Shown piece by piece: positions 1 through 47,909 of a stretch of DNA of 47,909 nucleotides. Origin of the DNA: a virus. Under the pieces are notes generated by a model. It did not search any database and was not told where the DNA came from. It saw only the letters and a program-made list of their open reading frames with translations. The position numbers and the translations under genes are program-made. Location of the stretch: positions 1-47,909 of the IMG/VR virus record IMGVR_UViG_3300042197_000276; one strand, given 5' to 3'. The number at the start of each line of letters is the position of its first letter. Within the stretch, counting starts at the first letter, position 1.

Positions 1-144
1 CAGCTATCGGATTTATTTTGCAAAAGTTCCAAATCTTCCTTGTCAAAGCCGGGTCAACTTGTTATAGAGTATATAGAGCAAGCCAAGAAAGAAGTTTCTG
101 AAGAGAAGAGAACCTTGGTAAAGGAATACGACGTTGACAATTGA
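1..144 (+). CDS. C-terminal fragment of an unknown protein (5' end outside window)
   Basis: Reading frame 1 is open from the first base to a TGA at 142-144. It gives the last 47 residues of a protein that begins upstream, ending in KEYDVDN. The fragment is charged, with a helical Lys/Glu-rich stretch (QAKKEVSEEKRTLVKEY). No motif is recognisable and no function can be given. It overlaps the next gene by 11 bases (TTG start at 134), the tight overlap typical of this operon. Confidence 0.6.
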   Translation, partial: QLSDLFCKSSKSSLSKPGQLVIEYIEQAKKEVSEEKRTLVKEYDVDN

Positions 145-544
145 AATCAATAGCTGGACAATAGCATTCTTGCTATCACTAGCATTTATCGTATTGCTTA
201 TTTCATACATCAGATTTCTTCTGAAGAATCTGAATTTCGTATCGTCAAATATAACAGAGTTGAATAACGAAGCAGTTAGCTTCACTTCTCACCTAAAAAG
301 CATCTATGAACTTGAAAGCTTTTATGGTGATGAAACTCTTGGCGGCTTGCTAGAGCATGGAATGCACTTCACATCAAAAATCGAGCAGTTCTCTGAAATC
401 ATGGACTTGACAAACGAGCCTCTGCAAGAACTTGAAGAAGAAGACGAACAAGAGGAACAAGAAGATGACGAAACAGAGAATGAGCCGAAGTTCAAAGCCA
501 ACCAAGAAATACTTTACGCAGGAACACGAAGACGCGATTCTTGA
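134..544 (+). CDS. small N-terminally anchored membrane protein with acidic tail
   Basis: A 136-residue protein read from a TTG start that overlaps the end of the preceding gene. Residues about 8-30 form one strongly hydrophobic helix, consistent with a single inner-membrane span. The middle (about 45-90) is helical, and residues 98-117 are almost all Glu, Asp and Gln. The acidic run is encoded by GAA/GAC repeats that also encode, in another frame, the Lys-rich region just before the next gene. From memory, small membrane proteins of this kind lie next to gene 55 in some T4-like marine phages; their function is not known to me. The TTG start is the only choice that keeps the whole membrane helix. 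The call as a real gene is fairly safe; the role is unknown. Confidence 0.65.
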   Translation: MTIEINSWTIAFLLSLAFIVLLISYIRFLLKNLNFVSSNITELNNEAVSFTSHLKSIYELESFYGDETLGGLLEHGMHFTSKIEQFSEIMDLTNEPLQELEEEDEQEEQEDDETENEPKFKANQEILYAGTRRRDS

Positions 545-1163
545 GTACGTCGCTACTAACGACAAGAAGATAAGAACAGACTTATATATAAAGCTTATCG
601 GACCAGCATTCGATGAGATGGTAGACAAGATAGTCTTTACATACAAGTTTACTACGCTACCAAACATAGAATATCTTCGTGATGAGTGTAAGATTTGGCT
701 TATCACCATCTTGGACAAGTACGATGTAAGTCAAGGTTCCAAAGCCTTCTCGTACTTCTCAGTAATAACCAAGAACTGGTTCATCCATAAAGTCAAACGT
801 AAGTCGAAGAAGAACCAAACAGAATTAGACATTCAAGAAATGCCGAAAGATCTTGAACTTCGTTATCTATCAGAAGACAACAAATACGAAGAAACAAGAG
901 AACACGACGAGCTTATCGATAATCTTCGTGCCAACATGATTGATTGGATGGAAGAATCTGATAAACCAAACGATGAAAAAGTCATAAAAGCCATACAAGT
1001 GCTTTTCGAATCCGCTCATGAAATTGAAATTTTCAACAAGAAAGCTATTTACTTATACTTGAGAGAAATAACAGGTCTAAACACCAAACAAGTTGTTTCT
1101 TCTCTCAAGAGACTGAAGCTTAATTACCAAGAGTTTCGAAATCAATGGGAAAAGGATCTATGA
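465..1163 (+). CDS. 55: gp55-like late-transcription RNA polymerase sigma factor
   Basis: A 232-residue protein resembling T4 gp55, the small sigma factor that directs host RNA polymerase to late promoters. The best landmark is KAFSYFSVITKNWFIHKV followed by a Lys/Arg-rich run, which matches the gp55/sigma region-2 core (in T4, [23 protein letters not shown]). The C-terminal 60 residues (NKKAIYLYLREITGLNTKQV and on) look like a helix-turn-helix, which makes the protein longer than T4 gp55 (185 aa). I chose ATG 465 because AGAGG lies at 451-455, nine bases upstream; a TTG at 432 and an ATG at 480 are alternatives. The start lies inside the previous gene (80-base overlap). The stop overlaps the next start (ATGA). 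It probably drives the structural genes that follow. Confidence 0.85.
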   Translation: MTKQRMSRSSKPTKKYFTQEHEDAILEYVATNDKKIRTDLYIKLIGPAFDEMVDKIVFTYKFTTLPNIEYLRDECKIWLITILDKYDVSQGSKAFSYFSVITKNWFIHKVKRKSKKNQTELDIQEMPKDLELRYLSEDNKYEETREHDELIDNLRANMIDWMEESDKPNDEKVIKAIQVLFESAHEIEIFNKKAIYLYLREITGLNTKQVVSSLKRLKLNYQEFRNQWEKDL

Positions 1164-1456
1164 GCAACGAAGTAGACAAACACATAACAAGTGCCATAAA
1201 GAACATCGAAGAGGACAGAGAGGTTACTAGAGAGCTTCTTGACGATGTTATGCGTCTTCTTGCCAAAGATGAAGAAAACCATAAGTTTGCCGGTTCCGTC
1301 GCAGCCAAATATGTAGAAACGCTGCAACGTTCGAATGAGCAATTAGTGAAGATTGCCATGATACTCCAGAAGCGCGAAACCGCTGCTGCTGACATCACCG
1401 ACTTAGACAAAGATAAGATTTTTGATCTATTACAAAACGAAGGAGGAGAAAGTTAA
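1160..1456 (+). CDS. probable terminase small subunit (gp16-like)
   Basis: A 98-residue, almost wholly helical protein. An Asp/Glu-rich helix (about 18-40) is followed by a second long helix (NHKFAGSVAAKYVETLQRSN, then EQLVKIAMILQK). The pattern resembles the central oligomerisation region of T4-type small terminases, in which a helical hairpin precedes a short disordered tail (T4 gp16 has RHMEVFATLMGQMTTTN then REILKLHKDM in that place). TerS recognises DNA and stimulates the TerL ATPase. ATG 1160 overlaps the sigma-factor stop as ATGA; ATG 1145 is an in-frame alternative. The gene lies about 44 kb from terL here, so the call rests on the helix pattern alone. If wrong, it is a small helical protein of unknown role. 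Confidence 0.5.
   Translation: MSNEVDKHITSAIKNIEEDREVTRELLDDVMRLLAKDEENHKFAGSVAAKYVETLQRSNEQLVKIAMILQKRETAAADITDLDKDKIFDLLQNEGGES
1440..1447 (+). promoter_or_regulatory. strong ribosome-binding site of the tail-hydrolase-like gene
   Basis: The stretch AAGGAGGAG near 1439-1447 is an almost complete anti-16S match, eight bases before the ATG at 1456. That ATG shares its first base with the previous stop codon (TAATG). This supports high expression and fixes the start of the 564-residue protein. Confidence 0.7.
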
Positions 1457-3150
1457 TGGCTGAATTACCAATCGCAGGTGCTCCTACGATTCCTGTGGCC
1501 CCACCAACACCGGCACCTCCCGCCGCTCCCGCCGCACCGGGTGTTCCCGCTCCTGCCGCGCCAAATCCGAACGCTAATCCAACCACCACCACTCCAGCAA
1601 CAGGCACTCCCGCTGCCGTTGTTCCCCCAACACCCGCCGCTACCCCAACTGCTGGAGCACCAGCAGAAAATGCCGGTGAAGAAAAACTATCTATCCAAAC
1701 GTTTGCAACACATCGTCAACGCGGTGGTATAAGTGTTAAAAATTACAATGCTGCTTTGATGGATCCGTGGCCTTTACTGAGAGAGGTCACAAATACTGTA
1801 GTATATCCAAATCCTCCACCAATAGTGGGACAAAAATTAGCTAAAGTCATTGCGGTTAAGAAAGACCTTACTCTCCCAAACATGAATTACTTTGGTAATT
1901 CTGAAGTAATGAAATCATATGGTGATAGAAAGTGGATTGCGGCTGTTTGCAGGGTAGAAGAGTTACATGGCTCGGTTCAAGAACCAAGTACAAATTTAAC
2001 AAGCACCGATTCAAAATTGACAATGGGTTCGCTAGATGCTACTTTTGCTAGAATGCATAAAGCAGTATTTTATGCACCCCAAGACGATTTATTTAATAGT
2101 GCAGGCGTATCTTCTCTAGAAGCCGGTGATTGGGTTTACGTCGAGCATGAAGACAAAGTTCTAAATGCGAATGGCTGGATTAAGGGAGTAGCAATGAAAA
2201 AAGACGTTTCTACTTTCGCTGCTCTCGCAAGTGCATTAGGTGGTGCCCTCGGTGGCCTCGGCGGTCTTTTCGGTGGCAGTGGTGTGGGATCTTCCGGCGC
2301 AATTCTTGGTAATAGCGCGCCGGTACAATTACCACCCGGTCAGTACCCATTGGTTATGAGATACGCTGCTGAAAAAGGTATTGCAAGCGATTGGCCTACA
2401 AATCTTGGAGATGGTCATATATGGGCATTCGGCATTAGAGATCAAGACAATGCAAATATCGATAAGTTCGTTGATATAGGCGGCGCATGTTGGAAAGAAG
2501 GAGGATCATTTAAATACTTTGAATGGGCCATCAGTACAAAAAACGGATTAAAATATGGTTTTTTGGCCGGTCTAGGCGGTACTTTACGGCCCACTCCACT
2601 TTTGCAGGATAAGAAGCCATTAGAAGCTATGTACTATGCAACCGGTAGACACAAAAGAAACGAACCCGTGGCGAACGCATATAAAGCTTTTAATCCTGAT
2701 AATCCTCGAGAATCGGCTTGGACATTCGGCGAGAAGACGTACAGAACATTCCCTTGGGATATCGTTAACAACGATCCAAATAAATTTTATGCAAGAGGAG
2801 CATACTCGCGTGGCATGAACATGCACCGTACCACTGGCGATGGCCGCGAAGCTCCCCGTGTAAGTAATTGGTCAGAAGGATGTCAAGTATGGAATAGTAG
2901 TACGGGGTTGGGACACATGTTGGAAATCGCAGCGAAAGGCGCAGATGGTGGTAAATTTCGGTATGTTATCCTGAACAAATGGTGGACAGGAGCGAAACCA
3001 GATTTATCTGGTGTAGGTCCACCTACTCAGGTACAACCACCTACAGCACCCGCTTCATCCGAACCTCCGGTTGGTAATGGCGTATTAGACCCAACTCGCG
3101 CTGGACCCGGCTGGGATGAGGCATCTGAAGGTTCCGGTGTACTACTATGA
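1456..3150 (+). CDS. tail-associated protein with YkuD (L,D-transpeptidase)-like catalytic motif
   Basis: A 564-residue protein. Residues 1-75 are a Pro/Ala/Thr-rich flexible arm with no globular content. Residues about 80-245 look like mixed beta structure (GDWVYVEHEDKV... recalls the OB folds of baseplate hubs). A Gly/Ala/Leu-rich low-complexity linker follows (about 255-290). The last third contains MNMHRTTG with H457, then WSEGCQVW with S473 and C476. The spacing (15 residues between the His and the Ser of SxGC) fits the H-X14-17-[ST]-x-G-C pattern of YkuD-type L,D-transpeptidases and related cell-wall enzymes. A Pro-rich tail ends the protein. Its place at the head of the tail block, just before a spike-like gene, suggests a gp5-like role in opening the peptidoglycan. 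The enzymatic call is inference from the motif; a structural protein with a degenerate domain is possible. Confidence 0.6.
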   Translation: MAELPIAGAPTIPVAPPTPAPPAAPAAPGVPAPAAPNPNANPTTTTPATGTPAAVVPPTPAATPTAGAPAENAGEEKLSIQTFATHRQRGGISVKNYNAALMDPWPLLREVTNTVVYPNPPPIVGQKLAKVIAVKKDLTLPNMNYFGNSEVMKSYGDRKWIAAVCRVEELHGSVQEPSTNLTSTDSKLTMGSLDATFARMHKAVFYAPQDDLFNSAGVSSLEAGDWVYVEHEDKVLNANGWIKGVAMKKDVSTFAALASALGGALGGLGGLFGGSGVGSSGAILGNSAPVQLPPGQYPLVMRYAAEKGIASDWPTNLGDGHIWAFGIRDQDNANIDKFVDIGGACWKEGGSFKYFEWAISTKNGLKYGFLAGLGGTLRPTPLLQDKKPLEAMYYATGRHKRNEPVANAYKAFNPDNPRESAWTFGEKTYRTFPWDIVNNDPNKFYARGAYSRGMNMHRTTGDGREAPRVSNWSEGCQVWNSSTGLGHMLEIAAKGADGGKFRYVILNKWWTGAKPDLSGVGPPTQVQPPTAPASSEPPVGNGVLDPTRAGPGWDEASEGSGVLL

Positions 3151-3167
3151 TGGTATGGAGTTAAACA

Positions 3168-4100
3168 ATGTCAATTTTTACCAAAAGTGTTAGAAGGTAT
3201 GATCCTGCAAAGGATAAACAAACACTGAAAGAAAAGAAAGATTCAAGGAAACTACAAAAAGATAAAATTCTAAAAAGAGGTCTGAATGGCGATCATCAGC
3301 CAGAGGCTGTGCCAAATTATATTTCGGGCAATGGCGATATAGTCCAGAGAGGCATTAGTAATAGCTGGATAGTGCATACTAGAGACCGCCCCGGTTCAAG
3401 GGCATCAGGTCACGGTGGAGCAGGAGAAACTGATTCTGCTACAATAGATATTTGTGTTGGAAGAAGAGGTAATTCTGACCATTATGTAGATCCGAACTTT
3501 AAAACAGATGCTGCAAGAATTTATATTTCTCAAAGAACGGATTTAGATACTAATTTTAATCTTGTTGATGGCTCTTTCGTTTCGAATGATGCTTCTGGTA
3601 TTGGATTGAAAGCAGACGCGATTAGAATTGTTGCAAGAGAAAATATTAAAATCGTTACTGGTCCATTTCCTGAAGAATCGAGCACAAACGGAGGTTTCAA
3701 ATTTGCCTCTCAAGGAATTGACCTTATAGCAAATAATGAAGACAAAACTTTACAACCAATTCCGCTTGGCGATAATCTTTTAGAGTGTCTTGAAGTTATG
3801 TTAGAAATGATTTCCGATATATCATCGATTGTCGATCATATTCAGGCCCAGCAGTCCTCACTAGAAAATACAATTAAAAGCCATACCCATTCGCTTAGTC
3901 TAGGAAACATGGGCTTGCCACTGACATTAAATGCGGATATTCCTTTACTTACACATACTGGATTAAAAGCAGTAAAACAATTAACTAACGTCAGTCTACC
4001 ATTGTTTGATCATTCTTATAATATGGAAAACTTTAAGGGCGACTATTTAAGGATAGAAGGTCCGAAATTTATTTGTAGTACAAAGAATAGAGTTAATTAA
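3168..4100 (+). CDS. baseplate spike / hub-associated structural protein
   Basis: A 310-residue protein. The N terminus (1-35) is strongly basic with Lys/Asp repeats. Residues about 95-175 have the beta-rich pattern seen in phage spike and gp5-C/VgrG-like proteins, including DAARIYISQ and GLKADAIRIVARENIKIVTG. The segment around 195-240 (IPLGDNLLECLEVMLEMISD) is a helix that leads to KSHTHS, a common feature of baseplate spike proteins. It follows the hydrolase-like gene by 17 bases with TATGGAG as the ribosome site. The pair plausibly replaces T4 gp5 plus its spike. I recognise the family by its pattern and not as a named T4 gene. Confidence 0.6.
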   Translation: MSIFTKSVRRYDPAKDKQTLKEKKDSRKLQKDKILKRGLNGDHQPEAVPNYISGNGDIVQRGISNSWIVHTRDRPGSRASGHGGAGETDSATIDICVGRRGNSDHYVDPNFKTDAARIYISQRTDLDTNFNLVDGSFVSNDASGIGLKADAIRIVARENIKIVTGPFPEESSTNGGFKFASQGIDLIANNEDKTLQPIPLGDNLLECLEVMLEMISDISSIVDHIQAQQSSLENTIKSHTHSLSLGNMGLPLTLNADIPLLTHTGLKAVKQLTNVSLPLFDHSYNMENFKGDYLRIEGPKFICSTKNRVN

Positions 4101-4129
4101 GAGTTAGTAATACGAGGATAATTTTTAGT

Positions 4130-7100
4130 ATGCCAAAGCCAAGTGATTCAAACCTACCACCTTCTCCTAGACCTATAAATGTCAACCTAAATTGTACTGT
4201 TGAAATAACTGTAGAAGAGACAGTACAAATACCCGCACCCGGTTATGGGTTTGGAACTGTTACTAGAGAAGTCGTTAAAACTGTAACATACCAAGAAGCT
4301 GTGACTGTTTACAATGCAATCGGCTTGGCTGATGTTCCAGTTAATTGTAGAGATGCGTGGTGGGACATTGAACTTATTAAGAGCGGCGGCACTAGTACAA
4401 CTATAGAGACAGATTGTACTATCAATATAACAGTCGAACAAACAGTACCAGCACCCGGTTTTGGAGTAATCACACTTCCTGTACCCAAGACTGTAACATA
4501 CGAAGAAGCAGTAACTGTCTATTCTGCCATTGGGTTAGAAGAAGTTCCAGTTGGATGTAGGGGAGAATGGTGGGACCAAGAGACAGCCGCTGCAACCGGC
4601 TGTACTGTTGAAATAACTGTTGAGGAAACATATCAACAACCGGGTTTTGCACCTGTTACTAGGGATTTTGTTAAAACCGTAACCTATGAAGACGCAGTAA
4701 CTGTTTACAATGCTATTAGTCTGGAAGATGTGCCACTCAATTGTAGAGGTTTTTGGTGGACTTTAGAGAATTCTAGAAGTAGCTCAGGTGGTGCCCAAAG
4801 ACCACAGGTCAAAGAAGACTGCTATTTTACATATAATGAAGAAGTATACACAGAAAACTTTGGTAGTTCTGGTTTTGGCACTATTGAAATCATAGAAAAA
4901 ACTATAAGCTGGAAAGAAGCATTTAAGTCTGGTCGCATAACACTAGAAGAAGTACCTGAAGAATGCCGAGAAGCTTGGTGGTATAACGAAGCTGGACTAA
5001 GCCAGTTTGGCACCCCGACACAGGCAGGAACAGTAACCAGTTTTGGTCCTCAAGTTATAGGTCAAGGAGGAGCTACACTTAATACAACTTCTACTCCTAA
5101 TATACCAATGATAGAAGTTCCAAGGCCGGGAACCGGCCAAGTGCCATCAATAGAAATTCCATTACCAGAAGGCGTTGAAACTAGAGTATCCGATCTAATA
5201 GAACCACAAGAATTTGAAATTATATGCGAAGGTGAAAGAAAACTTATAAATTATTGTTCCTCTTTTGTCACTACTCCAAAAACAATCATGATTGATTGGA
5301 CAAAAATTGATAGGACACAACCTTATTTCCTAGAAGACAAGAATAGGTATTATGTATCTTTTGATATTGTAGCAGACAGTCTATCTAGTGTTAAAAACTC
5401 TATTGATTCAAACAAGCAAGAAGTATTGAATATAATTTTGAATGCATTTAATTTGATATTAAAAACAGATGCAACTTATGATATTCAAACTATCATAAAG
5501 TATGAAAATATTTATTATGAATCTAGAGATATGTTACCTTCGAAAATTCTATACAGTATTCGAAGCAAAGACTTATTCAGCATCACAGGCACAGAACCAG
5601 ACGCAATCGATGCATTAGTGGAAGCTATAAGCGGTTTATCCCCAGAAGCTTCTGTTGTAAAAAAACAAACTTTCAAAGTTAGAGAACTCTACGCAGCAAT
5701 CAGACAAATTTCTAATAAATTAGAAAGGTATGCTTTTAACTATGAATTATGGTTATTTTCAACAGGTGGCCGAACACAGCCCTTGGTGGAATCTGCCGTT
5801 TCGTCAGGAAGAGCAGCACCTAAAATAAACTTAAATTCGTTGTCTAAAGACCATAAATTATGGAAAAAGTTGGATAATGCATTTACAATTTTGTTTGGTA
5901 AAAATGGTATTAATCTCCACGATGCTTTTGGGCCACCTAACGCCACTACTCCACCAACAGTAACAATAACTTATTCTAAGATAGACTTGGAAGATCCCGA
6001 AGAAGTACCTTATATCTCCAACATAAAATTTCAATCCTCGTCTAGACCAGCAACAGATCTAGTATGGAAATATGGGGAAGATCCGTTAGGAGGATTCAAG
6101 CAGGAAGAAGTAATTTCGAACGATACGACAAGAAATTACATGTTTTTAATGGAACAAATTTATAGGCTTGAAAGAGGTTCAACTAAATGGATGGAATTTA
6201 TCGAAACCTACAGATATCCTAGAATAAAAATACTTAACGACGACGGACCTAATGCAGTCATTGGCAAAGGTCTTGGGCTTTTGAAAGATTTATCATCTGA
6301 AGCCTTCGAAAGAGTTTTGGTAGATCTTCAAGAAAGTGAATTTAAGTTTAATTTATTAGCTGAAAAATACAACAAGCAATATCCAAATAAGAAGGCAATA
6401 AATCAGAAGATAAAACAAGATTTAGATTTGGAAAACTTCGGGGAGAAGGTAGCTAGAGGTTTACTAGTAGACCAAAGCAGAGTAGAAGCAGGAGATCCAT
6501 TGGCAGAAATGATTGATGGAATGATAGCTAGAGGTTTTGAATACCAAAGAGCTTCAAAGGATGAAGATGCTAAAGAAAGCGCGAAGATTCTTGAGCAGCC
6601 ACCATCAAAATATATATTAGGCCAATTCGGGAAGAATTTCCATAGGTTCTTGATGGTTCTTGGAATTTCCGTCGTAGCTAGAGCAGTTCCGCTAGAAAGA
6701 CTACAAGAATTAAATATTAGAGAAAAACTAAAACTTATAGATCCAATTGGTATTCTTGAAAAAGCTTTAGAGGACGCTTATACAAAGGTCCGTACAGCCG
6801 TAGAAGATTCGGAAGAAGTGCAAAAAGGAATTAATTTTATAATTAAACTTGTTAATGGTATCCTTAATAGCCCCGCTTTTGATCCTAGACTATTGGCAGC
6901 GTTTGACGATTATCTGAGTGAAAATCCACCGAAAGATGTATCGAGCACATTCTTTCAAGGAGATCCGACTACTCTTCGTGGTAAGATGGAAGCTGCTTTA
7001 AAAGCATTGACAGAAAAAGAAGCCACCGCTGAAGGGACTACACCTCCAGCCGATGTTCCAATACCAGCATTTACGCCAGAAACAGTGAACAACACAAAAG

Positions 7101-10100
7101 ATGCGCTGAATGAGAACGGAGGCGATTTATCGGATAGAGAAGAAGTTTCTAGCGAATCTTCAAAAATAATGTGCAATGGTTCTGTCGATCCAAGTGTTAA
7201 TCCCGGTGTATCTGGCATATTCTGGTACGTCAGAGATCAGGCTAGCGTTAATACCCCTAGAGGTTTCAACAATCGTTTTGAAAACTCAACAGGTTGTCCG
7301 ATTGGAGCTACAAGAATACCGGATGGAAGTCCAGAATATCAATTATATTCTCAACAAGAGCTTCAAACTGTTTCGTTTACGCCCCCGCCAGCTTCTGAAA
7401 CACCTGCAACTCAAAGGGATCCAGTAGAAGACCAGATAGGTTCTATCTATCTTGGATTTGGATTATTAGACTTCATTAAGAGTGGGAATGCTGAGATAAA
7501 TATTGATCTAGTATCACGAAATCTAGAGGGAGAAGTTATAGGAAGATTAGAGTTAGATCAACTTCCAAATACTTTGGTATCCAAATATGATGAAATAACT
7601 AGTGATTTAGATATCCTGAAAGAAAGCTACTCAAATTGTGAGGAACCACCACCAGAAATTTATGAAAAATATAAAAAGTATGGTGAAGCCATTAAAGAGT
7701 TCTTTGACCGAGATAAGCCAAAGAAAACTAAGCTTGAAAAGAAGAAAGCCAAAAAGAAGAAGTTAAGAGACTTAAAAGCAGTTTTAAAGTTATTATTCAC
7801 TGCGTATATAATAAATCTATATTACGTTGCTGTTACTGCTATGATAAAATTAGCATATCAGTTGATTAGGCAACTGTCGCTGAATCTTAGTTGTGCTCAA
7901 TTCTCGGTACTACTATCAAAGGGTTTCGATGGGAATACATTTACTCCTAGAAATCCTTCGGCTGGTTCAGGTTTGGAGCCAAAGAATGGAAACGGAATTA
8001 TTTCGGCGGTTGCAGATGCTATGAATGCACTGAATCCTATGGCTCCAAAACTCGATGAAGATGTAATAATTGCTGCTCTAGCTGACATATCATCAGTAGT
8101 TGGATTTTACGATGCATCTGGAAACCCAGAAGATATATCTCAGCTAGAAGAATTTTTCTTCCAAGTAAGCTCTTTGCTCACCGTCCGAGAACAATGTGAT
8201 TTATTCTCAGGAGTTCCTTCTGTTGATACAATGACTATCGTTAAGAATTTGATTTCATTAAGATTTTCCAGCCTTCCCATGTCAAAAGAAGAGGAAGACA
8301 TTAAAAAACTATTTTCTGCTATGGGATCACTTACTGGTAAGATATGCTATGAAGCTAATAGTCCCGGCTACATCGACGCAACAACAATGCCTGTCAATAG
8401 CGTACTTTGTACCAAACCATCGGACTACGAAGAATATGTAGCTACTAGAACTTATCTATTAGAGTATAAGAACGTTGACGGCGGCGTAAGTAACGAAGAA
8501 ATAAATGAACAGATTGATTTGTTGTGTAGAATCTCTAGGAGTACTATTGAGGAGTTAGTTAGGCAATTCCTCTCAGATAATCCGTTTGCATCTTACTATG
8601 ATCAACTTGATGATCCTTTAACACTATGTGGTCGCGGTGAAGTCGTTCCCGGTTCGATAGCAACACTAACAGAACAAGTCAATCCTATATACGAGAACAT
8701 TGTATCTTCATTAGAAATGATCTTCATGGAAGAAACAGTTGGAGGTAACGGTTTATTAAATAATATTCTGTCCAATAAGGCAGGCATGGCATATCCCGGT
8801 TATTTAGCACTAGAGAGCATCTTTAGCGGAGTTCCAAATGTTGCCAATCCATTCCCGATCATTGAAGTTAATTCTAAATATTTAGCTACTTGGATGCGCG
8901 AAAATATGGCAGTTTTAGGGTCAGCAGAAGCTGCTCGTATTACTAGTTTGCCATTGATGGTGAATACAACCGATATTGGATTGATATCGAATGTAGAGTT
9001 AGAGGCATATAGAGTAGTATTAAATATAGATCCTAAAAAACCTTCGACATTCCCATCCTACAGACAGTTATTTGAAATTGTAGGTAATCCTAAAAACGCC
9101 CTCAGAACGATTAGCTTTGTCGCTCCCGAGAATAAACGGAAAAATATAGAAGTATCTTCGTTCGCTCTAGATCCTAGTAATAGAATTTATTCTTCGAATT
9201 TCTTTATCATTCCTCACAATGGAACCTTAAATAAAAACTATAGCTCTTTAACCACAACGATTGTGGATTATAATCCATTTTCTGTTTCTTTAAATACGAC
9301 TTGCAGTATTCCACAGCCACCTCTACCATTACAAATCGCACCAGTTCAGGTAGATGCAGGCATGAATAATCTACTTAAAAAATATGATATAATGAATATT
9401 GTAAAAGACGAGAAAGATTATAGAATTTCAATATATGAAAATCCATCTTTATTAGTACCAACGATTAACACACAAGATAAAACTCAAGTTTCTAATCAGG
9501 CAATAATATTCTCTGATTTAATCTTTAATTCTCTAAAGAATTCCGGTAAGGATATTGGCACACTCAGTGAGCAATTCACGCAATATTTGAACAAAGATTA
9601 CTATAATTTTGTTTTCAATAGTTTCTTAGATGGTATTATAAAAATTCCTTCCTTAAATGAAAAGAATTTGTCTTACGGCTTTACAGATAGAAAGATAAAT
9701 CTATTAAACTCTACCCATGTTAACACGTTAACTGGTGCCCCCGCGCCGGTTAAACCAGAGTTCTTTGAAGGTACTGAAAATCTACCAGCAGCTTACTTCT
9801 ACAATGCGTTGCAAGATACTGTTATAAATTTCTATAATCTTTTGATAAATGACGCCGATAGTAGGTTTGCTCCAATTAAGAGAAACATACCAGACTTAGC
9901 CAGTCTAGTGGAAAAAATGAGTAGTCTATATGTATATCTTCCCGAAGATGATAGAGAGGCCACTGATTTGTCCAACCAGATGCCTTTTGATATGATAATC
10001 CCCAGATCCTCATTTGCCACTTCTCAGGGTTTAATAGAAGCCTCAATGATGGTATTCTCTTATGAAATGTATGTAAAAGGTTTCTCTTTGTTTAATACGA

Positions 10101-12310
10101 TGGAGCCAAATGAATGCAATTATGACCATACGTTGTATAGATTTCTGGCCAATAAGTATAAAGAAGTAATAAAGTCTTCTTGTCCAACCAAACTAGCTTC
10201 AGCCAGAGAAGGCTTTGAAGACACTGGTCTGTCTGACAAAGAAACATTCTATTACCAATTCTTAGAATTATTTATAAATGGTATTTTAAAGAGAAGAGAT
10301 AACAACACCATTGAACTTACTGAGAGACAAGCATCAATTCTGGAACAGATAGAAAGGAAGATGAATATATGGGAACTTGGAGTGCCGTCAACTAATCTAA
10401 CAATTCAAGAAGATAAGTATTTTGCTGCGGCATCAGAAATCGGAAAACTTGAAATAACAAATTATCCAACTGGTCCCATGAATAAAAGCATGTCAGCGGG
10501 AGTAATGGGTCCAGCACTTGGAGCACTACAGAATAGATCTGATGAAATCAGAAAACTTCAAGTAAGAAGAAGAAATTATTATTGGTCGTTATTACTTCAA
10601 GACACAGAAAGTTTGTGTTTAGACATGATCGGTACTTTCTTGAAAGAGAAATTTATAGAAATTTCTTATAAAATGCAAATTCTCAATTCTAAATTCACTA
10701 GACTTAATGATTCTTTATACATTCCATTTGTCGGAGGCCCGTCAGTGCAGGCAAATGAATTAAACATAGAGAATAATATATTCCCGATATCGCCAACCTA
10801 CCTAGCTTCGAAAGGAAGAATTCCAGAAACATTTGCTAGTTTCGGCTCAGAAGAAGACTACAATTTTAACGGCTTCATATTATTGGATCCAAATATAGAT
10901 GAAAATATAATTAATGATGGTGCTAAAGAAGTAGTAATGTCGATTGAAGCACCAGTATTTAGTACTCAAAATCCACAAGATTTGGTGGATCCTCGATACA
11001 TACCAAGGCATAATGCAACTGCAAGAGCAGCAAGAGAGTTCGCTTCAAGAGATGCAAAAGTAAGATCTAATTTACTAAATGAGGAACTAGCCATAGCATA
11101 TAACGGAACATTATTAGTTGATCCCTACGCTGGACAACCTTCTTCGTTTGAGCAATCTTTCAAGAAGTATGATTCTGAAAGTGGTCCATCCCGTCTTGTA
11201 TACACCCAAAATAGAATTCCATTTGTAGTCGAACAATATGCTAGACTAGAACCTTTTGCAGATCTAACAAATTTAGAAAATCAAGATATAATTTCAATAT
11301 TGTATGAATATTTGTATTCTGATTACAATGGTGAATTGGTAAAGACTTTCAAGGGAGTAGTAAGTCTAAAGAATTTAGTTCTTTTCTTGCTTGAACTAGG
11401 CTTCTTTGAAGATACTAGGATTGATTCTAAGAGATTAAAAACAATATCATTTAGTAGTCTTTTTAAAACCTGTAAAATTGGTCTACGACTTACATGCGTA
11501 TTGCCGGAAGCAGGTAATATTGTTAGGCAAAACTTTGGTCTGTCCTCTATCATCGGAACGCTAACTGATGCAGAAATAGAAACACTAAGAAATAATGAAA
11601 AGCTGTTCTTCGAAGAAACCGGATACCCCATCTCCCTGTTTAGTAACGAAATAGATTTATCGAACCTCGTCACACCGAAAGAACTCTCTAAAATGGTTCA
11701 AGATCCTAGCTACTATAACGCATTCTTTAGATCAAACAATCTTAAAAACATAAATGCAATAGTACAATCTGATACATACAAGTTAATGTTTGATTATGCA
11801 ATACCTTTGAGATATTTTAACTCTCTAAGTGCAATTTATACGCTTAAATCTTTTGGAGTATCTTTAGGAACTTATTACGATACGGAAGGCAAACTCTTTA
11901 ATTTATCAAACAATAGTGGGTTTAAGATGGTAGAAAAAGATACTGCATATCCTGAATACCATTCTTCACTCGCTACTTTCATTGATGAATGTTATCACTC
12001 TTATAATTTGATGAATAATTTTGGTGATAACCTACCATTAGAACTGGAGCCAACACTTAATAGAAAGAGCCACATTCTAAAGACTATCAAGTCTAAGCCG
12101 AAAGAAGCCTGTGATATTGATGTTACCAAAGCTGAGCAAGACCTTAAACAAAATCTTCTATCTTTTAACGATCTAAGCCCCGAGGATAAAACTAAGTTGT
12201 TTAATGACATCAATAGCGGCACCCCGCCAGAATTCTCTAATTATGCTTTTGTGATTAAGGATCCAACTAACGAGTGTGGTTTTGCTGAATATGGTTGTAA
12301 ACCTGAATAA
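4130..12310 (+). CDS. giant baseplate/tail structural protein (2726 aa) with four N-terminal Cys/CRxxWW repeats
   Basis: One open frame of 2726 residues between the spike-like gene and gp25. Residues 22-292 are four degenerate tandem repeats, each starting at a Cys and ending near CRxxWW. Residues 310-365 are a Pro/Gly/Thr linker. The rest is mixed helix and strand with no domain I can name. There is a Lys-rich patch (about 1190-1215) next to a hydrophobic helix (about 1219-1245, LLFTAYIINLYYVAVTAMI), and another hydrophobic stretch near 840. The start has a good ribosome site (CGAGGA). Its position implies a baseplate or tail-hub role. No T4 gene has this size; it may combine or replace several small baseplate proteins. 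A tape-measure role is less likely because long coiled coils are missing. The codon use (AGA for Arg) matches its neighbours. Confidence 0.75.
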   Translation: MPKPSDSNLPPSPRPINVNLNCTVEITVEETVQIPAPGYGFGTVTREVVKTVTYQEAVTVYNAIGLADVPVNCRDAWWDIELIKSGGTSTTIETDCTINITVEQTVPAPGFGVITLPVPKTVTYEEAVTVYSAIGLEEVPVGCRGEWWDQETAAATGCTVEITVEETYQQPGFAPVTRDFVKTVTYEDAVTVYNAISLEDVPLNCRGFWWTLENSRSSSGGAQRPQVKEDCYFTYNEEVYTENFGSSGFGTIEIIEKTISWKEAFKSGRITLEEVPEECREAWWYNEAGLSQFGTPTQAGTVTSFGPQVIGQGGATLNTTSTPNIPMIEVPRPGTGQVPSIEIPLPEGVETRVSDLIEPQEFEIICEGERKLINYCSSFVTTPKTIMIDWTKIDRTQPYFLEDKNRYYVSFDIVADSLSSVKNSIDSNKQEVLNIILNAFNLILKTDATYDIQTIIKYENIYYESRDMLPSKILYSIRSKDLFSITGTEPDAIDALVEAISGLSPEASVVKKQTFKVRELYAAIRQISNKLERYAFNYELWLFSTGGRTQPLVESAVSSGRAAPKINLNSLSKDHKLWKKLDNAFTILFGKNGINLHDAFGPPNATTPPTVTITYSKIDLEDPEEVPYISNIKFQSSSRPATDLVWKYGEDPLGGFKQEEVISNDTTRNYMFLMEQIYRLERGSTKWMEFIETYRYPRIKILNDDGPNAVIGKGLGLLKDLSSEAFERVLVDLQESEFKFNLLAEKYNKQYPNKKAINQKIKQDLDLENFGEKVARGLLVDQSRVEAGDPLAEMIDGMIARGFEYQRASKDEDAKESAKILEQPPSKYILGQFGKNFHRFLMVLGISVVARAVPLERLQELNIREKLKLIDPIGILEKALEDAYTKVRTAVEDSEEVQKGINFIIKLVNGILNSPAFDPRLLAAFDDYLSENPPKDVSSTFFQGDPTTLRGKMEAALKALTEKEATAEGTTPPADVPIPAFTPETVNNTKDALNENGGDLSDREEVSSESSKIMCNGSVDPSVNPGVSGIFWYVRDQASVNTPRGFNNRFENSTGCPIGATRIPDGSPEYQLYSQQELQTVSFTPPPASETPATQRDPVEDQIGSIYLGFGLLDFIKSGNAEINIDLVSRNLEGEVIGRLELDQLPNTLVSKYDEITSDLDILKESYSNCEEPPPEIYEKYKKYGEAIKEFFDRDKPKKTKLEKKKAKKKKLRDLKAVLKLLFTAYIINLYYVAVTAMIKLAYQLIRQLSLNLSCAQFSVLLSKGFDGNTFTPRNPSAGSGLEPKNGNGIISAVADAMNALNPMAPKLDEDVIIAALADISSVVGFYDASGNPEDISQLEEFFFQVSSLLTVREQCDLFSGVPSVDTMTIVKNLISLRFSSLPMSKEEEDIKKLFSAMGSLTGKICYEANSPGYIDATTMPVNSVLCTKPSDYEEYVATRTYLLEYKNVDGGVSNEEINEQIDLLCRISRSTIEELVRQFLSDNPFASYYDQLDDPLTLCGRGEVVPGSIATLTEQVNPIYENIVSSLEMIFMEETVGGNGLLNNILSNKAGMAYPGYLALESIFSGVPNVANPFPIIEVNSKYLATWMRENMAVLGSAEAARITSLPLMVNTTDIGLISNVELEAYRVVLNIDPKKPSTFPSYRQLFEIVGNPKNALRTISFVAPENKRKNIEVSSFALDPSNRIYSSNFFIIPHNGTLNKNYSSLTTTIVDYNPFSVSLNTTCSIPQPPLPLQIAPVQVDAGMNNLLKKYDIMNIVKDEKDYRISIYENPSLLVPTINTQDKTQVSNQAIIFSDLIFNSLKNSGKDIGTLSEQFTQYLNKDYYNFVFNSFLDGIIKIPSLNEKNLSYGFTDRKINLLNSTHVNTLTGAPAPVKPEFFEGTENLPAAYFYNALQDTVINFYNLLINDADSRFAPIKRNIPDLASLVEKMSSLYVYLPEDDREATDLSNQMPFDMIIPRSSFATSQGLIEASMMVFSYEMYVKGFSLFNTMEPNECNYDHTLYRFLANKYKEVIKSSCPTKLASAREGFEDTGLSDKETFYYQFLELFINGILKRRDNNTIELTERQASILEQIERKMNIWELGVPSTNLTIQEDKYFAAASEIGKLEITNYPTGPMNKSMSAGVMGPALGALQNRSDEIRKLQVRRRNYYWSLLLQDTESLCLDMIGTFLKEKFIEISYKMQILNSKFTRLNDSLYIPFVGGPSVQANELNIENNIFPISPTYLASKGRIPETFASFGSEEDYNFNGFILLDPNIDENIINDGAKEVVMSIEAPVFSTQNPQDLVDPRYIPRHNATARAAREFASRDAKVRSNLLNEELAIAYNGTLLVDPYAGQPSSFEQSFKKYDSESGPSRLVYTQNRIPFVVEQYARLEPFADLTNLENQDIISILYEYLYSDYNGELVKTFKGVVSLKNLVLFLLELGFFEDTRIDSKRLKTISFSSLFKTCKIGLRLTCVLPEAGNIVRQNFGLSSIIGTLTDAEIETLRNNEKLFFEETGYPISLFSNEIDLSNLVTPKELSKMVQDPSYYNAFFRSNNLKNINAIVQSDTYKLMFDYAIPLRYFNSLSAIYTLKSFGVSLGTYYDTEGKLFNLSNNSGFKMVEKDTAYPEYHSSLATFIDECYHSYNLMNNFGDNLPLELEPTLNRKSHILKTIKSKPKEACDIDVTKAEQDLKQNLLSFNDLSPEDKTKLFNDINSGTPPEFSNYAFVIKDPTNECGFAEYGCKPE
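4193..5005 (+). repeat. four-copy degenerate protein repeat (C...TVTYEEAVTVYNAI...CRxxWW)
   Basis: Four tandem in-frame copies start at 4193, 4415, 4601 and 4820 (residues 22, 96, 158 and 231). Copies 1 to 3 share CT[VI]xITVExT at the start, a P-G-F/Y-G turn, KTVTY[QE][ED]AVTVY in the middle and VP[VL]xCRxxWW at the end. Copy 4 is more diverged (ISWKEAFKSGRITLEEVP then CREAWW). Copy lengths are 74, 62, 73 and about 62 residues; the difference lies mainly in the linkers. Two conserved cysteines per copy might form a disulphide or bind metal. Confidence 0.85.
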
Positions 12311-12346
12311 GTTGAACCCAATATATAAAATATAAAACTAATTATT

Positions 12347-12354
12347 CTATAGGA
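12347..12354 (+). promoter_or_regulatory. CTATAGGA leader element fused to the gp25 ribosome-binding site
   Basis: CTATAGGA runs directly into AGGAGG (12351-12356), six bases before the gp25 ATG at 12362. The identical octamer precedes the gene at 25017, and TTATAGGA precedes the gene at 34285. An AT-rich stretch (ATATATAAAATATAAAAC, 12331-12348) lies just upstream and could hold a late promoter -10 box. The assignment is tentative. Confidence 0.35.
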
Positions 12355-12361
12355 GGTCGAG

Positions 12362-12763
12362 ATGATAGGTTATTCTCCAAAGCTACCGCTTTCTTATTCC
12401 TTCAAAGATGGTCTTTACAATCTCAACAAAACCATTAACTCAACAGTACAACAAAATTTAAAGAATTTGATGCTTACAAATCCAGGCGAAAAAATCATGG
12501 ATCTTTCTTTTGGAGTTGGAATACGAAGTTATTTGCACGAACAATTAACTCCTTTGACAAAAGATAGGTTAAGAATTAGGATTTTAGATCAGATCAGAAA
12601 ATATATGCCATTTATAACTGTGGAAAAACTTGATATATTGTCAAGGGAAGATATAGTAGGGTACACCGAAACCTATTTAACAGATGAATCGATTACGGTT
12701 AAGTTAGAATATAGCTTCCCCGGACAATCAAAAAGTCAAATTTTAAATATACCCATAAAATAA
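12362..12763 (+). CDS. 25: baseplate wedge subunit, gp25-like
   Basis: A 133-residue protein, the size of T4 gp25 (132 aa). It shows the family layout: a short N-terminal arm, then VQQNLKNLMLTNPGEKIMDLS (about 32-52), then FGVGIRSYLHEQLTP, then a C-terminal strand pair. The motif NL..L.LT.PGE...D..FG.G....L.E is characteristic of the gp25/GPW_gp25/TssE family, the conserved inner wedge protein of contractile injection systems. It is followed by gp6, its usual wedge partner. AGGAGG supplies a strong ribosome site. Confidence 0.92.
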   Translation: MIGYSPKLPLSYSFKDGLYNLNKTINSTVQQNLKNLMLTNPGEKIMDLSFGVGIRSYLHEQLTPLTKDRLRIRILDQIRKYMPFITVEKLDILSREDIVGYTETYLTDESITVKLEYSFPGQSKSQILNIPIK

Positions 12764-12773
12764 GAGTTTAAAC

Positions 12774-12782
12774 CTATTTAGA
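12774..12782 (+). promoter_or_regulatory. CTATTTAGA, variant of the intergenic CTATTTATA motif
   Basis: It matches the CTATTTATA element found in three other gaps at eight of nine bases. It lies in the 40-base gap between gp25 and gp6, 30 bases before the gp6 ATG; an AAGGAAG ribosome site follows. Low confidence alone, reported because of the series. Confidence 0.25.
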
Positions 12783-12803
12783 GAATAAAGGAAGTCGCAA
12801 TAA

Positions 12804-14639
12804 ATGGCAACCAATGGAGAACAAAATACACCGGGTGTTTCAAAGAGACCTCTGATAAACTATACCAGTAGAGACTTTGATACAATCAAAACAGATCTGG
12901 TAGATTATGCTAAGAGATATTATCCCGATTCGTTTAAGGATTTTAATGAAGCTGGCTTTGGTTCACTTATGCTGGACACGGTGGCATATGTTGGCGATAT
13001 ATTATCCTTTTATGTAGACTACCAAGCAAACGAATCATTCCTCCAAACGGCAGTAGAATACGGAAATGTAAGAAAATTAGCAGAACAAAATGGCTACAAA
13101 TTCACAGGCCCAGCCTCATCGGTCGGTATATGTGATTTTTATGTTCTAGTCCCAGCCGCCGTCATCGCTCCAGAAACTGGTCCGAATAGAAGTTATGTTC
13201 CTGTTTTAAGAAGAAATACTGTTGTAGCTAGCTCGGAAGGAGCATCTTTCGTGTTGATGGAAGATGTAAGATTTGACACATCTACAACAGAAGTCGTAGC
13301 AGCTAGGTTTAACAATACGACTGGTTTACCTACATATTATGCGCTGAGAAACAGTGGAAAAGTTATATCTGGCAGATTTAATACTGAGTATGTGTATGTC
13401 GGAGAATACGAAAAGTTCAGAAGAGTAAAATTGAATACTAGAAATATTTCAGAAATAATTTCTGTTACTGATGCGAATGGCCATGATTACTATGAAGTAG
13501 ACTACTTGACACAAAATGTCATATACCGAGATATAATCAATAAGCATTCTTCTGATGGACAGGTCGATTCCTTTTTGCGACCTTATCCGGTTCCAAGAAG
13601 ATTCGTAAGTAGTGTTGATAATGAAGGTAATACATATCTACAATTTGGGTTCGGTTCAGAAGATGAATTGAATACACCAAGTTTTGTTGACCCAAAAACA
13701 CTTCTTTTGAAACAAACAGGGAAAAACTATGAAACTGAAAGAAGCTTCGATCCGTCAATGCTTTTGAATAGTGATAAGATGGGGATTGGACCTTCAAATA
13801 CTACACTTACTGTTGTTTATCGATACAACGATGCCAATAGCGTCAATGTACCTTCAAACCGGTTAAACACAGTTAGTGATGCAATCCTAGAGTTTGAATC
13901 AGTCAATAATCTAGACATTGAAGTTGTTAGAACTGTAAGAAATAGTTTGGAAGTTAACAACCAAGAACAAGTGGTCGGACAAGTCAGTATTCCAACAACA
14001 GACGAATTGAGAAATCGAGCCTATTCTGTATTTAGCTCCCAAAATCGTGCTGTAACACAAAATGATCTTCAATCTATAATTTACGGTATGCCTACAAAAT
14101 ATGGTTCGATAAAGAGGGCCATTGCTTATAAAGACACCAATTCATTCAAAAGGAACATAAACGTCTACGTTCTATCAGAAGATTTATATGGTAAATTAGT
14201 TAGAGCAAATTCAATATTAAAAGATAATCTTAGAATTTGGATTTCTAAATATAAAATGTTACACGATACTATAGATATCTTAGATGGCTCCATCGTAAAT
14301 TTCGGTATCGAGTTTACAATTCTGGTTGACCCAAACTACGATAAAAATTTAGTATTGGCTGAAGCGAAACAGAAATTAGCAGAACATTTCTCTCAACCTA
14401 GAAATTTTGGAGAAAGCCTTTCTATATCTGAAATCTATAGCGTCTTGAATAAGAATGTAAAAGGAGCAATAGATGCTAAAAGGGTTAGAATTGTAAATCG
14501 AGTAGGTGGAGTGTATTCTACATCGTCCTTTACCTTCGATATGGCCTTGTCGGCAGACGGAACATATCTGGTGGTTCCAAAAAATGTCTGCATGGAACTT
14601 AAATACTCAGATCTTGATATCAAGGGAGTTGCTGAATAA
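12804..14639 (+). CDS. 6: baseplate wedge subunit, gp6-like (baseplate J family)
   Basis: A 611-residue protein (T4 gp6 is 660 aa). The N terminus has the typical gp6/baseplate-J opening: LINYTSRDFDTIKTDLVDYA, then FNEAGFGSLMLDTVAYVGD and a helix (FYVDYQANESFL) that contacts the hub. The middle third is beta-rich, as expected of the J-like core, and the C-terminal third has the REL-like TTDELRNRAYSVFSSQNRAV segment followed by LQSIIYGMPTKYGSI. gp6 builds the wedge scaffold round the hub and partners gp25. The stop overlaps the next ATG by one base (TAATG). The AAGGAAG ribosome site lies eight bases before the start. Confidence 0.92.
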   Translation: MATNGEQNTPGVSKRPLINYTSRDFDTIKTDLVDYAKRYYPDSFKDFNEAGFGSLMLDTVAYVGDILSFYVDYQANESFLQTAVEYGNVRKLAEQNGYKFTGPASSVGICDFYVLVPAAVIAPETGPNRSYVPVLRRNTVVASSEGASFVLMEDVRFDTSTTEVVAARFNNTTGLPTYYALRNSGKVISGRFNTEYVYVGEYEKFRRVKLNTRNISEIISVTDANGHDYYEVDYLTQNVIYRDIINKHSSDGQVDSFLRPYPVPRRFVSSVDNEGNTYLQFGFGSEDELNTPSFVDPKTLLLKQTGKNYETERSFDPSMLLNSDKMGIGPSNTTLTVVYRYNDANSVNVPSNRLNTVSDAILEFESVNNLDIEVVRTVRNSLEVNNQEQVVGQVSIPTTDELRNRAYSVFSSQNRAVTQNDLQSIIYGMPTKYGSIKRAIAYKDTNSFKRNINVYVLSEDLYGKLVRANSILKDNLRIWISKYKMLHDTIDILDGSIVNFGIEFTILVDPNYDKNLVLAEAKQKLAEHFSQPRNFGESLSISEIYSVLNKNVKGAIDAKRVRIVNRVGGVYSTSSFTFDMALSADGTYLVVPKNVCMELKYSDLDIKGVAE

Positions 14640-16099
14640 TGTCCATTAAACGTTATAATGCTACGAAAGATAACACTATTACCAATGCACTAAAAGCAGA
14701 TTTACTTGGTAGAGCAACGAGTTCAAATTCTGGTTTAGCAGACGTTTTGGAAACTTATGTCATTTATGGACAAGCTTCAACTTCATCGATTGAAAAAAGC
14801 AGAATTCTTTTGCAATTTGATACTGATCAAATGACTACCGATAGAGCATCTGGATTTTTACCATCTGCTGGAAATGTGTCGTATTATCTACGTCTCTTTA
14901 ACGCTCCGCATGGATTTTCTGTGCCAAGAGGGTACAACCTTGAAATTCTGACTATAAGTGGTTCTTGGGAAGAAGGTAATGGGCTAGATTTGGATGAATA
15001 TACAGATATTGGCCCATCTAACTGGGTTAGTGCAAGCACCACTACAACTTGGGTTTCACAAGGTGGAGATTATTATGCATCACCGGCTTACTCACAATCT
15101 TACGGTATAGACGGAACAGAAGACCTAGAAGTTGATGTAACAACAGTGGTTGAGCAGTGGCTAGCCGGTACAAAACAAAATAATGGTTTATTAATTAAGA
15201 TTTCTGGTTCTGCTGAAAGCACGCCTACAACTTCATTGTATACAAAACGTTTTTTCTCTAGATCGTCTGAGTTTTTCTTCAAACGTCCAGTCATAGAAGC
15301 CAGATACAATAGCGCAAAGAAAGACAAAAGAGCTAATTTCTTCTATAGTAGTTCACTTTCTACTGCTGCCGAAAACTTAAATACAATTTATTTCTACAAC
15401 TACCATCGCGGTATCCTACGCAACATCCCAGCCATTGGCACCGGGAATATTTATGTTTCTCTATTCTCTGGTTCTACAAGCCCAACTGGCTCTGTACTAA
15501 CACTTGTGGCTGACGGAACGAACGTCACCGCTGGCTCTCCAACGGTCGTTACAGGCGGTTGGGTATCCACGGGCGTCTACTCGGCTAGCTTTGCTATCAC
15601 CGCTGCCACAACGCCATTAGAGACCATTTTCGACGTATGGCACAATGGCAATCTCACCACCCAATACTTCACAGGCTCCATCGAGCCACAAATCATCACT
15701 GGAGAATATTCAGTAAATGCTGATTCATTTACTACTCAAATAACAAATCTCAAGCCTACTTATACAAGGGGGCAAACAGAAAGATTTAGAGTTTACGCGA
15801 GACCTAGAAACTGGAGTCCTACAGTCTACACAGTCGCTACAGCAACGCCTGTCGCCTCAATAATAGAAAGTGGTTCGTACAGAATTTATCGCGTAATAGA
15901 TGAACTAGATGTAATTTCATACGGAACAGGTAGCTTACAACACACGGCACTTTCCTACGATTCAGAAGGAAACTATTTTGATTTAGATATAAATCTTTTC
16001 GAAGCCGGTTATAGTTATGCTATAAAGTTCTCATATTACAATGGGTCTATCGGATCTTATGTTGAACAACCTGAGACTTTCAAGTTTAGAGTAGAGTAA
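14639..16099 (+). CDS. tail structural protein with DNRLRE-like N-terminal domain
   Basis: A 486-residue protein. Residues 1-205 resemble DNRLRE/carbohydrate-binding beta-sandwich domains: an early KDNTI, SRILLQFDTDQM, an aromatic SGSWEEGNGLD segment and LEVDVTTVVEQWLAGTKQNNG. Residues about 258-352 are encoded by a GC-rich island (see findings) and form another Ser/Thr/Gly-rich beta domain. The C-terminal 130 residues are again AT-rich and beta-like (LKPTYTRGQTERFRVYARPR). It sits between gp6 and the second giant gene, where T4 has gp7/gp8, so a wedge-periphery or adhesin role is plausible. I do not recognise it as a named T4 protein. Confidence 0.65.
   Translation: MSIKRYNATKDNTITNALKADLLGRATSSNSGLADVLETYVIYGQASTSSIEKSRILLQFDTDQMTTDRASGFLPSAGNVSYYLRLFNAPHGFSVPRGYNLEILTISGSWEEGNGLDLDEYTDIGPSNWVSASTTTTWVSQGGDYYASPAYSQSYGIDGTEDLEVDVTTVVEQWLAGTKQNNGLLIKISGSAESTPTTSLYTKRFFSRSSEFFFKRPVIEARYNSAKKDKRANFFYSSSLSTAAENLNTIYFYNYHRGILRNIPAIGTGNIYVSLFSGSTSPTGSVLTLVADGTNVTAGSPTVVTGGWVSTGVYSASFAITAATTPLETIFDVWHNGNLTTQYFTGSIEPQIITGEYSVNADSFTTQITNLKPTYTRGQTERFRVYARPRNWSPTVYTVATATPVASIIESGSYRIYRVIDELDVISYGTGSLQHTALSYDSEGNYFDLDINLFEAGYSYAIKFSYYNGSIGSYVEQPETFKFRVE
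15405..15700 (+). other. GC-rich island inside the tail-protein gene
   Basis: By my count bases 15481-15660 hold 100 G or C in 180 (56 percent), against 20 in 60 just upstream (15301-15360). Arginine changes from AGA to CGC, and codons ending in C become common. The frame is preserved. The island encodes about 95 residues, a self-contained Ser/Thr/Gly-rich segment. This looks like a domain acquired from a donor of different composition. Confidence 0.7.
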
Positions 16100-16101
16100 T
16101 A

Positions 16102-19100
16102 ATGAGTATCAAGTCCTTATTCGAACAAAATAAAAGATATACTGTTCCAACACCTGAAAAAGATATTCAGGATATCTTCATCGAGGCTGAATCAGTAGGC
16201 AACGTAGCTGAAAAGCTAAAGTTTGATAATTATTTTGTACCAACAATCGACTTCTCCAATCCTAAAGAATTTGTAAAGTTTGGATCGGCAGAGAGTTATT
16301 ATTCTTCTTCTATCGATAGGATTTTGAACGAATACCCATATGATGGTTCTCGTAAAGAATTGAACGAGTATTTAAACTCGTCCACCTATCTTGATTTATA
16401 TATTCTCGAAAAGAAATATCCTAAGACAACAGGATTTATTAATTTTTCTGCCTATAATTCGACTTATACTGGTGGAAAGATAGGTGGTTACGGAAATCCA
16501 AGTAATAAAGAATATATCACTATTCTTGGTGGACCAAATACCGCTTCTGTCGGTATGGAAGGCAAGCCTTTAGCCAAAACTTTTGATGATTCGAATAAGG
16601 CACAAATAAATCCTTATACATCCGAAGGGGTACCAGAATCTGGCAGGAGTGGAACTAGAACAAGCAACTTACTGTTTGATTTAAGTAAGGGTATAACATT
16701 AGAATTCTGGCTTAATAAACAAACTTTCAATACTTCCTCGACGGAAAAAGAAATTATATTTGATTTGTGGAACTCTGAAGTATCTTCTTCGTCTGGTTAT
16801 GGTAGATTATTAGTTGGCTTAACAGGCTCATCTGATGGTAGTTCTCTACTATTTTTCGAAGCTTCTTCAGGTTCTGTTACCACATTCAGTACTGCTTCTT
16901 TAGTTGGTTATACTACTTCTAGCCTAATCGATGGTAGTTGGAAACACTATGCCATAAGTTTTGAAAATAGTGGTAGCAACTTACTTGTAAAGACTTATGT
17001 AAATGGCGGCAGAGATAACAAGCTGACGTATTCGAATGCTTCTTTGGGTAAAGTAAGTGGCTCCCTAAAGGCAAACATCGGCGCACTTCAAACAAGTCCG
17101 TCTGGTAGTGCATACGCTTCATATAATATGACCGGATATGCTAAACTATCGGGATCATTAGACGAGTTCCGTTTCTGGAAATCATCCAGAAATGAAAAGG
17201 AAATTAATAGATATTATAACATAAATCTCGGTGGCGGTACCAATACTGATATCTCAAATACAGAATTAGGTATTTACTATAAATTCAATGAGGGTATTAC
17301 AGGAACATCCTCGATTGATTCAATAGTATTAGATTATTCTGGTCGTATTTCAAATGGTACTTGGGTAGGATATCCCGGTATGCTTGCTAGATCTACTGGT
17401 TCTGCAATAGTCTTGGGTGGAGGATCTGATACAGAATATCTCGACCCAATTGTCAGGGCTGACCACCCTTCAGTAGTTCAGCTTAAAAATGAATTAATCA
17501 GTAGTGGTTCATCGTATGATCAGAATAATAATTCTTCAATTTACTATTCTCTTCCATCGTGGATAATCGATGAAGACAGATCAGAAACGAACTATGAGAG
17601 CAATCTTCTCAGACTAACGCAGATTATGTCGTATCAACTAGATGAAATTTATTTAAATACTAATAACTTAAATCGACTTAAAAACAAAGAATATTTGAGT
17701 TCAAGCTATACCAAGAATTATCCATTTTCTGATGCTTTGATACAAAATCAGGGATTTGTAGCTCCGAGAATATTCGATAATGCTAAGCTATATGAGAAGA
17801 TTTTAAATTTTGATAATGTTAATGTGTTCGAAAACAGTTTATCTGATATAAAGAACGAAATATATAATAATATTTATAATAATTTAGTACATATCTATAA
17901 GACGAAAGGAACAAATAAATCCTTTAGAAATTTATTTAGATGTTACGGTATAGATGATGATATTGTAAACATAAGCATCTATCCTAATAACACAAGGATA
18001 AAATACGAGGACAAGTTCCAGTTCTCGTCTTATGGTAAAAGATTAATAGACTTCAATGATCCGGATAGGTTTGCTAGTGTTGTAACTCATGATTACACCT
18101 TGGGTTCTTCAAGCCTAACTTATATTAGCGGAAATACTCTAGATAATAATTTAGTTTATCATGGGTTTACTTCTGAATTTCAGGTAATATTTCCCAAAAA
18201 GATAAAAGTTAATGAACCAACTTATTTTAATACAACCTTCTTAACATCTTCGGTGGGTGGCTTCGTATTACCAAATACTGCATCTACTAATACCGATTTT
18301 TCTTTTGTTAATAGCAGCCAAGAAATAACTGCACAAGTTTATGCAATTAGAGATGAATTAGAATCTAAAAATGTTTATTTCTATGTAACAGGTAACGTTC
18401 AAAATCTAGGTGGTTTTGCCTTAACATCCTCTTTGTTCTATGATGTCTATGACAATACTAAGTGGGACATCAGCTTAGTACTGAGACCTTCTAAAATACC
18501 AAATATTGATCGGGTATCCTCGACCACAGACACTGGATATACTCTAGAATTCAGAGGCATCAATAAAGTATTGGATGTTACTGTAAATGATTTCATTTTA
18601 ACTTCCTCCTTATCTAACCAGCAAGGTAAAATACTATCTTCAAGCCCAAAAAGATTTTATTTTGGAGCATTTAAAACAAATTTAACAGGTTCTACTTTAT
18701 ATAACTCTGACCTTAGAATTGGATCTGTTAAGCATTGGATATTGCCACTTGAAGAAGATAGCTTAGACAGTCATAGTAAGAATATAAACAATTTAGGAAC
18801 TTATAATTCTACTAGAAATACGTTTGAAAATATCACTAGTCTTGGAAATAAGTGGATTCCCGAATTAAAGACCTTGGCTCTTAATTGGGATTATTATTCT
18901 GTAACCGGCTCTGATATAAATGGCAGGTTTAGAGTAAATGATTACTCGGGCGGTTCTGATACCCCAAATCTCGGTGAATATTCGTATATATCAGATATAT
19001 GTGCAAGAAATTATGGTGGTATTGGATACAATTTCCCTCCATCAAGTACAGAAGTTAAAATAACTGAGTTTATTGGCTCTAGCGATTCGGTATTGCCCGA

Positions 19101-22100
19101 TGAAATCATAGATTATGATTTAGTTAAAGTATTAGATAATGATGATGAAGTATTCACTAAAGAAAGCCTACCAGTAACTTACTATTTCAATTTTGAAAAA
19201 AGTCCTTATCGTTCAATTTCTAAAGAAGCTATCAATCTTTTCGGTAGTATGAAAGAGTTTTCAAAACTGTATCACCAACCAGTTCAGAGATATAGAATTG
19301 AACACAAAGAGCTTGACTTAGTAAGGCAATTCTTCTTCGATACAGTTTTAGACGCACCAGATATTGAGCGTTATCTATCCTACTATCGTTGGATTGATGG
19401 TTCCCTATCTGAGATGGTTAGAAAATTAATACCAATAACAGCCGATACTTCAAACAGAGTTAATAATGTTATTGAAAGTCATATATTAGAGAGAAATCAT
19501 TATGTATACAACTATCCATTGCTTTCCTACAAGAATAAGACAGTTGAAGGTCGAGTACATGGCATAGTAGAGCTACTATATCCTTGGGATGTTGGAAATC
19601 GTCCACTTTCTAATGTAGAAGCAGATAATTGCTATTGGTGGCGGCGTAGAGCGGAAAGAGATAACCCAGTAATAACAAGTGGAATAGCTGCCGTTGATAG
19701 CGGAAGACAAAACATCAGGAAAGTTATAAATCTGCATACAACAGGAAGTATACCTAATCTCTCAACTTCGGATGGGACTGCGTATGTGGCATCTGATTAT
19801 TCGTACAATAGATTTACTCAATTATATAATTTTGATATGTCTCTTGACACCAAATTCGGTAATGTTGTAGAAAAAGTACTGTTTATGGGCTTGAATGCTC
19901 CAAACGGTTTTCTAACCAAAGTTTGGAAATCAATAGTTAACTCTTTGTCTGGTCAAACGGTTGTACTTGATAGTTTTGAAGAACAAGAAGACTGCAATGA
20001 TGTCAAAACAATAAAGCTACTGCAACCGGTGCAAGTACCACCACAGCTTGTAAAAGTTCGAATGAGATTTAGAGCTACATTTGGTACTACACAAATTGGT
20101 GCATATTCAATTCTTCCATTTACGTTTATGAGTGCTTCTGCCGGAGTTCCAAATACTGGTTATCAAGTGCAATTAACCTCTAGTTTTGGAACTTTAAAAC
20201 GGTTTGACATTATCGGACATCATTCAGATGTTTATGACATGGACTTCGAAATTCCGATGCAGGGTCCATTTACTGAGAAATACGTTGGTGGCCATTCACA
20301 CCGCCATGTTGACATAAACAGATACGATGCCGCTAAAACTGGCACGAACAATTTGGATAATACCGACAACAGACCAGAAGCATATGATTTGAATATTTCT
20401 TCTGACACAATAACGATTTCTAGCCGTAATATTTCTAAACCAAGAACTACGGTCGCCAGAGATGGAATGGCTAAAAAGCCTCTAAATATAGCAAATATTG
20501 CACATTCTACTGGTAGCTTGAATACAGTCATAGGAAATTATAATTTAGCTTTGGATGTTGTATCAACTACCGGTCGCTCTGAAAATGATTTGTCTTTCAA
20601 TGATACTCCATTTAGTGCTTCTGCTACAGGCTCTCTAGCTATCAACGGAACTTCAGAGTACACAAAGCTAGCCCGTACCATAAATAAGAATGTTATTGTA
20701 CAACGCTTTTCGGCCCCCGGCGATCCAGCAACCATGGGTGATAACTTTGGTGGTCCCGGACTTGATGCTGCCCATTCTGAATACAGTGTTTACAATGCTC
20801 TACCATTCCGAAACCTATCAGTCAGAGTACCACTAAGAACATTCCTAAGTACTCGTTCTGAAATAGCTGGCTTGACAAGCGGTTCTACACCGGTAGCAGC
20901 AGATTACAGCGGTACAGGGTCTTTCCACGGCGTCTATAGGAATAAGCTTGGAAAGCTCGGGCAGACAGATACCGCATACTTTAGCTCTTCGACTTCTGAT
21001 AACTACTTTGTTCAGTATCAAATTCCTAGAAATGATTTACATTATTCGTGGATTACCGGTGCTGCTGTAACATACAACTCATTTACAGTCACAACTGCTG
21101 GTGATGTTCCGTCAGGCTTTGTCGCCCCAGACGGTAAATATTCTTCATCGGCTGGAGTAAATTCCGCGATTACTTTTGTTACTGCATCATCTATTGTAAG
21201 CTACGCCACTTCTTCAAATGGTAGAAACGTCTTTGGATTTGTTGATGGAGTAACAACCGGCTATTCAGTTATTGCGAATTCACAGCTAAGAACAGGCTTC
21301 AATGGTATGACTACTAACATAGTGGATCCATTTGACCTAGATACAATGACGCTTGGATTAGGCCCCACAGCTAGCGTTAGCGGGTACATTAACCCTTCTT
21401 TGGTTTCATCTTCGATAAACACCAATAATGCTTATGTATTGAACTCTATCATCGCAACTCGCGGTGGTAAACTTGCTAAGTCTAGCTGGTCGCAAGTTCG
21501 TCATACAGATAAGAAATACATCAGAAAACTGAAGTCTACCAATACGATCTCACACTTGGTTCAAAACGAGAATGAGGAAATTATATTTGATCAAAATACT
21601 AGAGTAGTACGAAGAGACACGGAAGGTACTGTTTATACTTTCATTGAACCTGTAGTATCTCATGGTAACCGACCAATAAAACTTCTGTTAAGTCGATCTA
21701 ACAATAAATTTGTTTTAAGCGTTACAGATTCAAATGAAAATGCTAAATTTGCAAATAAACAATTAAATCTATTACTTGAAATGCCAAAAAGGACTTTTGA
21801 CACAATTGATAAGATTGCAGAAGTAATTAAGAGCAATCCACAATCCTTCTTGGAAATTAGTTTTGAACAGACTGTTTACCCTTCTGCTATAAATCAAACA
21901 TTGTCAAGAATACGGGGCAGAACAGACTTCGAAAACAATTTCTGGAGAGATGATAGAAATAATAGAAACAGAAAAGGTAGTCAATTAAAATATATTATAT
22001 CGGAAGAAATTTCTAATTATGCTCAAAGTAGTTGGTCTCTTGATACCGATGAGGGTTTCACGACCAATGCTGCTCTTTCCGTAGGTGCAACAGAGGCTAC

Positions 22101-24975
22101 TGGATCTGGCTACAGGTCTGGCATCCTACAGAATAATTATTCTCACGTTCACTCTGGACAGAGAGACAGAATGACAATTGCACCATTGTATAGTAGGAAG
22201 CATCTTCTAGGGGCTAAGCATTCGTTTACTCCTTTCTCAAGTGTCAATAATCTTTTTACTCAAAGTTTAGGCAATATTGGTTCTATGCCGAGTCCATCGT
22301 ATTCGCTTGGAAATGGTAAGATATTTGCTGGTAATACATTCTGGGAAGCCAACACATATGCTGGTATTTTTGGGGAAGGAACACAAAGTAATACGTTTAT
22401 AAGTAAATCTATAAATCCATTCGATGATACATATGCTATTTGGAACGAACAGGGGAAGGCAATAAACGCAGAATTCTCATTGATTCCAGAGTTCAGAATT
22501 TCCAATCATATTGATTTTTATCTAAAAGAACAAAACGGTAATTATTTAGCAAATAATTCAAATATTTTTAATATCTTTGGAGCCAGCAGACTTACAGCTA
22601 GTAACACAGTACCAAGCAGTAGTACAGACGATAACTTCTATGAAATTTATAGTACTACTGATCTTTTTGATAATTTGTATGATGGTCTAGAAAAACTTGA
22701 TACAAATATGTCTTTGATCACTGCTACTACGATTAAATTAAAGCTAAAGGCAATAAAGAAGTTTGTACCATACGATGGGTTCTACCCAGCCGAAAGAACT
22801 GTGGAATTAGCAAAACAATTCTACGATTCATACTCTCCATTTATCTATGCTAGAGGGAATACTGGTTCTTTATCTGCTACCGATGATTCCATTAAAATTA
22901 GACCTATCTATTCTACTCTATTTGCACCGGGAGTTCTGTATAACACTATTAAATCCGGTATCGCCGTAGATTATCCAATATATAATGTTAAAACTGGTAG
23001 GACTACGGTACAAATAGTCAATGCAAATATAACTGGAACCATGCCAAACCAGAATACTTCAAGTATTGGGAGTGCAACAGAATATTATCTACTTGGAACT
23101 GGTAGCTTGGGAGTTAACGGATTTGATTACAGGGTGCCTTTTGAAACACTTGTCGATCCAGTTCGATATATTAGCAATACTTTTTTTGTTGATATGGAAC
23201 CAAATCAGAGTGCTGCTTTAGATATCACTGCTAGCTGGGATGGTAAGGGAGATAATCTGTACCAGCTAATGGCTAATAACTTCTTAGCCGAAGTACCTAA
23301 TTTCTTCTTAGAAGATGGCGAGATAACAAATCTTGTTTCTGAACCTCAAAGTACTTTTAAACAATTTGAACCCGGAAAAAAGTACTCAATGAGAATCAAG
23401 ATATATCGTAGTCATAATGCACCTAGAATTTTTGAATCAGATTATCCAACGCCTCAAAACAACTATCTACAAGTTGCTGGCTTGAGCGGCCCGCGCCTTA
23501 ACGAAACACTAACGATGTATTCCAGACCATCAGCTTTTGGACCCCCAATGGCGGGACGTGAATACGTTGATACTGGTTCGTTAACTAGCGCATTTAGACC
23601 CGACAGCCTATTTGCGTATGATCTGGCATACACACCACCATATTACGATGGTGAATCATGGGCAGATATCATCTTCACTCCTACATCAACAAGCCACACA
23701 TTAGATGATATTTTTGGATCTGCTAGCATCAGATATTGGAGAATTGATTCTTCATCAGGATGGCCTGCTGGTACACTATATCAAACTACTCCTTATGGTG
23801 AATATGCTAATAATTTTGCTATGCAACTTAGTGCATCTGTAAACCTATTCGGTAAGCAAAAAATCAAATCTGCGGAGTATGATATTTCCGGAAATCCTAT
23901 TTTGCTAAGAGATGATAAACTATCAAATGATCAAGTCTGGATAGTACAACCAAAATTTGAAACTCCAATACTCAATTTTAATGAAGAAATTAGTTCAGGT
24001 ACTATGACCATCCCTCTATACGGATCAGAATCTGTAGCTAGAGGAATGTGGCACCAATTCGGCAAAATACCAACGGATCCAAATACAGGAATTTTCTTAG
24101 AATTAACTGATATCGATAGCGATTGGATGAGAAATAGAGCGTTCACAGATACTCAACTTACGGGTACATATGGATCACAAGCATCACAAGTACGCTCTCT
24201 ACTGGACGTAGTACAATTCCGTAAGAAGCGCGCCAAGCTGGGTAAACTAGCATCTTCCAGAACGGTACATGAAGCAATCGTTGCTGTACCATTCCTTGAG
24301 AGAGATAATCAGAAGAAGTTCTTCGATCTTGATCCTACAATTTACTCTAATGCACGAATTCTATCAGATAATCCGACTAGTCCTATTCTTGCAAATTCTC
24401 CTATTCCCGGTAAAAGTGTAATTGAAATGGTAGATAAAATGAAGAAATATGTTTTACCACCAACCTTCGATTTTTATACCAATCCAGAGATTAACCCATT
24501 CTCTATGTTTATATTTGAATTTTCTCACACATTTACAAGGAATGACCTAGCGTATATGTGGCAGAACCTAGCTCCTATAGATAGCAACACGGTAGAAGTG
24601 AATGAAGAAATAATACTATCGGATTTGTTAAACACTGAATTGCTGTCCTCGATTGCAGTATCTGAGGCTTCATCTGCCACTACTGCTGATATAAAGTGGA
24701 TTATATTTAAAGTAAAACAAAAAGCTTTAACAAATTATTATGATAAAGTATTAGCAGATTCGTTAAAACCAGATAATTCCGTAAAACAAGTCAGGAGTAA
24801 AATTGGTTCTTCTAATAACTCTGAAATAGTTGATAAATATTCGTATAATTGGCCATATGATTACTTCTCGTTAATTGAATTTGCTAAGATGGACGTAGAA
24901 GTTATAGCCAAGAAGAAGGAAGATGCTACCGGAACATCATCGTTAGGTGGAACACCGGTAGACCAACAGATTTGA
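16102..24975 (+). CDS. giant tail/baseplate protein (2957 aa) with LamG-like domains
   Basis: One open frame of 2957 residues. Residues about 185-425 form a LamG/concanavalin-like jellyroll: GITLEFWLNK, then GSWKHYAISFENSGSNL, KTYVNGG, then SGSLDEFRFWKSSRNEKEI and GIYYKFNEG. A second similar stretch lies around 735-900 (WDISLVLRPSK, then RFYFGAF, DLRIGSVKHW). A CYWWRRRAERDNP segment near 1177 recalls large structural proteins of marine T4-like phages. The remainder is a long chain of beta-rich Ser/Gly/Thr segments without recognisable domains. The gene follows gp6 and the DNRLRE-like gene, which is the position of T4 gp7 (1032 aa), so a wedge role is possible; glycan binding by the LamG domains would suit a host-facing protein. 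The ribosome site is weak and the start is three bases after the previous stop. Confidence 0.75.
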   Translation: MSIKSLFEQNKRYTVPTPEKDIQDIFIEAESVGNVAEKLKFDNYFVPTIDFSNPKEFVKFGSAESYYSSSIDRILNEYPYDGSRKELNEYLNSSTYLDLYILEKKYPKTTGFINFSAYNSTYTGGKIGGYGNPSNKEYITILGGPNTASVGMEGKPLAKTFDDSNKAQINPYTSEGVPESGRSGTRTSNLLFDLSKGITLEFWLNKQTFNTSSTEKEIIFDLWNSEVSSSSGYGRLLVGLTGSSDGSSLLFFEASSGSVTTFSTASLVGYTTSSLIDGSWKHYAISFENSGSNLLVKTYVNGGRDNKLTYSNASLGKVSGSLKANIGALQTSPSGSAYASYNMTGYAKLSGSLDEFRFWKSSRNEKEINRYYNINLGGGTNTDISNTELGIYYKFNEGITGTSSIDSIVLDYSGRISNGTWVGYPGMLARSTGSAIVLGGGSDTEYLDPIVRADHPSVVQLKNELISSGSSYDQNNNSSIYYSLPSWIIDEDRSETNYESNLLRLTQIMSYQLDEIYLNTNNLNRLKNKEYLSSSYTKNYPFSDALIQNQGFVAPRIFDNAKLYEKILNFDNVNVFENSLSDIKNEIYNNIYNNLVHIYKTKGTNKSFRNLFRCYGIDDDIVNISIYPNNTRIKYEDKFQFSSYGKRLIDFNDPDRFASVVTHDYTLGSSSLTYISGNTLDNNLVYHGFTSEFQVIFPKKIKVNEPTYFNTTFLTSSVGGFVLPNTASTNTDFSFVNSSQEITAQVYAIRDELESKNVYFYVTGNVQNLGGFALTSSLFYDVYDNTKWDISLVLRPSKIPNIDRVSSTTDTGYTLEFRGINKVLDVTVNDFILTSSLSNQQGKILSSSPKRFYFGAFKTNLTGSTLYNSDLRIGSVKHWILPLEEDSLDSHSKNINNLGTYNSTRNTFENITSLGNKWIPELKTLALNWDYYSVTGSDINGRFRVNDYSGGSDTPNLGEYSYISDICARNYGGIGYNFPPSSTEVKITEFIGSSDSVLPDEIIDYDLVKVLDNDDEVFTKESLPVTYYFNFEKSPYRSISKEAINLFGSMKEFSKLYHQPVQRYRIEHKELDLVRQFFFDTVLDAPDIERYLSYYRWIDGSLSEMVRKLIPITADTSNRVNNVIESHILERNHYVYNYPLLSYKNKTVEGRVHGIVELLYPWDVGNRPLSNVEADNCYWWRRRAERDNPVITSGIAAVDSGRQNIRKVINLHTTGSIPNLSTSDGTAYVASDYSYNRFTQLYNFDMSLDTKFGNVVEKVLFMGLNAPNGFLTKVWKSIVNSLSGQTVVLDSFEEQEDCNDVKTIKLLQPVQVPPQLVKVRMRFRATFGTTQIGAYSILPFTFMSASAGVPNTGYQVQLTSSFGTLKRFDIIGHHSDVYDMDFEIPMQGPFTEKYVGGHSHRHVDINRYDAAKTGTNNLDNTDNRPEAYDLNISSDTITISSRNISKPRTTVARDGMAKKPLNIANIAHSTGSLNTVIGNYNLALDVVSTTGRSENDLSFNDTPFSASATGSLAINGTSEYTKLARTINKNVIVQRFSAPGDPATMGDNFGGPGLDAAHSEYSVYNALPFRNLSVRVPLRTFLSTRSEIAGLTSGSTPVAADYSGTGSFHGVYRNKLGKLGQTDTAYFSSSTSDNYFVQYQIPRNDLHYSWITGAAVTYNSFTVTTAGDVPSGFVAPDGKYSSSAGVNSAITFVTASSIVSYATSSNGRNVFGFVDGVTTGYSVIANSQLRTGFNGMTTNIVDPFDLDTMTLGLGPTASVSGYINPSLVSSSINTNNAYVLNSIIATRGGKLAKSSWSQVRHTDKKYIRKLKSTNTISHLVQNENEEIIFDQNTRVVRRDTEGTVYTFIEPVVSHGNRPIKLLLSRSNNKFVLSVTDSNENAKFANKQLNLLLEMPKRTFDTIDKIAEVIKSNPQSFLEISFEQTVYPSAINQTLSRIRGRTDFENNFWRDDRNNRNRKGSQLKYIISEEISNYAQSSWSLDTDEGFTTNAALSVGATEATGSGYRSGILQNNYSHVHSGQRDRMTIAPLYSRKHLLGAKHSFTPFSSVNNLFTQSLGNIGSMPSPSYSLGNGKIFAGNTFWEANTYAGIFGEGTQSNTFISKSINPFDDTYAIWNEQGKAINAEFSLIPEFRISNHIDFYLKEQNGNYLANNSNIFNIFGASRLTASNTVPSSSTDDNFYEIYSTTDLFDNLYDGLEKLDTNMSLITATTIKLKLKAIKKFVPYDGFYPAERTVELAKQFYDSYSPFIYARGNTGSLSATDDSIKIRPIYSTLFAPGVLYNTIKSGIAVDYPIYNVKTGRTTVQIVNANITGTMPNQNTSSIGSATEYYLLGTGSLGVNGFDYRVPFETLVDPVRYISNTFFVDMEPNQSAALDITASWDGKGDNLYQLMANNFLAEVPNFFLEDGEITNLVSEPQSTFKQFEPGKKYSMRIKIYRSHNAPRIFESDYPTPQNNYLQVAGLSGPRLNETLTMYSRPSAFGPPMAGREYVDTGSLTSAFRPDSLFAYDLAYTPPYYDGESWADIIFTPTSTSHTLDDIFGSASIRYWRIDSSSGWPAGTLYQTTPYGEYANNFAMQLSASVNLFGKQKIKSAEYDISGNPILLRDDKLSNDQVWIVQPKFETPILNFNEEISSGTMTIPLYGSESVARGMWHQFGKIPTDPNTGIFLELTDIDSDWMRNRAFTDTQLTGTYGSQASQVRSLLDVVQFRKKRAKLGKLASSRTVHEAIVAVPFLERDNQKKFFDLDPTIYSNARILSDNPTSPILANSPIPGKSVIEMVDKMKKYVLPPTFDFYTNPEINPFSMFIFEFSHTFTRNDLAYMWQNLAPIDSNTVEVNEEIILSDLLNTELLSSIAVSEASSATTADIKWIIFKVKQKALTNYYDKVLADSLKPDNSVKQVRSKIGSSNNSEIVDKYSYNWPYDYFSLIEFAKMDVEVIAKKKEDATGTSSLGGTPVDQQI

Positions 24976-25001
24976 GAAGTTTTCACTCCCCAATCTACTT
25001 A

Positions 25002-25009
25002 CTATAGGA
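25002..25009 (+). promoter_or_regulatory. CTATAGGA leader element
   Basis: The octamer is identical to the one before gp25. It lies in the 41-base gap and supplies the AGGA of the ribosome site (AGGATTTTATA then ATGG). The gene at 33357 has the very similar TATAGTAAAGGATTTTAAG then ATGG, so the two leaders look related, as do the proteins they precede. Confidence 0.35.
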
Positions 25010-25016
25010 TTTTATA

Positions 25017-26186
25017 ATGGCTGAATTTTTTGATTCTAAACAAGAAGTCTTAGACATTGAGGTTACAGAATGGGGTAAATACCTTCTATCACGGGGAAAG
25101 TTTACTCCAAAATATTATTCATTTTCTGATGATGAAGTTTTGTATGATAGTCGTACTACTGGTATCACTAGTGAAGAACAGAAAGAAATTGAAAATAGAG
25201 TCCTCAATGAAACGCCTTATCTTAAAATGAACACCAGACTTAAAGAAGCGAAAGATTATTTTGAAGAATATGATAGGTCAGTTGAGGAAGAAGTACCAGC
25301 TTACTCTAATCCGCTTGATTCTATGACAGAAATTGAAATTAAATCTAAAGTAGAAAAAATGTCCAATTCTGTTCGGTTTTCACAAGATGCAAGAGCTAAA
25401 GAGTTCTTGGTAAGAAGCCAATTAGGTACCGTCAGGACGCAAACAAGTAAGACACCAAGATTTAATATCACAATGTTAAGATCAGAATTTACTTCAGTTC
25501 GGAGCACGACTAGAAATACAAATTATGGCATCGTTAGGATACCACAACTTAATGTAAATCTAGAACAAGATGTTGGTGTCTTATATGATATTGTTTCTAA
25601 CTTTGATAGTCCTGATGCAAATTCTTTTAATTCTCGTTCTTCGTTTATAAAACCTAATGGTATTACTTCTATTGGTTCAAACCTCTTTCCTGATAGAACA
25701 TATTTAGTGACAAATCCAAAATTTATAGCTTTAGACTTATCCGAAGATAACGTAGAATATGATAATATTAATTTCAAAATAGAAGTATTTGAGATAATTA
25801 ATGAAGACACATTAGAATTGAAACAATTAAAAATGATAACAAGCCCAGAAGTTGTCAATGAGGACGGGTATCTATTGGAAGATGCTGAAGCGATGAAACT
25901 TTCCTCGCTTGTAGTTGATGCACAATCAAATCCTGATCCAGATTCTGTTGACTATTACTTTTCACTCCAACTAGATTCCCAAATTCCAAAAGATACAATT
26001 TGTGGTCTCGTTGGAAATCTACAGCATAAAGGATATAACTTTAAGCTTAACTATGATATTGATTGTGGTGTAATAAAGCCTAATTCATATAGTAATCAAC
26101 CTATACAAGATTTTAACAATGGAACTTCAACTTCGGTTGTCACTCCAGCCTCAAACTGCTCAGATGGAGGTGGAGAATGCTTGTGA
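25017..26186 (+). CDS. tail structural protein, paralogue of the protein at 33357 (N-terminal module)
   Basis: A 389-residue protein. The first 45 residues (FFDSKQEVLDIEVTEWGKYL, then LSRGKFTPKYYSFSDDEVLY) align with the start of the 301-residue protein at 33357: aligned positions include LD, T-x-x-G-[KR], L-[SA]-RG, F and DDE-[VI]-x-Y. The NETPYLKM segment also matches KQTPILEA there. The remainder is beta-rich with an acidic central part. It ends SNCSDGGGECL, with two Cys in the last nine residues. The stop overlaps the next start by 10 bases. I do not recognise a T4 counterpart; from memory, proteins with this opening occur in large marine myoviruses. Confidence 0.65.
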   Translation: MAEFFDSKQEVLDIEVTEWGKYLLSRGKFTPKYYSFSDDEVLYDSRTTGITSEEQKEIENRVLNETPYLKMNTRLKEAKDYFEEYDRSVEEEVPAYSNPLDSMTEIEIKSKVEKMSNSVRFSQDARAKEFLVRSQLGTVRTQTSKTPRFNITMLRSEFTSVRSTTRNTNYGIVRIPQLNVNLEQDVGVLYDIVSNFDSPDANSFNSRSSFIKPNGITSIGSNLFPDRTYLVTNPKFIALDLSEDNVEYDNINFKIEVFEIINEDTLELKQLKMITSPEVVNEDGYLLEDAEAMKLSSLVVDAQSNPDPDSVDYYFSLQLDSQIPKDTICGLVGNLQHKGYNFKLNYDIDCGVIKPNSYSNQPIQDFNNGTSTSVVTPASNCSDGGGECL

Positions 26187-29182
26187 TACCACAAACTCCT
26201 GAAGAAGAACTAGAAACTTCTGCTCCCTATTTTTCCAGCATCGTCACTGATGATGGAGGTATCACCATAGAATTGGAGCAGTACGACCCAGTGTCGGAAG
26301 ATGAAGCATCACCTTGTATATTAACAGATTTTGTACCTGATGGTGGAAATTCGGAAAACCCACTAGATGATACTGAAGATCCAAAAGGAAACACGAACGT
26401 ATCACAAGTGCCTAGAGAACCTAAAGGAACGTTCTTCTTCGATCCAGAATGCGAAGCTTGCTGTCACGCTCCTTCGATCAAGCCTGAAAATATGTTTAAG
26501 ACTGTTGTGTTGGCGGTGACAAATTCTAGAGCTATACAAGCGATCAAACATGGGGAGTTGGATGTAGTCATTAAGAACGTGGCCACCAAAGGAGCTTCTT
26601 GGGCAGGATTCCAGAATATAGGAATCCATATGACAACTGTTGACTTAGCAGAAGATGCTAAAATTAGCAAGAAAAAACCAGATTTAATCCCTGTTGAGTT
26701 TAAAAATAAGGGAAGTCTCCGTACAAGTTCTAGGGCATATAAATTCGTAAAAAAACTTATTTTTCCTCTAAACGTAAAAGAAGTTGAAAATTTAACAATT
26801 TTTGCTTATACATATTTAGACCCAAAACAAATACGAAATGCATTTCCCGATATGAAGATGGAAGATGTACTATCGAATACGATAAGAAGTAAGATAAGAT
26901 TTTTGGATATTAAACAGAATGGAAGATATCTGTTAAGTATTATACCTCCAACTACGGCTAGTCCAAATCCGTCGCTACCTCCCGGACGTGGCCCTGTCGG
27001 TACTCTACAAACAAGCACAACTGGTCCAGCATTCACTCCTCCTCCTGGCTTTAGCCCATCAGGTGGAACTCTACAACCGGGTACCACTAGTTCGCCTGCC
27101 AGTGGTACGCCGATTTATAATGTAAGACACGAAGAAATCTATAAAAGAATTTTATCTGTGTTTTCGGATAAGCTTTATAGTTTGATTACTTTTGGTTCTA
27201 ACTCTAGAAATATAATTTATAATAGTTGGACATCGCAAATGAATCCCTCTATGACAAGCACGATACTTGGCATAGATTACTATAATTTAGTCAGGCAAAA
27301 TAGTTTCATTACTTCAATGGTAAATCTGGCTATTTATAGATCTGCAAAAATCAAATACTTAAATGTAAGAAAAATTGATCCATATGATGAGACCAGAGAA
27401 AATCTTGTTGTAGAAACACAAGATAACGAAGAAAGAGTAATTAAAAAAATAGCAATTCGTAAAGAAAAAGAAGATGGCGAAATTGGTAATATTTCTTACT
27501 TCGAAGAATTACCATTTAACTCAACAAACAATAGATTTTTTAAATTAGTAGATATGCATGAAGGCTATAAAAGCTACTATTATGAAGTTGAATTAGGGGT
27601 CGAAGACCCAACTATTAAAATGTTGGCTATAATGTGCAATAATTTTAATAAGGCTCTACAAGATAACATAGTTTTATTTGATGAAATAAAAACTACTAGA
27701 AGCTCTTCTAGCGTAGTACCAAAAAGATTAGTTGACAAATGTTTTGAGCTTAATAAAAAAACAATCTCAAAGATGTTGAAAATTGTATCTGCTTTAGCAC
27801 CATCTGCAATTTATGACAAGAATGAAATAATAAAATATCTTTCTTTTTTATCCAACCCAAAAGCAACCTCGGATGACCACGAAACATATTTGAAAGTTTT
27901 ACACACATTCTATTCAACTTTAAGTTCTTTGCTTTCTGGGTCTAAAACTCTTTCACAAGAAGACGAAACAACTCCTGATCGTAACAAAGTAAAAGCCGAG
28001 TATGTTAAACAATATTTTTTCAAAACAGAAATTGTTAAAGCTTCAAGCATAGGGATTGAGTTTTTGATACCTTCAATAGCACAGGAGATAAATAGCTTAA
28101 CTGGACCTCTGTTAACGAAGCAAAATCTTATTACAAGAGGTAAACAAGAAGTATTAAAATTCTGGAATGATGATTTGAAGAATGAACAACGCGTAAATAC
28201 ATCACAAATTTTGGAAAAAGCAACTTTTAATTTAACTCCCATAAAAGTGTATGGTCCCGGTAACGAAGTGATATTTAATCCGACTGATACATTCGATGAA
28301 AGATTAGAAACTAAGATAAATGATACAAGACTTCTATTATCGGATAAACCAACTGGTAACGGCAAGGATAAGCCTTCTATCGAATCCTTGGACGATGTTT
28401 TATTCTCGATACAATCAGTTGGAAATGATTATGATTTATCTAAAGAATTACCAAGTTACTCATCCTCAAAGACTAAGAAGAATGCAAAAAGAAGTTCTAT
28501 TAATACCCCAATACAACAAGACAACTTTTTAAGAATTGACGACCTCGACGACAAACAAAGAATACCACTTTCATTTGAAAAAAATGGTCTAAGTTCAACT
28601 TTTGATGCACTTTTAGAATCTGGATACAGCACTCTGCTATCCAAAGATAGCATGACTAATGAAGCATTAGAGCAAATATTAGCCACAGTGCCAGTTGAGA
28701 AGTTACCTCCTTCCTATCAATCTTTTGTCCTTAAGGAACAGACAAACTCAAAATTTAGTAATTTAGAGAGATTTGAGAAACTTTCTAGCCCTGAAAATCA
28801 TACATTTATTTCAAATTTTATGAATGTTACAGCTAAGATACAGGTTGCTAGTATTGAAAATCTTTATAATGTTAAGTGGGAAGATCTAAATTTCTCCAAT
28901 TTAGATGTATCAAAGATAATGCTGTGTAGATTACTACTTATTAATGATGATCAACTAGGCATAGATAATACTAAATTTGAGAATAAAATTTATAATTATT
29001 ATTTTTTGATTGGTCAAAGGGGTACAGTAAACTTGCCTAATAATATAAGAACTCTATCCGGTCAAATGGACATGGAAGAAAATTTGAATACCAATGAGCA
29101 AAGCGTAGTCCAGATCACTCAAACGGTTGAAGCAGCGACTAGCAAACCAATTTCAACCCCAATGCAATTTATCTCGGTGTGA
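26177..29182 (+). CDS. large tail/baseplate structural protein (1001 aa)
   Basis: The ATG at 26177 follows GGAGGTGG at 26166-26173 and overlaps the preceding stop. Residues 1-90 are acidic. DPECEACC (C92, C95, C96) forms a possible metal site. Residues about 255-311 are a Pro/Gly/Thr linker (SLPPGRGPVGTL, GTLQPGTTSSPASGTP). The rest is helical, with Lys/Glu-rich stretches and a long Ile/Asn-rich C-terminal half. The last segment (about 985-1001) is Thr/Gln-rich. The next protein also has a PECxxC motif, so the two might share a fold or a zinc site. The function is unknown; the location makes a baseplate or tail-fibre-attachment role likely. Confidence 0.65.
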   Translation: MLVIPQTPEEELETSAPYFSSIVTDDGGITIELEQYDPVSEDEASPCILTDFVPDGGNSENPLDDTEDPKGNTNVSQVPREPKGTFFFDPECEACCHAPSIKPENMFKTVVLAVTNSRAIQAIKHGELDVVIKNVATKGASWAGFQNIGIHMTTVDLAEDAKISKKKPDLIPVEFKNKGSLRTSSRAYKFVKKLIFPLNVKEVENLTIFAYTYLDPKQIRNAFPDMKMEDVLSNTIRSKIRFLDIKQNGRYLLSIIPPTTASPNPSLPPGRGPVGTLQTSTTGPAFTPPPGFSPSGGTLQPGTTSSPASGTPIYNVRHEEIYKRILSVFSDKLYSLITFGSNSRNIIYNSWTSQMNPSMTSTILGIDYYNLVRQNSFITSMVNLAIYRSAKIKYLNVRKIDPYDETRENLVVETQDNEERVIKKIAIRKEKEDGEIGNISYFEELPFNSTNNRFFKLVDMHEGYKSYYYEVELGVEDPTIKMLAIMCNNFNKALQDNIVLFDEIKTTRSSSSVVPKRLVDKCFELNKKTISKMLKIVSALAPSAIYDKNEIIKYLSFLSNPKATSDDHETYLKVLHTFYSTLSSLLSGSKTLSQEDETTPDRNKVKAEYVKQYFFKTEIVKASSIGIEFLIPSIAQEINSLTGPLLTKQNLITRGKQEVLKFWNDDLKNEQRVNTSQILEKATFNLTPIKVYGPGNEVIFNPTDTFDERLETKINDTRLLLSDKPTGNGKDKPSIESLDDVLFSIQSVGNDYDLSKELPSYSSSKTKKNAKRSSINTPIQQDNFLRIDDLDDKQRIPLSFEKNGLSSTFDALLESGYSTLLSKDSMTNEALEQILATVPVEKLPPSYQSFVLKEQTNSKFSNLERFEKLSSPENHTFISNFMNVTAKIQVASIENLYNVKWEDLNFSNLDVSKIMLCRLLLINDDQLGIDNTKFENKIYNYYFLIGQRGTVNLPNNIRTLSGQMDMEENLNTNEQSVVQITQTVEAATSKPISTPMQFISV

Positions 29183-29183
29183 T

Positions 29184-32100
29184 ATGGATACAACTATAAA
29201 GTATATCTTTATTAATAAGAATAATTATGCTACTTCAGATGCTACAAACGTAGCGATACAACCTGTAGAAGTAGCAGGTACTACTAGGAAAGCAATAGAT
29301 AGGTTCCGTAGAGTTATCGGAAATCATTGGTTCCAGAAGCCAAAGGCCACCTCAGATGGAGTTCAGTTTATCCACACTCCTAACCCACCCTCGTCCGATG
29401 CAGAATTTACATCTGCTACTTGGAATCTTACGGATGATCGCGAACAAACAATATTAAAATTTCAAAGAGACATTGAATTACCTTTCAAACTAAGACTGGG
29501 AAAAACATATAAATTTTATACTTCTAAGAGAATTCCTGCTTCAGTAAGAATAACTCCTGTCACACTTGTCGCAAAAACGGAATATTTTGGTCCATATCCA
29601 GAGTGTAAAAAGTGTTGGTATAGATATATTTTTGGAGAAGATTACGCCGATCACTCCAAAACATATGAAACAATTTTTGGGTTTGATACTCTAAGACTGC
29701 AAGAAATTGAATCTGGTTTTTTTGGGTCAAGGGGTCAAACCTACCATAGACTTCCAAAAACTCCCTTATATGCTTTGCTATTATCTGATGCTGGCTTACC
29801 TACTGCTGAAAGATTACAACAGCTTAGTGTTGAAGAGATAAAACTTCTAGGTTATAATCTTAAGAAAAAACTAGAAGGTCGTACAAAAGAATTATCACAA
29901 TTAAAAGTTATATTATTTGAGGATTATTATTTCGAATCTCAAATAGCAAAAGATGGAAATCTTTCTGAAGTTAGAGCAGGAACACAACAGGGCTTCCCTG
30001 TAGCAACACTTGATTCTGAATATAATTTCTACCCACCAGAATATGAAGAATACGTTGCGATCAATGATATAACTGAAACTAAATTGGCTAACGTTTATGC
30101 TCTTGCCGCAAATAAGGGTACTGTGCCAGTTGTCTTGAAACTAAGAAACGAGATTGAATGTATGGATAGAAAATTAAAGTTTTTTATTCAAAAATCTGAT
30201 ATAACAAATCTATTAGTTCCCGGTACAACACTACCGTTGGTGAATAGATTTTACCCATTTCAGGCAATAATGCCGTATTACACTAATATAAAATTTGATC
30301 TAGATAAAACAAAAGTCGTTAATTCTGTTATACAAGAACAAAGAATGGATGGTGCATTACTAAGACATATTTCTGAGATACCCCCACAGGATATCTCAAA
30401 TGATTATGTTAGTTTCAAAAAAGTTCAAGGATATTTTAACAAACGAGGCCGGAAATATAATATTTCTGTGACGGCTGAAGAGCCTTTTGATAATCTCAAC
30501 AGTTGGGATTATTATGAATGGATAATGAAATTTTATGATAACATACGAGATCTATCTTTTGAACAGTTACCAACAGGTACTGCCTTTGTTAGTCCCGTCG
30601 CGAATGAATCGGTTCAAAATGCGATAAAAACCAGTAATTATTATAATAAGAGGCTACGGTTAGTTGCATTGACTAATCATGTCAACCAGATAATTGATAC
30701 ATATACTAGAAATTATACGCAGTTGGTTTCCGGCGAAGCACCTTACAAAGAAATCGTTGCATATAAAATCTCTAAGTATGCGATCCAGCAGGCAACTACA
30801 AACTTTGTTTATGATACTACCGATCTTATTGAGAAAGGTCTAGACGATTTCAGAAGCGAACTTGGGACACCTATCCAAAATTACTGGTTCTTTAACTCTA
30901 CCGAAGAAGAAGTTGTTAATTATGTAGACTCTCAGATATTATCAAATAAAGACTATGTGTATATCGTCTATGCTTACCCACTTGTATTGGGTAACGAGTA
31001 TTTTTATTCAAATCTTGGAAGAATAAAACTAAAGAAACCAACACCCCCACCCCCACCTGATGCGCCCCCACGTCCACCACGTCCACCTCAAGATACACCA
31101 TGCGACGAATATGGCGAACTTCCACTTTTGACGATTAGCCCAACACAAAATGTTAGTTCTTTGTCTAGTGCTCCTAGCCCAGCACAGACTAGCAGTTCCG
31201 GACCTGTTGTTGTAAGTCCGACGCAAGGGACTCTTTCTACGACCAATGCAGCTTTGGCATATTATGACTTATTACTACTTGAATATTATAGATTATTAAC
31301 ACAGGGACTTCCATATCTAGAAGCACTAAAGCAGAGTTTACAAATAGTTGTTCCACAAATTACTTCAGCTCTAGCAACGTCGTGGGGCTGTGTTAATGGA
31401 ATTGTTACTTGTAAAGCTACTGTAAGTGATAAAGCGATTACTGAAGTATTAGAACCTAAATACGGTGATATCGCAAAGGCTTATAGCGAATCAATAAGAA
31501 TATCCGAGCAAATAACTAAAGTATTGTTTTATAGTTTAGATGGTACTTACATGGCTAAATTTGGACCTCAAACTGTAACAATGATTTTGGCATTAATTCG
31601 AACCTTCGCAGTGAAAGGGTATCTCGTATTCACCAATAAGTGTAACTGCCCAGAAGCGTTCTTGCCATCCGAACCTGTTGAACCGGTTGAACCAACACCG
31701 ATTATCACTGGCGAAGAAGATCCGTGTACTCTTATAATTCAAATGTCCAAGACAACCGACATTTTTGAGTTCCCAACTATAGCAGCCGGTGACATTGATC
31801 GACCACTTAATGATGCTTTGATGACAAAATTTGGGTTGAATAAAGACTTGAATAACTTGAACGAACAAGACGTAGAGGATGCAAGGGCAAAATTTGTTGA
31901 AACAATGGAACTACTTGCCCTCAAAACCGGAAACCCGAATCTAGACCCGAATACCGGGGAGATTGCAGTAACAATTGACAACTATTTCGATAATTTATCG
32001 TCGGAAGGAGAATTCAGTCTAGTAGACTTTATGTTATTTGTCGCGGCTGTAAGAATTCAGAGCAATTTTGGAACTAATAATGTAATAACCAAGAATATTC

Positions 32101-33284
32101 CAAGAGGAATTTTCGGCAATTCAGCTACTCTTGAATTGTTACTAAACGTGGGAGTTGATTACGGTACAGATGCTTTAGAAGCAGAAACTTCAATTACATA
32201 CGAAGAGATTGTATCAGAATGCCCAGATAGTATGGCATTAGAAGCAAGAGTTAATAGTTACATCGCAGATCAACAAGAAATCAAAGAAGGAGAATTTGAG
32301 ATTTCTTGTGATTGCATACCGGGTGATGTTATAGAGCAGAAATGTAAAATTACAATGTTGGCTACTGTTCTACCAAAACCTGTAATTTTCGAAGTTCCAT
32401 ACTTTATTGCTAGTGCAAAAGTAAATAACTCTCTGCCAATAGCACCAGATGTGCAATTCATACCATATAAAGATGTTTCTGATACAATTCTAATCAACCT
32501 CAATACAATGGAAGGACAGTATAGAACTAAATTTGTTCCAATATTGTCCAGTGATTACGACTACTATAACAATCTTAGAACTGCAAGATCATTGGATGAA
32601 AATGAATTACTAGAGTTTTCTAACGATGATGATATAAGATATTATGAATCATTTAGAATAGAATACCATCCTCGTGGCTTTGAAGACTTTGCTTCTTCGA
32701 CATATCGTAAGCACAAAACAAACAAGAGAACAAAGACAGATTATTTGCAATCGATTGTTTATGAAGAAATAGATGATAGGATTTATTCCAACTCAACTTC
32801 ATTTGATGAAGTTCTTCTACCAAATCAAAAATATTATTATCTGTTCCGTTCTGTTGATAAGGCTGGTAATATTTCCAATCCTTCAAGAATTTTCGAAGTT
32901 CAATTAGTAAGTGATTCGGGTGCTACTTATCCCGTAATAAGAACAGTTGAATTCATAACAACCGATATTATGGCTAATTCAAGAGATATGAAGAGATTTT
33001 TAATTCTTAATCCTACTTTTTCACACGTTAGCCCGCTTCTATTTGGCGAAAAGAAGATAACGGAAGGAGCAACCTCGGCTTTTGATGTACTTAAAGATTA
33101 TCAAGCAGACACTTCAATTGAGCACAGTTTGTGGGACAAGAGATTTAAAATTAGGGTGACTTCTCTAAAGAGTGGGCGTAAGTTAGATATTAACATTAAT
33201 CCCGTTATTAACATAATAGATGAAAGAACTACTTGCGATACTGGTCCTGCTCAACCAACTGGATTGACTTCCACTCGTACTTAA
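29184..33284 (+). CDS. large tail protein (1366 aa) with Pro-rich hinge and C-terminal FN3-like domain
   Basis: I start the gene at ATG 29184, one base after the previous stop, rather than at the TTG 57 bases upstream inside that gene; the protein then begins MDTTIKYIFINKNN. YPECKKC near residue 141 is a possible metal site. Residues about 619-640 are a polyproline hinge (KKPTPPPPPDAPPRPPRPP) that separates two halves, and a Ser/Thr linker follows. Residues about 1181-1243 (LLPNQKYYYLFRSVDKAGNI then SNPSRIFEVQL) have the pattern of a fibronectin type III domain, common in tail fibres and baseplate proteins. Several further Cys occur in the C-terminal half. A rod-like or adhesin-linked structural role is inferred. 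It has no recognised T4 homologue. Confidence 0.65.
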   Translation: MDTTIKYIFINKNNYATSDATNVAIQPVEVAGTTRKAIDRFRRVIGNHWFQKPKATSDGVQFIHTPNPPSSDAEFTSATWNLTDDREQTILKFQRDIELPFKLRLGKTYKFYTSKRIPASVRITPVTLVAKTEYFGPYPECKKCWYRYIFGEDYADHSKTYETIFGFDTLRLQEIESGFFGSRGQTYHRLPKTPLYALLLSDAGLPTAERLQQLSVEEIKLLGYNLKKKLEGRTKELSQLKVILFEDYYFESQIAKDGNLSEVRAGTQQGFPVATLDSEYNFYPPEYEEYVAINDITETKLANVYALAANKGTVPVVLKLRNEIECMDRKLKFFIQKSDITNLLVPGTTLPLVNRFYPFQAIMPYYTNIKFDLDKTKVVNSVIQEQRMDGALLRHISEIPPQDISNDYVSFKKVQGYFNKRGRKYNISVTAEEPFDNLNSWDYYEWIMKFYDNIRDLSFEQLPTGTAFVSPVANESVQNAIKTSNYYNKRLRLVALTNHVNQIIDTYTRNYTQLVSGEAPYKEIVAYKISKYAIQQATTNFVYDTTDLIEKGLDDFRSELGTPIQNYWFFNSTEEEVVNYVDSQILSNKDYVYIVYAYPLVLGNEYFYSNLGRIKLKKPTPPPPPDAPPRPPRPPQDTPCDEYGELPLLTISPTQNVSSLSSAPSPAQTSSSGPVVVSPTQGTLSTTNAALAYYDLLLLEYYRLLTQGLPYLEALKQSLQIVVPQITSALATSWGCVNGIVTCKATVSDKAITEVLEPKYGDIAKAYSESIRISEQITKVLFYSLDGTYMAKFGPQTVTMILALIRTFAVKGYLVFTNKCNCPEAFLPSEPVEPVEPTPIITGEEDPCTLIIQMSKTTDIFEFPTIAAGDIDRPLNDALMTKFGLNKDLNNLNEQDVEDARAKFVETMELLALKTGNPNLDPNTGEIAVTIDNYFDNLSSEGEFSLVDFMLFVAAVRIQSNFGTNNVITKNIPRGIFGNSATLELLLNVGVDYGTDALEAETSITYEEIVSECPDSMALEARVNSYIADQQEIKEGEFEISCDCIPGDVIEQKCKITMLATVLPKPVIFEVPYFIASAKVNNSLPIAPDVQFIPYKDVSDTILINLNTMEGQYRTKFVPILSSDYDYYNNLRTARSLDENELLEFSNDDDIRYYESFRIEYHPRGFEDFASSTYRKHKTNKRTKTDYLQSIVYEEIDDRIYSNSTSFDEVLLPNQKYYYLFRSVDKAGNISNPSRIFEVQLVSDSGATYPVIRTVEFITTDIMANSRDMKRFLILNPTFSHVSPLLFGEKKITEGATSAFDVLKDYQADTSIEHSLWDKRFKIRVTSLKSGRKLDININPVINIIDERTTCDTGPAQPTGLTSTRT

Positions 33285-33313
33285 GTGAAATAAGTAAAAA
33301 AGCATTTTGGTTA

Positions 33314-33322
33314 CTATTTATA
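33314..33322 (+). promoter_or_regulatory. intergenic CTATTTATA motif (copy 1)
   Basis: A 9-base element in the 72-base gap before the gene at 33357. A near copy, CTATTTTATA, follows at 33332-33341. The same 9-mer occurs in the gaps before 36613 and 43336. It could be a late-type promoter box, or its complement TATAAATAG could be read on the other strand. Confidence 0.4.
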
Positions 33323-33356
33323 AACAGAAAACTATTTTATAGTAAAGGATTTTAAG

Positions 33357-34262
33357 ATGGCATTTCTAGATAACTCCGGTGATATTATATTAGATGCAGT
33401 ATTAACAGACGTTGGACGTATGAGATTGGCTAGAGGTGATGGTAGCTTCCAGATCACTGCCTTTGCATTAGGAGATGATGAGATAGATTATTCACTTTTC
33501 AATTCCGCACACCCTAGTGGTTCTGCTTATTACGATCTATCAATTAAACAAACACCAATTCTAGAAGCCTTTACAAATAATACTTCATTCTTGAAATCAA
33601 AGTTAATCTCTGTGAACAGGAATGACCTATTTTATCTTCCGGTTATTAAATTGAATGAGCTAGGCAAGGGTAATGAAAAACACTCTAGCGGTGTGTTCTT
33701 GGTTACAAGCGATTTGACCACTTCGCAATTATCTCTGCAAACTGCTACCGGAATTCTAAATGGATATGCGCCACAAGACAACGCAGCATTCATTCGCTTA
33801 GATCAAGGAATCGATAACTCTGCCGTGGCTCCAACTGTCGATTTGCAGCCAACCTTGAGAGAAACGCAGTATTTACTGAAGATGCACAATGATTTGGGTT
33901 TTATTACTTCAGTCACAAATAATGGCTCAACTAGCCCCGCCTCAGTAAATTATATTGATGACGATGGAATAGCATCATATTTCTTGTCATTGACTAACAA
34001 TAGTAATTTTGTTAGACAGAATACTAATAATAAAGTAGCCGCCAGTACTCAAACTATCGCTGGTCCAAGAGGTACTATATTATCTTTCAAAATTGCTGCT
34101 AGTTTAAACTTAAGAGATTCGAACAGTTTATTCACAGAATTAGGTGGTACTACAACCGTTGAAGGAGTGTCGGTAAGATATATCGATACTTACATTGGAG
34201 TTGAAGGTCTTACCACGGGATACAAGGTTGAAATACCAATCAGATTTATTAAGAGTATCTGA
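33357..34262 (+). CDS. tail structural protein, paralogue of the protein at 25017
   Basis: A 301-residue protein. Its N terminus (FLDNSGDIILDAVLTDVGRM, then RLARGDGSFQITAFALGDDE) matches the module at the start of the 389-residue protein at 25017. The remainder is shorter and more beta-rich, with Asn/Ser/Thr-rich loops, and ends VEIPIRFIKSI. It follows the 1366-residue protein by 72 bases and is followed at once by a second paralogous pair, so 33357-36579 looks like a small set of duplicated tail components. The leader has AAGGATTTTAAG as the ribosome site. The function is unknown. Confidence 0.65.
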   Translation: MAFLDNSGDIILDAVLTDVGRMRLARGDGSFQITAFALGDDEIDYSLFNSAHPSGSAYYDLSIKQTPILEAFTNNTSFLKSKLISVNRNDLFYLPVIKLNELGKGNEKHSSGVFLVTSDLTTSQLSLQTATGILNGYAPQDNAAFIRLDQGIDNSAVAPTVDLQPTLRETQYLLKMHNDLGFITSVTNNGSTSPASVNYIDDDGIASYFLSLTNNSNFVRQNTNNKVAASTQTIAGPRGTILSFKIAASLNLRDSNSLFTELGGTTTVEGVSVRYIDTYIGVEGLTTGYKVEIPIRFIKSI

Positions 34263-34284
34263 AATAACTTTATAGGAACATAAC

Positions 34285-35400
34285 ATGGCAAGCGTATATA
34301 AATCATTCACCTCTAACGATACCGCAAATACTAGAACTTTATTACACGAAGCTATTCCTGTAACTGGATCTATAATTTCTGGTACCTATTCCGATAACAA
34401 CATCAAATCGTATGCTCATGGAATGTTCCAGTCAGTATACGATTACCCATATCTTTCGTCGTCAGCAAATCATATTTTTGATATAACCTTTGGCCAATCA
34501 GCACAATCTGGCTTGTATTCTTCAACAACAATACAACAAGCCAAAAAAGCTGCTGTATATAACCAAATGGCTCAAGTATTGACAGGTTTTGACGTAACCG
34601 GTACTGTGCGTAGATTTGACCAAGACGGTGATTTTACTACTGGAGGTAAAATTGATAATGCATTCTTTATCAATCTTTCTCGTTTACTGGTAAAAGATGA
34701 AATTAAAAAAGGCACCTTTTCCTTAGAGATTGGTGTTTCTGGTACCTACAACGCCCCTTCAGATTTTTCCAAGAGATTAATCATTACAGATTCTGGAGCA
34801 GCAAATACTTATCGTACCAATTCCCCAGCGGGAGAATATGGTATTTTGTACGCTTCTAGTTCTGGTACAACACAGGTCTTTGCGACCGCTTCACAGCAAG
34901 CTGGTGGTGCGTCTGCCCAGCCAGTTGGGTTACTATACTATCAAGCTGGTGTTGTTTTGCTAAATCCTCAATATCTGTTCTACTCTAACGCTGAAGGTGG
35001 TTTACTAACCGGTTCTTCTACTGTAGCCCCAACTGGATATGTTTCGGGTTCTGGTGGTTCTATTAATACGATTATAACAACACAAACTATTGAATCCGGT
35101 TCGGCCTTCTTAAGAAATAGAATTTATAATCTATCATTTAATAACACTACAGAACTAAACTCTACTGTTTATTTCTGCCGAGTTAACCACAATGAATTCA
35201 ATTATAGTTCAAATCCAACATACCTATCTAGCAGCCAAATCAGAGTTAAGTCTAAGCGAACAGACCCGCCAGTATCATATGTCACTTCGATTGGACTATA
35301 TTCTGCTGATAGAGAATTGCTTGCTGTCGCTAAGCTATCGGAACCTCTAAGAAAAGATCCTTCTAACGAATTGACATTAAGAGTTAGATTGGATTACTAA
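34285..35400 (+). CDS. tail structural protein, first of a tandem paralogous pair
   Basis: A 371-residue protein. It shares with its downstream neighbour KGTFSLEIGVSGTYN (neighbour KGSISLKYYISGT), a GLLYYQAGVVLL segment (neighbour GVVLYDEGFFVI), an FCRVNHNEFNYSSNPTYL segment (neighbour LCTAEAGQLDHSNNPTFL), and a nearly matching end (IGLYSADRELLAVAKLSEP against IGIYDENENLIAVAKLAKP). The fold is probably all beta. The leader carries TTATAGGA. A tail-fibre or head-neck-whisker role is possible but not shown. The ends of both proteins are at the same distance from the last shared block, which supports tandem duplication. Confidence 0.65.
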   Translation: MASVYKSFTSNDTANTRTLLHEAIPVTGSIISGTYSDNNIKSYAHGMFQSVYDYPYLSSSANHIFDITFGQSAQSGLYSSTTIQQAKKAAVYNQMAQVLTGFDVTGTVRRFDQDGDFTTGGKIDNAFFINLSRLLVKDEIKKGTFSLEIGVSGTYNAPSDFSKRLIITDSGAANTYRTNSPAGEYGILYASSSGTTQVFATASQQAGGASAQPVGLLYYQAGVVLLNPQYLFYSNAEGGLLTGSSTVAPTGYVSGSGGSINTIITTQTIESGSAFLRNRIYNLSFNNTTELNSTVYFCRVNHNEFNYSSNPTYLSSSQIRVKSKRTDPPVSYVTSIGLYSADRELLAVAKLSEPLRKDPSNELTLRVRLDY

Positions 35401-35412
35401 AAGGGGTATGAT

Positions 35413-36579
35413 GTGCCGTTATATAGTTTTAAAACAAATGACATATTTGTAAATCAAATAGAATCCGAAGTTCGGCAAGAGTTTTTTGTATATAACGGTA
35501 CTGTCTACTATGATAAGAAGAGACCTCAGTCTGGTTCTTTTACTGATTCTGTAGTTTCTACTACCGGTACGCTTTCACTATTCGAAAAAAACGTAGATCG
35601 TTCTGTAACTACTGGTTTTATTTATCCATATGTAGTAAAATCAAATTCTATGGTTGCTTTCCGCGACGTTAGCGACACTGAATTTGCTACAAGATATTCT
35701 TACGGACAAGCTATAACTGGAACTTATCCGTTAACATCTAGTCTGAAGAGGCAATTTCATTCGTCTAATTCAGATAGACCTAGAATTACTTCTTTGAAAA
35801 ATACTTTGAATTATTACAAGAATAAAAACCCATATTATGCATTTAGTAGTAGTATGCTAGGTGATAAAGCAACTTTACCTTTAAACTTAATTTCTGTTCC
35901 AAATATCTTCTATGGTTCCAAACTTACTAAAGGTTCGATTAGTCTAAAATATTATATCTCTGGTACTCTAATCGGAGAATTACAAGATATCTATAAAAAT
36001 GGCAGTTTGGTCCAAGTTGGTCCAAGTGGTTCATCTGGCTCTGGATCGGTAGCGGGTGTAGTGTTATACGACGAAGGCTTCTTTGTTATCACAGGTGCTT
36101 GGGATCTTACTAATCAACTATATGACTACCCTGATTCCATTGGTGTTGCCGACGAGCCAAAATGGATTTATTTTGGTACAGGTTTATTTGATGGAAATGT
36201 AAGTGGCGTCGAAGCTTCATCTAGCTATCAAATAAATTTTGATGGTACTAACTTTGTGCCAAATATCACAATGCTCTGTACTGCCGAAGCTGGCCAGCTA
36301 GATCATAGTAATAATCCAACATTCTTGGAACATGGTCAAGAATTTGATAGCATTGCAAGTTTTAGCACAATTGAATATAAAGAGAAAGAATTTGATATAA
36401 AAAATATCATTACTTCCTCATATGTGGAACAAACTGCTAGTTATGAAAAGCAAGTCTTTATTTCTAAAATCGGTATCTACGATGAGAATGAAAATCTAAT
36501 TGCAGTTGCTAAATTGGCAAAGCCAATCAAAAAAACAACTGATAGGGATTTCACTTTCAAACTTAAGATGGATTTGTAA
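35413..36579 (+). CDS. tail structural protein, second of a tandem paralogous pair
   Basis: A 388-residue protein read from GTG 35413, preceded by AAGGGG (35401-35406). Two ATGs nearby (35408, 35411) are out of frame. It is homologous along its length to the 371-residue protein just upstream. The C-terminal 40 residues and the CxxxxxxxDHSNNPTFL-type block are the best conserved parts, while the N-terminal third has diverged. Like its neighbour it is beta-rich with Ser/Gly/Thr loops. It ends the tail block; composition and gene type change after it. The specific role is unknown. Confidence 0.65.
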   Translation: MPLYSFKTNDIFVNQIESEVRQEFFVYNGTVYYDKKRPQSGSFTDSVVSTTGTLSLFEKNVDRSVTTGFIYPYVVKSNSMVAFRDVSDTEFATRYSYGQAITGTYPLTSSLKRQFHSSNSDRPRITSLKNTLNYYKNKNPYYAFSSSMLGDKATLPLNLISVPNIFYGSKLTKGSISLKYYISGTLIGELQDIYKNGSLVQVGPSGSSGSGSVAGVVLYDEGFFVITGAWDLTNQLYDYPDSIGVADEPKWIYFGTGLFDGNVSGVEASSSYQINFDGTNFVPNITMLCTAEAGQLDHSNNPTFLEHGQEFDSIASFSTIEYKEKEFDIKNIITSSYVEQTASYEKQVFISKIGIYDENENLIAVAKLAKPIKKTTDRDFTFKLKMDL

Positions 36580-36590
36580 TATCTAAAATA

Positions 36591-36599
36591 CTATTTATA
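36591..36599 (+). promoter_or_regulatory. intergenic CTATTTATA motif (copy 2)
   Basis: It lies 13 bases before the ATG at 36613, followed by AC and AGAGGG (36601-36606). The arrangement CTATTTATAC, one or two bases, then AGAGG is nearly the same as before the gene at 43336. The ribosome site lies so close that a transcription start in the usual place would cut it off, so an RNA-level role is as likely as a promoter. Confidence 0.4.
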
Positions 36600-36612
36600 C
36601 AGAGGGAAAAAA

Positions 36613-37191
36613 ATGTCTTCTATGAAATTAATTATGGAAAGTTGGAATAGGTATCTTATTAACGAAGATAATTCCGGCTTCACTCCTGAAGAATTGGCAG
36701 AATTAGAAGATGCCCATTCTGCAATGGTTGATGCATACGCCCCTCCAATGGACGAAGGCATCAGTGATTTTGCTAGAGGTGTAGGAAAGAAACTTGGCCG
36801 CGCAGCCATGATAGGCGGACTTGCCCTCGGTGCTCTTGGGGGAACTCCAGCCAAAGCAGCAGGACCAACAGATACCACAACTACAACTCAAGTTGCGAAA
36901 GCGGAAGTCTCTCCAAAGTCTTTATTGGGTGCATTACAACATTACATAAACTCTAAACCAGACTTGAAATCTAAAGTGAATGCCGAAGAAGCTACAATGG
37001 CTTTACAGGTCAAATTAGCAAAAATGAGAGATGGTAAGCCAACTGAAGGTTTTACACAAGCCGAGCAGGGTTTCGTTGATACACTTGCTAAAATAGTTCA
37101 AAGCCACCCAGAAATGGCTGGTCAATTTGCTAGCCTTGGAATGGTGCAAATTGACTATGTTGATGTAAACCCCGTGCGGGGTGGCAACTGA
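36613..37191 (+). CDS. putative internal head protein with capsid-targeting-like N terminus
   Basis: A 192-residue protein. Residues 4-18 read MKLIMESWNRYLINE. This matches position for position the N terminus of the protein at 39533 (MKLILERWDRYRLDE) and ends in an I/L-x-E site of the kind cut by T4 prohead protease gp21. Residues 60-85 (GRAAMIGGLALGALG, then AKAAG) form a hydrophobic, signal-like segment. A Thr-rich linker and a soluble helical C-terminal domain (about 105-180) follow. T4 internal proteins start with similar cleavable peptides (MKTYQEFI.EA). A head-internal or prohead-processed role is therefore inferred. The last codons form a GC-rich hairpin that overlaps the start of the resolvase gene. 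Confidence 0.6.
   Translation: MSSMKLIMESWNRYLINEDNSGFTPEELAELEDAHSAMVDAYAPPMDEGISDFARGVGKKLGRAAMIGGLALGALGGTPAKAAGPTDTTTTTQVAKAEVSPKSLLGALQHYINSKPDLKSKVNAEEATMALQVKLAKMRDGKPTEGFTQAEQGFVDTLAKIVQSHPEMAGQFASLGMVQIDYVDVNPVRGGN
37169..37182 (+). promoter_or_regulatory. stem-loop over the resolvase ribosome-binding region
   Basis: ACCCC (37169-37173) pairs exactly with GGGGT (37178-37182) across a GTGC loop; the GC pair inside the loop can extend the stem to six. The paired GGGG (followed by TGG) is the only Shine-Dalgarno-like run before the resolvase. Ribosomes finishing the upstream gene at 37189-37191 would melt the hairpin, so the two genes may be translationally coupled. A terminator is unlikely because no T run follows. 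Confidence 0.5.
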
Positions 37192-37721
37192 TTCTTGGAT
37201 TAGACATTTCGACAAGTATTACAGGCTTCACGGTTATAGACGACAAAGGCTCCATAATCGTCAATGATGCTTGGGACTTCAGGAATAAGAATAAGTTTGA
37301 CTGTATCTTTGATAAGGCTTCGCATGTAAAAAAGCAGATCATTGAGCTTTCAAAAAAATACAACATCAAAAAGGTCTACATTGAAAAGTCGTTGCAATCA
37401 TTTAGCACAGGCTTTTCATCTGCCAAAACTTTGTCAACGCTATCGTCCTTCAATGGTACGGTAAGCTGGATTTGTTTTGAAGTATTTGGCCATAAACCTG
37501 AATACATCGCTGCTACCTCTGCCCGTAAGATCTGTGGTATAAAGATAGAAAAGGGCGTCAAAGCTAAAGAAGTCGTGCTAAAGCACTTGGTTGACAATGA
37601 ACCTTCGTTCGTGTTATCCTTAACCAGAACGGGTTCCGTCAAGCCTGAATCATACGATAAGGCTGACTCGATCATCATTGCAAAGGCAGGCTTTTTATGC
37701 GAACAAAACAACAAATCCTAA
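37188..37721 (+). CDS. RuvC-like Holliday junction resolvase, non-canonical start
   Basis: An open frame of about 177 residues with the RuvC/RNase H-like signature. ILGLDISTSITGFTVID supplies the first acidic residue, KVYIEKSLQSFSTG the second, AATSARKICGI the helix after strand 4, and SYDKADSIIIAKAG the C-terminal acids. The enzyme cuts branched DNA, a role filled in T4 by unrelated gp49. There is no ATG, GTG or TTG in frame between the stop at 37161-37163 and the LDIS motif. The first usual start is a TTG at 37392, which would remove the catalytic Asp. CTG 37188 or ATT 37191 is therefore the probable start. The gene overlaps the primase by 25 bases. Confidence 0.75.
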   Translation: MILGLDISTSITGFTVIDDKGSIIVNDAWDFRNKNKFDCIFDKASHVKKQIIELSKKYNIKKVYIEKSLQSFSTGFSSAKTLSTLSSFNGTVSWICFEVFGHKPEYIAATSARKICGIKIEKGVKAKEVVLKHLVDNEPSFVLSLTRTGSVKPESYDKADSIIIAKAGFLCEQNNKS

Positions 37722-38623
37722 CAGATGTACTCGGATCTCCTCGCCGGTCAAGCGAAGAGTACCTATACAAGTGTCCATTCTGTGAACACCACAAGCACAA
37801 GCTCAGCGTGAACTTCGATAAGAACGTTTATAAATGCTGGGTTTGTAACGCTACTGGTAAGAGTATCGGTCGGCTGGTCAGACAGTTTGGTTCATTTGAC
37901 GCAAAGCAAGAATGGTCTCTGCACGAAAATGATGTTGATCTGTCCAAGTTCGAAGAGCTATTCGAAACGAAGAAGCCACAACTTGAGACCATTATCAACC
38001 TTCCCGAAGAGTTCGAATCGCTCGCCAACAGAACCCTTATAGACGGCTCTGAAAAGCCTCTCAAATACCTCTACGAGCGCGGCATAACGAGAGAAGACAT
38101 CCTGAAGTGGAAGATAGGCTGGTGCCCTTCTGGACCCTATTATGACCGTATTGTCGTACCTTCGTTCAACAATGATGGATGGGTAAATTACTTTATCTCA
38201 CGTTCGTTCACTGGTGCATTCCCAAAGTATAAGAATCCACAAGCATCAAGGAACATTATCTTCAATGAGCTTTACGTTGATTGGGACAAGCCTATAACGT
38301 TGGTCGAAGGTGTATTCGATGCAATCAAAGCTGATAATGCTGTTCCATTGCTTGGGTCTACACTTACAGAGAACTCAAAACTTTTTCAAGAGATTATCAA
38401 GCGTAATGCTACGGTTTATCTTGCGCTTGATGGAGATGCCAAAAAGAAAGAGATGGACATTCTAGAGATGCTTCTGACATACGGTAACCAAGTATACATG
38501 GTAGATGTTGATGGTTTCAACGATGTTGGTGAAATGACAAAGCAAGAATTCCAACTTCGTAAGAAAGAAGCCTCATTTATCGATCAATCCAACTATTTAC
38601 TTACGAAAATGTTTAGTTTCTAA
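37697..38623 (+). CDS. 61: DNA primase, gp61-like (zinc ribbon plus Toprim)
   Basis: A 308-residue protein (T4 gp61 is 342 aa). Residues 26-50 are a zinc ribbon, CPFC (C26, C29) and YKCWVC (C47, C50). The middle has GITREDILKWKIGWCPSG, typical of the link between zinc ribbon and catalytic core. The Toprim acidic residues are in LVEGVFDAI (E near 203) and ALDGDAKK (D near 244), followed by YMVDVDGFNDVGEM. It would make RNA primers for lagging-strand synthesis together with a gp41-type helicase not seen here. The start at 37697 lies inside the resolvase gene. Recombination genes flank it, consistent with recombination-dependent replication. Confidence 0.9.
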   Translation: MRTKQQILTDVLGSPRRSSEEYLYKCPFCEHHKHKLSVNFDKNVYKCWVCNATGKSIGRLVRQFGSFDAKQEWSLHENDVDLSKFEELFETKKPQLETIINLPEEFESLANRTLIDGSEKPLKYLYERGITREDILKWKIGWCPSGPYYDRIVVPSFNNDGWVNYFISRSFTGAFPKYKNPQASRNIIFNELYVDWDKPITLVEGVFDAIKADNAVPLLGSTLTENSKLFQEIIKRNATVYLALDGDAKKKEMDILEMLLTYGNQVYMVDVDGFNDVGEMTKQEFQLRKKEASFIDQSNYLLTKMFSF

Positions 38624-38637
38624 ACAAAGGAGAATAG

Positions 38638-39516
38638 ATGAAAATCACAAGTAAACGGATCAAAGAGCTTATGTTAGAAGAACTAGGTCCAACCCTCGAT
38701 GAAGTAATGAATGAAATGGGAATGGGACAAGAGCAACCACAAGAGATTGAATTGGTCAATTATCATGGTCAAGAACTTCCACCACCCGACATGCTCGGAG
38801 ATCCAGATTACGAAGGAGAAATGGCTCGTCTACAGTTGCTGAAGGCTTCCCGATACGCTTGTGATTTGACTGACATGCTTAAAGATACTGACCAACTTCC
38901 TGCTTGGATCCAATCAAAGATTACCAAAGCATCGGATTATCTAAGCATAGTAAAACATTACCTATCAGATAGAATTGAGCTTGCACATCGCGATGCTGGT
39001 CATACTGGATCTGCTATCGAGATTGAGTTGGAAGAAATGTTGAAACACGAAGATGATGAATGGAACGTCTACGATTCGAAAGGAAAGAAGAAGCTAGGTT
39101 CTCATCCATCCAAGAAAAAAGCACTAGCTCAAATTGGAGCGATTGAGGCATCCAAGGCTCGTCGCAATGAACAGATAGCTCCTGCCGCTGCTACCGCTCC
39201 TTCTGCACCGGCTGCACCGGCTGCAAAGCCAGCAAATCCAATTAGTTCGAAAATAGGAACCCAAGGTACCTCGGCTTCTACCTTGAAAAAAGCGCAAATT
39301 GTTCAGGCAAAGGGTGCAGGAAATACTGAGTTTAGTCCACAGGAAAGAACAATTATTTTAGACATTAAAACTAAAATAGAACAATTAGCTTCCATGCCAG
39401 ATGTTGATTTGGTAAAGATCCGACCTAAACTTCAACAAGTATTGGCACTTTTATACAAAACTTTTGATAAACAAGTCCAAGCTAGCCAGACACAAATATC
39501 ACAGCAAAAACCATGA
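38638..39516 (+). CDS. putative prohead-internal protein with targeting-like N terminus
   Basis: A 292-residue protein. It begins MKITSKRIKELMLEE, with an L-x-E site at 13-15, the same spacing as in the tagged proteins at 36613 and 39533. Residues about 60-115 contain ARLQLLKASRYACDLTDMLK and ITKASDYLSIVKHYL, a helical domain that I associate with hypothetical proteins of marine T4-like phages. Residues about 138-178 (WNVYDSKGKKKLGSHPSKKK) form a small Lys-rich module. A Pro/Ala linker made of a repeated GCTGCACCG unit follows (about 181-200), then a helical C-terminal bundle. AAGGAG at 38626-38631 is a strong ribosome site. Role inferred: packaged or scaffold-associated head protein. Confidence 0.6.
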   Translation: MKITSKRIKELMLEELGPTLDEVMNEMGMGQEQPQEIELVNYHGQELPPPDMLGDPDYEGEMARLQLLKASRYACDLTDMLKDTDQLPAWIQSKITKASDYLSIVKHYLSDRIELAHRDAGHTGSAIEIELEEMLKHEDDEWNVYDSKGKKKLGSHPSKKKALAQIGAIEASKARRNEQIAPAAATAPSAPAAPAAKPANPISSKIGTQGTSASTLKKAQIVQAKGAGNTEFSPQERTIILDIKTKIEQLASMPDVDLVKIRPKLQQVLALLYKTFDKQVQASQTQISQQKP

Positions 39517-39532
39517 GCTAAGGAGTTTCATT

Positions 39533-40096
39533 ATGAAAAATGATATGAAACTTATTCTTGAAAGATGGGACAGATACAGACTTGATGAAATAGATTCAGT
39601 AGTTCAACAGATAAGACAAGTATTTTCTCAAGGAAAGCAAATCGTCGATCAGGCAAAACAAAAGATTGATGTTGATCTTGGGCCTGCCGAAATCAATACT
39701 TATGGAGATCTTAAGAAAGTTTTACAAGCAATCGAATTGAAAAGAACTGGTAAGTTAGCAGCCGAGAAAGTCACTGAATACCTAAAAGGCTTATTACCTC
39801 CGGGTGCTTCGACTGTTTACAATATGATAAAAGATGCAAAAGATACATTTGATTTCGTAAAAAACATGTACTCAGCAGATGACAGTTTCAAAACACAGTC
39901 AGGCTTAGACAGATTGAATGTTGACGACAATGTTAGTAAAATTGTAGATGATAACGTTGAAGCAGCATTTATGAAACATCTTGTTACTGCACTTGGAAGA
40001 ATGAAAGATGAAACTCCAATTGGCGATTGGAATGCGACACAGGAATTAGAAAGATATCTGGCTCAACAATTCGAAGGACACGCAGTCAAGAAATAA
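39533..40096 (+). CDS. putative internal head protein with capsid-targeting-like N terminus
   Basis: A 187-residue protein. I start at ATG 39533, after AAGGAG at 39521-39526; the frame extends upstream to 39464 but that part overlaps the previous gene. Residues 5-19, MKLILERWDRYRLDE, repeat the tag of the protein at 36613, including a closing L-x-E. The rest is helical and soluble: QIRQVFSQGKQIVDQAKQK, a Gly/Pro turn (LPPGAST) and a C-terminal bundle. No enzyme motif is visible. The parallel with cleaved T4 internal proteins suggests it is packaged in the head, but this is inference. Confidence 0.6.
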   Translation: MKNDMKLILERWDRYRLDEIDSVVQQIRQVFSQGKQIVDQAKQKIDVDLGPAEINTYGDLKKVLQAIELKRTGKLAAEKVTEYLKGLLPPGASTVYNMIKDAKDTFDFVKNMYSADDSFKTQSGLDRLNVDDNVSKIVDDNVEAAFMKHLVTALGRMKDETPIGDWNATQELERYLAQQFEGHAVKK

Positions 40097-40143
40097 CCTG
40101 CTATTCGATTGTACGGTTAATACAAAATTGACAGTGTAGTGGC

Positions 40144-40172
40144 TTGACCTTCCGTCCCTGCCGCGTTATAAT
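40144..40172 (+). promoter_or_regulatory. sigma70-type promoter of the Mre11-Rad50 gene
   Basis: TTGACC (40144-40149), 17 bases, then a perfect TATAAT (40167-40172). Transcription would start about 40179, some 15 bases before the GTG at 40195, with GGAG at 40186-40189. It lies in the largest gap of the window (98 bases), and a TTGACA at 40128 has no matching -10 box. Host polymerase would use it early. The gap has no other feature. Confidence 0.7.
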
Positions 40173-40194
40173 AGAAGCATAGAATGGAGTTTGT

Positions 40195-43100
40195 GTGAGC
40201 ATTCGCATTGCCCACATTTCGGATACTCACATCCGAAATTATAAGTATCACTTTGAGTACAAAGCAGCTTTTCAAGATTTGTATTCAAAGCTGCGTGAAC
40301 AGAAAGTAGATTATATTATACACTGTGGTGACATTGCTCACACAAAGACACAGCTATCTCCTGAGTACTTTGAGTTGGCAAGTGACTTTTTGAGCAATCT
40401 TGCTAACATTGCCCCAACATACGTTATCCTTGGTAACCACGACGGCAATCTAAAGAATTCAAATCGTCAAGATGCGATTACCCCAATCGTGCAAGCCTTG
40501 ATGCATTCCAACTTGCATCTTCTGAAGAACTCTGGCGAAGTAGTGGTGAACGATCTACTTACTCTGAATGTTCTTTCTGTTTTTGACGAAGATAAATGGG
40601 TAAAGCCAAGTGATCAATCAAAGATCAACATTGCGCTTTATCACGGTGCTATTGGAGGGGTCCAGACTGATATAGGCTGGACTATGCAAGGAGGAGACCA
40701 TGATCTCAGCATTTTTTCTGATCACGATTACGCTTTGCTTGGTGACATTCACAAAACCAACCAAGTTCTAGATACAGAAGGTAAAGTTCGTTACCCCGGT
40801 TCTACTATCCAACAGAACTTTGGTGAAACAAATGATAAAGGCTATTTGCTTTGGGATATTCGAAGCAAGGACGACTTTGATTGTACACACATTCAAATCC
40901 ATAATCCAAGGCCATTTGTCACGGTCAATCTTACATCCAAGGGACAACTACCTAAGAATGTCGTAGTTCCTTCGGGTGCAAGAGTTAGGCTAGCTAGCGA
41001 ATTCAATCTTACCGTTCAGCAAATGAACAGGGCAGTAGAACTAGCAAAGCATAAGTTTAGCCCTGAAAGCGTTACCTTCCTTTCGCGTGCTGATAACAAG
41101 CGTGGTCTAGGCTCAAACGCAATCACAAATGTGCCAAAAGAGAACCTACGAGACCCAGCAATTCTAGAGAAGTTCATTCGGGATTATCTGAAAGACTACG
41201 AATGCACCGAAGAAGTAATTCAAAAGGTTCTTGAACTAAACAAGAAATACTCTGCTATCGTAGAGGAAACCGAAGAGGTTGGTCGTAACATCAACTGGCA
41301 AATCAAGTCTTTGGAATGGAGCAATCTTTTCAACTACGGCGAGAATAACAAGATCAATTTCGAAAATTTATCAGGTATTGTCGGTATCTTTGGCAAGAAC
41401 TTCTCCGGTAAGTCTAGCATTGTTGACTCACTATTATTCACTATCTTCAACACAACTTCGAAGAATGAACGTAAGAACTTTAATGTTATCAACCAACAGA
41501 AGAATTTTGCTTCTTGTGTCGCAACAATCGCTATCAACACTGACATTTATACAATCGAACGCTCGCTAACAAAGTACAAGAAGAAAGCAAAGTCTGAAGT
41601 ATTTGATGAAGCCAAGGCAGAGCTTGACTTTGTGAAAGAATGCACAGTCACCAATACTAAAGAATCAATGAATGGTGTTTCCCGAGTTGAAACCGACCAC
41701 AACATTCGTCGTATCTTCGGTACATTCGATGACTTCTTGAATACGTCCATGTCTAGCCAGCTTGATGGTCTTTCGTTTGTACGCGAAGGCAGTACAAAGC
41801 GCAAGGAGATTATTGCTAAGTTCTTAGATTTGGAAATCTTCGAAAAGAAGTTTAGACTAGCCAAAGATGATAGTTCCGATCTAAAAGGTGCGCTCCGTCG
41901 CTTGGAAGGCCGTAATTTTGATGGCGAGATTGATAATGCCCATGTTGAGCTAACAAATAGCGAACAAGAGCTATCGGACTGTCTAGAGAAATGCAAGATA
42001 CTTGAAGCAAGAGTACAAGAATTAGAAAATGAAATCAAAACTCTTGAAGAACAAGTTAATGCTTGCTCAACTGAAGTGATTGATGGAGCAGAACTTCGTA
42101 ATCTTATTTCTAAGACCAACCTCAATGTTTTGACTACCGAAGGTCAAGTGATAGAAAATGAAAAGTCGTTGGCGGAAAAGAAAACACTTCTTGAAAAGAT
42201 CACGGCCTTTATTGCTAACTACGATTATCAATCCTTGGTTGTACGCAAAGAAAACGTTAAGTTACTAAGGGAACAGATGTCCGAAATGGAAAGAGAGGTA
42301 AAGCTAGCTTCAAGCAAAGCAAGTTTACTAGAAGGAATTCCATGCGGTACTCAGTTTCCTAAGTGTAAGTTTATTCGCGATGCTTCTGGTTCCTCAACTA
42401 TTGTTACCGAGACAAAGGATAAGATCCAGCAGTTGACAGATAAACTCTCCGAATACAAGCCAGATAGCATTCAAGCTGATTTGGATAAGTACAACTCAAT
42501 CATTGCCCGTAGGGAAGAACTTGTAAAAGAGATCAAGGATCTAGATTTTTACATCGAACGTGGTAACTTCAATCTAACAAAACTTCAAGATGAGCTAGGT
42601 TCTCTACGGCAAAAGGAAGAAGTATACGAACAGACGAAAGAGCAAATAAAAAATGCCCAATCCCTAATGATAAATCTGAACAAACTAAAAGTATCTTTGA
42701 AAGATGCAAAGCGTTCACATACAGACTGCACAGACAAGCTGGTCCTTATTCATCGCAGAATTGGTTCTGCTGAACAGAAATTAGAAATGCTAACAACTCA
42801 AAAAGATGAGCTAGCAGAACTGCGTACAGAATTCTCAGCATACGAGCTTTTCATGCGCTGTATGCATTCAAATGGTATTGCTTATGACATTATTAAGAAG
42901 CAACTTCCGGTTGTAAATGATGAGATTACCAAGATCCTTTCAAATCTCACAGAGTTCAACGTATTCTTTGAAGAGGAAGGAGATAAACTGGACATCATGA
43001 TCAAACATGTTGACCAAGACCCAAGGCCGCTTTCAATGGCCTCCGGTGCCGAAAAGACTATGGCCGCTATGGCTATTCGTTTGGCTCTACTTCAAGTTTC

Positions 43101-43311
43101 TAATCTTCCAAAGTCAGACATAATGATCTTAGATGAGCCGGGTACTGCACTTGATGAAAATCATCTTCAAACCTTTACTCAACTTCTTGATTTGCTAAAA
43201 ACTCAATTTAGAACAATTTTGGTTATTTCGCACCTTGATAGCTTGAAAGATGTAGTTGATACGACAATTGAAATCGCTAGTAAAGATGGTTTTGCTTTTG
43301 TAAATCAGTGA
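40195..43311 (+). CDS. 47/46: fused Mre11-Rad50 recombination nuclease (gp47-gp46 fusion)
   Basis: A 1038-residue protein from a GTG start. Residues 1-350 are an Mre11/SbcD-type nuclease with all phosphodiesterase motifs: DTH (D10, H12), HCGDIAH (D46), GNHD (80-83), YHGAIGG (H150) and GDIH (183-186). A spacer with a helical stretch follows. Residues about 370-1038 are a Rad50/SbcC-type ATPase: Walker A GKNFSGKSS (about 398-406), coiled coils, a hook with C717 and C724 (CGTQFPKC), the signature ASGAEKTMAA (about 949) and Walker B IMILDEPGTALDE (about 975). T4 has these as separate gp47 and gp46. The complex resects DNA ends for recombination-dependent replication and host DNA breakdown. The join is one continuous frame. 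Its promoter suggests early expression. Confidence 0.93.
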   Translation: MSIRIAHISDTHIRNYKYHFEYKAAFQDLYSKLREQKVDYIIHCGDIAHTKTQLSPEYFELASDFLSNLANIAPTYVILGNHDGNLKNSNRQDAITPIVQALMHSNLHLLKNSGEVVVNDLLTLNVLSVFDEDKWVKPSDQSKINIALYHGAIGGVQTDIGWTMQGGDHDLSIFSDHDYALLGDIHKTNQVLDTEGKVRYPGSTIQQNFGETNDKGYLLWDIRSKDDFDCTHIQIHNPRPFVTVNLTSKGQLPKNVVVPSGARVRLASEFNLTVQQMNRAVELAKHKFSPESVTFLSRADNKRGLGSNAITNVPKENLRDPAILEKFIRDYLKDYECTEEVIQKVLELNKKYSAIVEETEEVGRNINWQIKSLEWSNLFNYGENNKINFENLSGIVGIFGKNFSGKSSIVDSLLFTIFNTTSKNERKNFNVINQQKNFASCVATIAINTDIYTIERSLTKYKKKAKSEVFDEAKAELDFVKECTVTNTKESMNGVSRVETDHNIRRIFGTFDDFLNTSMSSQLDGLSFVREGSTKRKEIIAKFLDLEIFEKKFRLAKDDSSDLKGALRRLEGRNFDGEIDNAHVELTNSEQELSDCLEKCKILEARVQELENEIKTLEEQVNACSTEVIDGAELRNLISKTNLNVLTTEGQVIENEKSLAEKKTLLEKITAFIANYDYQSLVVRKENVKLLREQMSEMEREVKLASSKASLLEGIPCGTQFPKCKFIRDASGSSTIVTETKDKIQQLTDKLSEYKPDSIQADLDKYNSIIARREELVKEIKDLDFYIERGNFNLTKLQDELGSLRQKEEVYEQTKEQIKNAQSLMINLNKLKVSLKDAKRSHTDCTDKLVLIHRRIGSAEQKLEMLTTQKDELAELRTEFSAYELFMRCMHSNGIAYDIIKKQLPVVNDEITKILSNLTEFNVFFEEEGDKLDIMIKHVDQDPRPLSMASGAEKTMAAMAIRLALLQVSNLPKSDIMILDEPGTALDENHLQTFTQLLDLLKTQFRTILVISHLDSLKDVVDTTIEIASKDGFAFVNQ

Positions 43312-43320
43312 CTATTTATA
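43312..43320 (+). promoter_or_regulatory. intergenic CTATTTATA motif (copy 3)
   Basis: It starts one base after the stop of the Mre11-Rad50 gene. CTATTTATACT then AGAGG (43323-43327) repeats the arrangement before the gene at 36613. TATAAATC follows at 43328-43335, directly before the ATG at 43336. Confidence 0.4.
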
Positions 43321-43335
43321 CTAGAGGTATAAATC

Positions 43336-43545
43336 ATGGTACAAAAAGCACTCGTTGACTGGGGGCTAAACAAACTAGTCTCTAGAAAACTATTAGTATG
43401 GACAACAGCAACTGTTCTAGCCGGTATTGGCTTTCTTTCAAGCTCTGATTGGGTTCTAATCAGCGGCCTTTACATAGGGACACAAAGTGTTATCGATTCT
43501 ATCGTCAAGCTACGCGGCGGTCGTTCAACTTCTGAAGAAGCTTGA
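43336..43545 (+). CDS. holin-like small membrane protein
   Basis: A 69-residue protein with two close hydrophobic helices, about 20-36 (LLVWTTATVLAGIGFLSS) and 38-58 (SDWVLISGLYIGTQSVIDSI), joined by a short turn. A basic and then acidic tail (KLRGGRSTSEEA) follows. Size and topology match class II holins, and the next gene is spanin-like; both points favour a lysis role, but no holin sequence signature exists to prove it. AGAGG lies eight bases before the start. The 3' end overlaps the next gene by 59 bases in another frame, the dense overlap typical of lysis cassettes. Confidence 0.55.
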   Translation: MVQKALVDWGLNKLVSRKLLVWTTATVLAGIGFLSSSDWVLISGLYIGTQSVIDSIVKLRGGRSTSEEA

Positions 43546-43924
43546 TTTCGTCGCTTTCATAAAGCTTATAGGCAAATACTGGCGTGAGATACTAATAATT
43601 GCATTGATTATTGGTTTCTCTATTGCATTGAAAAACCAAAAGAGTTATAATAATGAAATGTATCAAGACTTGATCGAGATACAGAGCGAGGAAATCGATA
43701 AACTGAACGAAGCTCATAAAGAAGAGCTAAAGAAACGTGAAGCTGTTATTGCAAAGTATCAAGCTCAGATCGATAAAATAGAAAAGGATTATCAAAAGAA
43801 ACTCAAAGAACTTTCTACTAAGAAAGATAAGAGAGTAAAAGAGATTGTGAAAAAGAGAACCGATAATCCTAAAGAAGTCGCAAACATTATAACTAATACA
43901 TTTGGATTTGAACATGTGGAATAA
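43487..43924 (+). CDS. inner-membrane coiled-coil protein, i-spanin-like
   Basis: A 145-residue protein. I accept the GTG start at 43487 because AGGGA (43476-43480) lies six bases upstream; no later start is convincing before the membrane helix. Residues 34-49 (EILIIALIIGFSIALK) form one span. Residues about 55-120 are a Lys/Glu-rich coiled coil (EIDKLNEAHKEELKKREAVI), and the tail is short. One N-terminal span and a periplasmic coiled coil is the layout of inner-membrane spanins (Rz-like), which fuse inner and outer membranes in Gram-negative lysis. No matching lipoprotein (o-spanin) is embedded in or next to it, so the call is tentative. Confidence 0.5.
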   Translation: MLSILSSSYAAVVQLLKKLDFVAFIKLIGKYWREILIIALIIGFSIALKNQKSYNNEMYQDLIEIQSEEIDKLNEAHKEELKKREAVIAKYQAQIDKIEKDYQKKLKELSTKKDKRVKEIVKKRTDNPKEVANIITNTFGFEHVE

Positions 43925-44372
43925 AATCATACTGATTATTTGTCTAGCACTATTATCTGCCAACGCTTATGGCGAAGAACAAAAAGGAAAATTCGTACTT
44001 GTTCCTAAAGATGGAAAAGTACCATTTCAAGCAACTTGCTTTGACGACTTGGCAACTGCCGTCTTGATCTCTGACAAAGAGCTTAGAGAAGCACAGTATA
44101 AATTAGAATTAGAAAAGCAAACTTCTATCCTGAAGACTGAATGTGACAAGCGTATAGAACTAGATAAGGTTTCTACTGACGCTGAAAGAGATAGACTATT
44201 GATACAACTTCAATCAAAGCAAGAGCAAATTGATGGTCTAAATAAAAGACTTTCCAAAATAGAACGTACTGACATTCCCGGCATTATTACCGCCAGCCTC
44301 TTAGGTGGTATCATTGTTGGTGGCGGAACAGCCATTGGTATAAACGCAGCAATAAATAAGAAAAATGACTGA
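43914..44372 (+). CDS. exported coiled-coil protein with C-terminal membrane helix (lysis-region)
   Basis: A 152-residue protein. Residues 1-20 (WNKIILIICLALLSANAYG) form a signal peptide with a likely cut near ANA-YG; there is no lipobox. Next come VLVPKDGKVPFQATCFDDLA, then a long coiled coil (about 55-120) with Cys, and a C-terminal Gly-rich hydrophobic helix (GIITASLLGGIIVGGGTAIG) before a basic end. From memory, proteins with a signal peptide, a PKDGKxPF-type segment, a coiled coil and a tail helix occur in lysis regions of other large phages of Gram-negative hosts. The role is unknown; a spanin partner is possible. It overlaps both neighbours by about 10 bases. Confidence 0.55.
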   Translation: MWNKIILIICLALLSANAYGEEQKGKFVLVPKDGKVPFQATCFDDLATAVLISDKELREAQYKLELEKQTSILKTECDKRIELDKVSTDAERDRLLIQLQSKQEQIDGLNKRLSKIERTDIPGIITASLLGGIIVGGGTAIGINAAINKKND

Positions 44373-44772
44373 CCCATCGAAACTGGATCTGAATCAAATA
44401 GCCAAGTATGAGCAGGCTATAGCCAAGAAATACGGTCAAGAAGCTGCCGATAACATTCGGGGTTACTGGAATGACGAAAAAGAAAGCGTTTATCTAGAAC
44501 AACTAAGGCTTCTCAAAGAAAAAGATCTTGATACTTGGGACAAAGAGCGAAAAGTCTTTGCTGACGGGTTTTTTATAACAGAAAAACTACTTACTAGAGA
44601 AAGTCCTTTTATTCCCTGTCCTATCTGTAACAAAGCAGAAAATAATGCCAAAGACGATTTCTGTATAAAGAAATACGAATGTTGTTATACATGCTATGTT
44701 CAATGGGTTGAAGACAGAGAAGAAAGATGGAAATCTGGGTGGAGGCCCAATAAAAATGGCAACAATTCTTGA
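44365..44772 (+). CDS. small zinc-binding phage protein of unknown function
   Basis: A 135-residue protein overlapping the previous gene by eight bases. The N-terminal half is helical and charged. The C-terminal half has CPIC (about 85-88) and then ECCYTCYVQWVEDREERW ending in KSGWRP, which suggests one zinc ribbon made by the two Cys pairs. From memory, the ending YxQWVExREERWKSGWRP recurs in proteins encoded close to terL in large marine phages. It may act in packaging or as a small DNA-binding factor; neither is shown by the sequence. Confidence 0.6.
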   Translation: MTDPSKLDLNQIAKYEQAIAKKYGQEAADNIRGYWNDEKESVYLEQLRLLKEKDLDTWDKERKVFADGFFITEKLLTRESPFIPCPICNKAENNAKDDFCIKKYECCYTCYVQWVEDREERWKSGWRPNKNGNNS

Positions 44773-45295
44773 AGTAGTACAAACAATCTCCAGCATCGTT
44801 AGCGAGTTGGGGTATGACGGAGCCAGAAATAAGAAAGGCGAACCCGTCAAGATTGGTCTTAAAAGAGAAGAAGGAAATCCTCTACTCGATAAGCGAGTAA
44901 TGGATGGGTTCGGCGTGCAATTCCACGGCGATCAACTAATCATCAAGTACCATTCAGAGATCATGCTTCAAGAAATCTATAAGGGCAATCTAGAATCCGA
45001 AGTAGAACAAAGAATTCAAGATGTTGCTAACTTCATTAAGAAGGAATACAGTGGATACTCAAAGGCAAAAGGTTCTTTGACACTTACACCACTCGATGAA
45101 GTGAAGGTCCGCGCCGAGAACACTTCCCGTATTCGCTATTGGGTTACAGCCCATAGAGCATACAAGATTGGCAGCGCACAAGGAACCGATCCAGTAAAGG
45201 GCGAGAGCAAAGATTCAGTCGATGCAAAGTTCCGCTCCTTCTTAGAGCAAGGAGGCTTAGGTACTCGTCCGAAGAATGACACAAGACGAGACTGA
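44756..45295 (+). CDS. conserved protein upstream of terminase, unknown function
   Basis: A 179-residue protein. ATG 44756, with GGAGG at 44741-44745, is preferred to a start at 44696 inside the previous gene. Landmarks are a helical start (ATILEVVQTISSIVSEL), GYDGARNKKGEPVKIGLKRE, VMDGFGVQFHGDQLIIKYHS and RIQDVANFIKKEY followed by a LTLTPLDEVKVR strand. These blocks recall a conserved protein encoded directly before terL in many large T4-like marine phages. It might be a head, neck or packaging accessory protein. The stop overlaps the TerL start as TGATG. Confidence 0.6.
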   Translation: MATILEVVQTISSIVSELGYDGARNKKGEPVKIGLKREEGNPLLDKRVMDGFGVQFHGDQLIIKYHSEIMLQEIYKGNLESEVEQRIQDVANFIKKEYSGYSKAKGSLTLTPLDEVKVRAENTSRIRYWVTAHRAYKIGSAQGTDPVKGESKDSVDAKFRSFLEQGGLGTRPKNDTRRD

Positions 45296-46881
45296 TGAGC
45301 CAAGTACTAACAAAACAAGAGACCCTAAAAGAAATAGTCAAATGCGGTAAAGATTCGGTCTATTTCATCAATAACTATTGCAAGATTTCGCATCCCCAAA
45401 AGGGTCTTATTCCGTTTGCCTTGTATGACTTCCAGAAAGAAGCAATCCAAGACTTTACAGATTATCGATTTAACATTGTTCTAAAAGCCAGACAATTAGG
45501 TTTCTCCACTGTAACAGCGGCCTACATTGCTTGGCTTTTGTTATTTCATAGAGACAAAAACGTTCTAGTAGTAGCTACCAAGTTCACGGTTGCAGCTAAC
45601 TTGGTAAAGAAAGTAAAGAACATTATGCAGAACCTTCCCAAGTGGTTGAGGATTTCTGACATCAAAGCTGACAATAGAAGTTCATTCGAACTAACAAATG
45701 GATCTCAAGTAAAAGCTTCTTCGACATCTGGCGATGCTGGTCGTTCAGAAGCCTTGTCTTTGTTGGTTATTGACGAAGCTGCATTCGTTGAAGGACTTGA
45801 CGAGCTATGGACCGGCTTGTATCCCACACTATCAACAGGTGGCCGATGCATCGCCTTATCAAGCCCCAATGGTGTCGGTAACTGGTTCCACAAGACCTAT
45901 TCGGAAGCGGAAACAGGTAAGAACGACTTCCATCCAATTAGTTTGCCTTGGAACGTACATCCTGAGCGTGATCAAGCTTGGTTCGAAAAAGAAACAAGAA
46001 ACATGTCTGCACGCCAGATTGCACAAGAATTAGAGTGCTCTTTTAATTCATCTGGTGATACAGTCATCCCTTCAGAGCAGCTAGCAAGAATTGATTCGGA
46101 GATAAGAGAACCAGCATTTAGAACTGGTTTTGATCGAAACATTTGGATGTGGGAGCAGTACGATCCTACCGCGACTTACCTACTAGTTGCTGACGTTGCA
46201 AGAGGTGACGGCTCAGATTATTCTGTTTTCCATCTCACAAAGTTGGAAACTATGGAAGTCATTGGGGAATACCAAGGCAAACCAACATTAGGAGAGTTTG
46301 CTTATGTCCTTTATAATACGGGTAAAGAGTTTGGAAATTGTTTGCTTGTTGTAGAAAATAACTCTTTAGGTATTTCTGTACTTGAAAAGCTAAAAGAAAT
46401 GGGTTATCCTAATATATACCATTCTACAAAAGGAACACACGATTTTGTTGATTCAACAGAAGCGTTTGATACCGATAGAGTGGTAGCTGGTTTCACAACA
46501 TCATCAAAGACTAGACCTTTGATCGTTGCCAAGCTAGAAGAGTTTATTAGAAACAAATCTATCAAGACTTATTCGGCAAGGTTAGCATCAGAATTTAGAA
46601 CCTTTATTTGGAATGATAATCGCGCACAGGCAATGAGATCGTATCACGACGACCTAGTTATGTCATTGGCGATTACATGCTGGGTCAAAGACACAGCGTT
46701 GACAGTAAACCAAAGAGAAATAGAATACAAGAAAGCAATCGTTGATTCTATGTACTCAGCAAATAGCGTATTTGTTACTTCTATTCCCGGTATGAGAGGC
46801 CATAACATAAACGGTTTCAAACAAAACACTTGGGACAGAGCAATGGAACAAAGAAAATTCAGTTGGTTGCTAAAAGGATAA
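45295..46881 (+). CDS. 17: terminase large subunit, gp17-like (TerL)
   Basis: A 528-residue packaging motor (T4 gp17 is 610 aa). The ATPase domain has the Walker A variant KARQLGFST (64-72), Walker B LLVIDEAAF (D159, E160) and coupling motif LSSPNG (188-192). The RNase H-like nuclease has LLVADVARGDGSDYSVF (D299, D304/D307), VVENNSLG (E353) and the last acid in SYHDDLVMSLAI (about 459-460). It pumps DNA into the prohead through the portal encoded next, and cuts concatemers. The gene overlaps its upstream neighbour by one base and the portal starts four bases after its end, so all three should be co-translated. Confidence 0.95.
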   Translation: MSQVLTKQETLKEIVKCGKDSVYFINNYCKISHPQKGLIPFALYDFQKEAIQDFTDYRFNIVLKARQLGFSTVTAAYIAWLLLFHRDKNVLVVATKFTVAANLVKKVKNIMQNLPKWLRISDIKADNRSSFELTNGSQVKASSTSGDAGRSEALSLLVIDEAAFVEGLDELWTGLYPTLSTGGRCIALSSPNGVGNWFHKTYSEAETGKNDFHPISLPWNVHPERDQAWFEKETRNMSARQIAQELECSFNSSGDTVIPSEQLARIDSEIREPAFRTGFDRNIWMWEQYDPTATYLLVADVARGDGSDYSVFHLTKLETMEVIGEYQGKPTLGEFAYVLYNTGKEFGNCLLVVENNSLGISVLEKLKEMGYPNIYHSTKGTHDFVDSTEAFDTDRVVAGFTTSSKTRPLIVAKLEEFIRNKSIKTYSARLASEFRTFIWNDNRAQAMRSYHDDLVMSLAITCWVKDTALTVNQREIEYKKAIVDSMYSANSVFVTSIPGMRGHNINGFKQNTWDRAMEQRKFSWLLKG

Positions 46882-46885
46882 GTAA

Positions 46886-47909
46886 ATGGCAAAACAAGGT
46901 AAAAACCCAAGAGAACCAAATTCAGAGTTATTCCAGAGGCTTACAAAGCTTTTCTCTGGACCTCTAGTAAACTACAGAACTCAGTCCACTAGACGACTAC
47001 GACGTTCTTTGATGGACAAGTACGCTTCACAATTCCGTTCTGCTTCAGGACAGCAATTCAAGCGTTCACAACTTTATGCATTCTCAAACATGCAGAATGC
47101 TATTATGATCAATCACAATCGCTCTGAGCGTTATGTTGATTTTGATCAAATGGAATATACACCAGAGATTGCTTCTGCGTTGGACATTTATGCAGATGAA
47201 ATGACCACTCACTCAGCACTTCAACCAATGTTGAGCATCAAATGCCGTAATGAAGAAATAAAGGGCGTTCTACAATCGTTATACCATAACGTTCTAAACG
47301 CTAACTTCAACCTTTTTGGTTGGTGTCGTACCATGTGCAAGTATGGAGATTTTTTCCTATACCTTGATATTGACGATAAACAAGGTATTACAAGTGCTAT
47401 TGGTCTTCCTCCACAGGAAGTTGAGCGTTTGGAAGGCGAAGATAAAACAAATCCAAACTATGTTCAATTCCAATGGAACTCTGCTGGTATGACTTTTGAA
47501 AACTGGCAGGTTGCACACTTCCGTATTCTTGGAAACGATAAGTATGCTCCTTATGGTACTTCTGTTCTTGAAGCGGCTCGTCGTATCTGGCGTCAGCTAA
47601 CTCTACTTGAAGACGCAATGATGGCTTACCGTATTGTCCGCGCTCCAGAACGCCGCGTATTCAAGATCGACGTTGGTGGTATTCCTCCCAATGAAGTGGA
47701 GCAATACGTTCAGAAAGTCATTACTTCAATGAAGAGAAACACCATTCTCGATGATACAACTGGTCGCGTTGATCTTCGCTATAACCCATTGTCCGTCGAA
47801 GAAGATTACTACATTCCTGTTCGCGGTGGTTCTGCAACAGAAATCACCTCATTAGCAGGTGGCACATTCACTGGTGACATTGACGACGTAAAGTACCTTC
47901 GTGATAAGC
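46886..47909 (+). CDS. 20: portal protein, gp20-like (3' end outside window)
   Basis: The frame begins at ATG 46886 (AAGGA at 46874-46878) and is open to the last base, giving 341 residues. Landmarks of the T4-type portal are ERYVDFDQMEYTPEIASALD, YADEMTTHS, TMCKYGDFFLYLD, FRILGNDKYAPYGTSVLEAA, RRIWRQLTLLEDAMMAYRIV, RAPERRVFKIDVG and YNPLSVEEDYYIPVRGGSAT. T4 gp20 is 524 aa, so about a third is missing. The portal forms the ring at the capsid vertex through which TerL drives DNA. Arg is mostly CGT/CGC, unlike the AGA-rich tail block. Confidence 0.95.
   Translation, partial: MAKQGKNPREPNSELFQRLTKLFSGPLVNYRTQSTRRLRRSLMDKYASQFRSASGQQFKRSQLYAFSNMQNAIMINHNRSERYVDFDQMEYTPEIASALDIYADEMTTHSALQPMLSIKCRNEEIKGVLQSLYHNVLNANFNLFGWCRTMCKYGDFFLYLDIDDKQGITSAIGLPPQEVERLEGEDKTNPNYVQFQWNSAGMTFENWQVAHFRILGNDKYAPYGTSVLEAARRIWRQLTLLEDAMMAYRIVRAPERRVFKIDVGGIPPNEVEQYVQKVITSMKRNTILDDTTGRVDLRYNPLSVEEDYYIPVRGGSATEITSLAGGTFTGDIDDVKYLRDK

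Follow-up and report, generated by a model that had tools for sequence, protein, structure and literature searches.

Two families of N-terminal tags resembling T4 capsid-targeting sequences on putative head cargo of uncultivated T4-like phages

Three proteins encoded on a linear virus fragment of 47,909 bases (IMGVR_UViG_3300042197_000276; the whole stretch analysed, hereafter called the window) begin with one of two short peptide tags, A and B, which recur at the N-termini of many otherwise unrelated proteins. It is very likely that these tags are cleavable capsid-targeting sequences (CTSs) on cargo that is packaged into the phage head and probably injected. Somewhat less firmly, we consider it likely that a large uncultivated T4-like group uses the two tags interchangeably to load its heads with a changing assortment of unrelated cargo proteins, numbering dozens to hundreds and including many enzymes, which are delivered with the DNA, and that the tag can be used to read this cargo from metagenomes. 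Tags of this kind are already known from T4, but we found no description in the literature searched of either tag family, of how widely the tags occur or of how large the set of cargo is, and all of these appear to be unreported.

The contents of phage heads and the proteins that phages inject have been determined in few isolates. With a sequence signature of head cargo, candidate packaged effectors of uncultivated phages could be listed without proteomics and, because the same two tags are found on scores of unrelated proteins, the tag could serve as an index of the proteins that these phages probably bring into their hosts. A search of 50,697 phage records found neither tag, with the exception of a single weak tag B match in a record of an uncultured phage (the sensitivity of the search was checked); therefore, isolates do not reveal this cargo repertoire. 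Both tags may also be useful in the laboratory as alternatives to the T4 CTS, which is already used to direct proteins into phage heads.

The window and its three tagged proteins

The window is a piece of the genome of a T4-like myovirus. It contains baseplate/tail genes, a primase gene, a gene for a fused SbcCD-like protein, a terminase large subunit (TerL) gene and the 5' part of a gp20-like portal gene. By its TerL (45295..46881, + strand; phrog_2, E=6.6e-50), the fragment is assigned to the T4-like group. This TerL is 93-97% identical to that of uncultured sister contigs; among named phages, it comes closest to that of Flavobacterium phage immuto (43%). The portal gene (46886..47909, + strand), recognised by its sequence and by synteny with the sister phages G021 and G023, is truncated by the record end. 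In both sisters, a gp21-type protease gene is located ~4.5 kb past the portal start, occupying 115403-116011 in G023, and the same site would lie beyond the window end. A single 1038-aa ORF at 40195-43311 fuses SbcD-like and SbcC-like (gp47/gp46-type) parts, as it does in both sisters, and holin-like and Rz-spanin-like ORFs are present at 43336-44372 within the structural gene region.

The three putative cargo proteins are W1 (192 aa; 36613..37191), W2 (292 aa; 38638..39516) and W3 (187 aa; 39533..40096), all on the + strand. A preceding sequence-only reading had proposed that the three share one N terminus. Its coordinates and sequences were confirmed, as was the agreement of MKLIMESWNRYLINE (W1) with MKLILERWDRYRLDE (W3) at 9 of 15 positions, and both of these are copies of tag A. 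The common spacing also held for all three proteins, whereas the sequence of W2, MKITSKRIKELMLEE, turned out to represent a second, equally widespread family, tag B. Similarly, the I/L-x-E that had been assigned to positions 13-15 of each is found there in the tags of W1 and W3, whereas the corresponding glutamate of W2 is E14 or E15. The genome-wide search for further tags that had been proposed was performed as a PWM census of 30 window ORFs and returned exactly these three N-termini, with 0 of 26 among the internal controls of the window.

The W1 ORF is preceded by a ribosome-binding sequence, and its tag A is located at 36622..36666 (+ strand; PWM score 41), with a predicted cut after the E encoded at 36664-36666. 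From the best-supported starts (ATG with a ribosome-binding sequence), the E of the tag is residue 18 in W1 and residue 19 in W3, as had been claimed, because MSS- precedes the tag of W1 and MKND- that of W3. In W1, the tag is followed by an acidic linker, a Gly/Ala-rich hydrophobic segment and then a conserved C-terminal part; the orthologue in G021 is 68% identical and has retained the tag. A RuvC-like resolvase ORF is present at 37188-37721, and its apparent CTG start overlaps the W1 stop codon. The same start position is ATG in G023, which does not have W1.

W2 is a mosaic of modules. Tag B occupies 38638..38682 (+ strand; PWM score 16.8), and the L/I-x-E cut is predicted at E14 or E15. 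The first 179 aa are 83% identical to the orthologues in G021 and G023, and a WNVY module in the protein corresponds to phrog_3684/2859 in the PHROGs search. A cyanophage homologue of the W2 body begins with MKTFKQLREE. The C-terminal 100 residues (39200-39516) are absent from the sister proteins and related to two short, separate tag B proteins (L046 and L215), which suggests that two cargo genes have been fused.

In W3, tag A (39545..39589, + strand; PWM score 29) follows the four-residue MKND leader, and the cut is predicted after the E encoded at 39587-39589. The protein is mostly helical, with a conserved core consisting of TxGDL and LNVDDxVSKIVDD. We identified 78 relatives in viral contigs; the complete ones have kept the tag, and many start with MS[DE]-MKLIMENW, that is, with a short leader before tag A. 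An AlphaFold2 model of W3 built with 42 relatives was helical (mean pLDDT 69), and no PDB fold matched it at E<=0.001. Searches against Pfam and PHROGs yielded neither a functional assignment for W1-W3 nor homology of the mature proteins to the T4 internal proteins IPI-III, and no relatives of W1 and W3 were found among phage isolates.

The W2 locus is occupied in the window, G021 and G023, with conserved primase and SbcCD flanks. W1 is present only in the window and G021 and is absent from the same conserved neighbourhood of G023, and W3 is present in the window but in neither sister. This variable presence of W1 and W3 resembles that of the internal proteins of T-even phages, which are variable (PMC3012670).

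Consensus, spread and putative cargo of tags A and B

The consensus of tag A is MKLIMExWxx[FY]L-x-E and that of tag B is MKITKxxLKxIIxEE. In the common form of tag A, L/I-x-E occupies residues 12-14, one residue earlier than in the window copies (13-15). When viral contigs were scanned with degenerate codons for M-K-L-I-x-E-x-W-x-x-[FY]-L, at least 119 stretches were detected; a control pattern with the codons permuted and the degeneracy unchanged detected none. The tag A pattern matched three times in 257 Gb of bacterial and archaeal genomes, and one of the matches is a clear tagged protein. One tag A protein is located in a candidate division WOR-3 MAG filed as a bacterial chromosome (CP070664.1), a record that probably represents phage DNA within the assembly. 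In 20 whole contigs, tag A occurs one to five times per contig and on one strand within each contig, and the reversed pattern does not occur at all. The tag B scan of viral contigs behaved in the same manner, with no match to the reversed pattern in 19 contigs.

Several tag positions that the scan patterns left free are strongly conserved. Among the matches listed, E14 of tag A is present in 93 of 108; of the 160 for tag B, 151 have E14 and 142 have E15. L8 and I11 of tag B are also conserved, but they were mostly forced by the pattern. Because forced positions provide no evidence, a second scan was performed with only MKLIMEN fixed. In its 102 matches, position 8 is W or F in 98, position 11 is aromatic (F/Y/W/H) in 84, position 12 is L, I, V or M in 80 and position 14 is E in 68. 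[LI]xE was found within residues 10-18 in 58/102 of these, versus 9/102 within the control residues 24-33. Furthermore, third codon positions in the tag vary freely, indicating that selection acts on the peptide. The generic expression Phi-x-x-Phi-[LIVMF]-x-E was enriched at N-termini approximately twofold, and threefold at best; therefore, the weight of evidence rests on the specific tag models. In one contig, G002, two internal controls had PWM scores of >=8, which are probably true tags sampled 3' of a start that had been called too early. A scaffold protein N-terminus with a tag A-like score of 8.1 was rejected, because its real start is MSSLLEQ... and the match arose from an internal start codon.

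As expected of a CTS, both tags are short N-terminal peptides common to otherwise unrelated proteins. By BLASTP, tag A is carried by at least 110 proteins with at least 58 body families, and tag B by at least 148 proteins with at least 116 body families. Recognisable bodies have GNAT acetyltransferase, NT5C/HAD 5'-nucleotidase, cytidylyltransferase, AAA/kinase, 2'-5' ligase and M23 peptidase folds, and the HAD, cytidylyltransferase and AAA domains start immediately after the tag. A kinase-like protein exists in both tagged and untagged versions, and one body is found under both tags (L016 and L202, 53% over 117 aa). An ART-like cargo was suspected from YHxT motifs, and Pfam gave no match.

Tagged genes can be arranged in tandem. 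In G023, five of them, with A and B mixed, are located at 29.7-32.3 kb. Dense islands are also present in G002 (approximately ten tagged ORFs; L485, 9.9-19.5 kb) and G003 (seven tagged ORFs; L478-L479, 78.2-84.4 kb), and recognisable domains are mostly absent from the ORFs of these two islands.

Correspondence to the T4 system and alternative readings

Amber suppression of the CTS of T4 IPIII, MKTYQEFIAE, revealed that residues 4 and 7 function in targeting and residues 8 and 10 in processing, and the prohead protease gp21 cleaves after L/I-x-E (PMC9026906). In the T4 genome, IPII and IPIII begin with MKTYQEFIAE and IPI with MKTFKEF...ITE. The first ITE of IPI is located at residues 17-19, consistent with its 76-residue mature form, so the distance between the targeting and cutting parts is not fixed. 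The spacing of tag A (W8-F/Y11-L12-E14) and tag B (L8-I11-I12-E14) equals that of the T4 CTS: two candidate targeting positions are three residues apart, as are residues 4 and 7 of T4, and the tag ends in an L/I-x-E processing site. Tags A and B share with the CTSs of IPI, IPII, IPIII and Alt a short M-K N-terminal peptide with Phi-x-x-Phi-[LI]-x-E, unrelated and variable bodies and a gp21-type protease. However, they differ from these in sequence (A has W8, and B has no aromatic residue) and in their length of 14-15 residues. Two tag families per genome, far more body families and many enzymes among the bodies also distinguish them from the T4 system.

A gp21-type protease (PF03420, Peptidase_S77) is encoded in all seven TerL relatives tested and in 12 of 20 tagged contigs. 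The other eight contigs also have no major capsid protein gene, indicating that they are fragments missing the head region; every tagged contig that holds the head module thus encodes the protease. In some contigs, tagged genes directly adjoin the protease gene.

We propose that, during head assembly, the amphipathic tag Phi-x-x-Phi-[LI]-x-E would dock a protein to the scaffolding core in the prohead. Subsequent cleavage by the gp21-type protease behind the E of L/I-x-E would release the body, which would remain associated with the packaged DNA and enter the host upon infection. Tags A and B would represent variants of one address, and the genes behind them would be exchangeable accessory cargo, like the T4 internal proteins. 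For W1-W3, packaging, cutting and injection are predicted from sequence comparison. The T4-like, gp21-cut packaging tag suggested by the sequence-only reading agrees with the comparative evidence, namely unrelated bodies, the T4 CTS positions and the protease in relatives, and also with the data on related isolates, in which T4-type versions mark virion-detected enzymes (see below). Two features do not favour a CTS: the cut site of the tag A copies in the window is preceded by one additional residue, and the residue after E is often E, Q or D, versus A after the cuts in T4 IPII/IPIII and IPI.

The tagged proteins may instead be head-assembly factors, such as core or scaffold accessories comparable to T4 gp67 and gp68, which are cleaved to fragments and lost. 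W2 is kept in all three phages, and in several contigs tagged genes, including W3-type and tag B genes, lie between the portal, protease and scaffold genes, as this explanation would predict. However, many bodies are enzymes with no assembly role, and close relatives can dispense with W1 and W3, which makes such a function rather unlikely. It is more doubtful still that the tag stays uncut and directs proteins to, or docks them at, a different phage structure or compartment (the tail, the membrane or the replication site). Tag B could be regarded as a generic amphipathic helix, some tagged proteins look like tape-measure or coiled proteins, and tagged genes are sometimes far from the head module; nevertheless, the conserved L/I-x-E corresponds to the specificity of the T4 prohead protease, the spacing is that of the T4 CTS, and T4-type versions are found on virion-detected enzymes of isolates. 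Finally, although tandem islands make recombination between gene starts easy, it is very improbable that the shared N-terminus is left over, without function in the protein, from the duplication of genes or from their recombination at a common 5' end (promoter, ribosome-binding and start region), because synonymous positions vary while W/F8, the aromatic residue 11 and E14 persist, upstream DNA is not common to tagged genes, the tags of W1 and W2 have retained the motif despite divergence at variable positions, and the same motif positions recur across unrelated lineages.

Related N-termini in characterised phages

The CTS reading gains indirect support from T4-like cyanophages, in which T4-type CTS forms are present. 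The virion proteome of S-CREM2 has been determined by mass spectrometry (PMC10665884). CDSs bearing the motif M..[FYWL]..[FYW][LIVMF].E, in which L at position 4 was admitted after the data had been seen, were detected in virions more frequently than the others (5/6 versus 47/213; Fisher p=0.003), and all four CDSs with the narrower motif lacking this L were detected (p=0.003). The detected proteins gp6, gp13, gp14, gp136 and gp154 begin with M..[FYL]..FΦ.E, while motif-bearing gp175 was not detected. The authors of the proteome state that co-purification of virion-detected proteins is not excluded.

Two further isolates were checked after S-CREM2. The virion-detected NMNAT of S-SCSM1 (PMC9602691) begins with MKSFLQFLKE followed by A, and the virion-detected cytidylyltransferase of S-SZBM1 (PMC9146016) with MRFRQFIIE followed by A, both of the same form. 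S-SZBM1_191/192 and S-SCSM1_30 carry the motif and were not reported as virion-detected. The three phages have in common an F-x-x-F-[LI]-x-E start on virion-detected enzymes, and the enzymes with T4-type tags include three cytidylyltransferase/NMNAT proteins, a family that also provides the body of one tag A protein (L117). The cyanophage enzymes differ from tags A and B in having retained the T4-type MKxF..FLxE. The accessible parts of the three papers do not mention a shared N-terminus of virion enzymes.

In the giant phages phiKZ and SPN3US, ejected head proteins are processed by a prohead protease after x-x-E, and SPN3US has two diverged paralogues with identical first 15 residues (PMC5694885). 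However, these propeptides are mostly >100 residues long, have the motif A-x-E (S-x-E in phiKZ) and belong to another lineage.

Two individual proteins of isolates also have CTS-like sequences. In S-CREM2, the Cas9-like gp12 (OR473000.1, 7704-10313), which is virion-detected, contains F-A-S-F-M-A-E followed by A at residues 19-25. In T4, gp61.1 (NC_000866.4, 18966-19130), a hypothetical protein of 54 aa, begins with MKTFKEFIKE, the CTS form of the internal proteins, and, judging from this N-terminus, may be an overlooked packaged protein.
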